Shown: positions 1 through 60,322 of the stretch, one piece after another
Position numbering within the stretch: the stretch's first letter is position 1
How the letters are laid out: every line of letters starts with the position of its first letter
Origin: Methanobacteriota archaeon
GTDB lineage: Archaea > Thermoplasmatota > Poseidoniia > Poseidoniales > Poseidoniaceae
Assembly: GCA_014240385.1 (NCBI GenBank)
Contig: JAAZXA010000024.1
Location: 1 to 60,322 of the forward strand
DNA length: 60,322 nucleotides
Direction: 5' to 3'
Position numbers and translations under genes: made by a program
The notes under the pieces: model-generated
Database searches by the model: none
What the model was told of the DNA's origin: nothing
The model's input: the letters and a program-made list of their open reading frames with translations, nothing else

Positions 1-48
1 CATCTCTCTCAGAGGTCCGTATGGCATCCAGTCTTTGAATGCTAGCAT
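1..48 (-). CDS. Possible 5' end of a further minus-strand gene truncated by the window edge (MLAFKDWMPYGPLREM...)
   Basis: ATG at 48 (minus) opens a frame with no stop to the window edge, just downstream of the previous minus-strand stop at 59; only 16 codons visible. Confidence 0.3.
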   Translation of the reverse strand, partial: MLAFKDWMPYGPLREM

Positions 49-58
49 CAGAATTATT

Positions 59-514
59 TCATCTCTCGCTATAGTGTGCTAATAAGTCCAAGGCAACTTC
101 GCAAGATTCTGATACTTCAATGAGAGGATATTGTAAGTGTTTTTTCAATACCTCTTTGATTGAACTATCTCCAATAGCACCCATCGCTTCAGCAGCTTCA
201 TGTCTAACCATAACATGTTCATTTCTGTCTTCAAGAATATCAACCAAAGTATCCAAGGCGCGGTTATCCTGCATTTGCCCTAAAACATAGGCTAATTCAT
301 GCCTTAGTAGGACGGATTTACTTGAGAATCCTTCACATAAAACATTGATTGCATGTTCGCTGCGAATATTTCTCAGAGTGAATACTGCTCGCATTCGTTT
401 GAACATAACTTCGTTTTCGTCTAAAAGTGTAGTTCGTAGAACTTCAATACTTGAGGATTCTTGTGCAGGTGCAGGGTCAACTGAACCATATTCACTGACT
501 TCTGGTTTTACCAT
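59..514 (-). CDS. Half-size deoxyhypusine hydroxylase-like HEAT-repeat protein
   Basis: HEAT repeats with two HE motifs (LLRHELAYVLGQMQDNRA; MVRHEAAEAMGAIGD) and an N-terminal SVDPAPA segment, all resembling eukaryotic DOHH as recalled; ATG at 514 preferred over the TTG at 550. Confidence 0.8.
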   Translation of the reverse strand: MVKPEVSEYGSVDPAPAQESSSIEVLRTTLLDENEVMFKRMRAVFTLRNIRSEHAINVLCEGFSSKSVLLRHELAYVLGQMQDNRALDTLVDILEDRNEHVMVRHEAAEAMGAIGDSSIKEVLKKHLQYPLIEVSESCEVALDLLAHYSER

Positions 515-515
515 C

Positions 516-1394
516 CTATTCACCAATAAACTGCATTGATTGAGTGTCAAAATCGCTATTTATCATACCTATTTTCTGACCGCGTTCAAGGAATTTTCGC
601 ACTGAATCTCTTCCCTCTTGACGATAATCAATTGTTCTATCATTGACATACATTTGAACAAATTCTTGATTTGTCTCATCATCGATACCTCGGCCCCATG
701 ATTTTGCAAAGGCTAAAGCATCCTTAGGATTTTGTAAGGCATATTCAATACTCTCCTTTGTCCATCTTGTAATGTCTGCCATAACCTCGCTCCCCAAGTC
801 TTTTTTCACGATATTTCCACCAAGTGGCATTGGCCAACCATGGTTATTTTCAGCCCACCAAATCCCTAAATTGAGGTGCACATCAAGACCATGCTCGACA
901 TAAGTTAATTGCCCTTCATGGATGATGAGTCCAGCATCTACTTCACCAGCGAGAATGGCATCTATAATCTCATCAAAGGGAATGACGACATACTCGAAAT
1001 CCTCCCAAGCAAGTTTCAATCCTAAAAAAGCACTCGTTTTTAGACCAGGTACGGCGATTTTTCCCTTCTTTATGTCTTCAAGTTCTTTACCTGCAAGTGA
1101 AACGACCATTGGACCATAGCCTTCACCCATGCTGGCTCCACAGTTCATCAAGGCATAATCATCAGACACCTCTGGGAAAGAATGGATACTGATTGCACTA
1201 ACTTCCAACTCCTTGCGCATTGCGCGATGGTTAAGAGTTTCAATATCTTGCAGCTCATGCTTGAAAATGTATCCTGGGGTTTTTATCAGCCCATTAGTCA
1301 AGGCATAGAACATGAAGGCATCATCAGGGTCTGGAGAGTGACCAATTCTGATGATTTTTCGACCTTCGTCATCTATTGCCAATTCATCAAGCAT
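516..1394 (-). CDS. mqnD: 1,4-dihydroxy-6-naphthoate synthase, futalosine menaquinone pathway (MqnD)
   Basis: IGHSPDPDDAFMFYAL N-terminal motif and periplasmic-binding-like fold sequence typical of MqnD. Confidence 0.85.
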   Translation of the reverse strand: MLDELAIDDEGRKIIRIGHSPDPDDAFMFYALTNGLIKTPGYIFKHELQDIETLNHRAMRKELEVSAISIHSFPEVSDDYALMNCGASMGEGYGPMVVSLAGKELEDIKKGKIAVPGLKTSAFLGLKLAWEDFEYVVIPFDEIIDAILAGEVDAGLIIHEGQLTYVEHGLDVHLNLGIWWAENNHGWPMPLGGNIVKKDLGSEVMADITRWTKESIEYALQNPKDALAFAKSWGRGIDDETNQEFVQMYVNDRTIDYRQEGRDSVRKFLERGQKIGMINSDFDTQSMQFIGE

Positions 1395-1540
1395 GCAGCG
1401 GCGACCAAAGCCTTACCTTTGAAGTCGATGGAAATGGACATCGGTATATGTTTTCAATCCCGATAAATATGCATCTTATGAGTGATTGACGGCAAACATT
1501 CTATGTAGAGGCCTTTATTGATGCAATCAGGGGATGTATT

Positions 1541-3985
1541 TTGCAAACAGGTAGCGCACATAAAATATTGGTTTTTATTGCTCTATCAACCTTGATTTCT
1601 CCTACAGCAATTGCACTATCGCCAAGTGGTCTAGGATACGTGGGTGTATTCACTCCTGGCCAAAATAGTTTGGATTATACTTGGTCTGTTGCATTGTCGC
1701 CTGATGAATCTATTTTAGCAACTGGTACTGACCGATACCTTGTTATGATGAATATGACAGATAGGTCAATAATCAACAAAATTGAACTTGCAGATACTCC
1801 AACTGTGTTGGCCTTCACTCCTGATGGCAACTACCTTGTAGCAGGTCTTTTATCCGCGAGTGCCCAAACTGTTTCGGTTAAGGTTTTTGAAGTTGCCACG
1901 ATGTTGAGTGTAGGTAATGATATTACCAATGGAATGAATCCTAAGTCGATCGCTATCAGTTCTGATAGTAGCCGAGTTTTAATTCAAGATCAACATAAAG
2001 GTGCATTCGAATTATCCTTGCCTAGTTTGGATATTCTTGGACATTTAGAGGATGGACATGACGATACAGTTTCCTGTGTAGGATATGGTAAGAGCGATGA
2101 GGTTTTGATGACTGGAGGGGTAGATGGAAAATTGATACTGTGGGACGCAGCCGACCATAGCCAAATTCGTGTGATTGAAAATCATGCTGAATTTATACAA
2201 GATTGTACTATTTCAGCAGATGGGAAAATAATTTCAATTTTGGATGATAATGGAGTATTAAGGAGTTTTGATGAAGATGGAAACGCAATTCAGGGTTCAA
2301 AATTAGACTTCCTTAAAGCAGTTGAAATAGAATGGTCGGTTGATGGAGAATATCTTTTCGTTTTAGAATCATTCCTAGTATCTTCAATTCAAAAAATTAG
2401 GGCATCGGATTGGAGTCTGATTGAAATCACCCAAATGGCCCATAAAGTGATTGATTTCACCATCTCGGAAGATGAACGAAGTATTATCGTCAGCACAGGT
2501 ACAACCCACTTAGCCATATATCAATCCAATTACATTGCATATGGCCAAGGACAAGATGGGCCAGATTTTGATGAAGATGGGATTCCGGACATTTTGGATA
2601 TAGATGATGATGGAGATGGGATTTCAGATATTTATGATATTCATTGCCAAGAGGGTGAGGACTGTTCTCTTTATCCTAATGAAGACTATTTGAGAAATAT
2701 TGAAATCAATATTAAAGGAGGAGTACTGGAAGTCCAAGATACTATTTCATTTTCCAAACAAGACTCAAGTGCATTAAGGAATCTCACTTCAACATTATTG
2801 ATTGACGACCGAAAAATCACTCCCGAGGAATTAACTTGGATGACAGAGGCGATGTGTGATAATATTGTTTCAAGAGACGTCGTGGAGTCATGGAGGCTCT
2901 TACTTTCTTTAGAGGGCGCAGAATTGGGTGCTGGTGAAATGAGCTGTGGCTCAGTGCAAGGTATGTCAACAGCATCATTAGAGGATCATAGTGCAAGAGC
3001 ATCCCTTACATGGACAACAACTTTTCAGTTGAATGGTCAGCCAGTTGCGCCTTACAATATTACGATTAAAGGGGTATTGGAAGCCCCAACAGGTAGTTCA
3101 GCGGTTATCTCGGCCCAATTCCCGGTGTTAATCACCTTCACCGACCCATTGGCAGTAGATGGGTCAGATATTATTTGGCAGAGGACAAATGGTTTTACGA
3201 GCGCATTTATGGATTCAATACCGCCTGAAGACCCCGGAATCGATGCCTTACTCAAAGCATTTTTTTCCGTAAATAGTTGGATTCCACTGTTATTTATATT
3301 TTCATCACTACTTTTTGTTGGAATAATTTTCAAACAAAAAAAGGACATACAAATGAAATTAGTCGACTCAGGAGCTCAAGAAAATGAGGACGAGGAAGGT
3401 GATGAGTCTGAAGAGGTATTTGAGGATTATTATCCTGAAACCGAGGAAGAGGAATTTGAAGAGGAAATAGAAGAAGCGTGGTCAAATGAATCCGAATCAA
3501 CCCCTCCTAAACCAAAGCGTGGCCCACCTCGCGCTTCCACTCGTAGGGCCTCAAAGATGCCTATTTCAACTCCCGTTAAGGCAGTAAAGACTCGACGCAG
3601 AAGAGTAAGTTCTGAGCAGCCAGAGGGCTCCAAGAGAGTACCGCTGAGTGAAGTTTCAGATGAAGAAGAGAAATCTTCTGATGGTGATTATAATTATGCA
3701 CTAGATGGTGTCTATCACGACCCCGATTGGGAAACAGATTATGGACAAGTTGAGATGGCAACTAAAGTCCGTAAGGTGGTAAAACAAGAACCTCCTGAAC
3801 CGGCAGAAAAATCAGCATCAAAGAGCCGAAGAAAGGTGAAGAGGAAAAACAAGACGGGGTCAAAAAAGAAGACAACTGCCGAACCGGAGAAACAATTTTC
3901 AGAGGAATCAGAGAATGATGATGGGGATGATGATGATGCAATGGATAAAGCATTGGGAATGTTAACAGGTAGTTTCCCAAAGTGA
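1541..3985 (+). CDS. Secreted/membrane beta-propeller (WD40-like) protein with TSP3-type Ca repeats, one TM helix and a long charged cytoplasmic tail
   Basis: Signal peptide; WD40-like blades (LSPDESILATGTDRYLVMMNM, VLMTGGVDGKLILWDAADHSQIRVIENH); DFDEDGIPDILDIDDDGDGISD; TM SWIPLLFIFSSLLFVGIIF; acidic/basic low-complexity C-terminus; TTG start. Confidence 0.7.
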   Translation: MQTGSAHKILVFIALSTLISPTAIALSPSGLGYVGVFTPGQNSLDYTWSVALSPDESILATGTDRYLVMMNMTDRSIINKIELADTPTVLAFTPDGNYLVAGLLSASAQTVSVKVFEVATMLSVGNDITNGMNPKSIAISSDSSRVLIQDQHKGAFELSLPSLDILGHLEDGHDDTVSCVGYGKSDEVLMTGGVDGKLILWDAADHSQIRVIENHAEFIQDCTISADGKIISILDDNGVLRSFDEDGNAIQGSKLDFLKAVEIEWSVDGEYLFVLESFLVSSIQKIRASDWSLIEITQMAHKVIDFTISEDERSIIVSTGTTHLAIYQSNYIAYGQGQDGPDFDEDGIPDILDIDDDGDGISDIYDIHCQEGEDCSLYPNEDYLRNIEINIKGGVLEVQDTISFSKQDSSALRNLTSTLLIDDRKITPEELTWMTEAMCDNIVSRDVVESWRLLLSLEGAELGAGEMSCGSVQGMSTASLEDHSARASLTWTTTFQLNGQPVAPYNITIKGVLEAPTGSSAVISAQFPVLITFTDPLAVDGSDIIWQRTNGFTSAFMDSIPPEDPGIDALLKAFFSVNSWIPLLFIFSSLLFVGIIFKQKKDIQMKLVDSGAQENEDEEGDESEEVFEDYYPETEEEEFEEEIEEAWSNESESTPPKPKRGPPRASTRRASKMPISTPVKAVKTRRRRVSSEQPEGSKRVPLSEVSDEEEKSSDGDYNYALDGVYHDPDWETDYGQVEMATKVRKVVKQEPPEPAEKSASKSRRKVKRKNKTGSKKKTTAEPEKQFSEESENDDGDDDDAMDKALGMLTGSFPK

Positions 3986-4783
3986 TTACACAGTTATGAA
4001 ATTCGGATTACCATCTATTCCTAAAACCTCGGAAATAAATAATTTCAAGCCCAATTCTGCTTCTCCATTTAAATCAAACAAGACTTCCTCAAAATATTGT
4101 TCTACTCTTTTGATTGAAAAGGAACTTCGTTCACTACTTTCTGCAATTATTTTTTCACGAAGCCTAGTCCCTTCAAATGAATCCTTGGCTGCTAACAAAT
4201 CGCTCAATGCGCTTTCTACCATCTTTATGGGTGCATCTACATGGGCAGCGAAAACTGCAAAGACCATTGGAAAACCCGTCTCATCTTTCCATACCTTCCC
4301 TAAGTCCATCCTAACTAATTCGGGATGCATTCGGGCTTGATGTAATGCTCTATCGCCAATGAGCAATGCTCCATCACAACGATCAAGCATACTTTCTAAA
4401 TCAGGCCCCATTTGTACAGGGCGCGGGTCAAAGCCTTGCTTATTCAATAGGTATATCAACAACCTTCGTGAAGTTGCTGAATCTGTTGGTAAAGCAACAT
4501 CGCGCATATCTTTTATCTCTCGATGGCCAAATAAGAGGACACTACCAACAGGTCCATCAGAAATAATTCCCAACTTTGGTAGTAAAATTAATTTCTCTCG
4601 GTTAAGAGCCCAATCTGCGGCTGGAATAGGTGCAACCAGGCAATCTTTCCTAAGTAGATGACCTGTTAGCCAAGCTGGTGGGGCAGCCAAAATCTTCCAC
4701 TTTTCGGCCAACCCATGGTACAAGGGATCGCAATTGAGGAAGGCTACTCTGCCAATCGTTTTCTGCCAAGTTTGAATCTCCAT
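3986..4783 (-). CDS. mqnA: Chorismate dehydratase, futalosine menaquinone pathway (MqnA)
   Basis: IGRVAFLNCDPLYHGL start and MqnA-like overall pattern; adjacent to mqnE. Confidence 0.85.
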   Translation of the reverse strand: MEIQTWQKTIGRVAFLNCDPLYHGLAEKWKILAAPPAWLTGHLLRKDCLVAPIPAADWALNREKLILLPKLGIISDGPVGSVLLFGHREIKDMRDVALPTDSATSRRLLIYLLNKQGFDPRPVQMGPDLESMLDRCDGALLIGDRALHQARMHPELVRMDLGKVWKDETGFPMVFAVFAAHVDAPIKMVESALSDLLAAKDSFEGTRLREKIIAESSERSSFSIKRVEQYFEEVLFDLNGEAELGLKLFISEVLGIDGNPNFITV

Positions 4784-4787
4784 CTTA

Positions 4788-5978
4788 TCACTTGGCCATG
4801 TTTAATCTATGAATTGGAGGAGTTGGTTTTTTTTCTACTGGCTCAAATTTGGAATAAACCGTATCTCGCCGGATTGGTTTGCCCCCGGCTCTCCTAACTA
4901 ATCTGCATAATTCATCAACTCCGAAATCAAGTTTGGCTGTTGAGCCTGCAAGATGCATTATTGATTCCTGCATGACAGTTCCATCAATATCGTCAGCACC
5001 AGCCGATATTGCTAACTCGGCTAATTCGTCCCCAATATTCATTCTATATGCCTTGATATGCGGAATATTATCTAACATCAAACGACTCACTGCAATCATC
5101 CTTAGAATTTCATTAGCACTGCTTAGTTGGGCTTCTGGGAGCCTAGAGGAATCCGGTAAGAAGGGGTATGGTACGAAACATTGGAAGCCTCCGCTTTTGT
5201 CCTGTTGGCGACGCAATTTATCAAGATGGATGATTCTTTCTTCAGGCGTTTCAACAGTCCCAAATAACATGGTGCAATTTGTGGGTAAGCCGAGAGCATG
5301 GGCAATACCATGGATATCTAGATATTCCTGGCTACTTTCTTTACCCTTGCAAATTTTATCCCTAACAGAGTCAACCAAAATTTCGGCTCCACCACCGGGG
5401 ATACTCCCCAGGCCAGATTGTTTCAATTGGCGGATTGTTTCTTCGTAACTAGTTCCAGAAATGGTAGCAATATGCTTTATCTCCACCGCTGTCAATGCTT
5501 TGATTGTAATTTCAGGAAATCTATTTTTTGTTTGTTCAAATAAGTTGCAGTAATAACTTAAGTTCCAATCGGGGTGTAATCCACCAACTGAATGAACTTC
5601 ATCTACTATTTCAGCAAGGGGTTCGATTTGTGAAATGTAAGTGCTAACATCCATTTCATATGCATCATCGGCTCTCTTGCCCCTTCGAAAGGCACAAAAC
5701 TTGCATGCTAAGACGCATATATTAGATTGATTAACATGAATATTTACATTAAAGAAAATATTCTGCCCGTATCTTGATTTCTTATCCAGATCAGCAATAT
5801 GCAAAACCGCATTCAAGTTTGGATGTTTCAATAATGCTAACCCCTGAATAATGCCTAATCTTTTACCCTTGATTAAGTCGCTAACAATTGGATAAAGGAT
5901 TTCATCCTCAATCAGCATGGACTCCAGTGATGATGCACGCCGTTGACGCCAATCATCAGCCAGTCCAAGTTCCCCCAA
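4788..5978 (-). CDS. mqnE: Aminofutalosine synthase, radical SAM (MqnE)
   Basis: Radical SAM motif CVLACKFCAF; SIPGGGAEI, IAVSRLMLDNIPHIKAYR and GADDIDGTV match MqnE better than MqnC. Confidence 0.82.
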   Translation of the reverse strand: MGELGLADDWRQRRASSLESMLIEDEILYPIVSDLIKGKRLGIIQGLALLKHPNLNAVLHIADLDKKSRYGQNIFFNVNIHVNQSNICVLACKFCAFRRGKRADDAYEMDVSTYISQIEPLAEIVDEVHSVGGLHPDWNLSYYCNLFEQTKNRFPEITIKALTAVEIKHIATISGTSYEETIRQLKQSGLGSIPGGGAEILVDSVRDKICKGKESSQEYLDIHGIAHALGLPTNCTMLFGTVETPEERIIHLDKLRRQQDKSGGFQCFVPYPFLPDSSRLPEAQLSSANEILRMIAVSRLMLDNIPHIKAYRMNIGDELAELAISAGADDIDGTVMQESIMHLAGSTAKLDFGVDELCRLVRRAGGKPIRRDTVYSKFEPVEKKPTPPIHRLNMAK

Positions 5979-6035
5979 TGCTCACCCTCATCTGACTGCC
6001 TGCGCGGTATGAAGATGAATGCTTTGGCTATCCGA

Positions 6036-8975
6036 TTACTTACGGTAATTGGGGAGTGAATCTAACTTTGCTTTCAAGACTCCTTCTTTAAGCATTATTT
6101 TCCTGAATTCCTCCATCCACAACACCGAGGATGAAATCACCACTAATACCAACCACGTACTCCAATTCAAAAAGCGAGTAGACAATAATGAGCCTATTTC
6201 CAAATTTGAAAAAGGTATGGAAAAGGTTGCATATTGTACTACGAATAATAAGAAACTAGTGCAAAATACCATTGAGTAATTAATCGCTTTATTGCTAAAA
6301 ATACCCAAGGAAAAGACACTTTCTGCGACGCTCCTACAATTCATCACATTGAATAATTGGAATAATACAAATACTGCAAATGCGGCAGTTCTAGCAATCT
6401 CAAACTTTTCTTTTGACCATGCTTCCCAAGTTGCTTCGTTGCATACACCTGAATCAGAAGCCGCAATTTCACCCTGATAAATCACATCTCCTTTGTCAAA
6501 GAAACCCTTGGTACAAGGCTCTTGTGTCATCACGTGCCCATCTGCAATGTAGAAGACTGTCAGAGTCCCTACCAGCATTATCGATCCCATCCACATAATC
6601 AATGCCATGTCAATAAGGTTGGGCAATCCTTCAGTCAAGGGCTTTGGCGGCACTTGCATTACCTTTCCATGTTTCTTTTCGACTCCAAGGGCGACTGCTG
6701 GTGGCCCATCCATCAAGATATTAATAACCAAAATTTGAGTTGCTGTAAATGGAAGGTTCCAACCGAATACAAAGGTTGAGATGATAATAATTCCCACAGC
6801 AGCTACATTAGTAGATATTTGATATCTTACAAAGTTGCGGATATTTTGATAGATTTTCCTCCCCTCTTCTACGGCTTCAACAATATTAGAAAAGTTATCA
6901 TCCTGCAGAACCATGTCTGCAGCATCCTTTGCTACATCTGTTCCAGAAATACCCATCGCAATACCAATATTTGCCTTTGCTAATGCAGGTGCATCATTGA
7001 CTCCATCTCCTGTCATTGCAACAACTTCTCCATGACTTTGTAAAGCAGTAACAATTCTCATTTTTTGGTCAGGTGTTACTCGGTGATAGACATCGACATC
7101 CTCTACAACAGACGTTAATTCTTCATCGCTCATTTCCATTAATGTGTTCCCGCTTAGCGACTCTGAGTGTTTCTTTACGATTCCTAAATTCTTCCCGATT
7201 GCTATTGCAGTTGCTTCTTGATCACCTGTAATCATCTTTACTGTGATGCCTGCAACCCTACATTTGGCAATTGCATCCTTCACTTCTGCACGAGGGGGAT
7301 CCATTATTCCAACCAAACCAAGGAATGTAAGGTTATTTTCCATTGCTTCCATATTTGTCAAGTCTTCATCATCATCTACTCTTCTACCACAAAGTGCCAG
7401 AACTCTCATTGCTTCAGAAGCCATTTCTCTATTTGCATTGTGAATTCTATCGGCATCCCCATCTCCCAATTCCTTTCTCAAACCATCTTCAATGATATGG
7501 GTTACTAGGTTTTTATATCCACCAGCAGCCCCTTTAGAAAATAACCATTTTTCACCATTGAAGTTTTGAATCGTAGACATTCTTTTTCGTACTGCATCAA
7601 AGAAGAATTCATTTTCTCGAGGGTTTTTTTGCGCAAAACTCTCAAGGTCCCCATGGACTTTCCAACCAAACACCGCACAGGCTGAATCTGTTGGGTCGCC
7701 AATTGCTTCCCATTTTCCATCGAATTTGTGAATTGTACTATTATGACAAAGAGCAGCACAGGCTGAGGCTAGTTTGAAAGCATCATTTCCCAATACTTTT
7801 TCGACTTCTTTTTCCGATAATTCCTTCTCTCCTTGGCTTATTCCGCCAATTGAGGGGTCGAACCCCTCACCAGTGACGTAGTATTCTGAATCCAATGTGA
7901 AAAATCTCTTAACGGTCATTTCATTCTTTGTCAAGGTCCCTGTTTTATCAGAACAAATAATTGTTGTTGAACCGAGTGTTTCAACAGCTTTCATTCTTCT
8001 GACTATCGCTTTATGCCTTGCCATATTCCTCATTCCTAAGGCCAATGTAATGACCAAAATGATAGGTAGCCCCTCTGGAACAATGGCAACGAATATTGCA
8101 ATGGCAACAATGAATTGCTCAATTACAACATCAACTAAACTGACGCCTGAAGAAGGATTTAGAATTGCGATTGCAAGTTTTAGCGATACTAAGAGTGCGG
8201 CAACAAAAAGTGCAATGAAACCAAGGAATTTACCCAAACTTTCTAATTTTATTTCAAGTGGAGTTTTTGGAGTTTCAGCCTCGGCAATCCCGCTGGCAAT
8301 ATGGCCCAATTCAGTTTTCATTCCAGTGTTAATGACCAAGCCAATAGCTCTGCCGCGAGCAGCCACCGTCCCCATGAATGCCATGTTTGATTGCTCAGCG
8401 ATAATCCTCCGCCCAGTTATCGCTTCTATATTTTTACTTACCGTGTCTGATTCACCGGTCAATGCAGATTCATTGACCTTAAATTGGTAGACTTCAATCA
8501 AACGGATATCGGCAGGAATATTCAGGCCCTCCTCCATCTTTACGATATCACCTGGGACCAATTGGTCAGTAGAAATTTCTATTTCTCTCCCATCTCGCTC
8601 GACGACACAATTACTTATCGCCATTTGTTTCAGAGCATCCATAGCCTGCTCTGCTTGTTCTTCTTGCCAAAATCCAAATACGGCATTAATAGTTAAAACA
8701 AGGAAAATAAAGATGGCATCACCGGGTTCTTGGAAATTATGAATTACCAAGGAAATGACCGCTGCACCCATTAAAAGAAAAATCAATGGATCATTGAATT
8801 GGGCAATTAATCTTCTCCAACGAGGCTCTTTTTCAGGTTCCTCTAAGGCGTTTAACCCATATTTTTCCAAACGTGATGCTGCCTCTTTGTCTGAAAGCCC
8901 TTTCTTGTCGCTTGATAGTCTCTCCAATGCTTCCTCAGCATCCAAAGTGAACCATTCTTCATCCTCATTTAACAT
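6036..8975 (-). CDS. P2-type cation-transporting ATPase (Ca2+/Mn2+, SPCA-like)
   Basis: ICSDKTGTLTKNEMTV phosphorylation site, PEGLP in M4, MTGDGVNDAPAL hinge, NILMDGPPAVALGVE in M6. Confidence 0.9.
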   Translation of the reverse strand: MLNEDEEWFTLDAEEALERLSSDKKGLSDKEAASRLEKYGLNALEEPEKEPRWRRLIAQFNDPLIFLLMGAAVISLVIHNFQEPGDAIFIFLVLTINAVFGFWQEEQAEQAMDALKQMAISNCVVERDGREIEISTDQLVPGDIVKMEEGLNIPADIRLIEVYQFKVNESALTGESDTVSKNIEAITGRRIIAEQSNMAFMGTVAARGRAIGLVINTGMKTELGHIASGIAEAETPKTPLEIKLESLGKFLGFIALFVAALLVSLKLAIAILNPSSGVSLVDVVIEQFIVAIAIFVAIVPEGLPIILVITLALGMRNMARHKAIVRRMKAVETLGSTTIICSDKTGTLTKNEMTVKRFFTLDSEYYVTGEGFDPSIGGISQGEKELSEKEVEKVLGNDAFKLASACAALCHNSTIHKFDGKWEAIGDPTDSACAVFGWKVHGDLESFAQKNPRENEFFFDAVRKRMSTIQNFNGEKWLFSKGAAGGYKNLVTHIIEDGLRKELGDGDADRIHNANREMASEAMRVLALCGRRVDDDEDLTNMEAMENNLTFLGLVGIMDPPRAEVKDAIAKCRVAGITVKMITGDQEATAIAIGKNLGIVKKHSESLSGNTLMEMSDEELTSVVEDVDVYHRVTPDQKMRIVTALQSHGEVVAMTGDGVNDAPALAKANIGIAMGISGTDVAKDAADMVLQDDNFSNIVEAVEEGRKIYQNIRNFVRYQISTNVAAVGIIIISTFVFGWNLPFTATQILVINILMDGPPAVALGVEKKHGKVMQVPPKPLTEGLPNLIDMALIMWMGSIMLVGTLTVFYIADGHVMTQEPCTKGFFDKGDVIYQGEIAASDSGVCNEATWEAWSKEKFEIARTAAFAVFVLFQLFNVMNCRSVAESVFSLGIFSNKAINYSMVFCTSFLLFVVQYATFSIPFSNLEIGSLLSTRFLNWSTWLVLVVISSSVLWMEEFRKIMLKEGVLKAKLDSLPNYRK

Positions 8976-9083
8976 GATTAGACACCTGCTGCGTTCCTTT
9001 GGTGTTGATAACAGGGTCATAAGTATGACTAAGATGGCTTCAAAAGAGCGGCTAAAAAATATCTCAACCTCATTAGCGAACCA

Positions 9084-11201
9084 TTGACAAGTAGAATCAC
9101 TTCGCCAAACCCGATGGGACTCGATTATGAGCCATATGTCTCGGCTGAGAAAGACCTTCCAGAATTAACACCACGTGTTATTATCATCGGGATTATTCTT
9201 GGGGCTGTTATGACTGCGGCAAATGCCTACCTAGGAATGTTAGTTGGCATGACAGTTAGCGCATCTATTCCTGCCGCCGTCATGTCAATGCTAATTCTAC
9301 GTGGATTAAAATTTAAAGATGTTTCAATTCTAGAAAACAATTCTGTTCAGACAATGGCATCTGCCGGAGAAAGCCTTGCGGCTGGAATTATTTTCACTAT
9401 ACCTGCGCTTTTAGTAATGGGTGTTTGGTCAGATATTAACTGGCTAGACACTTTCATAATAGCCTTCCTTGGAGGGGTTTTAGGTTGTATGTTCACCATT
9501 GCTCTACGCAAGGTATTCATCGTTGAAGAAGCCCTTCCATATCCTGAAGGTGTAGCATGTAAGGAAGTACTTGTTTCTGGTGAAGAAGGTGGTGGAGGGC
9601 TTATTGCAATCGTTTATGCTCTAATTATTGGTGCAATCTTTGGTTGGGTCGTTAAGGGAATGCACCTGACAAAGCACATGGTTCATAGGGCCTTTGACTT
9701 GGGTGCTGCCAGAGTCTATGTGGGCTCAGAAATGTCAATCGCTTTATTTTCAGTTGGCTATATTGTTGGGTTGAGAATAGCCTCTTTCATTTTCCTGGGT
9801 GGGGTTTTAGGATTCGGGATATTAGTTCCCCTATATGGTCTGATAAATGGCTGGCCAGCATTTGAAGTCAACCATTTGGGAGAAGTCCTTCCTGTTTCAT
9901 CGACAGAAGCGTTCATGATTATTTGGAATGAGCAAATTCGCTTCATTGGAGTAGGAGCCATGGTAGTTGGTGGCGTCTACACTTTGTGGTCGATGCGTAA
10001 AACAATTTTAGTTGGCTTCAAGAAAGCACTAAATTTCAATGAGGATGGAGAAAGGCAAGTACTTCGCACCGAAATTGATTTAGATATGCGTAAAGTACTG
10101 CTAGTTTGTGCCGTAATCACTGTTCTGACATTCTTGTTTTATTGGTGGAAAACGGGGAGTATATTGTTGGCTTTGGTGGGTGCTGGTTTCTTAGCAGTGG
10201 CTGCTTTCTTCTTTTCTGCGGTTGCTGGTTATATCGCTGGAGTAGTGGGGTCATCTAATTCTCCTGTTTCGGGAATGACCATTGCAACTCTCCTATTCAC
10301 TGCAATATTAGTATGGTTGGTGGGGGACGTTATCCTTGGAATGCCAGAGCAGGATTTGATGTTCGCCACTTTGATTATCGCTGCTGTTGTAGCCGTTAAT
10401 GCAGCGATTGCAGGTGATGTAATGCAGGATTTGAAAACCGGACATATGGTTGGTGCAACTCCTCGTAAACAACAAATCGCAGAATTAATCGGTGTCATTG
10501 TAGGTGCAATAGTAATCGGACCTGTACTCTGGTTGCTGAATAAGGCATTCGTTATTACTAAAACACATTGTTCCCGATTATTAGCAGATGGTCAAGATGT
10601 CGATTGCGATACGGCATTATTAGCCCCTCAGGCAGAATTGATTGGCTCGATTATTCAAGCGGTATTTGGAGGAAGTCTAAATCTTCCAATGATCACTTTG
10701 GGGGCAATAATTGCAGCCATCATTATTTGGAGGAAAATGCCAGTCATGTCGGTTGCCATTGGAATTTATTTACCGCTTGGACTTTCTGTGCCAATCGTTG
10801 TTGGTGGTCTTGTCAGCCATGTGGTCATTCGCTCTGCATATCGAAGAGTTGACGGAGAATTATTGGAAGAACCATCACAGAAAGCCAAGGATGCTGGCGA
10901 GGAGGTGTCTGCTCGGGGAGTCTTACTAGGGGCTGGTTTCATCGCCGGAGAATCGTTAATGGGGGTCTTAATCGCCTTCTTTATCGTCGTTTGGGAGGCT
11001 CCGCACAAGTGGTTTGGACTTGGGACACTTGGGGATTTTTGGAGTCTGTTGTTCTATGCTTGGTTTATCGGAGTCTTCATTTTCCTCGCCACCAGAGCAT
11101 TACCAAAACCTCGCGATGGTTCGAATTTATTGACTGATGCGATGGCTGTTTTGACTGATGGTTGTCGTAAATTCGTGAAGGCAATGAAGCCACCGCGATG
11201 A
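9084..11201 (+). CDS. OPT-family oligopeptide/metal-chelate transporter
   Basis: Multi-TM protein; AANAYLGMLVGMTVSASIPAAVMSM and GYIAGVVGSSNSPVSGMT motifs of the OPT family. Confidence 0.88.
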   Translation: MTSRITSPNPMGLDYEPYVSAEKDLPELTPRVIIIGIILGAVMTAANAYLGMLVGMTVSASIPAAVMSMLILRGLKFKDVSILENNSVQTMASAGESLAAGIIFTIPALLVMGVWSDINWLDTFIIAFLGGVLGCMFTIALRKVFIVEEALPYPEGVACKEVLVSGEEGGGGLIAIVYALIIGAIFGWVVKGMHLTKHMVHRAFDLGAARVYVGSEMSIALFSVGYIVGLRIASFIFLGGVLGFGILVPLYGLINGWPAFEVNHLGEVLPVSSTEAFMIIWNEQIRFIGVGAMVVGGVYTLWSMRKTILVGFKKALNFNEDGERQVLRTEIDLDMRKVLLVCAVITVLTFLFYWWKTGSILLALVGAGFLAVAAFFFSAVAGYIAGVVGSSNSPVSGMTIATLLFTAILVWLVGDVILGMPEQDLMFATLIIAAVVAVNAAIAGDVMQDLKTGHMVGATPRKQQIAELIGVIVGAIVIGPVLWLLNKAFVITKTHCSRLLADGQDVDCDTALLAPQAELIGSIIQAVFGGSLNLPMITLGAIIAAIIIWRKMPVMSVAIGIYLPLGLSVPIVVGGLVSHVVIRSAYRRVDGELLEEPSQKAKDAGEEVSARGVLLGAGFIAGESLMGVLIAFFIVVWEAPHKWFGLGTLGDFWSLLFYAWFIGVFIFLATRALPKPRDGSNLLTDAMAVLTDGCRKFVKAMKPPR

Positions 11202-11283
11202 GGAAATCTACTCCTTGAAACGGATTGCTTGAATGTCAATGTTGAAAGGCTGCCCAGCAAGGCCAACCAACTGAGGCGAATCC

Positions 11284-12129
11284 ATGATGGCGACAACAAC
11301 TGCTGACATTGCAAATTTAGAAGCAATTGCAACCCGCTGTAGAGCTCAAATATTGCGTATGACTCATCGTGCTGCTGCTGGCCACCCTGGTGGCTCACTT
11401 TCTGAAATCGACATCCTTGTTGCGCTCTATTTCAGTCGCCTAAATTTGGACCCTAATGAACCAAAATTAGTAGAAAGAGATAGATTCATCCTTTCTAAAG
11501 GTCATGCAAGCCCAGGAATGTATGCAGTATTAGCAGAAAAAGGATTCATCACAGAAGAAGACCTCTCTTCATACCGTGTATTAGGGGGAGTTTGCCAAGG
11601 ACATGTCGATGCGAAGTGGACTCCTGGCATAGACTTCAGTGCTGGCTCGCTTGGCATGGGTCTATCGTTTGGAATGGGTACTGCAATCGCAGCTCGCTTG
11701 GATGGGAGCGAAAGGAGCACATGGGTGATGATTGGCGATGGTGAGATGCAGGAAGGGAGTGTTTGGGAAGCGGCAATGGCAGCCGCTCATCATGAACTCG
11801 GAAACCTCAATGTGTTTGTCGATAAAAACAATATTCAAAATGATGACTTTGTTGAAGTGCAAATGAGAATGTTCGATATCCCTGCGAAGTGGGCTGGCTT
11901 TGGCTGGGCTGTTAGGGAGTGTGATGGGCACGATATGCAACAAATTCTTGATGCCATAGCTTGGGCAGATAGTATTACTGATAGACCGGCTGTAGTCATC
12001 GCAAATACAATCAAGGGCAAGGGTATTTCTTACATGGAAAACAACCCAGCCTTCCATGGTGCAGCGCCAAATGACGAGCAACTTGGCATCGGGTTAGCAG
12101 AACTCGGTATTTTCGAGGTGGGAGCATGA
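11284..12129 (+). CDS. Transketolase, N-terminal (TPP-binding) subunit
   Basis: RAAAGHPGGSLSEIDILVALYF, SKGHASPGMYAVL, IGDGEMQEGSVWEAAMAAAHH. Confidence 0.93.
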   Translation: MMATTTADIANLEAIATRCRAQILRMTHRAAAGHPGGSLSEIDILVALYFSRLNLDPNEPKLVERDRFILSKGHASPGMYAVLAEKGFITEEDLSSYRVLGGVCQGHVDAKWTPGIDFSAGSLGMGLSFGMGTAIAARLDGSERSTWVMIGDGEMQEGSVWEAAMAAAHHELGNLNVFVDKNNIQNDDFVEVQMRMFDIPAKWAGFGWAVRECDGHDMQQILDAIAWADSITDRPAVVIANTIKGKGISYMENNPAFHGAAPNDEQLGIGLAELGIFEVGA

Positions 12130-13067
12130 GTCGGATGGCAGCAACACGTGATGGCTACGGCCAAGGTTTGCTCAACATTTCAGGTGATGAAAGAGTTGTA
12201 GTCTTGGAAGCAGATCTCGGGAAATCTACCAAGTCTCTTCACTTCCGCAAACAATTTCCTGAGCGCACCGTTTCTTGCGGAATTGGTGAACAAAATATGA
12301 TGCTGGTTGCGGCGGGGCTAGCTGCAAGTGGGTACAAGCCATTTGCAAGTACTTTTGCAATCTTTACAGAAAGGGCTTTTGAACAAATCCGAAATGGTGT
12401 GGCTAGGCCAAATCTTCCTGTGCATATATGCGGAAGCCATGGCGGTACGCACACAGGAACTGATGGCGGCAGTGCCCAATCAATTGAGGATTTGGCGATT
12501 TACAGAACCTTGCCAAATATGACCGTGATGCACCCTTGCGATGATGTTAGCGCAGCCGAATTAACTCGCCAATGTTTGGAACTATCAGGTCCATCTTACA
12601 TGCGAACAGCGCGCAATAAAACGATGGTCCTACATGAAGATAAAATTGAGGATATAAAAATCGGAAGGGGTATTGTACTACGCGATGGAAGTGATGTTTG
12701 CATCATCGCTTGTGGAGTATTAGTTTCTAAAGCACTCGAAGCTGCTGAGAAATTAGCGGGAGATGGTATTGATGCATGTGTAATAGACATGCATACACTC
12801 AAGCCACTCGATGGTGATTTAATCAATAGGGTGGCGGCAACAGCAGGATGTATTGTTAGCGCTGAAGACCATTCAATAATCGGCGGCCTTGGGGGTGCAA
12901 TAGCAGAGCATCTCTCATCTAATCATCCCGTACCACTTGAGAGAGTCGGTGTCAAAGACAGATTTGGGGAATCAGGTCAGGCGGAAGAAATGCTAGATCT
13001 TTTAGGATTAAATACCGGAGATATTATCGAAGCAGCACATAAAGCAATCAGTAGAAAGAGTAAGTAA
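12126..13067 (+). CDS. Transketolase, C-terminal subunit
   Basis: ATGA overlap with the upstream subunit; SCGIGEQNMMLVAAGLAASG, ICGSHGGTHTGTDGGSAQSIED, SAEDHSIIGGLGGAI. Confidence 0.93.
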   Translation: MSRMAATRDGYGQGLLNISGDERVVVLEADLGKSTKSLHFRKQFPERTVSCGIGEQNMMLVAAGLAASGYKPFASTFAIFTERAFEQIRNGVARPNLPVHICGSHGGTHTGTDGGSAQSIEDLAIYRTLPNMTVMHPCDDVSAAELTRQCLELSGPSYMRTARNKTMVLHEDKIEDIKIGRGIVLRDGSDVCIIACGVLVSKALEAAEKLAGDGIDACVIDMHTLKPLDGDLINRVAATAGCIVSAEDHSIIGGLGGAIAEHLSSNHPVPLERVGVKDRFGESGQAEEMLDLLGLNTGDIIEAAHKAISRKSK

Positions 13068-13070
13068 AAA

Positions 13071-13748
13071 ATGGAGTTGAAAAAAATGGAATTTTTCCTA
13101 GACACAGCAGAAGTAGAAGAAGTGAGAGAAATAGCAGCATGGGGAATACTTGATGGAGTTACTACCAATCCAAGTTTGATTAAAAAATCTGGACGGGATT
13201 TCAAGCAAGTGGTATCAGAAATTGCTGAACTATGTGATGGTCCAATCTCAGCCGAAGTCACCTCTTTGGATACCGACGGAATGGTAAGAGAAGGTTTGGA
13301 ATTGAAAGAGACTCTACCTCCAAATGTCATCATCAAAGTTCCATGCACTCCTGAAGGATTGGCTGCAACAAAAATACTTTCTGACCAAGGAATCGGCGTC
13401 AATGTAACTCTAATCTTCAATGCTTCCCAAGCGATAATGGCTGCAAAGGCTGGGGCAATGTACGTCTCACCATTTATTGGTCGACTGGATGACACTGGGG
13501 CAGATGGTATGGAATTAATAGCCGAAATCATGCGTATCTGGGACAATTATCCCACTATCGAAACAAAAGTATTAGCAGCATCCATCCGCCATCCAATGCA
13601 CATGCTACAAGCGATGCAAATGGGCGCTCATACTGCAACAATGCCCACCAAAATCTTCAGACAATTGATGAAACATCCTCTGACCGATTCAGGTATTTCT
13701 CAATTCTTGTCCGACTGGGCAGAGGTTGAAGCAGCCGGTAATGCATGA
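13071..13748 (+). CDS. Transaldolase / fructose-6-phosphate aldolase family
   Basis: EFFLDTAEVEEVREIAAWGILDGVTTNPSLI, IKVPCTPEGLAATKIL, VSPFIGRLDD. Confidence 0.93.
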   Translation: MELKKMEFFLDTAEVEEVREIAAWGILDGVTTNPSLIKKSGRDFKQVVSEIAELCDGPISAEVTSLDTDGMVREGLELKETLPPNVIIKVPCTPEGLAATKILSDQGIGVNVTLIFNASQAIMAAKAGAMYVSPFIGRLDDTGADGMELIAEIMRIWDNYPTIETKVLAASIRHPMHMLQAMQMGAHTATMPTKIFRQLMKHPLTDSGISQFLSDWAEVEAAGNA

Positions 13749-13815
13749 TAATTAGTGGATAACCTCGTACTCTAATCCTCAAAAGGCTTGAAGAAGGGAT
13801 GGAGTCTCACTTGAG

Positions 13816-14361
13816 TTGGGAGGGCTGGATATGGTTGACCGTCGTGAGAAATTACAGCAGTTATTAGATGGTGAATTAGATCCATCTGAAATCATTTCTG
13901 ACCCCACTCTTGCTAGTTTAGCAGAACGGATTTATGGTATGGACATTAAGGCAATATTGGCCGAAAAAGGGATAGAAATGCCTTCAGGTGATAATACTTC
14001 TAAACCCTCAACATCCTTGATTGAAGTTGTTCCCAGTTCAAATTTACCCCCACCTGCACCCCTTGGAAACCTTCCTGCACTCGAACAAACAACTGCTACA
14101 AGTAGAAACACTTTGTTCATTTTGCTTGGAGTTCTAGCCTTATCAATCGCCTTACTCAATTTAGTAATGGGGCTTGGAGAGTTATACAATCCTTGTACAA
14201 CTGATTGGTGTGCTGATAACTCAAAACTCATCTGGTTAGCTCCCCATCAACTATCTCAAGATGGTGGTTGGGGTTCTGTGGGCGCTGCAGGGATACCTGA
14301 TTATGCGATGATTGGTGGTGGACTGATTCTAACTTTACTCGGTCTAAGAAAGAAGGCTTGA
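13816..14361 (+). CDS. Hypothetical membrane protein, two predicted TM segments
   Basis: Intact ORF between proS and the transaldolase gene; TM-like NTLFILLGVLALSIALLNLVMGL and YAMIGGGLILTLLGL. Confidence 0.65.
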   Translation: MGGLDMVDRREKLQQLLDGELDPSEIISDPTLASLAERIYGMDIKAILAEKGIEMPSGDNTSKPSTSLIEVVPSSNLPPPAPLGNLPALEQTTATSRNTLFILLGVLALSIALLNLVMGLGELYNPCTTDWCADNSKLIWLAPHQLSQDGGWGSVGAAGIPDYAMIGGGLILTLLGLRKKA

Positions 14362-14362
14362 G

Positions 14363-15895
14363 GTGAAATCGATGTCTGGACCTGCAAAGGCAAAGCGCGG
14401 CATTCCTCAAAAAGAGGATTTCAATGAATGGTACCCCTTTATCGTAGAAGCGGCAGAACTCGTTGACAAAAGATATCCAATCAAAGGTATGGACGTTTGG
14501 AGGCCATACGGCTGGAAAGCCATGCGCCTTATTGATGGATTAACCCACGCAGAAATGGAGAGGTCCGAGCACGAAGAATACCGATTCCCATTGTTAATCC
14601 CTGAGAATCTTCTTGAAAAGGAAAATAGATTGGTTGCTCTTCTAAAAAAAGCCCGCGACGAAGGCGTGGAGCCAGAGGAATTGCGAATAGATGAAGATGA
14701 AGCCGGCTTTAAAAAAGAAGTTTACTGGGTCAAACATGCAGGTGAAAACGAATTAGATATTCCGATGTTTTTGCGTCCAACTTCAGAAACTGCGATGTAC
14801 ACAATGTTCCCACTTTGGATTCGCTCTCACGCTGATTTACCTCTGAAAACATATCAGATGGTGAACACATTCCGCTATGAGACTAAGCAAACTCGCTCAT
14901 TTATCAGGGTGCGTGAAATTCATTTCTTTGAGGCCCATACTGCTCACATAGATGAGGCATGCGCTAGTAGGCAAATCGATGAGGACCTTGAAATTGTAGG
15001 TAATATTATGGCCGCTATGTGTTTGCCAGTTTTGATTTCTAAGCGCCCTGTTTGGGATACATTTCCTGGCGCTTGGTATACAATTGCTATCGACGTTGTC
15101 ATGCCAAATGGTAGGACCCTACAAGTGGCCAGTGTCCATCATTATAGAGACCAATGGGCCAAGGCATTCGATATTAAATATGAAGATGAAAATGGTGAGT
15201 TCCAGAATTGTCACCAAACCACATATGGGATGTCAGAGCGCTTATTGGGTGCAGTAGTTGGTATGCATGGAGATGATTCAGGTCTAATCATGCCCCCAAA
15301 AATCGCACCTATTCAAATCGTGATTATACCTGTTCTGAAGAAAGGGCAAGAGGAAATGGTCAATGAATCAGCAAGTCAATTGGCCAATGAACTGAGAGCA
15401 GCAGGATTCAGAGTTAAGGTAGATTCCCGCGATATGCGCCCAGGGCAGAAATATTACGACTGGGAAATAAAGGGAGTTCCATTAAGGTTTGAACTAGGAC
15501 CAAGAGACATTGACAAAAACAGTGTTTTCGCTGCTCGAAGAACAGGTGGAAAAACTCCTCTCGATAGGAGCGAAATAATTACGCTTGCACATGCTCAATT
15601 AGCAGAAATAGAATCTGAATTGATCCAGAGAGCAGCACAGCACATGAAAGGAAAAACACAACCCTTGCCAGAGTTAATTGAATGTGATGGGAAATGGACT
15701 GTTGAGGGTGAAATAGCAGATGGTGTTGTGTTTGAAATCGCCTTTGATGGCAGTGATGCTGAAGCGGAAATAATCGAAAGGACCTGTGGATTAACTTTCT
15801 TGGGTGATGCAGTTGAAGCTTATTCAGAACCAAAGCCCTGTGTTATTACCGGAAATAATACCAAGCGAAGAGTTTGGTTAGCAAGGACTTACTAA
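14363..15895 (+). CDS. proS: Prolyl-tRNA synthetase (archaeal/eukaryotic type)
   Basis: FLRPTSETAMYTMFPLWIRSHADLPLKTYQ, TFRYETKQTRSFIRVREIHFFEAHTAH. Confidence 0.95.
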   Translation: MKSMSGPAKAKRGIPQKEDFNEWYPFIVEAAELVDKRYPIKGMDVWRPYGWKAMRLIDGLTHAEMERSEHEEYRFPLLIPENLLEKENRLVALLKKARDEGVEPEELRIDEDEAGFKKEVYWVKHAGENELDIPMFLRPTSETAMYTMFPLWIRSHADLPLKTYQMVNTFRYETKQTRSFIRVREIHFFEAHTAHIDEACASRQIDEDLEIVGNIMAAMCLPVLISKRPVWDTFPGAWYTIAIDVVMPNGRTLQVASVHHYRDQWAKAFDIKYEDENGEFQNCHQTTYGMSERLLGAVVGMHGDDSGLIMPPKIAPIQIVIIPVLKKGQEEMVNESASQLANELRAAGFRVKVDSRDMRPGQKYYDWEIKGVPLRFELGPRDIDKNSVFAARRTGGKTPLDRSEIITLAHAQLAEIESELIQRAAQHMKGKTQPLPELIECDGKWTVEGEIADGVVFEIAFDGSDAEAEIIERTCGLTFLGDAVEAYSEPKPCVITGNNTKRRVWLARTY

Positions 15896-15905
15896 AGCCA
15901 TACGG

Positions 15906-17099
15906 CTACCTTTCGATTAAAGTCCGTATTGCTTTTGCAATATCCGCAGTGTCCTGCAAAGCCCAATGCTCACCCAGTGAATCAATTAGATGTGCACGAG
16001 GTTTGTTTGTATCCAATAAGTCCTCAAGACGGTTTGCAATAACTGCAGTCATTCCAGAGTTCTTTATCTGGGCCAATGCGCGGTGAACTAAGTCACTAAT
16101 TTTCACTCCCGTTTCTAGTTTAAAACCAATCCTTGTACAATTTTCACATAGTTCTTGAAGTTCCTTAATGTGCTTTTGCCCCTCTTTCAAAGTAATATTC
16201 CAATCACCTTGTTGTGATGCAAATTTCCCTAATCTAGGTTCATCAACTAGATAATCCAATACTGCAGCGCAATGAACCCATGCTTGGATATCATCGTTTG
16301 ATAATGCAATGCATTCCCTCAGCATCTCATCAGGCTCATCTGCTTGAATAACCAGTGGTAATGCAAAGGCTGCTTGTACAGTTGTTGTGCCAGCCACAAC
16401 CGTCACATCATGCCCATGCCGGTGTAAATCCTCTGCAATCGCCCAACCGGTACCTCCACTGCTGGTATTTTGCACATATCGAATATCATCAATAGGGCTG
16501 CGAGTTGCACCGAGTGTAATTACAATGGATTTCCTATTTGCTTTTTCCTTGTTAATGAAATGACAGAAAGCAGCCACAAGTGAGATAGGATTATCTTGCT
16601 TTCTTTTACCTTCAATGATTGGCCCCCAGTGAAGGCTCATTCCATAATTTTTCAATTCTGATTCAATATCTATTGTGATTGGATCTTTAGCCAGATTATC
16701 ATGCATACTTGGCACCATCATGATGGGTATTTTTCTACCTCGGGCGGCTGATAATGCCATCAATAGTGGCGTATCCATCATTCCTTGTGCAACTGAAGCC
16801 ATATGATGGCGAGTAGTTGGGCAAACCAATACCGCATCCACATCATCCAATTGCCTCATTTCGCCCTCCCAATCGGTAATGACTTCAGAAGCGCTCGCCC
16901 AAGATAATGCCAGAGGTGTGATGATTTTTTGGGCAGAATGGGACATTAATACGACTACATCTGCACCATGCCTTCGTAGTTCTCTTGCCACTTTTACAGA
17001 TTCAACCGCGGCAATGCCACCACTAACTCCCAACAATATGGAAAGGCCAGAAAGTGAGTCTCCTTGTGGAATGACTCCGGTATCCCGAATGTTGGTCAT
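15906..17099 (-). CDS. coaBC: Bifunctional phosphopantothenoylcysteine decarboxylase / phosphopantothenate-cysteine ligase
   Basis: LLGVSGGIAAVESVKVARELRRHGADV (flavoprotein) and ITLGATRSPIDDIRYVQNTSSGGTGWAIAEDLHRHGHDVTVV (CoaB). Confidence 0.9.
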   Translation of the reverse strand: MTNIRDTGVIPQGDSLSGLSILLGVSGGIAAVESVKVARELRRHGADVVVLMSHSAQKIITPLALSWASASEVITDWEGEMRQLDDVDAVLVCPTTRHHMASVAQGMMDTPLLMALSAARGRKIPIMMVPSMHDNLAKDPITIDIESELKNYGMSLHWGPIIEGKRKQDNPISLVAAFCHFINKEKANRKSIVITLGATRSPIDDIRYVQNTSSGGTGWAIAEDLHRHGHDVTVVAGTTTVQAAFALPLVIQADEPDEMLRECIALSNDDIQAWVHCAAVLDYLVDEPRLGKFASQQGDWNITLKEGQKHIKELQELCENCTRIGFKLETGVKISDLVHRALAQIKNSGMTAVIANRLEDLLDTNKPRAHLIDSLGEHWALQDTADIAKAIRTLIER

Positions 17100-17186
17100 A
17101 ATATTTGCCAGCGAGTAGGACTCAAAGCACCTTCGGCTACAACTCTGACCGATTGCATCATGAACAGGTAATGGCTGGGGGTATTA

Positions 17187-17795
17187 ATGACAAGTGATGC
17201 GGGGGGATTTGAACTCCCTCAAAATAATTCATTGCTTCCTTCTCAAGATCCTTTGCAGGCTTTGCATAGGCAAATCTATTGGGTGATGTTAGGTACAATC
17301 GGACTTTTGGCATTGATTTGTTATTCATTGATTAATGCGGTATTTGCAAGTAAGGGCTGGGTTGTCATATTTCCCTGTATTATTTTGGGAATGGGTTGGT
17401 CAGGATTCAAGAATAAAAAGGTCTGGGCTTATCCCTTTGCGGTGGGATTAAATGCAGTGGGTGTAATGCTTTTTGCCCTTATTGGATTGCTTCTAATAAT
17501 TAGTTTCGATGGTTTTTCAATCCTTATAGGAGTATTAATGGTTTTTTCATCAGTACAATCTTGGAGACGCCTAACAGTAATGAGAAATCCACTATTCAAA
17601 GCATGGTATTTAGGACTGAACATCCCGATGATGGGAATGGGCCTTGATGAAGGAGAAATATATTCATCCTGCCCTCACTGCTCATCAGTATTGGCAATCC
17701 AGCCATCAAGATTGACAGCAGAAGATAAATGCCCATCATGCCATGGTCCGCTAGTTAGTGGTGAAACAATTAGGCAATTGAATGAAGAAGAATGA
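17187..17795 (+). CDS. Hypothetical membrane protein with C-terminal zinc ribbon
   Basis: Several TM segments and CPHCSSVLAIQPSRLTAEDKCPSCHGPL. Confidence 0.65.
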   Translation: MTSDAGGFELPQNNSLLPSQDPLQALHRQIYWVMLGTIGLLALICYSLINAVFASKGWVVIFPCIILGMGWSGFKNKKVWAYPFAVGLNAVGVMLFALIGLLLIISFDGFSILIGVLMVFSSVQSWRRLTVMRNPLFKAWYLGLNIPMMGMGLDEGEIYSSCPHCSSVLAIQPSRLTAEDKCPSCHGPLVSGETIRQLNEEE

Positions 17796-17798
17796 TTC

Positions 17799-18836
17799 TT
17801 AGCGTGATGCCAAGGTTAGGTTTTTCCACATATCTTCTGGTACTTCCATTGCTAAGCGAAGTCCACCCATTGCACCCAATCGGATTGGGTCGTCTACTAC
17901 CAGGACGTTGATTTCACCAAGGTCGGAAAGGTGCTCTTCAATCATTGCGCCAAGTCCACGGATTCCGGAACCGCCGCCAGCAAGTACCATGTTCTTTCGG
18001 AATGCATCTTGATATTCAGGGTTAGATGAGGAGATTAGCGTCTTGACACGTTCTACGATTGGCTCAACAATGGCTTCACAAGCAACTTGAACACATTCTG
18101 TAATATCTAGGTGCATTGCTTTTCCTTCGATTGAGAAATCCACTAGAATTGGATCATCGGGTTGAGAGGTGCCCACGAATGAGTGGTCTTCCTTCCAGCG
18201 CCGTGCCATATCCTTGGTTACTTGTGCGCCACTGTATTTGAGTTGGATTTCCTTGATGATTTGATTGTCCACAAAGTCTCCAGCAAAGGAGGAATGTACT
18301 TGGTCGCTTGGCTCAGGGATAGTTCCGTAAACGCGGCAAATATCAGTAGTACCTGCGCCGATATCAATGACTATTGTGTGCTCTAACATATCAAGAGCAT
18401 ATGCAACAGCGAAAGGTTCTGAGATAATCATGCAGGCGTTGACTGATCCAGCTGCTGCATCAAAGATGTAGGTTTTATCGACATAAGATGCCTCTGCAGG
18501 TGCGCCGATGACTGCAACAACTCTGTCATAGTCTTCAGGGTCGGCGAGTCCAATCAAATGAGTGATGAAGTGGGCGATGAATTCCCGGTCTTTTTGAGTA
18601 TCTTTGATGACACCATGTTCTAATGGGCGAAATAGGTCAAGTGCTAAGCGGTTTTTGAGTGATTCTTCACCAAATAATACATCTCGCTTGAGGAAGTTTC
18701 TAGCAATATGGTCCTTTGGTGTTCCAATTACTGTTAACTCTCCATCTTCATGTCCGTCGCTGGATACCATCACAGAGCGGAATGTTCCTAGGTCTATGCC
18801 AATATAGAGCACTTCTTCAGCCATGTTTTGTGCCAA
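17799..18836 (-). CDS. Actin-like ATPase of the MamK/MreB type
   Basis: LYIGIDLGTFRSVMVSSDG (phosphate 1), VIDIGAGTTDICRVYGTIPEPSDQV (phosphate 2), NMVLAGGGSGIRGLGAMIEEHL (adenosine); closest recalled match is magnetosome actin MamK. Confidence 0.85.
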   Translation of the reverse strand: MAQNMAEEVLYIGIDLGTFRSVMVSSDGHEDGELTVIGTPKDHIARNFLKRDVLFGEESLKNRLALDLFRPLEHGVIKDTQKDREFIAHFITHLIGLADPEDYDRVVAVIGAPAEASYVDKTYIFDAAAGSVNACMIISEPFAVAYALDMLEHTIVIDIGAGTTDICRVYGTIPEPSDQVHSSFAGDFVDNQIIKEIQLKYSGAQVTKDMARRWKEDHSFVGTSQPDDPILVDFSIEGKAMHLDITECVQVACEAIVEPIVERVKTLISSSNPEYQDAFRKNMVLAGGGSGIRGLGAMIEEHLSDLGEINVLVVDDPIRLGAMGGLRLAMEVPEDMWKNLTLASR

Positions 18837-18959
18837 TCGAATCCGACTTATGAATTATGCCTTTCAATGGCCTTGAATGTTGGGTTCACAATGCTCGTTT
18901 TTTTGAGGCAGAATTGTTTCTACCAAACATGTTATTTAACTAAAATAGCTAGAAATCTC

Positions 18960-18981
18960 TTGAATCAGATTGCTGATTCAA
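18960..18981. repeat. Perfect inverted repeat TTGAATCAG-attg-CTGATTCAA
   Basis: 9-bp arms with 4-nt spacer in the 196-bp intergenic region upstream of the actin gene and downstream of kptA. Confidence 0.6.
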
Positions 18982-19032
18982 AGTTCACACTAGTGGATGT
19001 AGCGTATTACTTTCCACTATTTTTGAAAAAAT

Positions 19033-19764
19033 TCATTCCTCTTCCCAAACAGCTTCAATTTCCATAATCATCTGGTCATCTACTGGTAGTGCATCAAGGT
19101 ACAGTGCTGGAATGTCTTCACTCAAGAAGACAGTAGTTCCGGCCCGATAGATAGTGTGCCCATCGGCAATTGCTCGCTCAGTGTCTATTTCAAGGATGCG
19201 TGGACGCTTGATTCGAACATGCCCTGCTTCCATAGCATTTGTGATAGTTTTGGAAAGATGGACGTGTTGACGGTCTCCTGCTTTGATTCCTAATTCTAAA
19301 TGAGTCGCTAGGTCATCTCCTTCACATGGATAGTAAAGTGCCTCTGGGATGTCGTCTACGGGCAAATCCAACTCGATTTCTATGCTGTGCCCGTATGTTG
19401 CCCTAACCATGTCTCCTTCGACTTGGTAGCGTCCCTTCTCATCTCCCAAAGCGATAGCTTCGAAATGCCAAGGACGTAGCCAGTGATAGTAGTGGCGGGC
19501 TTCCTTAAATGAGTCGCAAAGTTTGCTAGTTGAGATCCAACCGTTGATATCCATTTGCAGATTAAACTTTTCAGGGAAGTGCCGTAGAACCCCTGCCATC
19601 AAGCGACCGAGCCCGTTTTGCTCCCTTTCGCTCATGATGAATTTCCCTTCTTCATTGCATACTGGGCAGTTCTGGCCATCATAATATCCGTGCGCTCTAC
19701 ATTGACGTAGCATGTGAATCGAAGCCGGCGACCGGACATTCATTGATAACTCCCACGGTGCCAT
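19033..19764 (-). CDS. kptA: RNA 2'-phosphotransferase (Tpt1/KptA) with N-terminal zinc ribbon
   Basis: CRAHGYYDGQNCPVCNEEGKFIMSEREQNGLGR, YQVEGDMVRATYGHSIEI, HVHLSKT. Confidence 0.88.
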   Translation of the reverse strand: MAPWELSMNVRSPASIHMLRQCRAHGYYDGQNCPVCNEEGKFIMSEREQNGLGRLMAGVLRHFPEKFNLQMDINGWISTSKLCDSFKEARHYYHWLRPWHFEAIALGDEKGRYQVEGDMVRATYGHSIEIELDLPVDDIPEALYYPCEGDDLATHLELGIKAGDRQHVHLSKTITNAMEAGHVRIKRPRILEIDTERAIADGHTIYRAGTTVFLSEDIPALYLDALPVDDQMIMEIEAVWEEE

Positions 19765-19805
19765 TGTAACCGTGATGTTGAACAGCCGGATTCCCTCGCA
19801 CCCTC

Positions 19806-20933
19806 ATGGGCGCTGTAATTGTCGAGTATGTGCGGACACCATTTCATCGCGCTCACAAGGGCTTGTTGAATGAAACAAGACCTGAAGATATGCTTGCAGT
19901 AGTCATCGACGAAGTGCTTAGCAGAACCGGAATTCAAGCCTCAGAAATTGAAGATGTACTTTTGGGCTGTGCTTACCCAGAAGGTGTCCAAGGACTGAAC
20001 TTAGGGAGAATTGCTGGCTATCTATCTTTGCTTCCAACATCTGTTCCTGGCTCAACAACAAACCGCCTATGCGGTTCCTCAATGCAGGTCATTCACATGG
20101 CTGCTGGTAATATCGCAATGGGCGCTGGCGAGGTATTTCTCTGCGCTGGAGTTGAAACAATGTCCTTAGTGAAACGCGGTGGGTGGAACCGCGACCTACA
20201 TCCTGAAATTGAAACTACTCACCCTGATGCTTACATTAACATGGGGTTGACAGCAGAGAACTTGGCTGATTCCCATTCAATTTCAAGAATGAGGCAAGAG
20301 GAGTTTGCCCTAAGGAGCCATCAAAAAGCCGCTGAAGCAACGGGAGAAGGGAAGATGGAAAATGAATTGTTTAGTATTTCAGGCATTTCAGAAGATGGTT
20401 GCATAAGAGGGAGCACATCGATGGAAAGAATGGCGACATTGAAACCTGCATTTACCGAAACTGGTACGGTAACTGCTGCAACATCATCACCTTTGACTGA
20501 TGGAGCTGTTTGCTTGATGGTTTGTTCTGAAGCATTTGCTGAAAAAAATAACTTACAGCCAATGGCCCAAATTATAGCAACAGCAGTCGCGGGAGTAGGA
20601 CCGGAAGTCATGGGAATTGGTCCCGTGCCAGCCACTAGAAAAGCCCTACAAAGAGCTGGACTTAGCCTCGATGATATGGATGTAATAGAATTGAATGAAG
20701 CGTTTTCGTCTCAATCGATTGCCGTAATGATGGACTTAGGCCTATCAGACGATGACCCTCGCGTGAATATCGATGGTGGTGCTTTGGCTATCGGCCATCC
20801 GCTCGGGGCGAGTGGGGCCAGAATTACCGGCAAAGCCGCCTCATTGCTTCAAAGAATAGGTGGAGAATATGCTTTAGCAACAATGTGTATTGGCGGGGGC
20901 ATGGGTATTGCTACTATTCTTAAGAAAGTTTGA
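19806..20933 (+). CDS. Acetyl-CoA acetyltransferase / thiolase
   Basis: NRLCGSSMQVIHMAAGNI active-site Cys region; NIDGGALAIGHPLGASGARITGKAA; CIGGGMGIATIL. Confidence 0.93.
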   Translation: MGAVIVEYVRTPFHRAHKGLLNETRPEDMLAVVIDEVLSRTGIQASEIEDVLLGCAYPEGVQGLNLGRIAGYLSLLPTSVPGSTTNRLCGSSMQVIHMAAGNIAMGAGEVFLCAGVETMSLVKRGGWNRDLHPEIETTHPDAYINMGLTAENLADSHSISRMRQEEFALRSHQKAAEATGEGKMENELFSISGISEDGCIRGSTSMERMATLKPAFTETGTVTAATSSPLTDGAVCLMVCSEAFAEKNNLQPMAQIIATAVAGVGPEVMGIGPVPATRKALQRAGLSLDDMDVIELNEAFSSQSIAVMMDLGLSDDDPRVNIDGGALAIGHPLGASGARITGKAASLLQRIGGEYALATMCIGGGMGIATILKKV

Positions 20934-21989
20934 TTGAAATCTCGCCAAACCTTCTTGATGTTGAACCCTAGTGGAGTATCTATGGGCATGGGTATTAGGC
21001 GCGGTAGGGCGGCAGCAAAAGATAACTTAACAGTTGATGAAGAAGGAGATTGCCCGCGATGCCGTGGAGATGCTGAACCCTCCTCACTCGAAGGTTTCCT
21101 ATGCTGTAGTGGCTGCGGGTATGAATGGAGAAACCCTGATCACGTTCAGGCTGCAAGGGCTCCCCCCCCAACTCACCGTAGAGATGCTGAATTAATTCAA
21201 GAGTTTCAGCAAGAATTAGAATCAGGGAGTATGAGGGGTGCACTCGGTATTGAAAAGAATTTATCCAAGGAACAAGAAGCAAGCCTCCAACGCTTAGAAG
21301 ATAAGTGGATGACTGGGCTTCAGGGCACATTCAATGTGGCACACGAAGAACGTAAACCCCTGATGCTATCTTTTGATGAAGAAGATAATATTCAGAATAC
21401 GGTTATTGCATCGGTTACTTTGTTAAATAATGAATATGATGGTGGAGAAGAAATCAGAATCGAATATCCAGGACTAGGGACCGAATTTTATGGCTATGAT
21501 GAAGACGATACCAAAGGCTGGAGACAGGGGCGAACCATCGAAGATACAGCGAGAAACATTGCGAGTATCATCAACAACCTGTCAAAATTTGTTTATGCAT
21601 CCTCAGAAGGCACATCAGTGTTATTCGAGATGCGGGATAATCGTTTGGAAGCAGCATCATTAGTTGTTTATGTTGAGGACCCAGGGGAGCAAGACATCAT
21701 CGCCGAGAAAGGTGGGGTTTCGATGGATGCCCGCGACGTGAAGATAGTCGAAGATTATCAAGCAGCAGTCGAAATTGTCCTAGAGGATGGAATAATCTCT
21801 CCAAGTGAGGACCAAATGCTTTGGGCTATGCGAGAAGCACTCGGAATCAGTGATGCCGATCACGTACGTATTGTCATGGGGATTTTTGGCGATACCGCCG
21901 TAAAAGAATGTACTAGTTGTGGAGGAATGGCTCAACTATATCCTGAGTATTCTGCGTGGTATTGCACCCCTTGTGAAACATGGGTATGA
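20934..21989 (+). CDS. Hypothetical protein with N- and C-terminal zinc ribbons
   Basis: CPRCRGDAEPSSLEGFLCCSGCGYEW near the N-terminus and CTSCGGMAQLYPEYSAWYCTPCETWV at the C-terminus. Confidence 0.65.
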   Translation: MKSRQTFLMLNPSGVSMGMGIRRGRAAAKDNLTVDEEGDCPRCRGDAEPSSLEGFLCCSGCGYEWRNPDHVQAARAPPPTHRRDAELIQEFQQELESGSMRGALGIEKNLSKEQEASLQRLEDKWMTGLQGTFNVAHEERKPLMLSFDEEDNIQNTVIASVTLLNNEYDGGEEIRIEYPGLGTEFYGYDEDDTKGWRQGRTIEDTARNIASIINNLSKFVYASSEGTSVLFEMRDNRLEAASLVVYVEDPGEQDIIAEKGGVSMDARDVKIVEDYQAAVEIVLEDGIISPSEDQMLWAMREALGISDADHVRIVMGIFGDTAVKECTSCGGMAQLYPEYSAWYCTPCETWV

Positions 21990-21996
21990 GGAAAAA

Positions 21997-23679
21997 TCAA
22001 GACATCCTGTTAAGTTGATAATTTGTCAACTGTTTCAGAATATTCATATCAGTTGAGATAGGTAAACTTGCTAATGCATCATTTGCAGCAGCATGATGAT
22101 GCTCCGCTACGGCTCTTGCATTTTCAATTGAACCTAACTTTCCAAGTGCTTCAATTGCCCTTTCTATATCAGTTTCCGATGCTTCATCACCCTTTCCGAA
22201 AGCCCTAAGGAATATTTCCAATTGCTCTCCAGATTGTTCAAGGGCGTGAAGGACGATTAGGGTTTTTTTACCTTGAGCGATATCGCTGCCTTTAGGCTTA
22301 CCAATAGTGACGCCATCACTCAAAACATCGAGTAGGTCGTCCATTAGTTGGAAACACATCCCCACTTCTCTTCCCCAAGTCGAACAGGCTTCGATGGTAT
22401 CTTCATCCGCACCTGCTAATAGGGCACCTAATTCGGCTGCAGTTTGAAACATCACGGCAGTCTTACCGTCGATCATGTCCAAATAATCCGAAATGCCAAC
22501 ATCTTCTTCATTTTCAAAAGCGATATCAAGTTGCTGTCCTTCAGATACTCTCCGTACCATCTTGCCTATTGTCAAAACAACATGGGCGATATCTTTCATT
22601 TCAATTCCCGAACTATTGGCTAAAATTTCGAAGCCAACTGCTAACATTGCATCTCCAGCATTTATTGCTGAGGTGATATCAAATTCCTTGTGAACCGCGG
22701 GTCGGCCTCTGCGCACATCATCATCGTCCATGATATCATCATGAACTAAGGTAAAGTTGTGGATAACTTCCAAGGCTGCTCCAACATCATCATGCCCTTC
22801 GTGCGCATTTCCAAGTGCCTCTCCAACAATACGTGGTAAAGTAGCCCGTAAACGCTTACCTCCTCCTTCAATCAAGTGTAGCATTGCTAATCTTAATCGT
22901 TCAACCTTCGCCTTTGAAAGTGCACCGCGCACTTTTCCTTCAACTGTTGGGCGGCAACGATTTATTGCATCAGATAGAGATTCATTTAGGGCATTATTTT
23001 GTGATAGGTCTAACCGCCCAAACCTATGGATAATGCCATCTGCATTTAATGATTCAAGATTATCCCACCAATCCATTAACAAATTATCGGCAATCAATTG
23101 GAACCAAGGGGCTATAGTTTCCCCATTTTCAGGGCAAGCGGCAGAGAAATTCAACCATTCTTCTTGGGTAAACCATCTTGTTTCATCAATTTCATTTTGG
23201 TTTGGATTGGGGTGAACGTCTTTCTGGAGAATCATTACATGGTCGAGTTCATGCTCAACCCATTCTTCATCCATGCGCGACATATAGAGCATTTTTGTCA
23301 TGGGTTGGAAATCTTCAACATCTAAAGAATCTGATGGGACACCTAGTTCTTGCTCCATTTTCCTAATAGCTGCATTTATGCTCCCTCCAAAGTCATCTCT
23401 TTCATCTTCCACATCTAATGGGTGGGAGCAGCAAGCATTGGCCCAAACACCTGGGAAAGTGATTTTGTCTTTTGAGCGCTTTTGTAGAAGCATTCTGCCT
23501 GATGAATCGAAAACAAGGACTGAAAATGCTCTATGTAATGAACCTCGGTGATGGTGACTAGCTAATTTTGATGCTGTGCCAATTTGTTGGTCTTTTTCAT
23601 CAACCAATATGACCTGTTCCACCATCATCTCTACTTGGCTATTATCATGACCTGCATCCATTAGGTCCTCGGGTTGCAT
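21997..23679 (-). CDS. Fusion of type-1 isopentenyl-diphosphate isomerase (Nudix) and (geranyl)geranyl diphosphate synthase
   Basis: N-terminal Idi-1 sequence (LHRAFSVLVFDSSGRMLLQKRSKDKITFPGVWANACCSHP), C-terminal prenyl synthase with VHDDIMDDDDVRRGRP and LMDDLLDV; ATG at 23679 fits a TATA box about 24 nt upstream. Confidence 0.88.
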   Translation of the reverse strand: MQPEDLMDAGHDNSQVEMMVEQVILVDEKDQQIGTASKLASHHHRGSLHRAFSVLVFDSSGRMLLQKRSKDKITFPGVWANACCSHPLDVEDERDDFGGSINAAIRKMEQELGVPSDSLDVEDFQPMTKMLYMSRMDEEWVEHELDHVMILQKDVHPNPNQNEIDETRWFTQEEWLNFSAACPENGETIAPWFQLIADNLLMDWWDNLESLNADGIIHRFGRLDLSQNNALNESLSDAINRCRPTVEGKVRGALSKAKVERLRLAMLHLIEGGGKRLRATLPRIVGEALGNAHEGHDDVGAALEVIHNFTLVHDDIMDDDDVRRGRPAVHKEFDITSAINAGDAMLAVGFEILANSSGIEMKDIAHVVLTIGKMVRRVSEGQQLDIAFENEEDVGISDYLDMIDGKTAVMFQTAAELGALLAGADEDTIEACSTWGREVGMCFQLMDDLLDVLSDGVTIGKPKGSDIAQGKKTLIVLHALEQSGEQLEIFLRAFGKGDEASETDIERAIEALGKLGSIENARAVAEHHHAAANDALASLPISTDMNILKQLTNYQLNRMS

Positions 23680-23697
23680 TGGCTCTTCCACTTTGAC

Positions 23698-23708
23698 TTT
23701 TTATAAAA
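23698..23708 (-). promoter_or_regulatory. Candidate archaeal TATA box for the Idi/prenyl synthase gene
   Basis: TTTTATAAAAA on the minus strand, centred about 24 nt upstream of ATG 23679, consistent with a leaderless transcript. Confidence 0.4.
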
Positions 23709-23741
23709 CATAACACTGTTCTAACCGCACTAAACAAAGCG

Positions 23742-24077
23742 CTATTTTTGGAATTTTCCACAGACTGCGCAAAATTCAATATCTCCTTGAAGTGAAGCTG
23801 AGCAATGTAGGCATTTAGATGATGAAAGTCCCTCTATTGTCCCCTTCATGGCTTCTGCACTGACAATCAAGCGTACAGTTTCTTGAATCTTTAGCGGGTT
23901 TGTACCCGCCTTCTTTAGTTCAATCCACTTATGTTTGAAACGTAATGCCTCTTGAATGGATGATTCTATTTGTAACCTACGCGTTTGTTGCTCATCTAGA
24001 TCGACGATTTCAGAGGTTTTTTCAAGTAGGGATTGCAGATGTCTTTGAAACTCATCAATGTTTGGTGTCTCGTCCAT
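23742..24077 (-). CDS. Small coiled-coil protein with C-terminal zinc ribbon
   Basis: Helical charged N-terminal part and CLHCSASLQGDIEFCAVCGKF. Confidence 0.6.
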   Translation of the reverse strand: MDETPNIDEFQRHLQSLLEKTSEIVDLDEQQTRRLQIESSIQEALRFKHKWIELKKAGTNPLKIQETVRLIVSAEAMKGTIEGLSSSKCLHCSASLQGDIEFCAVCGKFQK

Positions 24078-24151
24078 AACTGTCCCATGGGCTGTTATCT
24101 CATCATTCCACCGGCCAATGACTTTGAAGAAACAATGATTGGCGGGGTCTG

Positions 24152-24946
24152 ATGGAAGCCCGTCGCATACTCATCAAGCTTGGGGGTGGCCTGATTACCA
24201 ACAAAAGAAAATTATGCGAGGTAGATGAAAAATCACTTCAGGGATGTGCTGAAGTTATCTCACAATTGTCTAATCAAGGTTTCCATCCTGTTATTGTTCA
24301 TGGAGCAGGGGGTTTTGGTCATTTGTTAGCCAAAGAATACCGTTTAGCAGAAGGGGAAAATGAGGATGTCGAAGGTCAGAAAGACGCCGTATTACAAATT
24401 CGAGAAGACATGCTCCAACTAAACCGGCTAGTCTGTACATCCTTAATCGATCAGGGTTTGAAAGTATCATCACATCCGGCCCATGTTTGGGCTTCAGGAG
24501 TTGGACCTGATTTCGATGGAACATTTGTTGCCAGTGATGAATTAATCCAAATCACCTTTGGAGATTTAGTGAATTGCCCCGCTCCAAAAGAGTTTGGCAT
24601 ACTTTCAGGCGACCATTTGATGGAGCGTCTTTCATTATTTGAAGGAATTGAATTAGTGGTATTTTTAGTCAGTGGAGTCGATGGAATACTTGCCCGTCCA
24701 CCGATGGATGATGAAACGCCAGAATTATTGAGTCGATGGAATAGTAGCATGGCATTTGATGGACGACACCAATCTGCAATCGACGTAACAGGAGGTATAG
24801 GGTTGAAGGCGGCTTGTGGAGCAAGAATTGCTGACTCAGGAATACCAGTATGGATAATCAATGGAGATAATCCCCAGCGGTTGTTAGAGTTAGCCCAAAC
24901 AGGGAAAACAATTGGCACCCAAATAATCGCTACTCAATCTGTATAG
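24152..24946 (+). CDS. Isopentenyl phosphate kinase
   Basis: ILIKLGGGLITNKRK, VIVHGAGGFGHLLAKEY; amino-acid kinase fold, IPK-type His in HGAGGFGH. Confidence 0.88.
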   Translation: MEARRILIKLGGGLITNKRKLCEVDEKSLQGCAEVISQLSNQGFHPVIVHGAGGFGHLLAKEYRLAEGENEDVEGQKDAVLQIREDMLQLNRLVCTSLIDQGLKVSSHPAHVWASGVGPDFDGTFVASDELIQITFGDLVNCPAPKEFGILSGDHLMERLSLFEGIELVVFLVSGVDGILARPPMDDETPELLSRWNSSMAFDGRHQSAIDVTGGIGLKAACGARIADSGIPVWIINGDNPQRLLELAQTGKTIGTQIIATQSV

Positions 24947-27144
24947 TTGGCTTCGGTTGGAACCTCTGCCTTCAGACCCTTTCGGCCACGGATGCTCTCC
25001 ACGGTCTTTTCAAACAAGTGAATTGGTAGAATATCGAAACCACAATTTTCTGAATTCCAGACTGCACGGCCTTGACTAGCGGCTCTGATATCATTGGAGA
25101 AACCGAACGTCTCTGCCACTGGTACTGTACCAATAACAGTGGTGACTTCTCCGTCTGCAGGCATGTCCTCAATTACACCACGGCGGTTTGAAATCTCTCT
25201 TGAGACGCCGCCAAGCCAATTATTTGGTACGCTGACATTCATCTTCTGCATCGGCTCCATAATTACGGGGCGAGCACGGATACAAGCACCCTTGATTGCG
25301 TTTCTGACAGCAGGAATGGTTTGTGCAGGTCCACGGTGGATTGCGTCTTCGTGTAGTTTTGCATCAACTAAGCGCACAAATAGACCCATCATTGGCTCTT
25401 CTGCGATAGGTCCGCGCTTGCAGACTTCGTTGAAGGCTTCGATGATGAGTTCACGAGTCTCGTGAAGGGCTTGAATACCCTTAGTGTCGTTAACTAGGAC
25501 GTTAGTTCCGCTAATAGCGTAAATTTTACGCATGGTGTCTCTATCCATTCCATCGAACTCACCAAACTTGTTTCCGACTTCTTTGGAGTCCTTGTTTCTA
25601 ACAGGTCCATCGCCGAAGTGTCCTTCACGAAGGGCTTCGATAACCGGAAGTGGTAGTTTTTCTACTTCGACATAGAACCTGTTGTGGCGGTTAGGTGATT
25701 TACCTTCGAAAGCACTGCCGCGGTTAGATGACTCAACGGATTCACGGTAAACTACGATCGGTGGACTAACCTTGACCTTGATTCCTTGTTCTTCTTCGAT
25801 ACGGTAGGTAGTGATTTCCAAGTGGAGTTCCCCCATACCTGCTAATAGTGCTTCACCAGTTTCCTGATTTGTGGTTACCACTAGACTTGCATCGGCCTTT
25901 GCAAGAGAGCGAAGGGCATCAATGAATTTTGGCAAGTCCTTCATGGAAAGAGGTTCTACCGCTACTGTGACTACAGGCTCTGAATAGTGTCTGATGGCTT
26001 CGAAAGGTGTGAAATCCTTATCTCTCGAGATTGTTACACCGGCCGCTGCTGAGCGAATTCCAGTTACTGCTGCAATATTTCCTGCAACTACACTCGGTAC
26101 GGGGATTCTATCTCCTCCAACCATCATGCTAACTTGTTGAACGCGTTCAGGCTTGTGTCCTCCAAGTGCCCAGACGGACTCTCCGTGGTTGACTGAGCCA
26201 GAGTAGATTCTCCCAACAGCAACTTCTCCTGCGTGAGGGTCCATCCAAATTTTAGTAATCATCATAGCTAATTCACCATTTGGATCACATTCCATCATTG
26301 ACTTTCCGATTTCAGATTCCAAGTCTCCGTTCCAGATATTAGGGATACGGTATTTTTGTGCTTCAACTGGACCAGGTAGTTTTGTCACAGCCATGTCGAG
26401 TAGAACTTCGTGCACTGGTGCCTTCTTGGCTAATTCTTTTTGTTGTTCGTTGTTGCAGTAATCAAAGATGTCTTTGAATGAGATTCCAGTTTTTGCCATG
26501 AATGGTACAGTGATTCCCCAGTTGTGGTAAGCACTACCGAAGGCCACAGTACCATCTGCTACACTAACTTGCCATTCTTTGCGCTTTTCTTCAGGAGCGA
26601 ATTGGCGGATTAATTTATTGACTTTTGTGATAGTTCCCATGAAACGGGTTTGCATATCTTCAGGTGTGACCTGCAATTCGTTAATCAGACGGTCGACCTT
26701 ATTGATGAATAGAACCGGCTTCACCTTTTCTTTGAGCGCTTGTCGAACAACTGTTTCTGTTTGAGGCATTGGGCCTTCAACAGCGCAGGCTAGGATGAAA
26801 CAACCATCAACAGCACGCATTGCTCTAGTGACGTCTCCACCGAAGTCGACGTGCCCTGGTGTGTCAATTAGATTGATTAGGTAATCTGTTCCACTAACTG
26901 AGTGGACCATAGAAGCGCTTGCAGCGTTGATGGTAATTCCTCGGGCAGACTCTTGGTCATCAAAATCGAGAACGCGGCTTTTACCTGCTAACTCCTCAGA
27001 CATCATTCCAGCACCTGCAATCAGGTTGTCAGAAAGAGTAGTCTTACCGTGGTCGATATGGGCTGCAATGCATAAGTTCCTAATTTGTGGAAGGATGTGC
27101 ATTACTTCGGTTGCGCGCTTGATGTTGTCTTCTTTGCGACCCAT
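24934..27144 (-). CDS. fusA: Translation elongation factor 2
   Basis: CIAAHIDHGKTTLSDNL, LIDTPGHVDFGGDVTRAMRAVDG, diphthamide loop HEDAIHRGPAQTIPAVRNAI. Confidence 0.97.
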   Translation of the reverse strand: MGRKEDNIKRATEVMHILPQIRNLCIAAHIDHGKTTLSDNLIAGAGMMSEELAGKSRVLDFDDQESARGITINAASASMVHSVSGTDYLINLIDTPGHVDFGGDVTRAMRAVDGCFILACAVEGPMPQTETVVRQALKEKVKPVLFINKVDRLINELQVTPEDMQTRFMGTITKVNKLIRQFAPEEKRKEWQVSVADGTVAFGSAYHNWGITVPFMAKTGISFKDIFDYCNNEQQKELAKKAPVHEVLLDMAVTKLPGPVEAQKYRIPNIWNGDLESEIGKSMMECDPNGELAMMITKIWMDPHAGEVAVGRIYSGSVNHGESVWALGGHKPERVQQVSMMVGGDRIPVPSVVAGNIAAVTGIRSAAAGVTISRDKDFTPFEAIRHYSEPVVTVAVEPLSMKDLPKFIDALRSLAKADASLVVTTNQETGEALLAGMGELHLEITTYRIEEEQGIKVKVSPPIVVYRESVESSNRGSAFEGKSPNRHNRFYVEVEKLPLPVIEALREGHFGDGPVRNKDSKEVGNKFGEFDGMDRDTMRKIYAISGTNVLVNDTKGIQALHETRELIIEAFNEVCKRGPIAEEPMMGLFVRLVDAKLHEDAIHRGPAQTIPAVRNAIKGACIRARPVIMEPMQKMNVSVPNNWLGGVSREISNRRGVIEDMPADGEVTTVIGTVPVAETFGFSNDIRAASQGRAVWNSENCGFDILPIHLFEKTVESIRGRKGLKAEVPTEANYTD

Positions 27145-27205
27145 GATATCACCTTGAGATAAAACGGGCGACTTGCAATCCGTTCATGAAGGCTTCTACA
27201 CAAAC

Positions 27206-27225
27206 CAATACCCTAAAGGGTATTG
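27206..27225. repeat. Inverted repeat CAATACCCT-aa-AGGGTATTG
   Basis: Perfect 9-bp arms with 2-nt centre in the fusA/rpsG intergenic gap. Confidence 0.6.
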
Positions 27226-27256
27226 AAATCAGTTCTAAACCAGTTGGTTTGAGAGT

Positions 27257-27901
27257 TTACCGAGCCGACGATGCAATTCTCTCGACTTCTTCCTTCTTCG
27301 AAATTGCAAAGGAAGTGACATCACCATCAGCGGCTTTACTGATTTCGTTGATGATACACTGAGTCAAGGTTCGCTTTGATTTGTAAGTTCCAGATTGTGC
27401 ACCCTTAGCCAAGTGGCGAAGTGCGACATCAAGACGGCGCATTGGAGCGGAATCTACGGCCTTAGGCTGCGATACTGCTCCGAATTTAATACGGGTGATT
27501 TCTTCCATTGGTGCACCATTACAGATCGCATCAACGAATGTTTGCAAAGGGTTGCCTCCTGTGCGCTCAGCAATTTTATCAAGAGCTGTTTCGAATGCTT
27601 TAATCGCCCCTAATTTCTTACCAGTGTATTTGCCGCTGCGCATCAAATTGTTGATAAAACGCTCGACTACAGATAACTTGGTTTTTCCAAACCATGCATT
27701 AGCATGGCGGCCACCAGTATGTGGAGTACCAACGGTTTTCAGATTGATATATGGGGCAAGACCAGGGTCAGTGCAGACTACTTCTGATGCATCCCACTTA
27801 CCAAAGACTAGAGTTCCAATTCCGGCAATGGGGCGGTCATCTACGACTTCTTCCACAACTTCTTCTACAGTTTCGACGACTTCTTCTTCTTCAGACATCA
27901 T
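27257..27901 (-). CDS. rpsG: 30S ribosomal protein S7
   Basis: NNLMRSGKYTGKKLGAIKAFETAL and C-terminal SFAISKKEEVERIASSAR; acidic N-terminal extension typical of archaea. Confidence 0.93.
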   Translation of the reverse strand: MMSEEEEVVETVEEVVEEVVDDRPIAGIGTLVFGKWDASEVVCTDPGLAPYINLKTVGTPHTGGRHANAWFGKTKLSVVERFINNLMRSGKYTGKKLGAIKAFETALDKIAERTGGNPLQTFVDAICNGAPMEEITRIKFGAVSQPKAVDSAPMRRLDVALRHLAKGAQSGTYKSKRTLTQCIINEISKAADGDVTSFAISKKEEVERIASSAR

Positions 27902-27908
27902 CAACACC

Positions 27909-28337
27909 TCAGCGAATTGGTTTCTCTTTACGACCACGGACCATCTCATTGAGACTGACGCCGTTTACTTGAATGACCTTGTAGCGGACACCGGGAATAT
28001 CTCCGTAGGACCGGCCCATACGTCCGCCAATTCCCTCGACCATTACTTCATCGTGTTCATCGATGAAGTTGATTGCACCATCGCCGGGAGCGAAAGCTGT
28101 CAATTTATTTCCACTCTTAATCAGTGAAATCTTTACTGCCTTGCGGATGCCAGAATTGGGCTGTTTAGCCTCAATTCCTACCTTTTCGATAACAATTCCA
28201 CGAGCCTGAACCGAGCCACGTAGTGGGTCGTGTTTCTCTCTGGACTTCAGCATACGCTTCTTGTAACGACGGTCAGACCAGCGGAATCTCTGGCGGTCCT
28301 TTGCCATTTTACGTCCTGCGAATAGTCCTCGACCCAT
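27909..28337 (-). CDS. rpsL: 30S ribosomal protein S12
   Basis: [51 protein letters not shown]. Confidence 0.95.
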
Positions 28338-28483
28338 GCATATGCCTCCTTTTGAGCAGGTCGCCGACTTGCCTCCCCTATATGACCATGACGGATGACC
28401 ACGCCGCAGCAGTTCATTCATACTGCCAATGCTGAGGGGACATAAACGCAACCTTCAATGCTTGTCATCATACGGCGAGAGGC

Positions 28484-29746
28484 ATGGGATTCAGGGACCT
28501 GCTGGCAGATGCTGAAGTGGTAGCAGAAACAACTTCTTGTATCCACGAGATCTTTGATTATTCAAAGAATCTGAATAATTGCCCGTTGTTATTTGAATCA
28601 ATCAAAGAAGCACATGGGCATAGAGCCGCATTGAATTTACTCGACCGAGGGTTATTGTGCAAAGCATTAGGGATTGCTGATTCAGAATTAATTGACATCC
28701 TTGCAGAGGCGATGGCAAACCCAATTCCCACCAGAGAAGTAGAGGGTGCCAAAGTTTTGCAATGCAACATGGATGTTGATTTGACCTGCTTACCAATCCC
28801 CCATCACCATAGAGAAGATAAGGGGAGATACATGTCTGCGAGTATCATTATTGCAGAATATAAGGGAACTCGAAACGTTTCCTTCCATCGCCAATTAGTC
28901 CTTTCAAGAAATGAAATGGCTGCTCGGTTAGTGCCTCGACATTTGCGAACGATGGTCGATGAGGCAAGAATAGCAGGTGATGAAGTCAATATCGCTATCA
29001 TCAATGGACCTGACCCTCTTGTTCTTTTGGCGGCCGCTATGTCATTCGATGAAAATTTAGATGAATTAACCGTTGCATCCGCATTACATCAGAAACTCCG
29101 TGGCTCCCCTTTACCAGTTGTACGCCTTGAAAATGGGATATTTGTGCCCGCAGATGCTGAGTACGTCATGCAAGCAAGAATTACCACCAGAGATGCGGAA
29201 GAAGGTCCATATGTTGACATAACAGGAACAGTAGATGATATTCGAATGGAGCCAATGATAGAAGTTGATTCAATCTCTCATGCGAAGAACCCGATAATGC
29301 ATGTTCTAATCCCTGGATTTGGCGAACACCGTGCCCTCATGGGTTTACCAAGAGCACCAACAATCAAAGCAGCCGTCTCAAAAGTAGTTGATTGCCATGA
29401 TGTCTTCCTTACCGAAGGGGGCTGCGGCTGGTTATCTTCCGTAGTTGCAATTAATCCTCAAGAAAAAGGAGATGGAATTAAGGCGATTCATGCGGCATTA
29501 GCGGGACACCGTTCTATGAAACAAGTTACAATCGTCAATCCTGACATAGATATAACGAATCCAGTTGCAGTAGAATGGGCAATGATGACTCGCTGGCAAC
29601 CTGATACAGATACGGTAATCCTTAGCGACCAGAAAGGTTCATCACTTGACCCATCAAGAAACGAAGATGGAACTACAGCGAAAGTTGGATTTGATGCAAC
29701 CCTAGGTCCGGGGATTTCAGGAAAGGAATATCATAGTGTATTATAA
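28484..29746 (+). CDS. UbiD-family decarboxylase
   Basis: GHRAALNLLDRGLLCKALGI, ASIIIAEYKGTRNVSFHRQLVLSRNEMAARLVPRHL, WAMMTRWQPDTDTVILSDQKGSSLDPS. Confidence 0.87.
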   Translation: MGFRDLLADAEVVAETTSCIHEIFDYSKNLNNCPLLFESIKEAHGHRAALNLLDRGLLCKALGIADSELIDILAEAMANPIPTREVEGAKVLQCNMDVDLTCLPIPHHHREDKGRYMSASIIIAEYKGTRNVSFHRQLVLSRNEMAARLVPRHLRTMVDEARIAGDEVNIAIINGPDPLVLLAAAMSFDENLDELTVASALHQKLRGSPLPVVRLENGIFVPADAEYVMQARITTRDAEEGPYVDITGTVDDIRMEPMIEVDSISHAKNPIMHVLIPGFGEHRALMGLPRAPTIKAAVSKVVDCHDVFLTEGGCGWLSSVVAINPQEKGDGIKAIHAALAGHRSMKQVTIVNPDIDITNPVAVEWAMMTRWQPDTDTVILSDQKGSSLDPSRNEDGTTAKVGFDATLGPGISGKEYHSVL

Positions 29747-29766
29747 TCAAAAAAGGAGCGATTCAA

Positions 29767-30747
29767 ATGTCCGGAAGTGCAGCTGATGACCTCCAACATC
29801 CAAGAAGGAACCTTGGCAATAGATTTCGTTCACAAGCCGAGAAGTTCGTAAAGTTAGTCAGAAAAGACCCAACAAGAAAGGAGCAGAACTTAGCTTGGGC
29901 TGAACAAAACGCCCAACAAGCATTATTGCATGATTTCACTGATGAACGAAATTGGCTAACACTAATTCACATAAAGAAATTGAGAGAAGATGCAGACGGC
30001 ATCCACAGATGCTTGGAGGATTTATTCACCGTTTTAGGGAGAGACCCTGAAAGGCTTGATAATTTGGCAGAATTGAATTTCTTAGAATTGGGTCATGATT
30101 TGATGAGTGCAACCTTGCTTGAAGACCCATTGAACCCAGATAAATGGTGGGAGAAAACCCAAGAAAAGCAAAACTTACAAGGCTTTGCTGAACGCTGTAA
30201 GCGCTTAGATTTCAGAGATCAAAGAGCCAATATCACCCATGGTCGAAGAATGCAAAAATTGAGAGAGGATGGACAAATTGAATTATTCATTGATTTGGTT
30301 CAACATCTTTTAGCACACCGGCCTGCAAATTTTGAATTATGGCTGCAACTTGGAAGGCTACACGAAGGCAGAAAGGAAGCGGATGAGGCATGGCTTTGTT
30401 ATGACCATGTCCAGGCCTTGAGGCCACGCAGTGAAGAGCGTGATAAATATCTCAAACGGTTGACTGAAAGAATGGATGCCACAACAGATTGGAAGGGGCC
30501 AAATGATGATGCAAAAACATCGTTCCTAAAGCGCATGGAAAAACTAGCTAGAAAAATCTCAACACCTCCTCCAGATGAAAAATCCGAGGAGCATATTGAA
30601 GAAATGGAGTCAGATGAGTCGAAACTTCAAGCATTATTATCAGCAGGCGATGCAGAAGAGGCGTTCTTCATGGCAAGAGGATTGCTAGCAGTAGGCGAGG
30701 CATGGGCTTCCGAATATATGGATAAAGCCCGAGAAATGCTCAGTTAA
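29767..30747 (+). CDS. TPR-like helical repeat protein
   Basis: LVQHLLAHRPANFELWLQLGRLHEGRKEADEAWLCYDHVQALRPRSEE. Confidence 0.6.
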   Translation: MSGSAADDLQHPRRNLGNRFRSQAEKFVKLVRKDPTRKEQNLAWAEQNAQQALLHDFTDERNWLTLIHIKKLREDADGIHRCLEDLFTVLGRDPERLDNLAELNFLELGHDLMSATLLEDPLNPDKWWEKTQEKQNLQGFAERCKRLDFRDQRANITHGRRMQKLREDGQIELFIDLVQHLLAHRPANFELWLQLGRLHEGRKEADEAWLCYDHVQALRPRSEERDKYLKRLTERMDATTDWKGPNDDAKTSFLKRMEKLARKISTPPPDEKSEEHIEEMESDESKLQALLSAGDAEEAFFMARGLLAVGEAWASEYMDKAREMLS

Positions 30748-31678
30748 GGCCGGTTAATTCCTTGAATCTTTGTTGCCAACTATTGCTACCAGTTGCCGTA
30801 AAAAATCCAGAAGCAAGCAAGGGATCCTCAATTCTATCAACTTCGATCCAATCTAATTCCACAACCCTATCTAATGCGGTGGCTGCAAGAAGTAGTCCTC
30901 GAAGATCCGGACGGTCTGGCCCTTCTAATGCCGGCCTTAATTCCAAACATCGATTGAAAATCTCATCAACATCTTGTATTGTATTGCTCATACTCATGAT
31001 TTCACCCCCCATTTCGTGGGCACTTAATCCTAAAAATAGAGTCATCGCTTGCCATTGTAATTCGATGATTTCGCAAGTATCAGCATGACTGATCGCATTC
31101 CATGCATTCCTTGTGGCATCCTTAAATTGCTCCATCGAAGCGAGTATTCTGCTGGCTCCAAGTCTTGAGAGGACTAATGTTTCAGCTGCGTGATCATCCT
31201 CAACTGATATCTCCCCATAGGTATGTAAGGCCATCATTGGCTCATTGGTTGAGAGGTGAAAAGATGCTTTGTTCAATAGTGCTAAATCGTGATTTCTACC
31301 TGCTTTTGCTACTGACTTTAACCTAGTTTCAGCCCATGTCAAGTCCTCATCAGCCCCTTCTATATCCCCTGAAATAAATCTTTCAAGGCCCCGTTCCATG
31401 CGCGCTCGACCTTCTAATTCCAAGTCGCGTGTATCTTTAGATGAACAAATCGAAAGAGACAAATCTATCATTGGCAATACGTCAGATTGAGAGACTCTTG
31501 CCTCGGTTATTGCCAATATCGATGCTTGGGCAGGTGTTAATTTTGAACTCAATATCTTTAGAGATATTTCATCTCCTTCTCCTAATGCCGTCTCGGCTAA
31601 ACAAAGAGTGGAGAATTTGGAATTATCATTATGTTTGTTTTCTCGAAATGATTGCAGATAATCTACAGGAGTTCTCAT
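30740..31678 (-). CDS. Hypothetical helical-repeat protein
   Basis: Intact ORF with an ATGA overlap to the upstream DHH gene; alpha-helical composition. Confidence 0.6.
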   Translation of the reverse strand: MRTPVDYLQSFRENKHNDNSKFSTLCLAETALGEGDEISLKILSSKLTPAQASILAITEARVSQSDVLPMIDLSLSICSSKDTRDLELEGRARMERGLERFISGDIEGADEDLTWAETRLKSVAKAGRNHDLALLNKASFHLSTNEPMMALHTYGEISVEDDHAAETLVLSRLGASRILASMEQFKDATRNAWNAISHADTCEIIELQWQAMTLFLGLSAHEMGGEIMSMSNTIQDVDEIFNRCLELRPALEGPDRPDLRGLLLAATALDRVVELDWIEVDRIEDPLLASGFFTATGSNSWQQRFKELTGLN

Positions 31679-32667
31679 TTCTTTTCAACTCCCGCTAAGG
31701 CATGAATAAATGCAGATTCAACTGCCATTAAGTCAAGAGAGCAACTCCATCCTGCAGCCCCATCATGGCCACCACCTTCGCCGCCATGGGTTCTGGCTAA
31801 GGTGCTGAGGATATTACCAACATGTACTCCAGCCAAAACTGCGCCTCGACTGGCCCTCGCCGTTAGGCGACTGATTCCTTCACGCCTTCGCATACAGATT
31901 GCAACATCGGCTCCTGCCGACATCAAGGCTCTACAAACAACACTTTCTTGGGTCCCAGCACTACTTTTCAATAACCACCAGGGGCCAGCGTCGATTCCAT
32001 CACTTCGGCTTAATGCTTTGGAGATAGCACCATTGTCTGAGCGCGTTAAAATATCCTCTTCAAACTCTTCAATAAAATCAGCATAGTCAATTATTCCATC
32101 ATCCAAAATCTGTGAAGCGCTTTCGAATGAACTGGCATCAGCGTGGCGAAATCGCCCCGTGTCGGCCACCAGTCCAGCAAGTAATAATCTCCTTACTTTA
32201 CTTGTTAGAACATTTTTCTTATGTTTTAATAAATATTGATGAATGATTTGAGTGGTGGCAGAAACTGGCCACAATAATTGTATATCGCCTTCTTCTAAAC
32301 TCCAATCTGAAGTTGAATGATGATCGATAATACAGCGCGGCACATCCCTAGGTAATTCCAAACCTGTCTGATCTTCAGCAGCGCTATCGACTACTACAAT
32401 GCCAGCCAGTTTTTTAGGCCAGCGAGGAGATTGGGCATCTAAATGTAGAAATGGAGCATCCAGTTTTTCCAATAACCGTCTTGCTAATTTGCAAATATGC
32501 ACCCCGCAAGCCATCGCTTCTGGCCTTGATGCTGCCAAGGAGATTGCTGAACCAATAGTGTCCATATCACCATTCTTATGCGCAACAATTGCTATCGCAC
32601 CCTTTGATGCTGCATTAGTTAACCAGTCATCAAGTTTTGACAACTGCATATCTTGAGAGTCTATCAC
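31675..32667 (-). CDS. DHH-family phosphoesterase (RecJ/NrnA-like)
   Basis: AIVAHKNGDMDTIGSAI, VVVDSAAEDQTG, CIIDHHSTSDWS, and GGEGGGHDGAAG DHHA1-type glycine motif. Confidence 0.85.
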   Translation of the reverse strand: MIDSQDMQLSKLDDWLTNAASKGAIAIVAHKNGDMDTIGSAISLAASRPEAMACGVHICKLARRLLEKLDAPFLHLDAQSPRWPKKLAGIVVVDSAAEDQTGLELPRDVPRCIIDHHSTSDWSLEEGDIQLLWPVSATTQIIHQYLLKHKKNVLTSKVRRLLLAGLVADTGRFRHADASSFESASQILDDGIIDYADFIEEFEEDILTRSDNGAISKALSRSDGIDAGPWWLLKSSAGTQESVVCRALMSAGADVAICMRRREGISRLTARASRGAVLAGVHVGNILSTLARTHGGEGGGHDGAAGWSCSLDLMAVESAFIHALAGVEKK

Positions 32668-32978
32668 TTCGATACCTCAAGTTTCTTGACTAAAGTCTCA
32701 TATAAATCTCTTAATTCACTTTCTCTTTCTACTAAGTGTTGAACGTGGCTTTGGAATTTTTCTAAGCCTTCTTTCAGTTCTTCAACTAATGCTTCTTTAT
32801 CATCAACCTGAACGAGTATCCCGCCACTTTGTTTGAACAGGGAGTTTCCTTCATGATGGGTTCCTAAAAGGGTGAGTGTGTTTTCCATTTCGCGGATTTG
32901 GTTTGAAATCGAACCTGCTTGTTGGGCAATCAATTGTAATTCCTGAACGGTTTCTTGAAGTTGAGTATTGGCATCCAT
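32664..32978 (-). CDS. pfdB: Prefoldin beta subunit
   Basis: Short coiled-coil protein with prefoldin-beta pattern (LQLIAQQAGSISNQIREMENTL... SGGILVQVDDKEALVEELKEGLE) in the expected superoperon position. Confidence 0.78.
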   Translation of the reverse strand: MDANTQLQETVQELQLIAQQAGSISNQIREMENTLTLLGTHHEGNSLFKQSGGILVQVDDKEALVEELKEGLEKFQSHVQHLVERESELRDLYETLVKKLEVSK

Positions 32979-33012
32979 ATTAGTTCACCTGTTGATTCGC
33001 AAGGGTTGCTAT

Positions 33013-33267
33013 TCAAGAATTATGCCCCTTCAGCAAATTGATTACGGATTCAGATGCTTCGATGCCGCGCATCCTTGTATTCCACATTGCTCTCAAATCG
33101 GCTGGGTTTTTTTCTGTAATACTGAAAATTAATTTTTCCTCTTCAAGATTTGAATTGATTTCCGTTGAAAGGGATGCCTGAAGTGCAATTGAATCAGTAG
33201 ATTCTAGAGAAACTTGAACTGACCAAGAGGGCATAGAAGCACCTCCATTATTAGGCAACAGCCTCAC
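33013..33267 (-). CDS. KEOPS complex subunit Pcc1
   Basis: Small protein ending ADLRAMWNTRMRGIEASESVINLL, typical Pcc1 pattern and location. Confidence 0.78.
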   Translation of the reverse strand: MRLLPNNGGASMPSWSVQVSLESTDSIALQASLSTEINSNLEEEKLIFSITEKNPADLRAMWNTRMRGIEASESVINLLKGHNS

Positions 33268-33623
33268 TCTTCTTCAGAGATTTCGCCTTCAGCGATTGCT
33301 CGCTCGTAATCAATTGCTTTTTGCTGTGCGATTAATGCCATATCGGATGCGGACGCACCATCTACTGAGCGGCGGATGATTCTGTTATTTGCATCTGAAG
33401 CACGAGTAAATGGTTCCCATGCGCCTCCTGCAAAGGAATGGCTACACTTTCCACAATTCCAAATTCCCACTGCACCACGGGTGACTCTAGGGTATTGGCA
33501 GACTGGGCAGGTGTATTTCTTGGATTTCTTGCGAAGGACCTTGGCTGCATTTCGGCGAACACTAACACCATAGCGTGGACCAAATCTTGCAGCAACACCG
33601 ACTTTTTGGGTTCTCTTTGCCAT
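33264..33623 (-). CDS. rpl37ae: 50S ribosomal protein L37Ae
   Basis: RTQKVGVAARFGPRYGVSVRRNAAKVLRKKSKKYTCPVCQYPRVTRGAVGIWNCGKCSHSFAGGAWEP. Confidence 0.95.
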   Translation of the reverse strand: MAKRTQKVGVAARFGPRYGVSVRRNAAKVLRKKSKKYTCPVCQYPRVTRGAVGIWNCGKCSHSFAGGAWEPFTRASDANNRIIRRSVDGASASDMALIAQQKAIDYERAIAEGEISEEE

Positions 33624-33625
33624 TT

Positions 33626-34408
33626 TCAAGCCTCCTTCGAGTAGATGAGTTCTCTCAATTCAGCGCACCTGACGCCTGCTTGAGTAAGTATCTCAGCAAA
33701 TTCTTCCGGCATGAGAACTCCCTTTAACCCCTTCTGAAGGGAATGGAGATGGCCTTCATCACCTAGGGTGATGTGTACTCTTTCGTCTCCCCCGAGTTCT
33801 TCTGCCTCATTTGCATCGTAGACATAGCGTCCACCGACTCTTGTAAATGAACACATAACAGGGGTAGACTTTAGTTCAAGTTTGAAATCTTCTCCAACAT
33901 CAAATCTCTTTGCTGGTACAGTCGCGGTTCTCAATGCAGCTATTGCTGCAGTTGCACACGCATCGAAGATATTTCCACCGTCGGATAGAACGTGAAGATC
34001 TATCATGACCCTCCATACACTCTCACCGGGAACGATACATAGAGATTCCATGTCCATACATCCACTCTCACGGATTCCACGGTCAACTACTCTGCCCAAC
34101 TCGATTGAGGCTGGACTTGGTGGCCCAGGCTCGTACTTTCTGTGGGCAACTGGGCGTAATTCTGCTCCAGTCATCAATGAACCACTAGTAGGACGGTCTG
34201 AGTAAGGGGTCGCTGTATCAAATTTGACACCTACATAGACGATTGTGTCGCCCATAACGACTTTTGCACTTCCCTCAGCATTGTAAAGAATGTCAACTTC
34301 TAATTCAACATCGCGGCTTTGCCAACGGCTTCGACCGTCGATGCGCTCATCATTGGCTGCTAATTCTGCCAGTTGTTGGCGGAGTAATTGAGGGACTAAT
34401 TGTACCAT
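33626..34408 (-). CDS. rrp42: Exosome complex component Rrp42
   Basis: DERIDGRSRWQSRDVELEVDIL...RVVDRGIRESGCMDMESLCI; RNase PH fold next to rrp41. Confidence 0.93.
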   Translation of the reverse strand: MVQLVPQLLRQQLAELAANDERIDGRSRWQSRDVELEVDILYNAEGSAKVVMGDTIVYVGVKFDTATPYSDRPTSGSLMTGAELRPVAHRKYEPGPPSPASIELGRVVDRGIRESGCMDMESLCIVPGESVWRVMIDLHVLSDGGNIFDACATAAIAALRTATVPAKRFDVGEDFKLELKSTPVMCSFTRVGGRYVYDANEAEELGGDERVHITLGDEGHLHSLQKGLKGVLMPEEFAEILTQAGVRCAELRELIYSKEA

Positions 34409-35136
34409 CAAGCATCACCTCTACTTGCACTATCCAACAATGCTTGTTTCATCAACTCATGAATCTCGCTGGCAGCTTTGTAGTTGTATTCGCATGCCAA
34501 GTTATATTCCTCGATTGAGAGGTCTCCGTCCATTTGTAAGAATGCCATTTCACCTGTACTTGGGAGGATTCCCATGGGTAGGTCTGCCTGACCATAGTTG
34601 TCTTCTGCTTTATCTAAATCCAAAACTACTACGCCCTCGATTTTTCCGCTGGCCACACCAACAATCATATCGCGCATGGGGATTCCAGCGTCTGCTAGAG
34701 CAACTGATGCTGCGGTGATTCCAACACAACGGGTACCGGCCTCTGCAGCAAGGATTTCGATTTCTACTCTTATTTTTGAGCGAGGGAATCTTTCGACCAA
34801 TACAACACTCTCCAATGCCTCAGCAGTTACTTTGCTAATTTCACGACTCCTGCGATTGAATCCAGGTCGGATTCTGTCTGAAGTAGAGAAGGGAGCCATA
34901 TTGTATCGGACATCGATGACCGCACGATCTTGGCGTTGAATCTTTCTTGGGTGTGCTTCCATTGGACCATAAACTGCTGCAACTGCAACGTTAAGTCCAT
35001 GCTTGACCCATGCCGAGCCATCAGCTACTGGAAGTACTCCAGCCTTGATTTCAACAGGCCTCATTTCATCGACAGCCCTGCCATCAAGTCTTGTTCCATC
35101 ATCATTTAATAATTTGATATCGCCATATCCGCCCAT
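34408..35136 (-). CDS. rrp41: Exosome complex exonuclease Rrp41
   Basis: DDGTRLDGRAVDEMRPVEIKAGVLPVADGSAWV; GTRCVGITAASVALADAGIPMRDMIVGVASGKI. Confidence 0.95.
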   Translation of the reverse strand: MGGYGDIKLLNDDGTRLDGRAVDEMRPVEIKAGVLPVADGSAWVKHGLNVAVAAVYGPMEAHPRKIQRQDRAVIDVRYNMAPFSTSDRIRPGFNRRSREISKVTAEALESVVLVERFPRSKIRVEIEILAAEAGTRCVGITAASVALADAGIPMRDMIVGVASGKIEGVVVLDLDKAEDNYGQADLPMGILPSTGEMAFLQMDGDLSIEEYNLACEYNYKAASEIHELMKQALLDSASRGDA

Positions 35137-35816
35137 TATTCATCATCTCCTAGTATACCGTTCAAACGAGAGTGTAGGCCGGGCGCATGGCCGGTTTCTT
35201 CAATCATCTGGAGTGCTTTGCGAGCAACAGCAATTCCTTTGCTATCGCCGTCTATCAGAATGCGGCCATTCTGAGTAGTGATAATTCTACAATCGCTTGC
35301 GACTTTGAGGCGTTGTAGAGTGCGTCCGTTAGAGCCGATAACAAGTCCCATCAAATGTGGGGGCATCTCGAAAATCACTCCTTCCTTTATTTTACGTAAG
35401 CCGACACCTTTCATTGTTGCAACAACTGAATGTGTTTCATCAACTTCCATAACTCTTGCAAGGACTGCATCGCCGTAGCCCATATGCTCACGGGCCGCTC
35501 CGAATTCAACCTTCCAAGGTGCTAGGCTCATAGGTAGGAGGGCATTGAAAGGACCCCCTACATCCAAGAACCATAAATTATTCATGACTGCCTCGACATA
35601 GCCGATAACAAGGTCTCCTGACCTTGGCAGGTATTTCGTGAAGGTAGGAACAACATGGGCGACATCGCCACCAATTTTCAGTTCTCCTAACTTCGTTGCT
35701 ATGAGGCTATCACCTCGCTTACAGACACCACTTCCTGGTTGCGTACCCGGGGGGGCATCTATCTGGTCCCCAGGAACGACAAGGCGCAGCTCGGCGCCTC
35801 CATCATTAGAGTTCAT
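35136..35816 (-). CDS. rrp4: Exosome complex RNA-binding protein Rrp4
   Basis: S1/KH architecture; FEMPPHLMGLVIGSNGRTLQRLKVASDCRIITTQNGRILIDG. Confidence 0.92.
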   Translation of the reverse strand: MNSNDGGAELRLVVPGDQIDAPPGTQPGSGVCKRGDSLIATKLGELKIGGDVAHVVPTFTKYLPRSGDLVIGYVEAVMNNLWFLDVGGPFNALLPMSLAPWKVEFGAAREHMGYGDAVLARVMEVDETHSVVATMKGVGLRKIKEGVIFEMPPHLMGLVIGSNGRTLQRLKVASDCRIITTQNGRILIDGDSKGIAVARKALQMIEETGHAPGLHSRLNGILGDDE

Positions 35817-35907
35817 TCTCTTTCCTCCGAGGCGGGCGACCGGTGGTCCTTATTTGAAGGCGTCCATCAGGCAGCGTACTATTCCATCAACTGTTAGCCA
35901 TTTTACA

Positions 35908-36594
35908 TTAGAGGTCTTTGACTTCTAAATCGGGTGCTCTACGGGCTACTTGGGATATCATTTCTGCCTTCATTGCACAAGGGATTTCAATGATACAAAC
36001 CCACTCTCCATTTCCCATCCATTGCTCCTTTTTCTGGTATTCTCGCAATAACTGGGATACTGAACCGTAGGCAGAGCCAGGTATTTTGAAGGCCATTCTA
36101 ATAGTCTCGAATGAGAGGGCAAGTAATGGGCGTAATTTTTCAATGACTTCCTTTACTTGAGCATCAACCTTTTTGAATGGGTCAACAGAATATCTGCATT
36201 CATCCATCGCGATTTCGATTCGAGAAGCAGGATGGGGTAATTTACTACGCGGGTCGACAGCAGTACTGGCGATATTGTGAATAATTGCTTGGCGTTTCAA
36301 CTCCACCATCTTTTTCCTTTGGTCGGTAGTAAGTTGGATGTTTCCTTTATTCAATATGGTAATTGCAATTTGCTTGATATCTTGAGTTTCAAAAGTGCTT
36401 TCGATAGCTTCAGAGGTGGGCCTTTCCCCTCCTTTTGCATCGTGAAAAACATCATCTATTGCGAGTAAATCATCAATTTCCACTGAGTCAGGGTCCCTTT
36501 TGAATTGGTCTACCAAATCAGGATCAACGAGAAGTTCATAGCGCTTTCCACCTTTTTCCAAGCGTGCAAGAATCGCCGCATCAAGACTGACCAT
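35908..36594 (-). CDS. Ribosome assembly factor SBDS (Sdo1)
   Basis: VSLDAAILARLEKGGKRYELLVDPDLV; AIDDVFHDAKGGERPTSEAIESTF; TDQRKKMVELKRQAIIHNIASTAVDPRSKLPHPASRIE. Confidence 0.95.
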   Translation of the reverse strand: MVSLDAAILARLEKGGKRYELLVDPDLVDQFKRDPDSVEIDDLLAIDDVFHDAKGGERPTSEAIESTFETQDIKQIAITILNKGNIQLTTDQRKKMVELKRQAIIHNIASTAVDPRSKLPHPASRIEIAMDECRYSVDPFKKVDAQVKEVIEKLRPLLALSFETIRMAFKIPGSAYGSVSQLLREYQKKEQWMGNGEWVCIIEIPCAMKAEMISQVARRAPDLEVKDL

Positions 36595-36645
36595 CTTAGT
36601 CCTCCGGGTTCAAAGAGAAGGAGGGGGGTGATTGTTGTTTGGTAT

Positions 36646-37380
36646 TCATTCCTCTAGGGGCTTGAGTTTTGCTAAGTAAGATTTGATTTCATCTCGACCA
36701 AGTGTTTCAAATCCGGTACTGTCAATAATAGAAATTTCAACTGCCTCAGTATTAAGTTCGGCATCGAGGCTGACGCGGAGGGCTTCTAAGCCCATCTTAA
36801 TAGCTGCATTCTTGGTCATATTTTCCTTCCACTTGTTCTCAAAGTGCTCAATGGCTGCATTACGGCCAGAGCCTATCGCACCAGCATGGTAGGATTGGTA
36901 AGCGCCGCTTGGATCGGTTTCAAACAAGTGCACACCATTATGGTCAACTCCGCCGATTAACAGGGCTGTGCCAAATGGCCGGCTGCCTCCGTATTGCGTA
37001 AATGATTGTTTGAAGTCGCAGATTTTCTTGGCTAGTATATCAACTGGAATTTTATCGTTGTAGGTGATTTGATTAACTTGGCATTCAACACGAGCACGGT
37101 CAACTAGTTGGCGACCATCAGCAACTAAGCCGCTTGTTGCGAAACCAATGTGGTCGTCGATTTTGAATAGTTTTTCGATGCTTTCTGGGATAATTAGGCG
37201 GCTTGCAATTCGCTTATCACAAACTAAGATGATCCCATCTTTGAACTTCAAACCTGCTGTAGTTGTCCCACGCTTTACCGATTCACGAGCATATTCAACT
37301 TGGAATAGACGTCCGTCAGGGCTGAAAGTTGTGATTCCATGGTCATATCCTCTTCCACTCGGTTGCATCCTGATACCCAT
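36646..37380 (-). CDS. psmA: Proteasome alpha subunit
   Basis: GYDHGITTFSPDGRLFQVEYARESVKRGTTTAGLKFKDGIILVCDKR; ATG at 37380 chosen over the TTG at 37479 that abuts divergent dph6. Confidence 0.95.
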   Translation of the reverse strand: MGIRMQPSGRGYDHGITTFSPDGRLFQVEYARESVKRGTTTAGLKFKDGIILVCDKRIASRLIIPESIEKLFKIDDHIGFATSGLVADGRQLVDRARVECQVNQITYNDKIPVDILAKKICDFKQSFTQYGGSRPFGTALLIGGVDHNGVHLFETDPSGAYQSYHAGAIGSGRNAAIEHFENKWKENMTKNAAIKMGLEALRVSLDAELNTEAVEISIIDSTGFETLGRDEIKSYLAKLKPLEE

Positions 37381-37481
37381 TCCCTCCTCGTCAAGCGGGG
37401 TCTTATCAACCTTCGCGGATAGGGTAGTAGTCAATTCTTGTTTGATAGATTGCTTTTTGGCTTGAATTGCTTGGGCCAAGC

Positions 37482-38150
37482 ATGCGAGTCGTCATTCTCT
37501 CCTCCGGTGGAAAAGACTCGTCATTAGCAACTTGGTGGGCAATGTGTCAGGGTTGGGATATTATTGCCATAATCAACGTACAGGTTAAATCTAGTGATTC
37601 TTGGATGTTCCAAATTCCAGCAACTGAAATTAGCACACTACAAGCAATGGCCTCAGGGATTCCTCATCATATCATCGAAGTTAGCGGAGAAGCAGAAGTT
37701 GAAGTTGAAGAATTGCTAAACGGATTGATTACAGTATGTGAAAATGTAGATGGATTGGTTAGCGGCGCATTGCGTTCAGAATATCAAAGGCGCCGAATAG
37801 ATTTAGTTTGCGAAGAATTAGGAATTCATTCATTCTCTCCACTTTGGCACCAAAATCCTGCAAAACACATGGAGGAATTGATTTCTTGCGGAATGCAGAT
37901 GACAATGGTTAGCGTTTCTTGTGAGGGATTGGATGAAAAGTGGTTAGGGAGAACTATTGATGATGTTGCATTCAAAGAGTTGCAGCAACTCTCTATGAAA
38001 TATCGCTTCAATGTCGATGGAGAGGGTGGTGAATTCGAGACAATTGTTCTTGCAGGACCCCATATGGAGGGAAAAATTGAGTATGATTCAACAAAGCATT
38101 GGAATGGTAACAGGGGCCATCTCAGTATTGATTCCATGACTTTGATTTGA
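37482..38150 (+). CDS. dph6: Diphthine--ammonia ligase (Dph6)
   Basis: MRVVILSSGGKDSSLATWWAM PP-loop; GLVSGALRSEYQRRRIDLVCEELGIHSFSPLWHQNP; DGEGGEFETIVLAGP. Confidence 0.88.
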   Translation: MRVVILSSGGKDSSLATWWAMCQGWDIIAIINVQVKSSDSWMFQIPATEISTLQAMASGIPHHIIEVSGEAEVEVEELLNGLITVCENVDGLVSGALRSEYQRRRIDLVCEELGIHSFSPLWHQNPAKHMEELISCGMQMTMVSVSCEGLDEKWLGRTIDDVAFKELQQLSMKYRFNVDGEGGEFETIVLAGPHMEGKIEYDSTKHWNGNRGHLSIDSMTLI

Positions 38151-38199
38151 TTTGCCTCTTACAAAATGATGATGAGGTCAAGCCGCTGGCGTTTATTTC

Positions 38200-39561
38200 A
38201 TGAGCATCTTGGCTTGCCCACTCGATTACCGCTACGGCTGTGATGATTTCAAAATAATCTGGTCCGAAGAAGGGCGCCATTCCCGACAATTGGAAGTTGA
38301 AAGAGCCTTGATTTGGGCGCATTGGCAACTCGGCAGAGTCAGTGAGGCGGACTACCGCGTTATCGAATCCATTGCTGTACCAGAAAAAACAACAAAAGAA
38401 AGAGTCAGTGAAATTGAGGCGGAAACCCGCCACGATATTATGGCACTAACAAAGGCTATGGCAGAATCAGCTGGTGAGGCTGGTTGGTGTATTCATTTAG
38501 GCGCCACTTCAAACGACATTGTCGACACTGCAGTAGCCTTGCAACTTCGTGATTCAATCACTATCCTGCGTCAGCAACTCTGTGGCTTGATGACAGTAAC
38601 AGCCAACTTAGCCCAAAGAGAACGAGATACAGTCATGTTAGGACGTACTCATGGACAAGCGGCTGTACCAATCACTTTTGGCCTGAAAGTTGCAGTTTGG
38701 TTAGATGAGATGCGACGCCACTTAATCCGCCTTGATGAAGCGATACCCCGAATCTGTGTGGGTAAATTCCTTGGCGCTGTTGGAACAGGCGCAGCCCAAG
38801 GAAAGAATGCACGAAAACTCCAGCAGATGATTCTTGAACACCTTGGATTGGGAGTCCCATTAGCAACAACTCAAGTCGTAGGGAGAGACCGATATATCGA
38901 ATACATGGGTTGGTTATGCAATGTGTCTGCAACTTGTGAAAAGGTTCTCCAAGAAGTACGCAACCTTCAGCGCAGTGAAATCGCAGAAGCCGGAGAAGGA
39001 TTCGATGTCAAGAAACAGGTCGGCTCCTCAACCATGGCACATAAGAAAAATCCGATAAAATCGGAGAATGCCTGCGGATTAGCAAGAGTAGTTCGTTCAT
39101 TCATGATGCCAACCTGGGAGAATGCACTATTATGGCACGAGAGGGATTTAGCAAACTCTTCAGCAGAAAGGTTTACCCTTTCTCATGCTAGTATCTTACT
39201 CGAAGATGTACTGGTAAAAACCGCTGATGTGCTGACCAATCTTTGGGTAGATGGCGACAGAATGCAAAAGAATATATCAGACCAAAAAGGACTCCTTATG
39301 GCAGAAAAAGTCATGTTAGAACTAGTGGACAAGGGAGTTTCAAGAGATGAAGCGCATGAGATTCTTAGAAATGCCTCAATGAAGGCAATTTCAGAAGGAA
39401 GAGAATTACAAGATATATGTGCCAACGACGATGTAGTTAACAGCCGCTTTAGTCAAGAGGAATTGGATTTTATGTTCGACCCCAAAAACCACATTGGAGT
39501 TTCTGGAGAACTCGTGGACGAAGCCGTTGCATTGGCCCGTTCTATGGTGCTTGACTCATAG
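38200..39561 (+). CDS. purB: Adenylosuccinate lyase
   Basis: EAETRHDIMALTKAM, HLGATSNDIVDTA, GRTHGQAAVPITFG, VGSSTMAHKKNPIKSENACGLARVVRS. Confidence 0.95.
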   Translation: MSILACPLDYRYGCDDFKIIWSEEGRHSRQLEVERALIWAHWQLGRVSEADYRVIESIAVPEKTTKERVSEIEAETRHDIMALTKAMAESAGEAGWCIHLGATSNDIVDTAVALQLRDSITILRQQLCGLMTVTANLAQRERDTVMLGRTHGQAAVPITFGLKVAVWLDEMRRHLIRLDEAIPRICVGKFLGAVGTGAAQGKNARKLQQMILEHLGLGVPLATTQVVGRDRYIEYMGWLCNVSATCEKVLQEVRNLQRSEIAEAGEGFDVKKQVGSSTMAHKKNPIKSENACGLARVVRSFMMPTWENALLWHERDLANSSAERFTLSHASILLEDVLVKTADVLTNLWVDGDRMQKNISDQKGLLMAEKVMLELVDKGVSRDEAHEILRNASMKAISEGRELQDICANDDVVNSRFSQEELDFMFDPKNHIGVSGELVDEAVALARSMVLDS

Positions 39562-39994
39562 CCAACCTCACCATGATTATGGCAATCAATGATGAGAGTG
39601 TAAAGGCTAGACCTATGAACCAATCCAAGAAGAAAAACATCAGCCCGATTCCAGATAGAGAAAAATAACTAATTAATTGGCAAACAACCTTCAAGCGTTG
39701 TAAGATTAGCATGGAATTATCTTCTATTTTATCTGCATATTCCATCATAAAGGCTTGAATCATAAACCAAACCGCCTGAAATGGCATGCCAACTACGATG
39801 ATTACTAGGGCTATCAGGCGCACTGTGCTAGGATTATTCTGTTGTTCAATCCCCTGAAACAATGCAAAAGCCATGTTGGCCCCCAACATCGCGGCCATTA
39901 TTGTCCAACGCTTTTCTTCAGGTGCGTCCTCTATCTGATGCATGCTTATGGAAGGAGCCTTATCTAGAGTCACATTAACGACGCATATAAACAA
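39542..39994 (-). CDS. Hypothetical membrane protein (multiple TM segments)
   Basis: Hydrophobic segments RLIALVIIVVGMPFQAVWFMIQAF and LISYFSLSGIGLMFFFLDWFIGLAFTLSSLIAIIMV. Confidence 0.55.
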   Translation of the reverse strand: MFICVVNVTLDKAPSISMHQIEDAPEEKRWTIMAAMLGANMAFALFQGIEQQNNPSTVRLIALVIIVVGMPFQAVWFMIQAFMMEYADKIEDNSMLILQRLKVVCQLISYFSLSGIGLMFFFLDWFIGLAFTLSSLIAIIMVRLAMSQAP

Positions 39995-40044
39995 GTGTTT
40001 GAGTATTACCCATCAACAAAGGCCTCAGATGGCTATTGTTATTG

Positions 40045-40266
40045 TTAATATAATAACGAGAAGAGTTTGAGAGCAATGCCTGTTACAGTTGCCATGATGA
40101 CTAATAGGACGATCATTGCATGAGGCCCATATTGATTTACATCATCTAATGCTACCTTCAATAGGCCACCTGAGGACAATCCTGCGATTAACCCATCTTC
40201 AACTTCTTCGAACTCCGGAAGTGGCCTACGTGGTATCCTTTCACCATCTCTTACCACTCCGTCCAT
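40045..40266 (-). CDS. Small single-TM protein, possibly Sec61-beta/SecG-like translocase subunit
   Basis: 73 aa; GLLKVALDDVNQYGPHAMIVLLVIMATVTGIALKLF resembles the archaeal Sec61-beta layout; weak by eye. Confidence 0.45.
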   Translation of the reverse strand: MDGVVRDGERIPRRPLPEFEEVEDGLIAGLSSGGLLKVALDDVNQYGPHAMIVLLVIMATVTGIALKLFSLLY

Positions 40267-40358
40267 GATTTCCCGAAAATAAGCCAGTGTTTGAAGTTGT
40301 GGTTTATTCCACTTGCTGTCGACGCAAATAACAAAGGCACAGACGGTGTGTGAGGGGT

Positions 40359-40919
40359 ATGAGCAGCGAGCCCGTAGTTGGAGACATGTCGATTACCGAT
40401 GAACACGCAGTAGTTGGAGGGAAGGCAACTTTCTCCGATGTATGCCAACCATTCCTAAAGTCAAGAGATGCAGCAATACTAATTGAAAACCCGAAAACTG
40501 GTCAAATAGAGGGCGTTATTACTCTTAAGGACATGTTAACCATGATAGCCGCTGGAAAGAACCCTTCCAAGGAAAAAATCTCAAAATATATGAGGACAAA
40601 AGTTGTTGAAATGGGAATTTCAACTCCCCTCTCCAAAGCCCTACGGATGATGGCTGAGGCCCAACCTGATGCAGTAGTAATTAGAGACCAAAACGGTAGC
40701 TTTGCCGGATTCTTCAGCCCAGATGACTATAGAGAAGCATCAAAGAGGCTTGAGAGCCACCAAATGATCGCTGCACGTATGCAGAAATCAAAGAGTGCAC
40801 TTGGTGAAGCAAGGAGTGCTGAAGCCCATGATGATGACCCAGCAGCAGAGCAGCAAAACCTCCTCGATACCCTTCTCGGTGACTTTGAAGAAGAAGAGCC
40901 TGAACCTGAAGGGCTCTGA
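40359..40919 (+). CDS. CBS-domain protein with acidic C-terminus
   Basis: FLKSRDAAILIENPKTGQIEGVITLKDMLTMIA and STPLSKALRMMAEAQPDAVVIRDQNGSFAGFFSPDDYREA. Confidence 0.82.
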   Translation: MSSEPVVGDMSITDEHAVVGGKATFSDVCQPFLKSRDAAILIENPKTGQIEGVITLKDMLTMIAAGKNPSKEKISKYMRTKVVEMGISTPLSKALRMMAEAQPDAVVIRDQNGSFAGFFSPDDYREASKRLESHQMIAARMQKSKSALGEARSAEAHDDDPAAEQQNLLDTLLGDFEEEEPEPEGL

Positions 40920-40942
40920 ATTATGGCAATCATTTTCAACCA

Positions 40943-41539
40943 TTGTCAACAGGAGATAGCATGGTAATTCCCATAGTATCCGGGTTGTGCCATTTATCCG
41001 CCCCCCCCAAAGCTGGTTCAACCTCATTTGCCTTACAACAGGCTTGTCTTGCTATTTCAGATGGAAAACGAGTCATTTGGGGCAGTGAAGTAATGCCAGA
41101 TAATGTACGCTTCAGTCAGATTTTTTCCAATCTAGACATCAGTGCAGCTTCGCGCTTCCATGGCATGAGTACGGCGGGTGAATTCAAACGCTGTGTACTT
41201 GAGATTAGTAAGGCCGCAAAGATCCTTCCAAATGTAGGATTGGTAGTAATCGATGGTTGGACTCCACCTAAAGGCCAAGTTTCTCCAGATACAAAGAACA
41301 CCATCCTAGAATTATCCTCAAACTTGAATGAAGGCTGTAATTTGCTTCTCACATCTCAATCTTATGCGGATGCATCAGGTGATTCGGAGTATCGCACTAG
41401 GGGTGAAAAAATACTTTCCGATGCAGGATTTTCTACTTGGAAGTTAGTCAGGCCAAGCGATGATGCACGTCGAATATTAACCATTGAAGAAGAGCAAATT
41501 CCATTGCTACTTGAAGAAGAAGGATTCAAGCAAATCTAA
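40943..41539 (+). CDS. RecA-like (RadB-like) fold protein with degenerate Walker A
   Basis: APPKAGSTSFALQQACLAISDGKRVIWGSE aligns to a P-loop but lacks GKT/GKS; VGLVVIDGW Walker-B-like. Confidence 0.5.
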   Translation: MSTGDSMVIPIVSGLCHLSAPPKAGSTSFALQQACLAISDGKRVIWGSEVMPDNVRFSQIFSNLDISAASRFHGMSTAGEFKRCVLEISKAAKILPNVGLVVIDGWTPPKGQVSPDTKNTILELSSNLNEGCNLLLTSQSYADASGDSEYRTRGEKILSDAGFSTWKLVRPSDDARRILTIEEEQIPLLLEEEGFKQI

Positions 41540-41790
41540 TCTTCATCTTCATCTTCATCTAGACCTAATAGGTCTCCCATCTCATCTAGGGCATCATCAT
41601 CAGGTTCATCGAATTGTTCAGGTTCCTTTGCACCACCTTCGAGGATATCGTCGCCAGCAACTTTTGGAGCATTTTCTGCCATCATCGCTTCTTTGTTTGC
41701 TTTTGCTTTCTTCAGCATAAACCATGCTGCCCCGCCAAGGGAAAGAAGTAGAATTCCATAGGTTATGTTAGTAGTCATATCGCCTGCCAT
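41536..41790 (-). CDS. Small single-TM protein with acidic tail
   Basis: TNITYGILLLSLGGAAWFMLKKAKA; ends LDEDEDED. Confidence 0.5.
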   Translation of the reverse strand: MAGDMTTNITYGILLLSLGGAAWFMLKKAKANKEAMMAENAPKVAGDDILEGGAKEPEQFDEPDDDALDEMGDLLGLDEDEDED

Positions 41791-41836
41791 GATTTAACCG
41801 ACATCGCATCAGGGCAATACCCTTTCGCCTTCATAA

Positions 41837-44815
41837 TCACTCGCTAACTCGGTTATCACGTACAGAATATTGCTCATATTCCTTGCTACCATCACGGCCA
41901 TTGTCGATATATTCGTATGATGCAACATAAGCATGCGTCTCTTGAGTGGAAGTATCATCCCAGGTCTCATATGCAACAACCGTTGAATTCTCATGCCATG
42001 AATTTCCATCCACGCTAGTGTTTGATTTTACATTAGTTGCTTGGTAAAACCATTCATGACTCATACCCAGTGGGCTTGATTGCTTAATATAGAACGTATG
42101 ACTGGCCACTGAATATTCAATATTTCCATCTGCATCATCATCACTTTGAGCACTGCTAATTTCAACCAAAACAATGCGCTCCCAATGACCATCAGAATCA
42201 CTATCTTGGCCATAGAAACCTTGAGCAACATTCCAGTATGTATCTGCTGTCCCATCACTATTATTGTCCCAACTAATCGAAATTGTCTTTACAGCGTGGA
42301 TTGAACTTGGCGAGCCGTCATCATTCCAATCTTGTACTTCCAAAAGCCAAACTGCAGTGGTATCTGTTTGGAATATACCGGTACTCGTTTCATTAGTCTT
42401 CATTGAAAAGAACCTTACTGCAACATAGCGTTCAGAGTGGCCATCTGAATCATAATCCCAACCATGATATCCAGCAGCAATGTTAGTTTGCGATTCTGCC
42501 ATCCCATCGTCATTTGCGTCGATTCGTTCTGAGGAGGCAAGAATATACCATCCATGATCGATTCTGCCATCCTCATCAAAATCTTCAACTCTAGAAGCAA
42601 GGAAAGTTGAAGTTTCTTTTTCTGCATTGCCATCACCATCGCTATCTGTAATTGTATCGAAGCCTAATGCCATAGTTACTCGGTCTTCAGTGCCATCGAG
42701 ATCTGTATCTCTAATTCCAACTCCCAACCACATAACTTCCTTAGAATCGATAATACCATCACTATTGTTATCCCATTCGCTACCTCCAAATTGAGCGGCC
42801 CTGAATCTATCCAAATTGCCATCTGCATCCTGATCTTGCAAATAGACAACTTGGATATGGAAAACATGAGTGTTAATGTTTAGATCACCATCAAGGTCGA
42901 GTTTCATATCGGCCATTCGCATCATCAAAGCTTCATCTGGAGTACCATCATCATTCCAATCTTTAGTAAATGCAATGTTAAGTTCGATACCTTCTCCTTC
43001 AAGTGCTCCATCATCATTTAGGTCAACATGAGTAATTTTCAAATCCCCTACGAATAGGTATTCTTCATTTCCATCCTGGTCTAAATCAGTAATGGCAAAA
43101 ACTGTGATGCCAATTGTGGTATCGCTTCGAGTGTGGGAATTATTCGACCACGTTACCGATTGAGTACGTAGAGCCATGACGGTTTCAGGGGTGCCGTCAT
43201 CATTGTTGTCGGTCCAATTTAGGCCTTCAACCTCGACAAAAGTAATTTCAGCCTCAGAATCTGTTGCCTTGTCAGGATTATACAAGCAATATGTAATTCG
43301 GTACAAGATTGCTCTCTCAGCGTTACCATCGTGGTTAGTATCTACCCAATAGGCACGCGCTTCTTGAGAGCATTCAGTATCATCTGTGCCATCTCCGTTG
43401 TGATCAAGATTGAAAGAATTATAAAATTCTGCAGAATTCACTGACTCAATGAGTACTTCGTAGTGCTCTGCCTCCATCGCATCTTCATCTTCGACCATTT
43501 GCCAAGGGTCCTCCCCCTCGAATAATTCATCGCGGATATCTGCATCTTTCTCCATGTCTTCAATCGGGCTTTCCATCTCAGTTTCGTTTTCCACGGTTCT
43601 TCCACTTTCGTTCAATAACACATCATCGTCATGTGAATCACGTCCGGATCCTGTAGTATCATTGCTATCTGCTACTGAACCGACATCATCAGTGTCTTTC
43701 TTTTGCCACGCATCTATATTCCCTTCATCGTGGTTGGCCTCGCCTTCACCGTCTACTGCAAAAGTGCCATCGACATCAAGCCCTTCTTCATCTTCAGCAT
43801 CTTCAGCACCATCTACAGTTTCATCTCCATTTTCATCCAACTCTTCAGTGGGGTTATCATCACTAAATTGTAATTCATATAACTCAAAGGCTGCAGAATC
43901 ATTGAAGCCAGCAATCACTTCGACATACAGTTTTTCTTCGACAGTGCTGAAAACATCGCTGGCACTAACGGTAATGGTATATTCACCAACCTCTGCATAT
44001 TCATGATCAGGATATTCTTCATCGATAGTAGTTGAACCATCACCCCAATCTACCGATAAGGATACATCATCATTCTCTTCATCGGTAGTCATTAGCACCA
44101 ATTGCACATCATCTTCTAATTCAACAAGAATCGTACCTTCTGCAACTGGGCTAGTACTTACATGGAGCACTGGAGACTTGTTTTCTGTAATTGATACGGC
44201 TACTTGACAAATTGTAGTGGAGGAATTAGAGTCAGTCACAGTTGCAGTGATTGTTTTCACTCCATGCCCGGACCATGAATGATTACCTTCTGTTTGGTCA
44301 GAACTAGTTCCGTCACCAAAATTCACCACTGAGGTTAGAGTATCTCCATCTGCATCTTGCATTTCCAAATTCCACTCTGCCGCTTCTCCTTCGTAAACTT
44401 GGGCTGTTGCGGTTATGGAACAAGTTGGTGGGGTGTTTACTGGTTCTGGAATTGGCTCAGCAATTGTGAATACCCCATTGAGGTCGATTGATTGCCCGTC
44501 TTTTGAACCAACACTCAGAGTAATGCTATGTTGGCCTATTGTTAGTCCACTCATAGACAATGTATCGCTCATGACAAGCATTTGTGCTCCATCAAGGTGC
44601 CATTTGTAAGTATAGGGAGATTCACCTCCATCTACTACTGCTTTTGCAATAAAACTGGCATTTTCATCATTTGTTGAGGTTTCAATATTGGCCTTTAGTT
44701 CATCGACCTCTCCCTCGACGCTGGTATCGGCGCCATCTAGGCAGCCTGAGAGGGATGCAATCAGCATCAACATTATGGCAGCAATTGACCGAGTATTGAT
44801 TTTCAAAGTGCTCAT
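41837..44815 (-). CDS. Very large lipoprotein with PKD-like domains and many D-x-D-x-DG Ca-binding repeats
   Basis: IAAIMLMLIASLSGC lipobox; PKD-like VNFGDGTSSDQTEGNHSWSGHGVKTITATV and VDWGDGSTTIDEEYPDHEYAEVGEYTITVSA; numerous DLDGDGN/DSDGH repeats; ATG at 44815 preferred. Confidence 0.8.
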   Translation of the reverse strand: MSTLKINTRSIAAIMLMLIASLSGCLDGADTSVEGEVDELKANIETSTNDENASFIAKAVVDGGESPYTYKWHLDGAQMLVMSDTLSMSGLTIGQHSITLSVGSKDGQSIDLNGVFTIAEPIPEPVNTPPTCSITATAQVYEGEAAEWNLEMQDADGDTLTSVVNFGDGTSSDQTEGNHSWSGHGVKTITATVTDSNSSTTICQVAVSITENKSPVLHVSTSPVAEGTILVELEDDVQLVLMTTDEENDDVSLSVDWGDGSTTIDEEYPDHEYAEVGEYTITVSASDVFSTVEEKLYVEVIAGFNDSAAFELYELQFSDDNPTEELDENGDETVDGAEDAEDEEGLDVDGTFAVDGEGEANHDEGNIDAWQKKDTDDVGSVADSNDTTGSGRDSHDDDVLLNESGRTVENETEMESPIEDMEKDADIRDELFEGEDPWQMVEDEDAMEAEHYEVLIESVNSAEFYNSFNLDHNGDGTDDTECSQEARAYWVDTNHDGNAERAILYRITYCLYNPDKATDSEAEITFVEVEGLNWTDNNDDGTPETVMALRTQSVTWSNNSHTRSDTTIGITVFAITDLDQDGNEEYLFVGDLKITHVDLNDDGALEGEGIELNIAFTKDWNDDGTPDEALMMRMADMKLDLDGDLNINTHVFHIQVVYLQDQDADGNLDRFRAAQFGGSEWDNNSDGIIDSKEVMWLGVGIRDTDLDGTEDRVTMALGFDTITDSDGDGNAEKETSTFLASRVEDFDEDGRIDHGWYILASSERIDANDDGMAESQTNIAAGYHGWDYDSDGHSERYVAVRFFSMKTNETSTGIFQTDTTAVWLLEVQDWNDDGSPSSIHAVKTISISWDNNSDGTADTYWNVAQGFYGQDSDSDGHWERIVLVEISSAQSDDDADGNIEYSVASHTFYIKQSSPLGMSHEWFYQATNVKSNTSVDGNSWHENSTVVAYETWDDTSTQETHAYVASYEYIDNGRDGSKEYEQYSVRDNRVSE

Positions 44816-44856
44816 TATTGATTGTGCATCTGCGCCAGTATTTGAGTTCTGTGATT

Positions 44857-46023
44857 TCAAGACTTTTGCATTCTACTCAGTGGGGCCGCTAAATGACGGC
44901 GCCGGTCGCCCGCTGGCTCTACCCAATCAATAGGTCCAACCGTATCCCCAATCCACTGAATCTCAGTCGTAGTTTTACATCCAGGACATTTTACTAATTG
45001 CCCTACACCTTTAGATTTCATTCTGACTCCACATTCACACAAGGGGCGCTTTTTATTCCGTAATACTGGTTTTACAAGCCTAAGTCTTTCTAGGTGGAAA
45101 ACTCCCAAATACTGAAGTCCGATGAATTCAATTTCGTCACCTTCTACACATTTCTGAAGCAACTTATTGACATAGCCACCTTCAGCAAAGGCAACAACTT
45201 CTCCTTTGTTGGTCTGGACACTACAATGCCCCTTTTCTCTAATGATAGGATTTGTAAGAATTACAGCTTCAATTGAGGATTCAATATGGTCATCACATGC
45301 TTGATTAGTCCTCCATAACATTGTATCTTCAGGTTCTTCAATACCCTCTTGCGCAGAGAGCCACTGCCAAGCAGATTCCGCTTCTTCGGCTGACTCCGCT
45401 CTTATTCCCAATAAAACTGGGCATGGAGAACGAGGGGCGATTAACCCCTTGTTTAGACGAGGGTCTCTATTGAGAAAGGTTCCAGGAAACTTCTCATCCA
45501 GCATATGTAATTGTAAAGGAATTTTTCGCTTAGTTCCAATGTTCGAAGGTAATCTGTAAACTGTTTGCTCCCACGTATGGTCATGCTCCCCAGTCCAAGA
45601 AATCGCTGCTATCGCCCCTATCAGGCCGCTACCTTCCCCCCAAATCCTACTTTCATCTTCAATGATAATCTCTTTTTCTGGTAAATGCCTTCTAACTGCC
45701 GCCCAGTAATTTTGTTCTGAAGCTTGCTCTTTGCTTAGCACTAAAACTGGCTCAGCAGTATCTTCGCATCGTTGAAGGAGCCAATCCCATTGCTCATCAA
45801 TCAACACAGAGGCCTCATCAAATGAGCATAATAATTCGGCCCCAACACTGGCATTACCTCTTGTACGCTTTTCAGCGAAGGGCCAAAGTCGAACCAATCT
45901 CGCATCTCGATAAGGAACCTTCATTCGCTTCAGTAATTTACAAAACATCTCGGTAGTACAACCACCTTCAAGGCTATCCGTATCATCAAGACCCAGCCAG
46001 ACCATGGAATCACTCCACTTCAT
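44857..46023 (-). CDS. tiaS: tRNA(Ile2) 2-agmatinylcytidine synthetase TiaS
   Basis: MVWLGLDDTDSLEGGCTTE N-terminus and C-terminal zinc ribbon CECGVRMKSKGVGQLVKCPGC. Confidence 0.9.
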   Translation of the reverse strand: MKWSDSMVWLGLDDTDSLEGGCTTEMFCKLLKRMKVPYRDARLVRLWPFAEKRTRGNASVGAELLCSFDEASVLIDEQWDWLLQRCEDTAEPVLVLSKEQASEQNYWAAVRRHLPEKEIIIEDESRIWGEGSGLIGAIAAISWTGEHDHTWEQTVYRLPSNIGTKRKIPLQLHMLDEKFPGTFLNRDPRLNKGLIAPRSPCPVLLGIRAESAEEAESAWQWLSAQEGIEEPEDTMLWRTNQACDDHIESSIEAVILTNPIIREKGHCSVQTNKGEVVAFAEGGYVNKLLQKCVEGDEIEFIGLQYLGVFHLERLRLVKPVLRNKKRPLCECGVRMKSKGVGQLVKCPGCKTTTEIQWIGDTVGPIDWVEPAGDRRRHLAAPLSRMQKS

Positions 46024-46661
46024 TGAGGTGCACTAGAGACGTCGTCGCCAGTATCAGAGGAATCGAGAACACGCTCAACAACCGATGCAAGACCGAGATG
46101 CTGCGGCGAATAGAATGAACGAATACCGTATTCCTTTCCTGCTTTCAAATCACAACGGCGGTCTCCAACCATTGCACTTCTTGCTTCTTCAAAGACTGCT
46201 GATGATTCAAAATTTGTAATCTCTCCTCTTGATTCAATCAATTGCCTACCAGCCATCAACATTCCCGGATTTGGTTTTCTAAACAGCGAGCCAGCCCAAG
46301 GTAAGTGAGGAGAATACAAGATGAGGTCTAGTCTTGCATCTTTATCCTCTTCTAGTAATCGAGATTGAAGTTCATCATGTATCTCCCTTAATTGTTGATG
46401 ATCCCATAACCCTCTGCCGATTGGAGATTGATTAGTGGTAACACAAATTCGGAAGCCATGCCTCCTCAAATTTCCAACAGCCTTTCCCGCTCCATCCAGA
46501 ACCTGTAGTTCCTCAATGGTATTGATGTAATTCTCACTTCCAACATTGAGTACTCCATCTCGGTCAATGAAGGCGATTGAGCCATCCCACTCACCAGCAT
46601 AAGGTAAGTCATCTAACTCAAGACTTGAGAACAGGTCGCCATCATGTCGACCGGGTAGCAT
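46020..46661 (-). CDS. gmhB: D-glycero-D-manno-heptose-1,7-bisphosphate phosphatase-like HAD (GmhB)
   Basis: FIDRDGVLNVGSENYI, CVTTNQSPIGRG, RKPNPGMLM, MVGDRRCDLKAGKEYGI. Confidence 0.85.
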   Translation of the reverse strand: MLPGRHDGDLFSSLELDDLPYAGEWDGSIAFIDRDGVLNVGSENYINTIEELQVLDGAGKAVGNLRRHGFRICVTTNQSPIGRGLWDHQQLREIHDELQSRLLEEDKDARLDLILYSPHLPWAGSLFRKPNPGMLMAGRQLIESRGEITNFESSAVFEEARSAMVGDRRCDLKAGKEYGIRSFYSPQHLGLASVVERVLDSSDTGDDVSSAPQ

Positions 46662-46671
46662 AAATTACACC

Positions 46672-47256
46672 TCAGCAATGACCTGTGATTCCACGCTTGG
46701 CCTTAATTGTCTCTTTGACAATATGATTAATAATCAACTGAATATCCTCAATTCTTTCCATTGAATGGGTGCGAGCAATGATGGCAATATCAACAAGAGT
46801 TGCCATCAAGCCACCCCCACCTCCATTGTAATCGCCACCCACGCCGATAGTTGTACAACCCATCTCTTTGGCATATTGAAGGCCATTTATAACATTCGCA
46901 GAATTTCCAGAGCCTGAATATCCCACTACAATATCTCCGGTTTTTAGAAATGTCTTCAATGCACCAACGAATACATTATCATAGTCGGTATCATTAGCCC
47001 AAGCGGTTAATCCTGATACATTATCAACATGACAAAGTGTTGGCAATGTCAATTCCTTTGACCAATCGCCAGCGCTATGGCTTGGAGTTCCAGCACTACC
47101 ACCATTGCCGATGAAATGGACCGTCCCCCCATTGTCCATGACGCCCTCAACTGCGGAGGTAAAGGCATGGATTTGACCAAGGTCAAGAAGGTCAAGAGCA
47201 GCCTTCAAGTCAGCCAAATAATCTTGCGCGAAAATACTTGAAACTACCTCAACCAT
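46672..47256 (-). CDS. gmhA: Phosphoheptose isomerase-like SIS protein (GmhA)
   Basis: VHFIGNGGSAGTPSHSAGDWSKEL, VGYSGSGNSANVINGLQYAKEMG; adjacent to gmhB. Confidence 0.87.
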   Translation of the reverse strand: MVEVVSSIFAQDYLADLKAALDLLDLGQIHAFTSAVEGVMDNGGTVHFIGNGGSAGTPSHSAGDWSKELTLPTLCHVDNVSGLTAWANDTDYDNVFVGALKTFLKTGDIVVGYSGSGNSANVINGLQYAKEMGCTTIGVGGDYNGGGGGLMATLVDIAIIARTHSMERIEDIQLIINHIVKETIKAKRGITGHC

Positions 47257-47315
47257 GGTGCAACCTGATTCGGGCTCTCTACAACCACTTATACAGGTTG
47301 CCGCCCGCAGTTATT

Positions 47316-48254
47316 ATGATGATGGGAACTCCAATGCTTTCTACCATCCTCGCAGGCATGGGATTATTGTGCCTTGGAATTGGTTTCCACTCCAAATCTG
47401 AACGAAGCGGATTGATTGCTGCATCGGGCTGGGTCTTCATGGGTGGATACTTCACATCGACCGTCGGCTCCTATATCGAAATTGGAGATACTGTCCTCAT
47501 TATAATGACGGCCTCAGCCCTGCCTTTTGGCATAGCATTAGCAAGGTGGGAACTAAAGATATTCACTTCTGGCAAACATGAACCAGCCTTGGTTTGGTTT
47601 AGAGGAATGGTCCTATGGGCAGGATTACCATACATGTTAGTTGATCGAGTTCCATGGCTTAATGTAGCGGCAATTTGGTTTGTAGCATGGCAAACAATAA
47701 TTTTCATGCGGATGAGTGGGTCAGGTGATATCCAATTAGGAGAAACTTCAGTTTCACTCAAAGATGGCTCAGAGGTTGCTTGGTCTGATTGGGATGGCAA
47801 TCGTTGGTTCATGTTTGAGCCATTATCAGAAAACACCTTTCATACAGAACTGCTTAATTCATCGGGGGAACCAATTGGAATTAGCTTCGTTTTAGCATGC
47901 ACAGCACTACAATCGATGATAATTTTCATTGGTGCGATTGCAGCATTATCTGCGCCATGGAAAAATAAGGTTAGGTCGCTAATCGTTTGTATCCCTACTA
48001 TTCACATTCTGAATTTATTCAGGAATGCTGGGATTATTTGGCTGTATCAAGCATATCCTGGCTGGGAGTTCTTAGGAATGAATATGTTCCACTTTTCACA
48101 TGCTTATGCGGCAAAGGTTGGATCGTTAATTGCCATGTTTTTGATAGCCTTGGTATTGTTTGAGTTATTGCCTGCTATGCACAAACATGTGTTGAGATTG
48201 TTAGAGCCGTTATTTGGGAAAGGCAAGACTAAGGCTGAGGCATTGGCGAAGTAG
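47316..48254 (+). CDS. Archaeosortase (ArtA/exosortase superfamily)
   Basis: Multi-TM; ACTALQSMIIFIGAIAAL (catalytic Cys), LNLFRNAGIIW (Arg), FHFSHAYAAKVGSLIAMFLIALVLFELLP (His). Confidence 0.87.
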   Translation: MMMGTPMLSTILAGMGLLCLGIGFHSKSERSGLIAASGWVFMGGYFTSTVGSYIEIGDTVLIIMTASALPFGIALARWELKIFTSGKHEPALVWFRGMVLWAGLPYMLVDRVPWLNVAAIWFVAWQTIIFMRMSGSGDIQLGETSVSLKDGSEVAWSDWDGNRWFMFEPLSENTFHTELLNSSGEPIGISFVLACTALQSMIIFIGAIAALSAPWKNKVRSLIVCIPTIHILNLFRNAGIIWLYQAYPGWEFLGMNMFHFSHAYAAKVGSLIAMFLIALVLFELLPAMHKHVLRLLEPLFGKGKTKAEALAK

Positions 48255-48390
48255 CACCTCCAAACCGGTATGCTCAACGAACTGTTTGTTTGAGTGGAAA
48301 ATTGGAGTCGTATTCAAAAAGAATTTTGAATTATTCTAATTATCTCAAGCATGCGGCGGATTTATACATTAATCCCAACTCAGTTGGGAT

Positions 48391-48738
48391 ATGTCGATAA
48401 TAGCAGCATATAATGAAGCATGGGATACTGGAAATACTGATGCACTTGCAGAAATACTACACGATGATTTTGTCTTTAACCCACACGTTGGTGGCATGAC
48501 AATGGGTAAGTCGGACTTATTGGGATTTGCTGGAAGTAATGCAGTCTCCTCTGAAAATGGCAGAATTCTTTTTGAAAACGCTGAAATTGGAGTTACTCAC
48601 ACCGTGGTACACTTCTCCAACGGATCAACATCTGAAGCAGTATTGTCCTTCATGCGATTTAAGGATGGAAAAATAGTTTCGATGGAAACTGGAGCAACCC
48701 CTCTTTCTGATGACTACAAACTCGTAGGTAGTGATTGA
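48391..48738 (+). CDS. SnoaL/NTF2-like protein
   Basis: IIAAYNEAWDTGNTDALAEILHDDFVFNPHVGG... SFMRFKDGKIVSMETGATPLSDDYKLV. Confidence 0.75.
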   Translation: MSIIAAYNEAWDTGNTDALAEILHDDFVFNPHVGGMTMGKSDLLGFAGSNAVSSENGRILFENAEIGVTHTVVHFSNGSTSEAVLSFMRFKDGKIVSMETGATPLSDDYKLVGSD

Positions 48739-48827
48739 GGTTTGCACATGGTAAGCGGCACTACCCTGTTGCTATTTGCTTTTTCTTTCTATTTTTCCTT
48801 GCAATAGGTTAGTCCACTAGGCATTGT

Positions 48828-51800
48828 TCAACTCTGTTCCCACTCTGCATCAAAACTGGACCTTGTGAACATGTTTCCACTGCCACTCGGCCACTCAATC
48901 TGCTCACTGCCACCGGGCTGCAAAGCCCCCATTATATGACTAGGTGGAGCATCGACTGAAACACCTTTAATCGCAACTTCATCCAATCCTAAATCGCCAA
49001 GGATATCATCCATGACAATAGGCACAGGTGCCTCTGCCATCGGATCTGGAGCAATCATAGTTGGAATCTCAGAAAATGAGGAACCTTGTGCATTATCCAA
49101 CAAGGTCTCAGTTTCCCTTGAAATAATATCTTCTTCCATAGCATCCCATTTATCGCCATCATTACTCTTCTTTACTTGAGCAAACGCCATTATCACTAGC
49201 ACCAAAACAAGAATTCCTATCCCGGCTGCCAGTGGCACAATAACTTCTTTATCAAGTCCTGAAAGATATTCTGTGCCAAGAATACCGTCTTCTTCCTTTG
49301 GCTTTTCATCCACAGGCTCTTCTGGCTTTTCTTGATTAAGGTCAAATGGATCCCATGTGGTTTCACAAATATCTCCTGCGTCATTAAATTCATTTCCATC
49401 GATTATCCCATCCCCATTCTTATCCAATTCCTCAAAAGTGAAATTATTCTTCCACTCAAACTCGTTGAATGCTTCTTCATCCATATCACCCTTCCAGTCT
49501 TCTGCTAAGGTTAATTCCGTTTTACAAGAGCAGGCGTAGAGCAGTAATTCGTTGAATGAAAGGCTTTCGTCTCTGTCAGTGTCTATATCGGCAAATTCAA
49601 TTTCCCCATCATCAGTTTCGCTGGTATCATCTGGCCTTCCTTGGCCATCTGGTCTTTGACGTCCATTCACAATCATGTCTTCGTCTTCCCAGTCCCAATC
49701 ATCCCCTGGACTAGGCTCTGTAGATTGCATGTTGAACTCTTCTTCGCTTAGTTGTCCATCGCCATCAGAGTCAAGGAATTTCATGACGAAGTCGGCTGTT
49801 GCTTTGCAGTCAGTTTGGGCTTCAGGTGGGATATCAGGGATGTCAGGGTTATCCCAAGAGTACCATTCTGCCCTGATAGTACTTCCATCGAAATCATTGG
49901 CTGCTACTACCTTGACATCATAGCGGCCTGCAGTTGCTTCTTCTATCCACAATGATTCCCATGGTCCACGTCCTGTTGAATCCCAAGAATCATCTGCATT
50001 GCTAACGAATAAGTTTGGATTTCCATTACCAAAATTTAGGGACACTGAAAGTGAGTTGGCATCTTCTTCCAAATTAAAGTAGAATAGAAGTTCATCTCCT
50101 TCTGTGGCTCTCAAATGGTTGACGGCTTCATTATTGAATAATTGGATTGGTTTGATTTCGGGTTTATAGTCGCTGCTTTCAGTGAATGAGGCTGTAATAG
50201 TCAAGTCATCGAATATTGCATAGCCAGTTACAAGGATGAAGTATTGCCCACTTGGCGGCATATTGTTGGCCACGAATTCTGAGTTACCGAAGTTTGATGA
50301 GCCAAGTTGATGGTGTTCTCTACTTGGAACATCTCCATGGCTAACATATAGGTCAGCATCACCATTACCTCCTTTGAGTTGGACCTCTAATCGTTCTGTT
50401 CCTTGTGTTACATTGATGTGGAAGTAGCGGTCTGAGTCTTCATTACCACTAACTGGGAAATATGGCACACCAGGCTGTAATTCGATTGAATTTAGTGGGT
50501 CCGCATTGGCTGGTGGATAACTGAAACGGGCTACGATATTCATGTCACGGGTATTCTCAAATGCTTCAACACCGATATACCATATGCCTTCCATAGGATT
50601 GAGGATGGTGACCTTCTCGTCATTATCTCCTCCCGCTGAAGAACCATATCTTTCATTTCCTGAAATTAGCGACTTATCGTCATCACCTGGTTGCCCGACT
50701 TGTCTGCCATTTGCGGCTCCTATTACCTCCCCCCAATCATCAATCCAAAAGTTTCCTCCTCCACCATTCCATTCAACTGGATCAGCATCATAGGCGACGT
50801 GGAGATCTCCATCTCCATGGCCGCCGTAAGTGAGGATTTCGATTTTCTCGATTGGTTCAGTGACATTGACGTAATAATATGCTACATCACTCGAATCTAT
50901 ATCTTGGTCAGGGACTGCAATTCCGTTGTGAAGTTCAGTCATTTGCTCAAGTGCTGGGGGTTCTGGAACCTGATTCATCCATAGACTTAGACTGTATTGT
51001 TGGAATTGGTTCTCTCCTTCTACTGAGACCCACCATACTCCGGCATCAGGCCATGCGAAGTTCCCATAGCCCCAGCCAATGTCCCAATCGCCACCGCCTC
51101 GGTTATTATCCTCCGATGAATAATTATTGACATCTTCTGTAGGAATTGCGCCTTGACGGATGAACATACTGGCTTTACCGTCCCAGCCCCAGAATTCAAT
51201 GTTCATGAATTGTACACGCTCTGGAACATCAATCCAAAATAGATGTCGAGTGTTTTCTTTTCCAGAAAGAGAAAAGGAGTCATTCTGCTCTAATTGTTTT
51301 GCATTGACAAGCGGCTTTCCATCGAGGTCAACCCAAATTGTCTTTTGGAGTTCTAATTTTGAATTGTTTACACCGTCAAATGAGAAATCGCCGCTACCTT
51401 CATCGAAATCCAATTCAAGTTCAAGACCGCTATTGTTGAGCAAGATTCCGTTTGAGGCATTCTTCATTTCATCCGCAGTTAATACACGATTCCATACTCG
51501 TACATCATCAAGGACTCCCTCGTAGTTATTACAGTCGCATCCTGCTCCTTGGCGGGCGATGTAGAACTCATCGCAATCCTCTCCGCTTTGGTAGCATTGG
51601 TTGCTGCCAAAGTCCCCTGCTGGAATCTGGGAATCATTAGCACTTATTGCTCCTGCATACTCACCGTCTACCCAAAATGCTCCACCGACTCCTTCCTCGA
51701 TGGTTATTGCCAAGTGGGCCCATTCGTCGGTAAGAAATTCAACCCCATCGAGTGAGGGATGATTACGGATTGCATAATCATTAGCATAATGTAAGATTCC

Positions 51801-52535
51801 GTCTTTGAGTTGCATTCCCCATCCATAGTCTCCCTTCATCATTATGAAACGGCTACCGTCCAATTCGAAGGGCATGACTCTTGCTTCCAAGGTTAATTGA
51901 TTTGAAATATTGATATTACTAACATCCTCCATTATTGCCTGAGGTGCTGATTGTTGTTCTTGCTTTGCAGGGAATAGGACTGCATTATCAGCGCCTTCAC
52001 CGATTTCAACTAGTCCATACGCAACTTCATCTCCTGTTTGGTCAATCCATTGGCCGATTTGAATTTCCCCTGATGCATCGGCTGAAATGATCATGTAATC
52101 TTCGCCCTCTCCCATAGAAGGTTCATTCATTGCCCAGTTTCGGTACCATGCTGGTTGAGGTGAATCCCATTGCCAATATCCTTCTTTGTTGGCATCTGTC
52201 AGTCCGCTCCAAATATCTCGGGGCGTTCCATTCCAAGAAGAAAAGGTGGATACCACCCATTGGTTTTCACTTGGCCCGTTGATGGTGACTAATGCCCCGC
52301 CAAGAGCTTCTGCATTGGCTACTGATTCACTGTGATTTGCTTCTTCTAGGAGGTAATAGGTGTGGCTATTACCTGGGTTTGTGTATTCAGCAAGTACATT
52401 GGGGGTTGCATCGGGGTTGTTTTCTTCAGAAACGCCGCCTTCTTCTGCCCCTACTGTCATAGCAAAAGGAGCAAGTAACATCATCAAAATTAGAGTGATG
52501 GGCAAAATTCCGCTAAAGCGAAGGCTGTTTTGCAT
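48828..52535 (-). CDS. Giant surface protein: C-type-lectin-like + LamG + PPC-like domains + EF-hands + TM + cytoplasmic tail
   Basis: YYLLEEANHSESVANAEALGGALVTINGPSENQWV (lectin), DDVRVWNRVLTADEM (LamG), several YYYVNVT/YFHINVT...GDADLYVSHG (PPC), FLDSDGDGQLSEEEF and ELDKNGDGIIDGNEF (EF-hands), VIVPLAAGIGILVLVLVIMAFAQVKK (TM). Confidence 0.8.
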   Translation of the reverse strand: MQNSLRFSGILPITLILMMLLAPFAMTVGAEEGGVSEENNPDATPNVLAEYTNPGNSHTYYLLEEANHSESVANAEALGGALVTINGPSENQWVVSTFSSWNGTPRDIWSGLTDANKEGYWQWDSPQPAWYRNWAMNEPSMGEGEDYMIISADASGEIQIGQWIDQTGDEVAYGLVEIGEGADNAVLFPAKQEQQSAPQAIMEDVSNINISNQLTLEARVMPFELDGSRFIMMKGDYGWGMQLKDGILHYANDYAIRNHPSLDGVEFLTDEWAHLAITIEEGVGGAFWVDGEYAGAISANDSQIPAGDFGSNQCYQSGEDCDEFYIARQGAGCDCNNYEGVLDDVRVWNRVLTADEMKNASNGILLNNSGLELELDFDEGSGDFSFDGVNNSKLELQKTIWVDLDGKPLVNAKQLEQNDSFSLSGKENTRHLFWIDVPERVQFMNIEFWGWDGKASMFIRQGAIPTEDVNNYSSEDNNRGGGDWDIGWGYGNFAWPDAGVWWVSVEGENQFQQYSLSLWMNQVPEPPALEQMTELHNGIAVPDQDIDSSDVAYYYVNVTEPIEKIEILTYGGHGDGDLHVAYDADPVEWNGGGGNFWIDDWGEVIGAANGRQVGQPGDDDKSLISGNERYGSSAGGDNDEKVTILNPMEGIWYIGVEAFENTRDMNIVARFSYPPANADPLNSIELQPGVPYFPVSGNEDSDRYFHINVTQGTERLEVQLKGGNGDADLYVSHGDVPSREHHQLGSSNFGNSEFVANNMPPSGQYFILVTGYAIFDDLTITASFTESSDYKPEIKPIQLFNNEAVNHLRATEGDELLFYFNLEEDANSLSVSLNFGNGNPNLFVSNADDSWDSTGRGPWESLWIEEATAGRYDVKVVAANDFDGSTIRAEWYSWDNPDIPDIPPEAQTDCKATADFVMKFLDSDGDGQLSEEEFNMQSTEPSPGDDWDWEDEDMIVNGRQRPDGQGRPDDTSETDDGEIEFADIDTDRDESLSFNELLLYACSCKTELTLAEDWKGDMDEEAFNEFEWKNNFTFEELDKNGDGIIDGNEFNDAGDICETTWDPFDLNQEKPEEPVDEKPKEEDGILGTEYLSGLDKEVIVPLAAGIGILVLVLVIMAFAQVKKSNDGDKWDAMEEDIISRETETLLDNAQGSSFSEIPTMIAPDPMAEAPVPIVMDDILGDLGLDEVAIKGVSVDAPPSHIMGALQPGGSEQIEWPSGSGNMFTRSSFDAEWEQS

Positions 52536-52582
52536 GCTGTTGGCTGAAAACGCTCAATAAATAAGGTTCCGCATTGATGACA

Positions 52583-52599
52583 TATGACCTACGGTCATA
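52583..52599. repeat. Inverted repeat TATGACC-tac-GGTCATA
   Basis: Perfect 7-bp arms in the 67-bp gap between the helicase stop and the surface-protein start. Confidence 0.6.
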
Positions 52600-52602
52600 A
52601 TA

Positions 52603-55600
52603 TCAGTGCATTTTTTTGCCACCAATTCTGATACTAGTTTTTAGCGGCAGTTGATGTTCCCAAGCAAATTCCTTGACGATACGCCAGCCAGACTCCTCTC
52701 CAACGAAATCTGTGACGTCGATAACCTTCTCTCTTGTGTTAGCCTTGAAGGCGGCAACAGGTTCAGCATTTCTAAACACCAAATAGGCCGAGCCAAAGCC
52801 AAATCTTTGGCGTAAAATATCAGAAAAGTATGGCGCTAAATGGTCAGAAGGTGGGAGAACGAAATCACGGATAGGTGCTATATTCGATGATTCTTCCAAC
52901 AAGCCCTTCCTCCCCCAACAAACTTCATGTAAATCATGAATTAAAAATCCCTTAATCAGTGTACCATCTTCTTCAAACTCGGCCAAAATTGACTTCACTT
53001 CTTCAGGCTTGAATGCGGTGCCAGCAATACGTTGCAGTTGTTTTAACGTTAAGACGGGGAATGCTTTGACTAATTTGCGTAAATATTCCTTGCGTAGCAC
53101 CGGTCTATCGGTATTTGCTAATGGGTCAACTGTCTTGAATCCAGAACGGTAATCTTGGACCAAATGTCCACTCCGGAGAAGAGGCTGAATCAACTTCCTG
53201 AATGCTGCTCTCTTCATCGCCGCTCTTTCCATGAATAATTTTGGATCTGAATTATTCTCGAAGAAATCAAGTACATCCCATAATTCATCATCCGGCTCCA
53301 TTCCTCGAATAGTTACTAACTCACGGAAATGGTCCAAGGAAGCCCATACTTGATGCCCCCTCAAGTTAATCCCCATGTGTAGCTGATTAGCAGTAGCCAT
53401 ACTCTTGAGATTGACACGATATAATTCACAGCGTCCACGCAAAGCAAAGTCATCCCTTGTTTCAGTCATGTGCTTGAGAGCCATCGTCTCATTTTCAAGT
53501 CTCGAATGCTGGTGTAAGTGGTGTTGGTGAAAGAGTGCTCTCTCTGCCAGTTCACGCGGCTGAGGGTCGATGACACCCCCGCGAATCAAGCGCTCTCCCG
53601 CCTTCTTGAAGCCGATTCCCTCTAGTACCTTTAGGGAGGTTTCATCGAGGTCAGATACAGGTTCACCGTTGAATGCAGTCATTACAGCTACGTCGATTAA
53701 TTGGTCAGACCAATTATCTAGAAGCACTTCAAAGGCTATGCAAAATTCATCTAAGTATGCATATGGCACTTGTAAATCCTTGACCTCAAGATAATCATTA
53801 ACCCTATACATCAGAATTTTACCAACTGGGTCAACTCCCTTGAATACCGGCAAATACCATCCACCCTTCAACTTGGAACGAACTTCCCAAATGAATCTCG
53901 AACAATATGGGTCGGATTGAGTGAGAATTCTCAAAGTGCGGTCTTCTCTGCGCGGAGTTCTGAGGAATTCTGCTTCCTCTGGAGTGCAATAGAAATCAGT
54001 AGGTTCGGGCTGTAGCGCTACAACTCTAGTGATGCGCCCTTCTGCTTCTAGATTACGTAGTGCCATCGATAAAATTTCTGCTGCTCTTGAGACATAGAAG
54101 CGTAAAGTATGCAGTTTTACCGGCCCCATCCGCCTGATTAATTCAAGTAGGGATTCTTCAAATTCCATTGGTTTTTCCACAACTCTGCGGAAATATGTAA
54201 CCCGGCGGCGGCGGCCTTCTTGGTCTTCGAATTGCTTGACCACGACCAATTGCCTCTCAAGATTTGAAAGGCTATTTTTGAGGTCTCTTTTTAGGGCCTT
54301 ATATTCATCTCCTTTTGGATAATCTCGCAGTATTTCTTGCCTAGTAATAAGATCCCCTGGTTGTATTTTGTTGAGTAATTCCATATCTAATTCATTTAGC
54401 CAAGGTTCCGGCCTTAATCCAAGCAGCATTGGTAGATTTGCTAGTGTTGTATAGCCTATTCTATTGTGTAGTAGCCTACCCATAATGACGTCGGAATCCA
54501 ACTGAAGGTCCTTCCAATCTGCAAATCTAAAATCTTTGACGCGATAGAGTAATTCCTGTTGCTTCTGGAATAAAATATGGTCATCAAATGAGGCGAAAAT
54601 ATCGCTATGTACCTTGAATGACTTCTTTAGAACTAGATTTTGCAAGGTACGATATTCTACAACATCATCCTCTCCACCTGTAATTCGGTGTTCGTCGACT
54701 TTGAGTATGTATTCTGCCTCAGTGGTTTGTCTGAAGAAGCCCACCGAAATTACATTTCTAATCTCCAACTCATGGAGTATTGTTTCAATTTGTTTTTCAG
54801 GGAAAGGTAGTCTTTCAGTCATCATTTCTGATTCCAGAGGACCTTCACTACCTAACATCTCAACAACTTTGACTCGCAATGCTTCGTGCGCATCTCCAAT
54901 CGGTTGGTCCTTCCATTTTGTAGGAGTTGTACCATCAAACTCCGTTGCTAACTTGAAAGTTAATCCGCCAGCGTATAGGTCGCGTAAGTCGTCAATTTCG
55001 CTACCGCCATTGCTGGCTAACACAGCTAAAGTACCATGGATTTCCGCCATATATTCGCTAAACCACTTGCCATCTACTTCGGAATTACCTGTACCATCAA
55101 TCTTTGTTATTTGCTCAGTTTGGCATAATTCCCCGACCCAACCTTTGATCGTCTCATTATCGATATCCTTTAATTTCTCCTTGTAAAGTGGGTTACTCAT
55201 GCTGCGTGAAAGTCCCCCTCCATGCTCCATCAAATGGAGCAAACTCTTGGGGTCAGTTGGAATTGGAACTTTATTAAGATAATATCCATCTAATTCTTCC
55301 TTAGTTAATTCTGTAGCCAAAGAACGTCGCCCTAGAAGCCTCATCAGAATCTTCGGGTCCATGTCATTAATCAGATAAGCACGGGTTCGCATACTCATCA
55401 AATCTTCAAATGAGGACATGAATAGACTCATCCCAATCTTAGAAGGAATCGAGACCTTGGTATGGACTAAACGAACGTTTTCGTCCTTGGAGCGTTCCAG
55501 AAATTCTTCTAATCCATTGATATCTATATCTTGCCAAAAAATTTCATTTTTTGCTTCTCTAATCAAAAGGCTATCTTCCATTGTTCGATGTTTGACTAAT

Positions 55601-57918
55601 AATGCATCTGCTTTTTGTTGAAATTGTTGCGGACTAACTTCTTCAGCCCCGATTCTACGGGGGATTATCATCGAACGTCCAGCAACTTCCTTGAACCGCT
55701 TGGTGAATAATTGAGTTGTTATGATGTAATGCTCGATAACATCCATATGGCTTTGAGTTTGGAACAACTCGTATAGATCTTGAGGGTCTATTTCATGGCT
55801 GGTTTTGAATAGAATTCCATTTTCATCAAAGGATAATTCGATGACATTTATTTCTTTTGATTGGGCTAGGCCTGCAAGGAAATAGCCCAATGCCTGATTG
55901 AAGCCCCGGCCACGACAAGTTGTGAAAAGGTAAGTTGGCAAGCCACCAATGATTTGTTCAACCAATAATCGATTAGGGTCGGGAACTTGGAATGTATCGA
56001 TAACATGTTCTCGTAAATGGCGTGCAATTGCAACAGACACTACCTCTGAAAGCCCATATACTTCGGTAAGAATTTTCTTTGGCTCTTCACCACGTCTTAA
56101 ACAAACTACGATATTCTCTATCAACTGTAATAGATGGCCTGATAATTCTGGTGAACGAGAACGGGCTTCGCCACTCCACGATGGCACAGTTGGGCGATGC
56201 CCAGTTACCGGATTGACATTGACCCTACTTCCTTGTATAGAATTGACACGATATGTAGAACCACCAAGTAAAATAACGTCTGAAGAACGAAGGTTGGCAA
56301 CGAAGGAGGAGGAAAGTTGACCCAAAATACTGCCATCCTGATTGAAAACTAAGAAATTATTGTCGGGGGCGATGGTACCTACATTTGTATAGTAAATCAT
56401 CCTTGAATAGCCACGCTTTCCATAGAGGTTTTCTTCCCAATCTATCCACACTCGGCGCTCATCTTCTAACATATCAAGAACTTCGATGAAATCATCATAA
56501 GGTAAAGTTCGGTATGACCATGTTCGCTTTACAATATCATAAATCTCATCGATATCGCGGTCTTCGATGATTACTTGACCAATTGCGAACTGTGCTAAAA
56601 CATCTAAACAATTCTGAGGGAAATTTAACTTATCCATATCACCGATTTGGATAGCCGCTTGTAGGGCTGCCATCTCAAGTAGGTCATCAACACTTTGAGG
56701 CAATAAACGAGCTCTTGGAATACCACCAACTTGGTGACCAGCACGTCCAATCCTCTGAAGTGCTGTTGCAATACTGCCAGGCGATCCAATCTGAACAACC
56801 ATGTCCACACTGCCAATATCAATTCCCATTTCCAATGAACTGGAAGTAACAACTGCCCTTAATTCGCCTCTCTTCAATTGGTTTTCTACCCCTAACCGAA
56901 TCTGTTTATCCATCGAACCATGGTGTCCTGCAACTAAGTCCCCCATGCCAAGGACCTTCAGACGTTGTACTAATTCCTCAGTCATCTTTCTAGTATTTGC
57001 AAAGACAATTGTAGTATTATGAGCCTCTATTAAATCCTTGACTAATTCCACATTGTTATCGAGAATATCTTTTATTGGTAAGTCGCTAAAGCGTTTTGAG
57101 GATAGTAAAATATCCAAATCTAATTCTCTTGCTCCACTAACCTTGGCAATGTTGATCAGTGATTCTTCACCATCAACTTCTCCTGATGAAACTAGATATT
57201 CAGCCACCATTTCCAATGGTTCCATCGTTGCTGAAATTCCAATTCTTTGCACGGGGGCCTTCAGTATTGTGTCTAGATGAGAAACTGTCAACGCTAGGTG
57301 TGTTCCACGCTTTGTGGGGACAAGGCTGTGCATTTCGTCTATGATTAACCATTCACAACTATCGACGATAGGTTGAAATCTTTTACTTGAAATTGCAATG
57401 GCCATGCTTTCAGGTGTTGTTATCAGAATGTGAGGTGGTTTACGAAGCATCTTTTGGCGCTCGGATTGAGGAGTGTCGCCAGTTCGAAGACCTACTCTAA
57501 TTTCTTGAGTATTGTCTGGTAAATACTTAGCTTTGATTTCCTTTAATGGTTTAATCAAGTTCTTTTGAATATCATTTGCCAAGGCCTTGATTGGGGATAT
57601 GTAAAGGCAGTAGACTTTCTCTTCTAATTCCTTATTCAAGGCTTTTCGTACTAATTGGTCAATTATTGTGAGGAATGCCGTTAGGGTTTTTCCAGAACCG
57701 GTTGGAGAACAAAGTAGTAGGTGAGATCTGTCCATAATGGCTGGAATTGCCAACTTTTGAGGCTCGGTGAAATCAGGAAACGTATCCTTGAACCAGTTTC
57801 TAACTGGAGGGCTTAGACACTCCAATAATTCCTCAGTAGAAGAGGGTTCATTCAGATAACGAATCTCTGTAATACAAAATCCTCCCGTGGTGGTGATGGT
57901 CAGTCGGAACGATACCAT
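52603..57918 (-). CDS. lhr: Giant Lhr-like superfamily 2 helicase (1771 aa)
   Basis: LLLCSPTGSGKTLTAFL (I), LIIDEMHSLVPTKRGTHLALTVSHL (II), GISATMEPLEMVAEYL (III), VTSSSLEMGIDIGSVDMVVQIGSPGSIATALQRIGRAGHQ (V/VI). Confidence 0.93.
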   Translation of the reverse strand: MVSFRLTITTTGGFCITEIRYLNEPSSTEELLECLSPPVRNWFKDTFPDFTEPQKLAIPAIMDRSHLLLCSPTGSGKTLTAFLTIIDQLVRKALNKELEEKVYCLYISPIKALANDIQKNLIKPLKEIKAKYLPDNTQEIRVGLRTGDTPQSERQKMLRKPPHILITTPESMAIAISSKRFQPIVDSCEWLIIDEMHSLVPTKRGTHLALTVSHLDTILKAPVQRIGISATMEPLEMVAEYLVSSGEVDGEESLINIAKVSGARELDLDILLSSKRFSDLPIKDILDNNVELVKDLIEAHNTTIVFANTRKMTEELVQRLKVLGMGDLVAGHHGSMDKQIRLGVENQLKRGELRAVVTSSSLEMGIDIGSVDMVVQIGSPGSIATALQRIGRAGHQVGGIPRARLLPQSVDDLLEMAALQAAIQIGDMDKLNFPQNCLDVLAQFAIGQVIIEDRDIDEIYDIVKRTWSYRTLPYDDFIEVLDMLEDERRVWIDWEENLYGKRGYSRMIYYTNVGTIAPDNNFLVFNQDGSILGQLSSSFVANLRSSDVILLGGSTYRVNSIQGSRVNVNPVTGHRPTVPSWSGEARSRSPELSGHLLQLIENIVVCLRRGEEPKKILTEVYGLSEVVSVAIARHLREHVIDTFQVPDPNRLLVEQIIGGLPTYLFTTCRGRGFNQALGYFLAGLAQSKEINVIELSFDENGILFKTSHEIDPQDLYELFQTQSHMDVIEHYIITTQLFTKRFKEVAGRSMIIPRRIGAEEVSPQQFQQKADALLVKHRTMEDSLLIREAKNEIFWQDIDINGLEEFLERSKDENVRLVHTKVSIPSKIGMSLFMSSFEDLMSMRTRAYLINDMDPKILMRLLGRRSLATELTKEELDGYYLNKVPIPTDPKSLLHLMEHGGGLSRSMSNPLYKEKLKDIDNETIKGWVGELCQTEQITKIDGTGNSEVDGKWFSEYMAEIHGTLAVLASNGGSEIDDLRDLYAGGLTFKLATEFDGTTPTKWKDQPIGDAHEALRVKVVEMLGSEGPLESEMMTERLPFPEKQIETILHELEIRNVISVGFFRQTTEAEYILKVDEHRITGGEDDVVEYRTLQNLVLKKSFKVHSDIFASFDDHILFQKQQELLYRVKDFRFADWKDLQLDSDVIMGRLLHNRIGYTTLANLPMLLGLRPEPWLNELDMELLNKIQPGDLITRQEILRDYPKGDEYKALKRDLKNSLSNLERQLVVVKQFEDQEGRRRRVTYFRRVVEKPMEFEESLLELIRRMGPVKLHTLRFYVSRAAEILSMALRNLEAEGRITRVVALQPEPTDFYCTPEEAEFLRTPRREDRTLRILTQSDPYCSRFIWEVRSKLKGGWYLPVFKGVDPVGKILMYRVNDYLEVKDLQVPYAYLDEFCIAFEVLLDNWSDQLIDVAVMTAFNGEPVSDLDETSLKVLEGIGFKKAGERLIRGGVIDPQPRELAERALFHQHHLHQHSRLENETMALKHMTETRDDFALRGRCELYRVNLKSMATANQLHMGINLRGHQVWASLDHFRELVTIRGMEPDDELWDVLDFFENNSDPKLFMERAAMKRAAFRKLIQPLLRSGHLVQDYRSGFKTVDPLANTDRPVLRKEYLRKLVKAFPVLTLKQLQRIAGTAFKPEEVKSILAEFEEDGTLIKGFLIHDLHEVCWGRKGLLEESSNIAPIRDFVLPPSDHLAPYFSDILRQRFGFGSAYLVFRNAEPVAAFKANTREKVIDVTDFVGEESGWRIVKEFAWEHQLPLKTSIRIGGKKMH

Positions 57919-57962
57919 ATATCAACAGTTGCATTGGAAAGGCTGTTTTTAGTGAAGTAAGG

Positions 57963-58283
57963 TTAGTTCTTCGGCTTTGGCCAAGAAATTGCTTGCTTAG
58001 AAAATCGTTCAACTGTTTCGGTCAGGAATTGTGAACTAGGATTCATCAGTGGAGAGGTTTTGGAATTAACCGGTATCGGAATTTCGAATAAGGCACCAGT
58101 TGGGCATGAGCCAATACAAGAAAGACAACCTACACAGTTTTTTTCAACGACAATCACAGGACGTTTTCCCTTTTCACGGGTATTTTCTGCCAACGGCAAT
58201 AATGCCTCAAATGGACAGAACGGAATGCACAGGTCACAACCAGTACAATCTTCCTCTGTGATAGCCACCATCGCCTGTCCCAT
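57963..58283 (-). CDS. 2x[4Fe-4S] ferredoxin
   Basis: CTGCDLCIPFCPFEAL and CVGCLSCIGSCPTGAL. Confidence 0.92.
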   Translation of the reverse strand: MGQAMVAITEEDCTGCDLCIPFCPFEALLPLAENTREKGKRPVIVVEKNCVGCLSCIGSCPTGALFEIPIPVNSKTSPLMNPSSQFLTETVERFSKQAISWPKPKN

Positions 58284-58372
58284 TACCTATGCCAAGCCTA
58301 TCATTGTCATCAACTCTTGCTCATCTCAGGTCATATTCATAGGCGGGCAGTTATGCGCTCATTTCGGTCTTC

Positions 58373-60085
58373 ATGGGTGATGCAGTAAGTGAGAGGCTTG
58401 AGCGTCTCAATTCCATGCTCAAAAGGAGAGGCATTATTCTCCCTGCTTTTGAGATTCATGGTGGTGCAGCCGGGCTCTACGATTTTGGGCCTCTTGGGGG
58501 AAGATTACGAAATAGAGTTCAGCAAATATGGTTAGACCATTGGCTCTCTCAAGGTGATATTACCGAATTAAGTTGCCCCACAATAACCCCTTATTCTGTG
58601 CTTGAAGCAAGTGGACATGTCGGTGAATTTAGCGATTTTATGACAGCCTGTGATGCTTGTGAAGAAGCCTTTAGAGCAGACACCCTACTCGAAGAATACC
58701 ACTCCACTCCAGACTCATTATCGAAAGATGAGTTAGCACAGGAATTAGCAACACATTCCCCGCCTTGCCCTAATTGTAATGAAAGGAAATGGGGTGAGGT
58801 TAGTGCTCAAAATCTAATGTTCAATACCCGTATAGGTTCAGGAAAAAGTGGAAGAGATGGCTTCATTCGCCCTGAAACTGCACAAGGGATGTTTACAAAT
58901 TTCCAGTCTCTTTACCGACATTTTAGGCAACGCTTACCATTTGGAGCAGTTCAAGTTGGCAAGGGGTACCGCAATGAAATCAGCCCTCGCCAAGGCATGA
59001 TTAGACTGCGAGAGTTAAACATGGCGGAATTGGAATATTTCATCGACCCTGAGGTTGAGATTAAACATGATTTCACTGCTTGGAATGATAAAGAAATGAG
59101 ATTGGTTCCAGATGATGGCCTAGAGGTCTCGATGAGCATTCCTGCAGCATTAGAGTCGGGAATCATCCGCCATGGCACAGTTGCATGGTATATGGCAAGG
59201 ACTGCTGACTTATTGGAAAAACTTGGGATCGACCTCACGCAATTACGCTTTCGCCAGCATGAAGGGGGAGAAATGGCTCATTATGCAAGCGACTGCTGGG
59301 ATGCGGAAATCCACGCTTCATATGGCTGGGTAGAATGTGTGGGGATTGCTCACCGGGGTTGCTATGACTTGTCTGCCCATGAACAATATACTGGTCAACG
59401 ATTGAAAGCATGGCGAGCATGGGATATACCTAAGGAAATCGATGTGGAAATTACAACCATCAATGCTGCAATGGCGGGACCAGCCTTCCGAGCGCAAGCA
59501 GGAGCCGTCAAGCAAGCCTTGGAGGCGCTCAACACAACACCAAGCGAATTCCCGTTCACTCTACAACTAGAGGACGGAAGTGAAGTTGAAATTGAAGAGC
59601 AGCATGTGAAAATCGAGCGCCGATGCGAAACCATCAATGGCGAATGGTTCACTCCCCACGTAGTTGAACCAGCATTTGGAATTGACAGAATTATCTGGCA
59701 TATTCTCGACCATGCTTGGACTGAAACCGAGAAAAATGGAGAGCCATATTCATTGCTGAAACTAAGTCCAGATATCGCCCCACTAGATGTAGCAGTAATG
59801 CCATTATTTGAAAAAGACGGTATGGAAATAATAGCCGGAGAATTACATTCCAGCCTATGTGGGACTTCGGGGATCCTCTCATCTTATGATGCCTCAGGTA
59901 GCATCGGAAGGCGCTATGCACGTGCCGATGAAGTTGGAATCCCTTGGGCAGTTACAATTGACCATCAAAGCCTTGAAGACAAAACTGCAACAGTAAGAAA
60001 TAGAGATTCACAACAACAAATTCGTGTCAAGATAGAAGCAATTCCAAATCTAATTCATTCCTCTTCAATGATTGATTTGTTCTAG
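58373..60085 (+). CDS. glyS: Glycyl-tRNA synthetase (archaeal/eukaryotic alpha2 type)
   Basis: GIILPAFEIHGGAAGLYDFGPLGGRLRN; FIRPETAQGMFTNFQSLYRHFRQRLPFGAVQVGKGYRNEISPRQGMIRLREL. Confidence 0.95.
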   Translation: MGDAVSERLERLNSMLKRRGIILPAFEIHGGAAGLYDFGPLGGRLRNRVQQIWLDHWLSQGDITELSCPTITPYSVLEASGHVGEFSDFMTACDACEEAFRADTLLEEYHSTPDSLSKDELAQELATHSPPCPNCNERKWGEVSAQNLMFNTRIGSGKSGRDGFIRPETAQGMFTNFQSLYRHFRQRLPFGAVQVGKGYRNEISPRQGMIRLRELNMAELEYFIDPEVEIKHDFTAWNDKEMRLVPDDGLEVSMSIPAALESGIIRHGTVAWYMARTADLLEKLGIDLTQLRFRQHEGGEMAHYASDCWDAEIHASYGWVECVGIAHRGCYDLSAHEQYTGQRLKAWRAWDIPKEIDVEITTINAAMAGPAFRAQAGAVKQALEALNTTPSEFPFTLQLEDGSEVEIEEQHVKIERRCETINGEWFTPHVVEPAFGIDRIIWHILDHAWTETEKNGEPYSLLKLSPDIAPLDVAVMPLFEKDGMEIIAGELHSSLCGTSGILSSYDASGSIGRRYARADEVGIPWAVTIDHQSLEDKTATVRNRDSQQQIRVKIEAIPNLIHSSSMIDLF

Positions 60086-60129
60086 GCTGCTACGTCACCT
60101 TCAAGGAGCCTCGGTAACAAGGGCTCATC

Positions 60130-60322
60130 ATGGCACCGGCTCAACCTACTGACTGGTGTGAACGTTACCGCCCAATAAGTGAGTCTCACCTGATTGGAAA
60201 TAATGGTCCAAGGAGGAGAATCAAAACTTGGTTGAAGTCTTGGGAGCATGGGCGTCCTTCCAAGCGCGGCATCCTGCTTGTTGGCCCACCAGGAATTGGA
60301 AAAACGACAATTGCCCGAGCCA
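60130..60322 (+). CDS. rfcL: Replication factor C large subunit, 5' end (truncated by window)
   Basis: Translation MAPAQPTDWCERYRPISESHLIGNNGPRRRIKTWLKSWEHGRPSKRGILLVGPPGIGKTTIARA; Walker A present. Confidence 0.85.
   Translation, partial: MAPAQPTDWCERYRPISESHLIGNNGPRRRIKTWLKSWEHGRPSKRGILLVGPPGIGKTTIARA

Follow-up and report, generated by a model that had tools for sequence, protein, structure and literature searches.

The locus raises the question of whether a planktonic archaeon makes a magnetosome actin or a filament protein of another kind. The window, by which we mean the whole stretch of 60,322 nucleotides analysed here, contains an ORF that the original prediction described as a filament protein resembling the magnetosome actin MamK in a planktonic archaeon, possibly a cytoskeletal scaffold. 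The host is indeed planktonic, a member of the Poseidoniales (Marine Group II), uncultured archaea of marine surface water; of its archaeal core genes, CoaBC and Tpt1 lie beside the ORF and EF-2 and TiaS elsewhere in the window. The ORF was listed from a TTG at 18836; it is a real gene that more probably begins with the ATG at 18824, and here we denote it actin A, or paralog A. Its nearest named orthologs are those of Candidatus Poseidonia alphae and of other Marine Group II genomes. Features of the locus are collected in Table 1.

Table 1. Features at the actin A locus of the window.
Feature	Position	Strand	Remark
CoaBC flanking gene	15906..17099	-	anchor of the locus and of the empty site
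Flanking gene with membrane segments and a zinc ribbon	17187..17795	+	conserved neighbour
MamK-related actin, Poseidoniales paralog A	17799..18824	-	341 aa, ATG start
Inverted repeat between Tpt1 and actin A (9-bp arms, perfect; 4-nt loop)	18960..18981		candidate Tpt1 terminator or operator
RNA 2'-phosphotransferase (Tpt1/KptA) flanking gene	19033..19764	-	conserved neighbour, not partner
Thiolase-family flanking gene	19806..20933	+	other border of the gene 2-actin A cassette in relatives
Gene 2, partner of A; zinc ribbons at both ends, TerB-like C-terminal segment	20934..21989	+	

The actin-fold motifs that had been claimed for the protein are all found in actin A (IGIDLGT, SEPF, VIDIGAGTTD and LAGGGSGIRGL), and the phosphate-1 and adenosine motifs of the actin ATPase are present. 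The catalytic Glu (E143 of MamK) and the phosphate-2 Asp (D161) are conserved, and catalytic residues are kept both in A and in a second actin of the lineage, denoted paralog B. An AlphaFold2 model of actin A showed the actin fold with a pLDDT of 91.5. Orthologs within the family are 73-84% identical; dN against relatives is about 0.13 with silent sites saturated, indicating that the gene is under strong purifying selection, and dN/dS is about 0.05 in the single pair with a finite dS.

Among solved structures, actin A matched MamK of Magnetospirillum best (E 6e-79), followed by BeeR (2e-43) and MreB (3e-16), and it is 42% identical to AMB-1 MamK over the whole length. NCBIfam scores were 367 bits for MamK, 208 for BeeR, 86 for MreB, 57 for salactin, 16 for DnaK and 12 for crenactin, as expected from the prediction that the protein is more like MamK than like crenactin or MreB. 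The MamK model, NF040964, has a cut-off of 400 bits, which is reached neither by A nor by B (337-339 bits). Actin A also stays below the cut-offs of BeeR (NF053558, 530 bits), MreB (TIGR00904, 79.5 vs 365.75), salactin (NF053533, 56.7 vs 400) and crenactin (NF053560, 11.7 vs 630), and passes the broad Pfam models PF06723 for MreB (86.5 vs 27) and PF25229 for salactin (51.3 vs 27.1). In predicted fold the closest chain is 5ljv, a subunit of the MamK filament (TM 0.89/0.93, rmsd 2.0 A, 42% identity), and BeeR comes second, with 31% identity in the fold alignment. MamK is the closest characterised relative of actin A.

We built an actin tree with MreB as the outgroup and salactin sequences left out. 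From the outgroup, BeeR branches first, then B, then A, and A is sister (90/76) to a group made up of magnetosome MamK, MamK-like proteins of other bacteria and one further archaeal sequence, that of genome G210. Thus A groups with MamK and lies outside MreB, which forms a separate clade on a long branch. Identity as DnaK/Hsp70, EutJ or an ordinary MreB, any of which would have spoken against a MamK-like actin, is ruled out by this tree and by the profile scores (DnaK 15.5 vs a cut-off of 648, EutJ 32 vs 182). In AU tests, forcing A into the magnetosome MamK group was rejected (p 0.022), and A and B as one clade was not rejected (p 0.38). A record named 'Deltaproteobacteria AH-558-G13' (L126) groups with B. 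It was dismissed as a bacterial holder of B, as its flanks are a Poseidoniales synteny block; the contig carries the full actin-B block and seems to come from a mislabelled or mixed single-cell genome.

Among 390 genomes of the phylum, G210 gave the only other strong match. Its contig is archaeal (rpoB_arch and arch_KAE1 are present), its actin passes NF040964 (435 bits vs 400), and on locus L183 (9128-12279) the MamK gene is followed by one for a protein of 618 aa with much coiled coil. No strong actin match was found in the other sampled genomes of its class.

We searched 146 genomes of the Poseidoniales class and found actin matches in 71/71 genomes of group f1 and in nine of group f2, the latter from genera g15, g17, g19 and g22. 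From named loci and the basal/crown pattern we infer that f1 corresponds to Poseidoniaceae (MGIIa) and f2 to Thalassarchaeaceae (MGIIb). An A or B match is present in every sampled f1 genome, nearly all of which have both, and actin-bearing genomes mostly hold two copies, A about 73-84% and B about 46% identical to the query. Paralog B is near-universal in the family of the window. The genomes without B, including that of the window, are also without the essential neighbour GGGPS, apart from one that has it at a contig end; hence an assembly gap is the likeliest reason for the missing B in these genomes. Similarly, the absence of both actins from some g15 genomes is explained by assembly gaps or contig ends.

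The search for neighbours in related genomes, proposed with the original prediction, tied gene 2 to A, and a protease and a coiled-coil gene to B. In relatives gene 2 encodes about 340 amino acids, normally adjoins A and precedes the actin on the same strand, at a spacing of 76-228 bp, which is no tight operon. Its TerB match (E 0.001) is below the Pfam cut-off, and a fold search returned nothing convincing, the flagellin and phage-tail matches being weak (TM about 0.22). In the window the tract of Tpt1, thiolase and gene 2 (19033-21989) is inverted with respect to relatives, by a real rearrangement or a misassembly, so that gene 2 is apparently separated from A by a local inversion and actin A apparently stands alone. 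The gene had been described as monocistronic with a 196-bp upstream region; from the ATG the gap is 208 bp (18825-19032), and the lone appearance seems specific to this genome. The gene at 17187..17795 is kept in many actin-less genomes and hence is not a dedicated partner. At the B locus the conserved row is a secreted S8 protease, actin B and a coiled-coil protein of about 420 aa (gene 3, called coiled coil by a heuristic), flanked by the L18a-prefoldin-FtsY group and GGGP synthase.

Full-length genes 2 and 3 were found in f1, and within f2 in precisely those nine genomes that carry the actins. In actin-less f2 genomes, 19 A loci are devoid of exactly gene 2 and actin A and have intact neighbours: thiolase and CoaBC are kept, ProRS usually and gene 5 often. 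At 16 B-type loci of such genomes neither protease nor actin remains, and what is left of gene 3 is an N-terminal stretch of about 160 aa. In a species tree computed from nine flanking proteins (3653 columns), all actin-less f2 genomes fell into one clade, with the actin-bearing g17/g22, g15 and g19 branching earlier, corresponding to a single change, and the gene trees of A and of B do not contradict vertical descent. Together the species tree, gene trees and empty sites indicate that both actin cassettes are ancestral to Poseidoniales and were lost jointly and once, from two unlinked loci, on one reduced-genome MGIIb branch. This agrees with the finding of Tully 2019 that MGIIb genomes are smaller, the two most basal clades excepted (PMC6336850). 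As the loss was a single event, the co-occurrence of actins and partners is not statistically independent evidence. We also noticed that the remnant of gene 3 (in L187, L188 and L190, for example) survives without the actin, suggesting that the N-terminal part has a separate function.

With moderate confidence we propose that paralog A is one of two actins that make up an ancient cytoskeletal module in Poseidoniales; the module would form filaments with adaptors and would not serve magnetosomes. Judging from its relatives, the module probably makes ATP-driven filaments: A would bind ATP and polymerise like MamK, perhaps together with B, and the filaments would disassemble upon hydrolysis, as those of MamK do. 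On B, the coiled-coil protein may be the adaptor that binds the filament; the zinc-ribbon protein may regulate A specifically or serve as its adaptor. Such filaments might shape or position cell content, be it a membrane domain, surface machinery or the nucleoid, and the scaffold role suggested from the sequence alone is plausible for A. The closest functional parallel to the module is found in Desulfovibrio magneticus RS-1, whose magnetosome chains are organised by coiled-coil proteins together with two actins, MamK and Mad28, which can co-polymerise; in deep-branching magnetotactic bacteria, too, coiled-coil proteins accompany MamK and another actin (PMC12748827). The coiled-coil-rich protein encoded after the MamK of G210 also speaks for the proposal. 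A bolder version, which we hold as no more than tentative, takes A and B as an archaeal equivalent of the magnetoskeleton that has nothing to do with magnetism, with distinct or mixed filaments that, with the coiled coil, would position an undescribed membrane domain or compartment.

Several known actins can be compared with A. MamK (NF040964; PDB 5ljv, 5jyg, 5ljw) is the best match of A in sequence, profile and predicted fold and has the same ATPase residues, whereas A sits on a separate branch, in an archaeal core-genome context in which no magnetosome genes were found, and A and B have partners of their own (the zinc-ribbon gene, the S8 protease and a Poseidoniales coiled coil). BeeR of Verrucomicrobiota (NF053558; PDB 8r2n), which is related to MamK, has no magnetosomes to serve and forms polymers with ATP (PMC11929497), is second in profile and fold; it branches outside MamK and A, and its disordered N-terminal extension of 30-50 aa is absent from A, where the first strand of the model begins at residue 5. 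BeeR also tells that very different filaments are possible among MamK relatives, which counts against MamK-like filaments for A. For salactin, the actin of Haloarchaea and relatives, MamK was reported as the nearest family (PMC10746226); A is far nearer to MamK than to salactin (367 vs 57 bits), and the long charged N-terminal tail is a salactin feature.

Could A instead set cell form, as a filament under the membrane in the manner of MreB or crenactin? An actin that is universal in its lineage, single-copy, chromosomal and strongly conserved would fit this. Crenactin is an archaeal actin with operon partners, the arcadins, one of which is a coiled coil, and a coiled-coil gene likewise stands at the B locus. 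However, A has no significant relation to crenactin (12 bits), which belongs to another lineage and has other partners, and its similarity to MreB is low (86 bits; the fold is shared at 24-25% identity). As neither actin is adjoined by a wall-synthesis or RodZ-like partner, we regard a cell-shape actin as unlikely. Segregation of DNA or plasmids, a frequent role of actin-fold ATPases, would make A a ParM-like protein, and here the genomic setting disagrees: the A locus is fixed among the core genes CoaBC, ProRS and EF-2 and the B locus among L18a, FtsY and GGGPS, no parC-like iterons are present upstream of actin A, and phage or plasmid matches are weak and MreB-like where annotated. The segregation role is thus very unlikely, and a phage or plasmid origin of A was rejected on the same weak matches (27-30% identity). 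A protein that does not polymerise and acts as a regulator or chaperone-like ATPase also has precedent, some actin-fold ATPases forming no filaments, and A carries D at MamK position 278, where the substitution A278D blocks MamK assembly. We discarded this residue as a sign, since the position is variable and a Magnetococcales MamK has D there. Polymerisation is common to MamK, BeeR and MreB and the predicted fold of A is closest to a filament form, so that a non-polymerising ATPase appears decidedly improbable.

An actin that positions a polar archaellum motor would account for the fact that archaellins, like the actins, are found in nearly all genomes of the window's family, in line with the report that motility is common in MGIIa (Tully 2019, PMC6336850). 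The two distributions do not coincide, however: in genus g17 (three genomes, 85-88% complete) the two actins occur without archaellin, and in g14 and g21 archaellin occurs without an actin. These mismatches largely refute the link, which we consider highly improbable. Finally, the 42% identity to AMB-1 MamK, and MamK being the best-scoring family, are what one would expect of a bona fide MamK that came from a magnetotactic bacterium and works in some hidden system of magnetosomes or organelle chains. This reading is extremely improbable, and the label of magnetosome actin has to be dropped: A falls short of the NF040964 cut-off, stands beside the MamK clade with placement in the magnetosome clade rejected, and, actins aside, shares no neighbours with bacterial mam loci. 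The parts of the window that were examined showed no magnetosome genes, and a search of the 146 genomes, run with no positive control, found no magnetochrome domain.

The two-actin module concerns an archaeal order that is among the commonest in the ocean and supplies named, testable components of its internal organisation. We found no earlier report of actins in Marine Group II in the open-licence literature, and the genome and transcript papers on the group that were consulted treat neither actin nor MreB nor a cytoskeleton. MamK, BeeR and salactin being known already, the Poseidoniales actin adds a new branch to a familiar type of protein. The results suggest that the MamK branch extends beyond magnetotaxis and takes in archaea by at least two routes, in Poseidoniales and in the G210 lineage. 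Actin-less MGIIb genomes are a natural clade of loss mutants for MamK-related actins and their partners. If the tentative magnetoskeleton version were true, MamK-type actin would predate magnetosomes as a means of positioning, put to use for them in bacteria and for another purpose in archaea.

Two other genes of the window are worth noting. The ORF at 21997-23691, judged by its sequence, resembles a fusion of two enzymes, a Nudix-type IPP isomerase and a polyprenyl diphosphate synthase, and recurs in relatives at the same place as one gene of about 565 aa. At 1541-3985 an 814-aa protein has WD40/beta-propeller matches, which is unusual for archaea.
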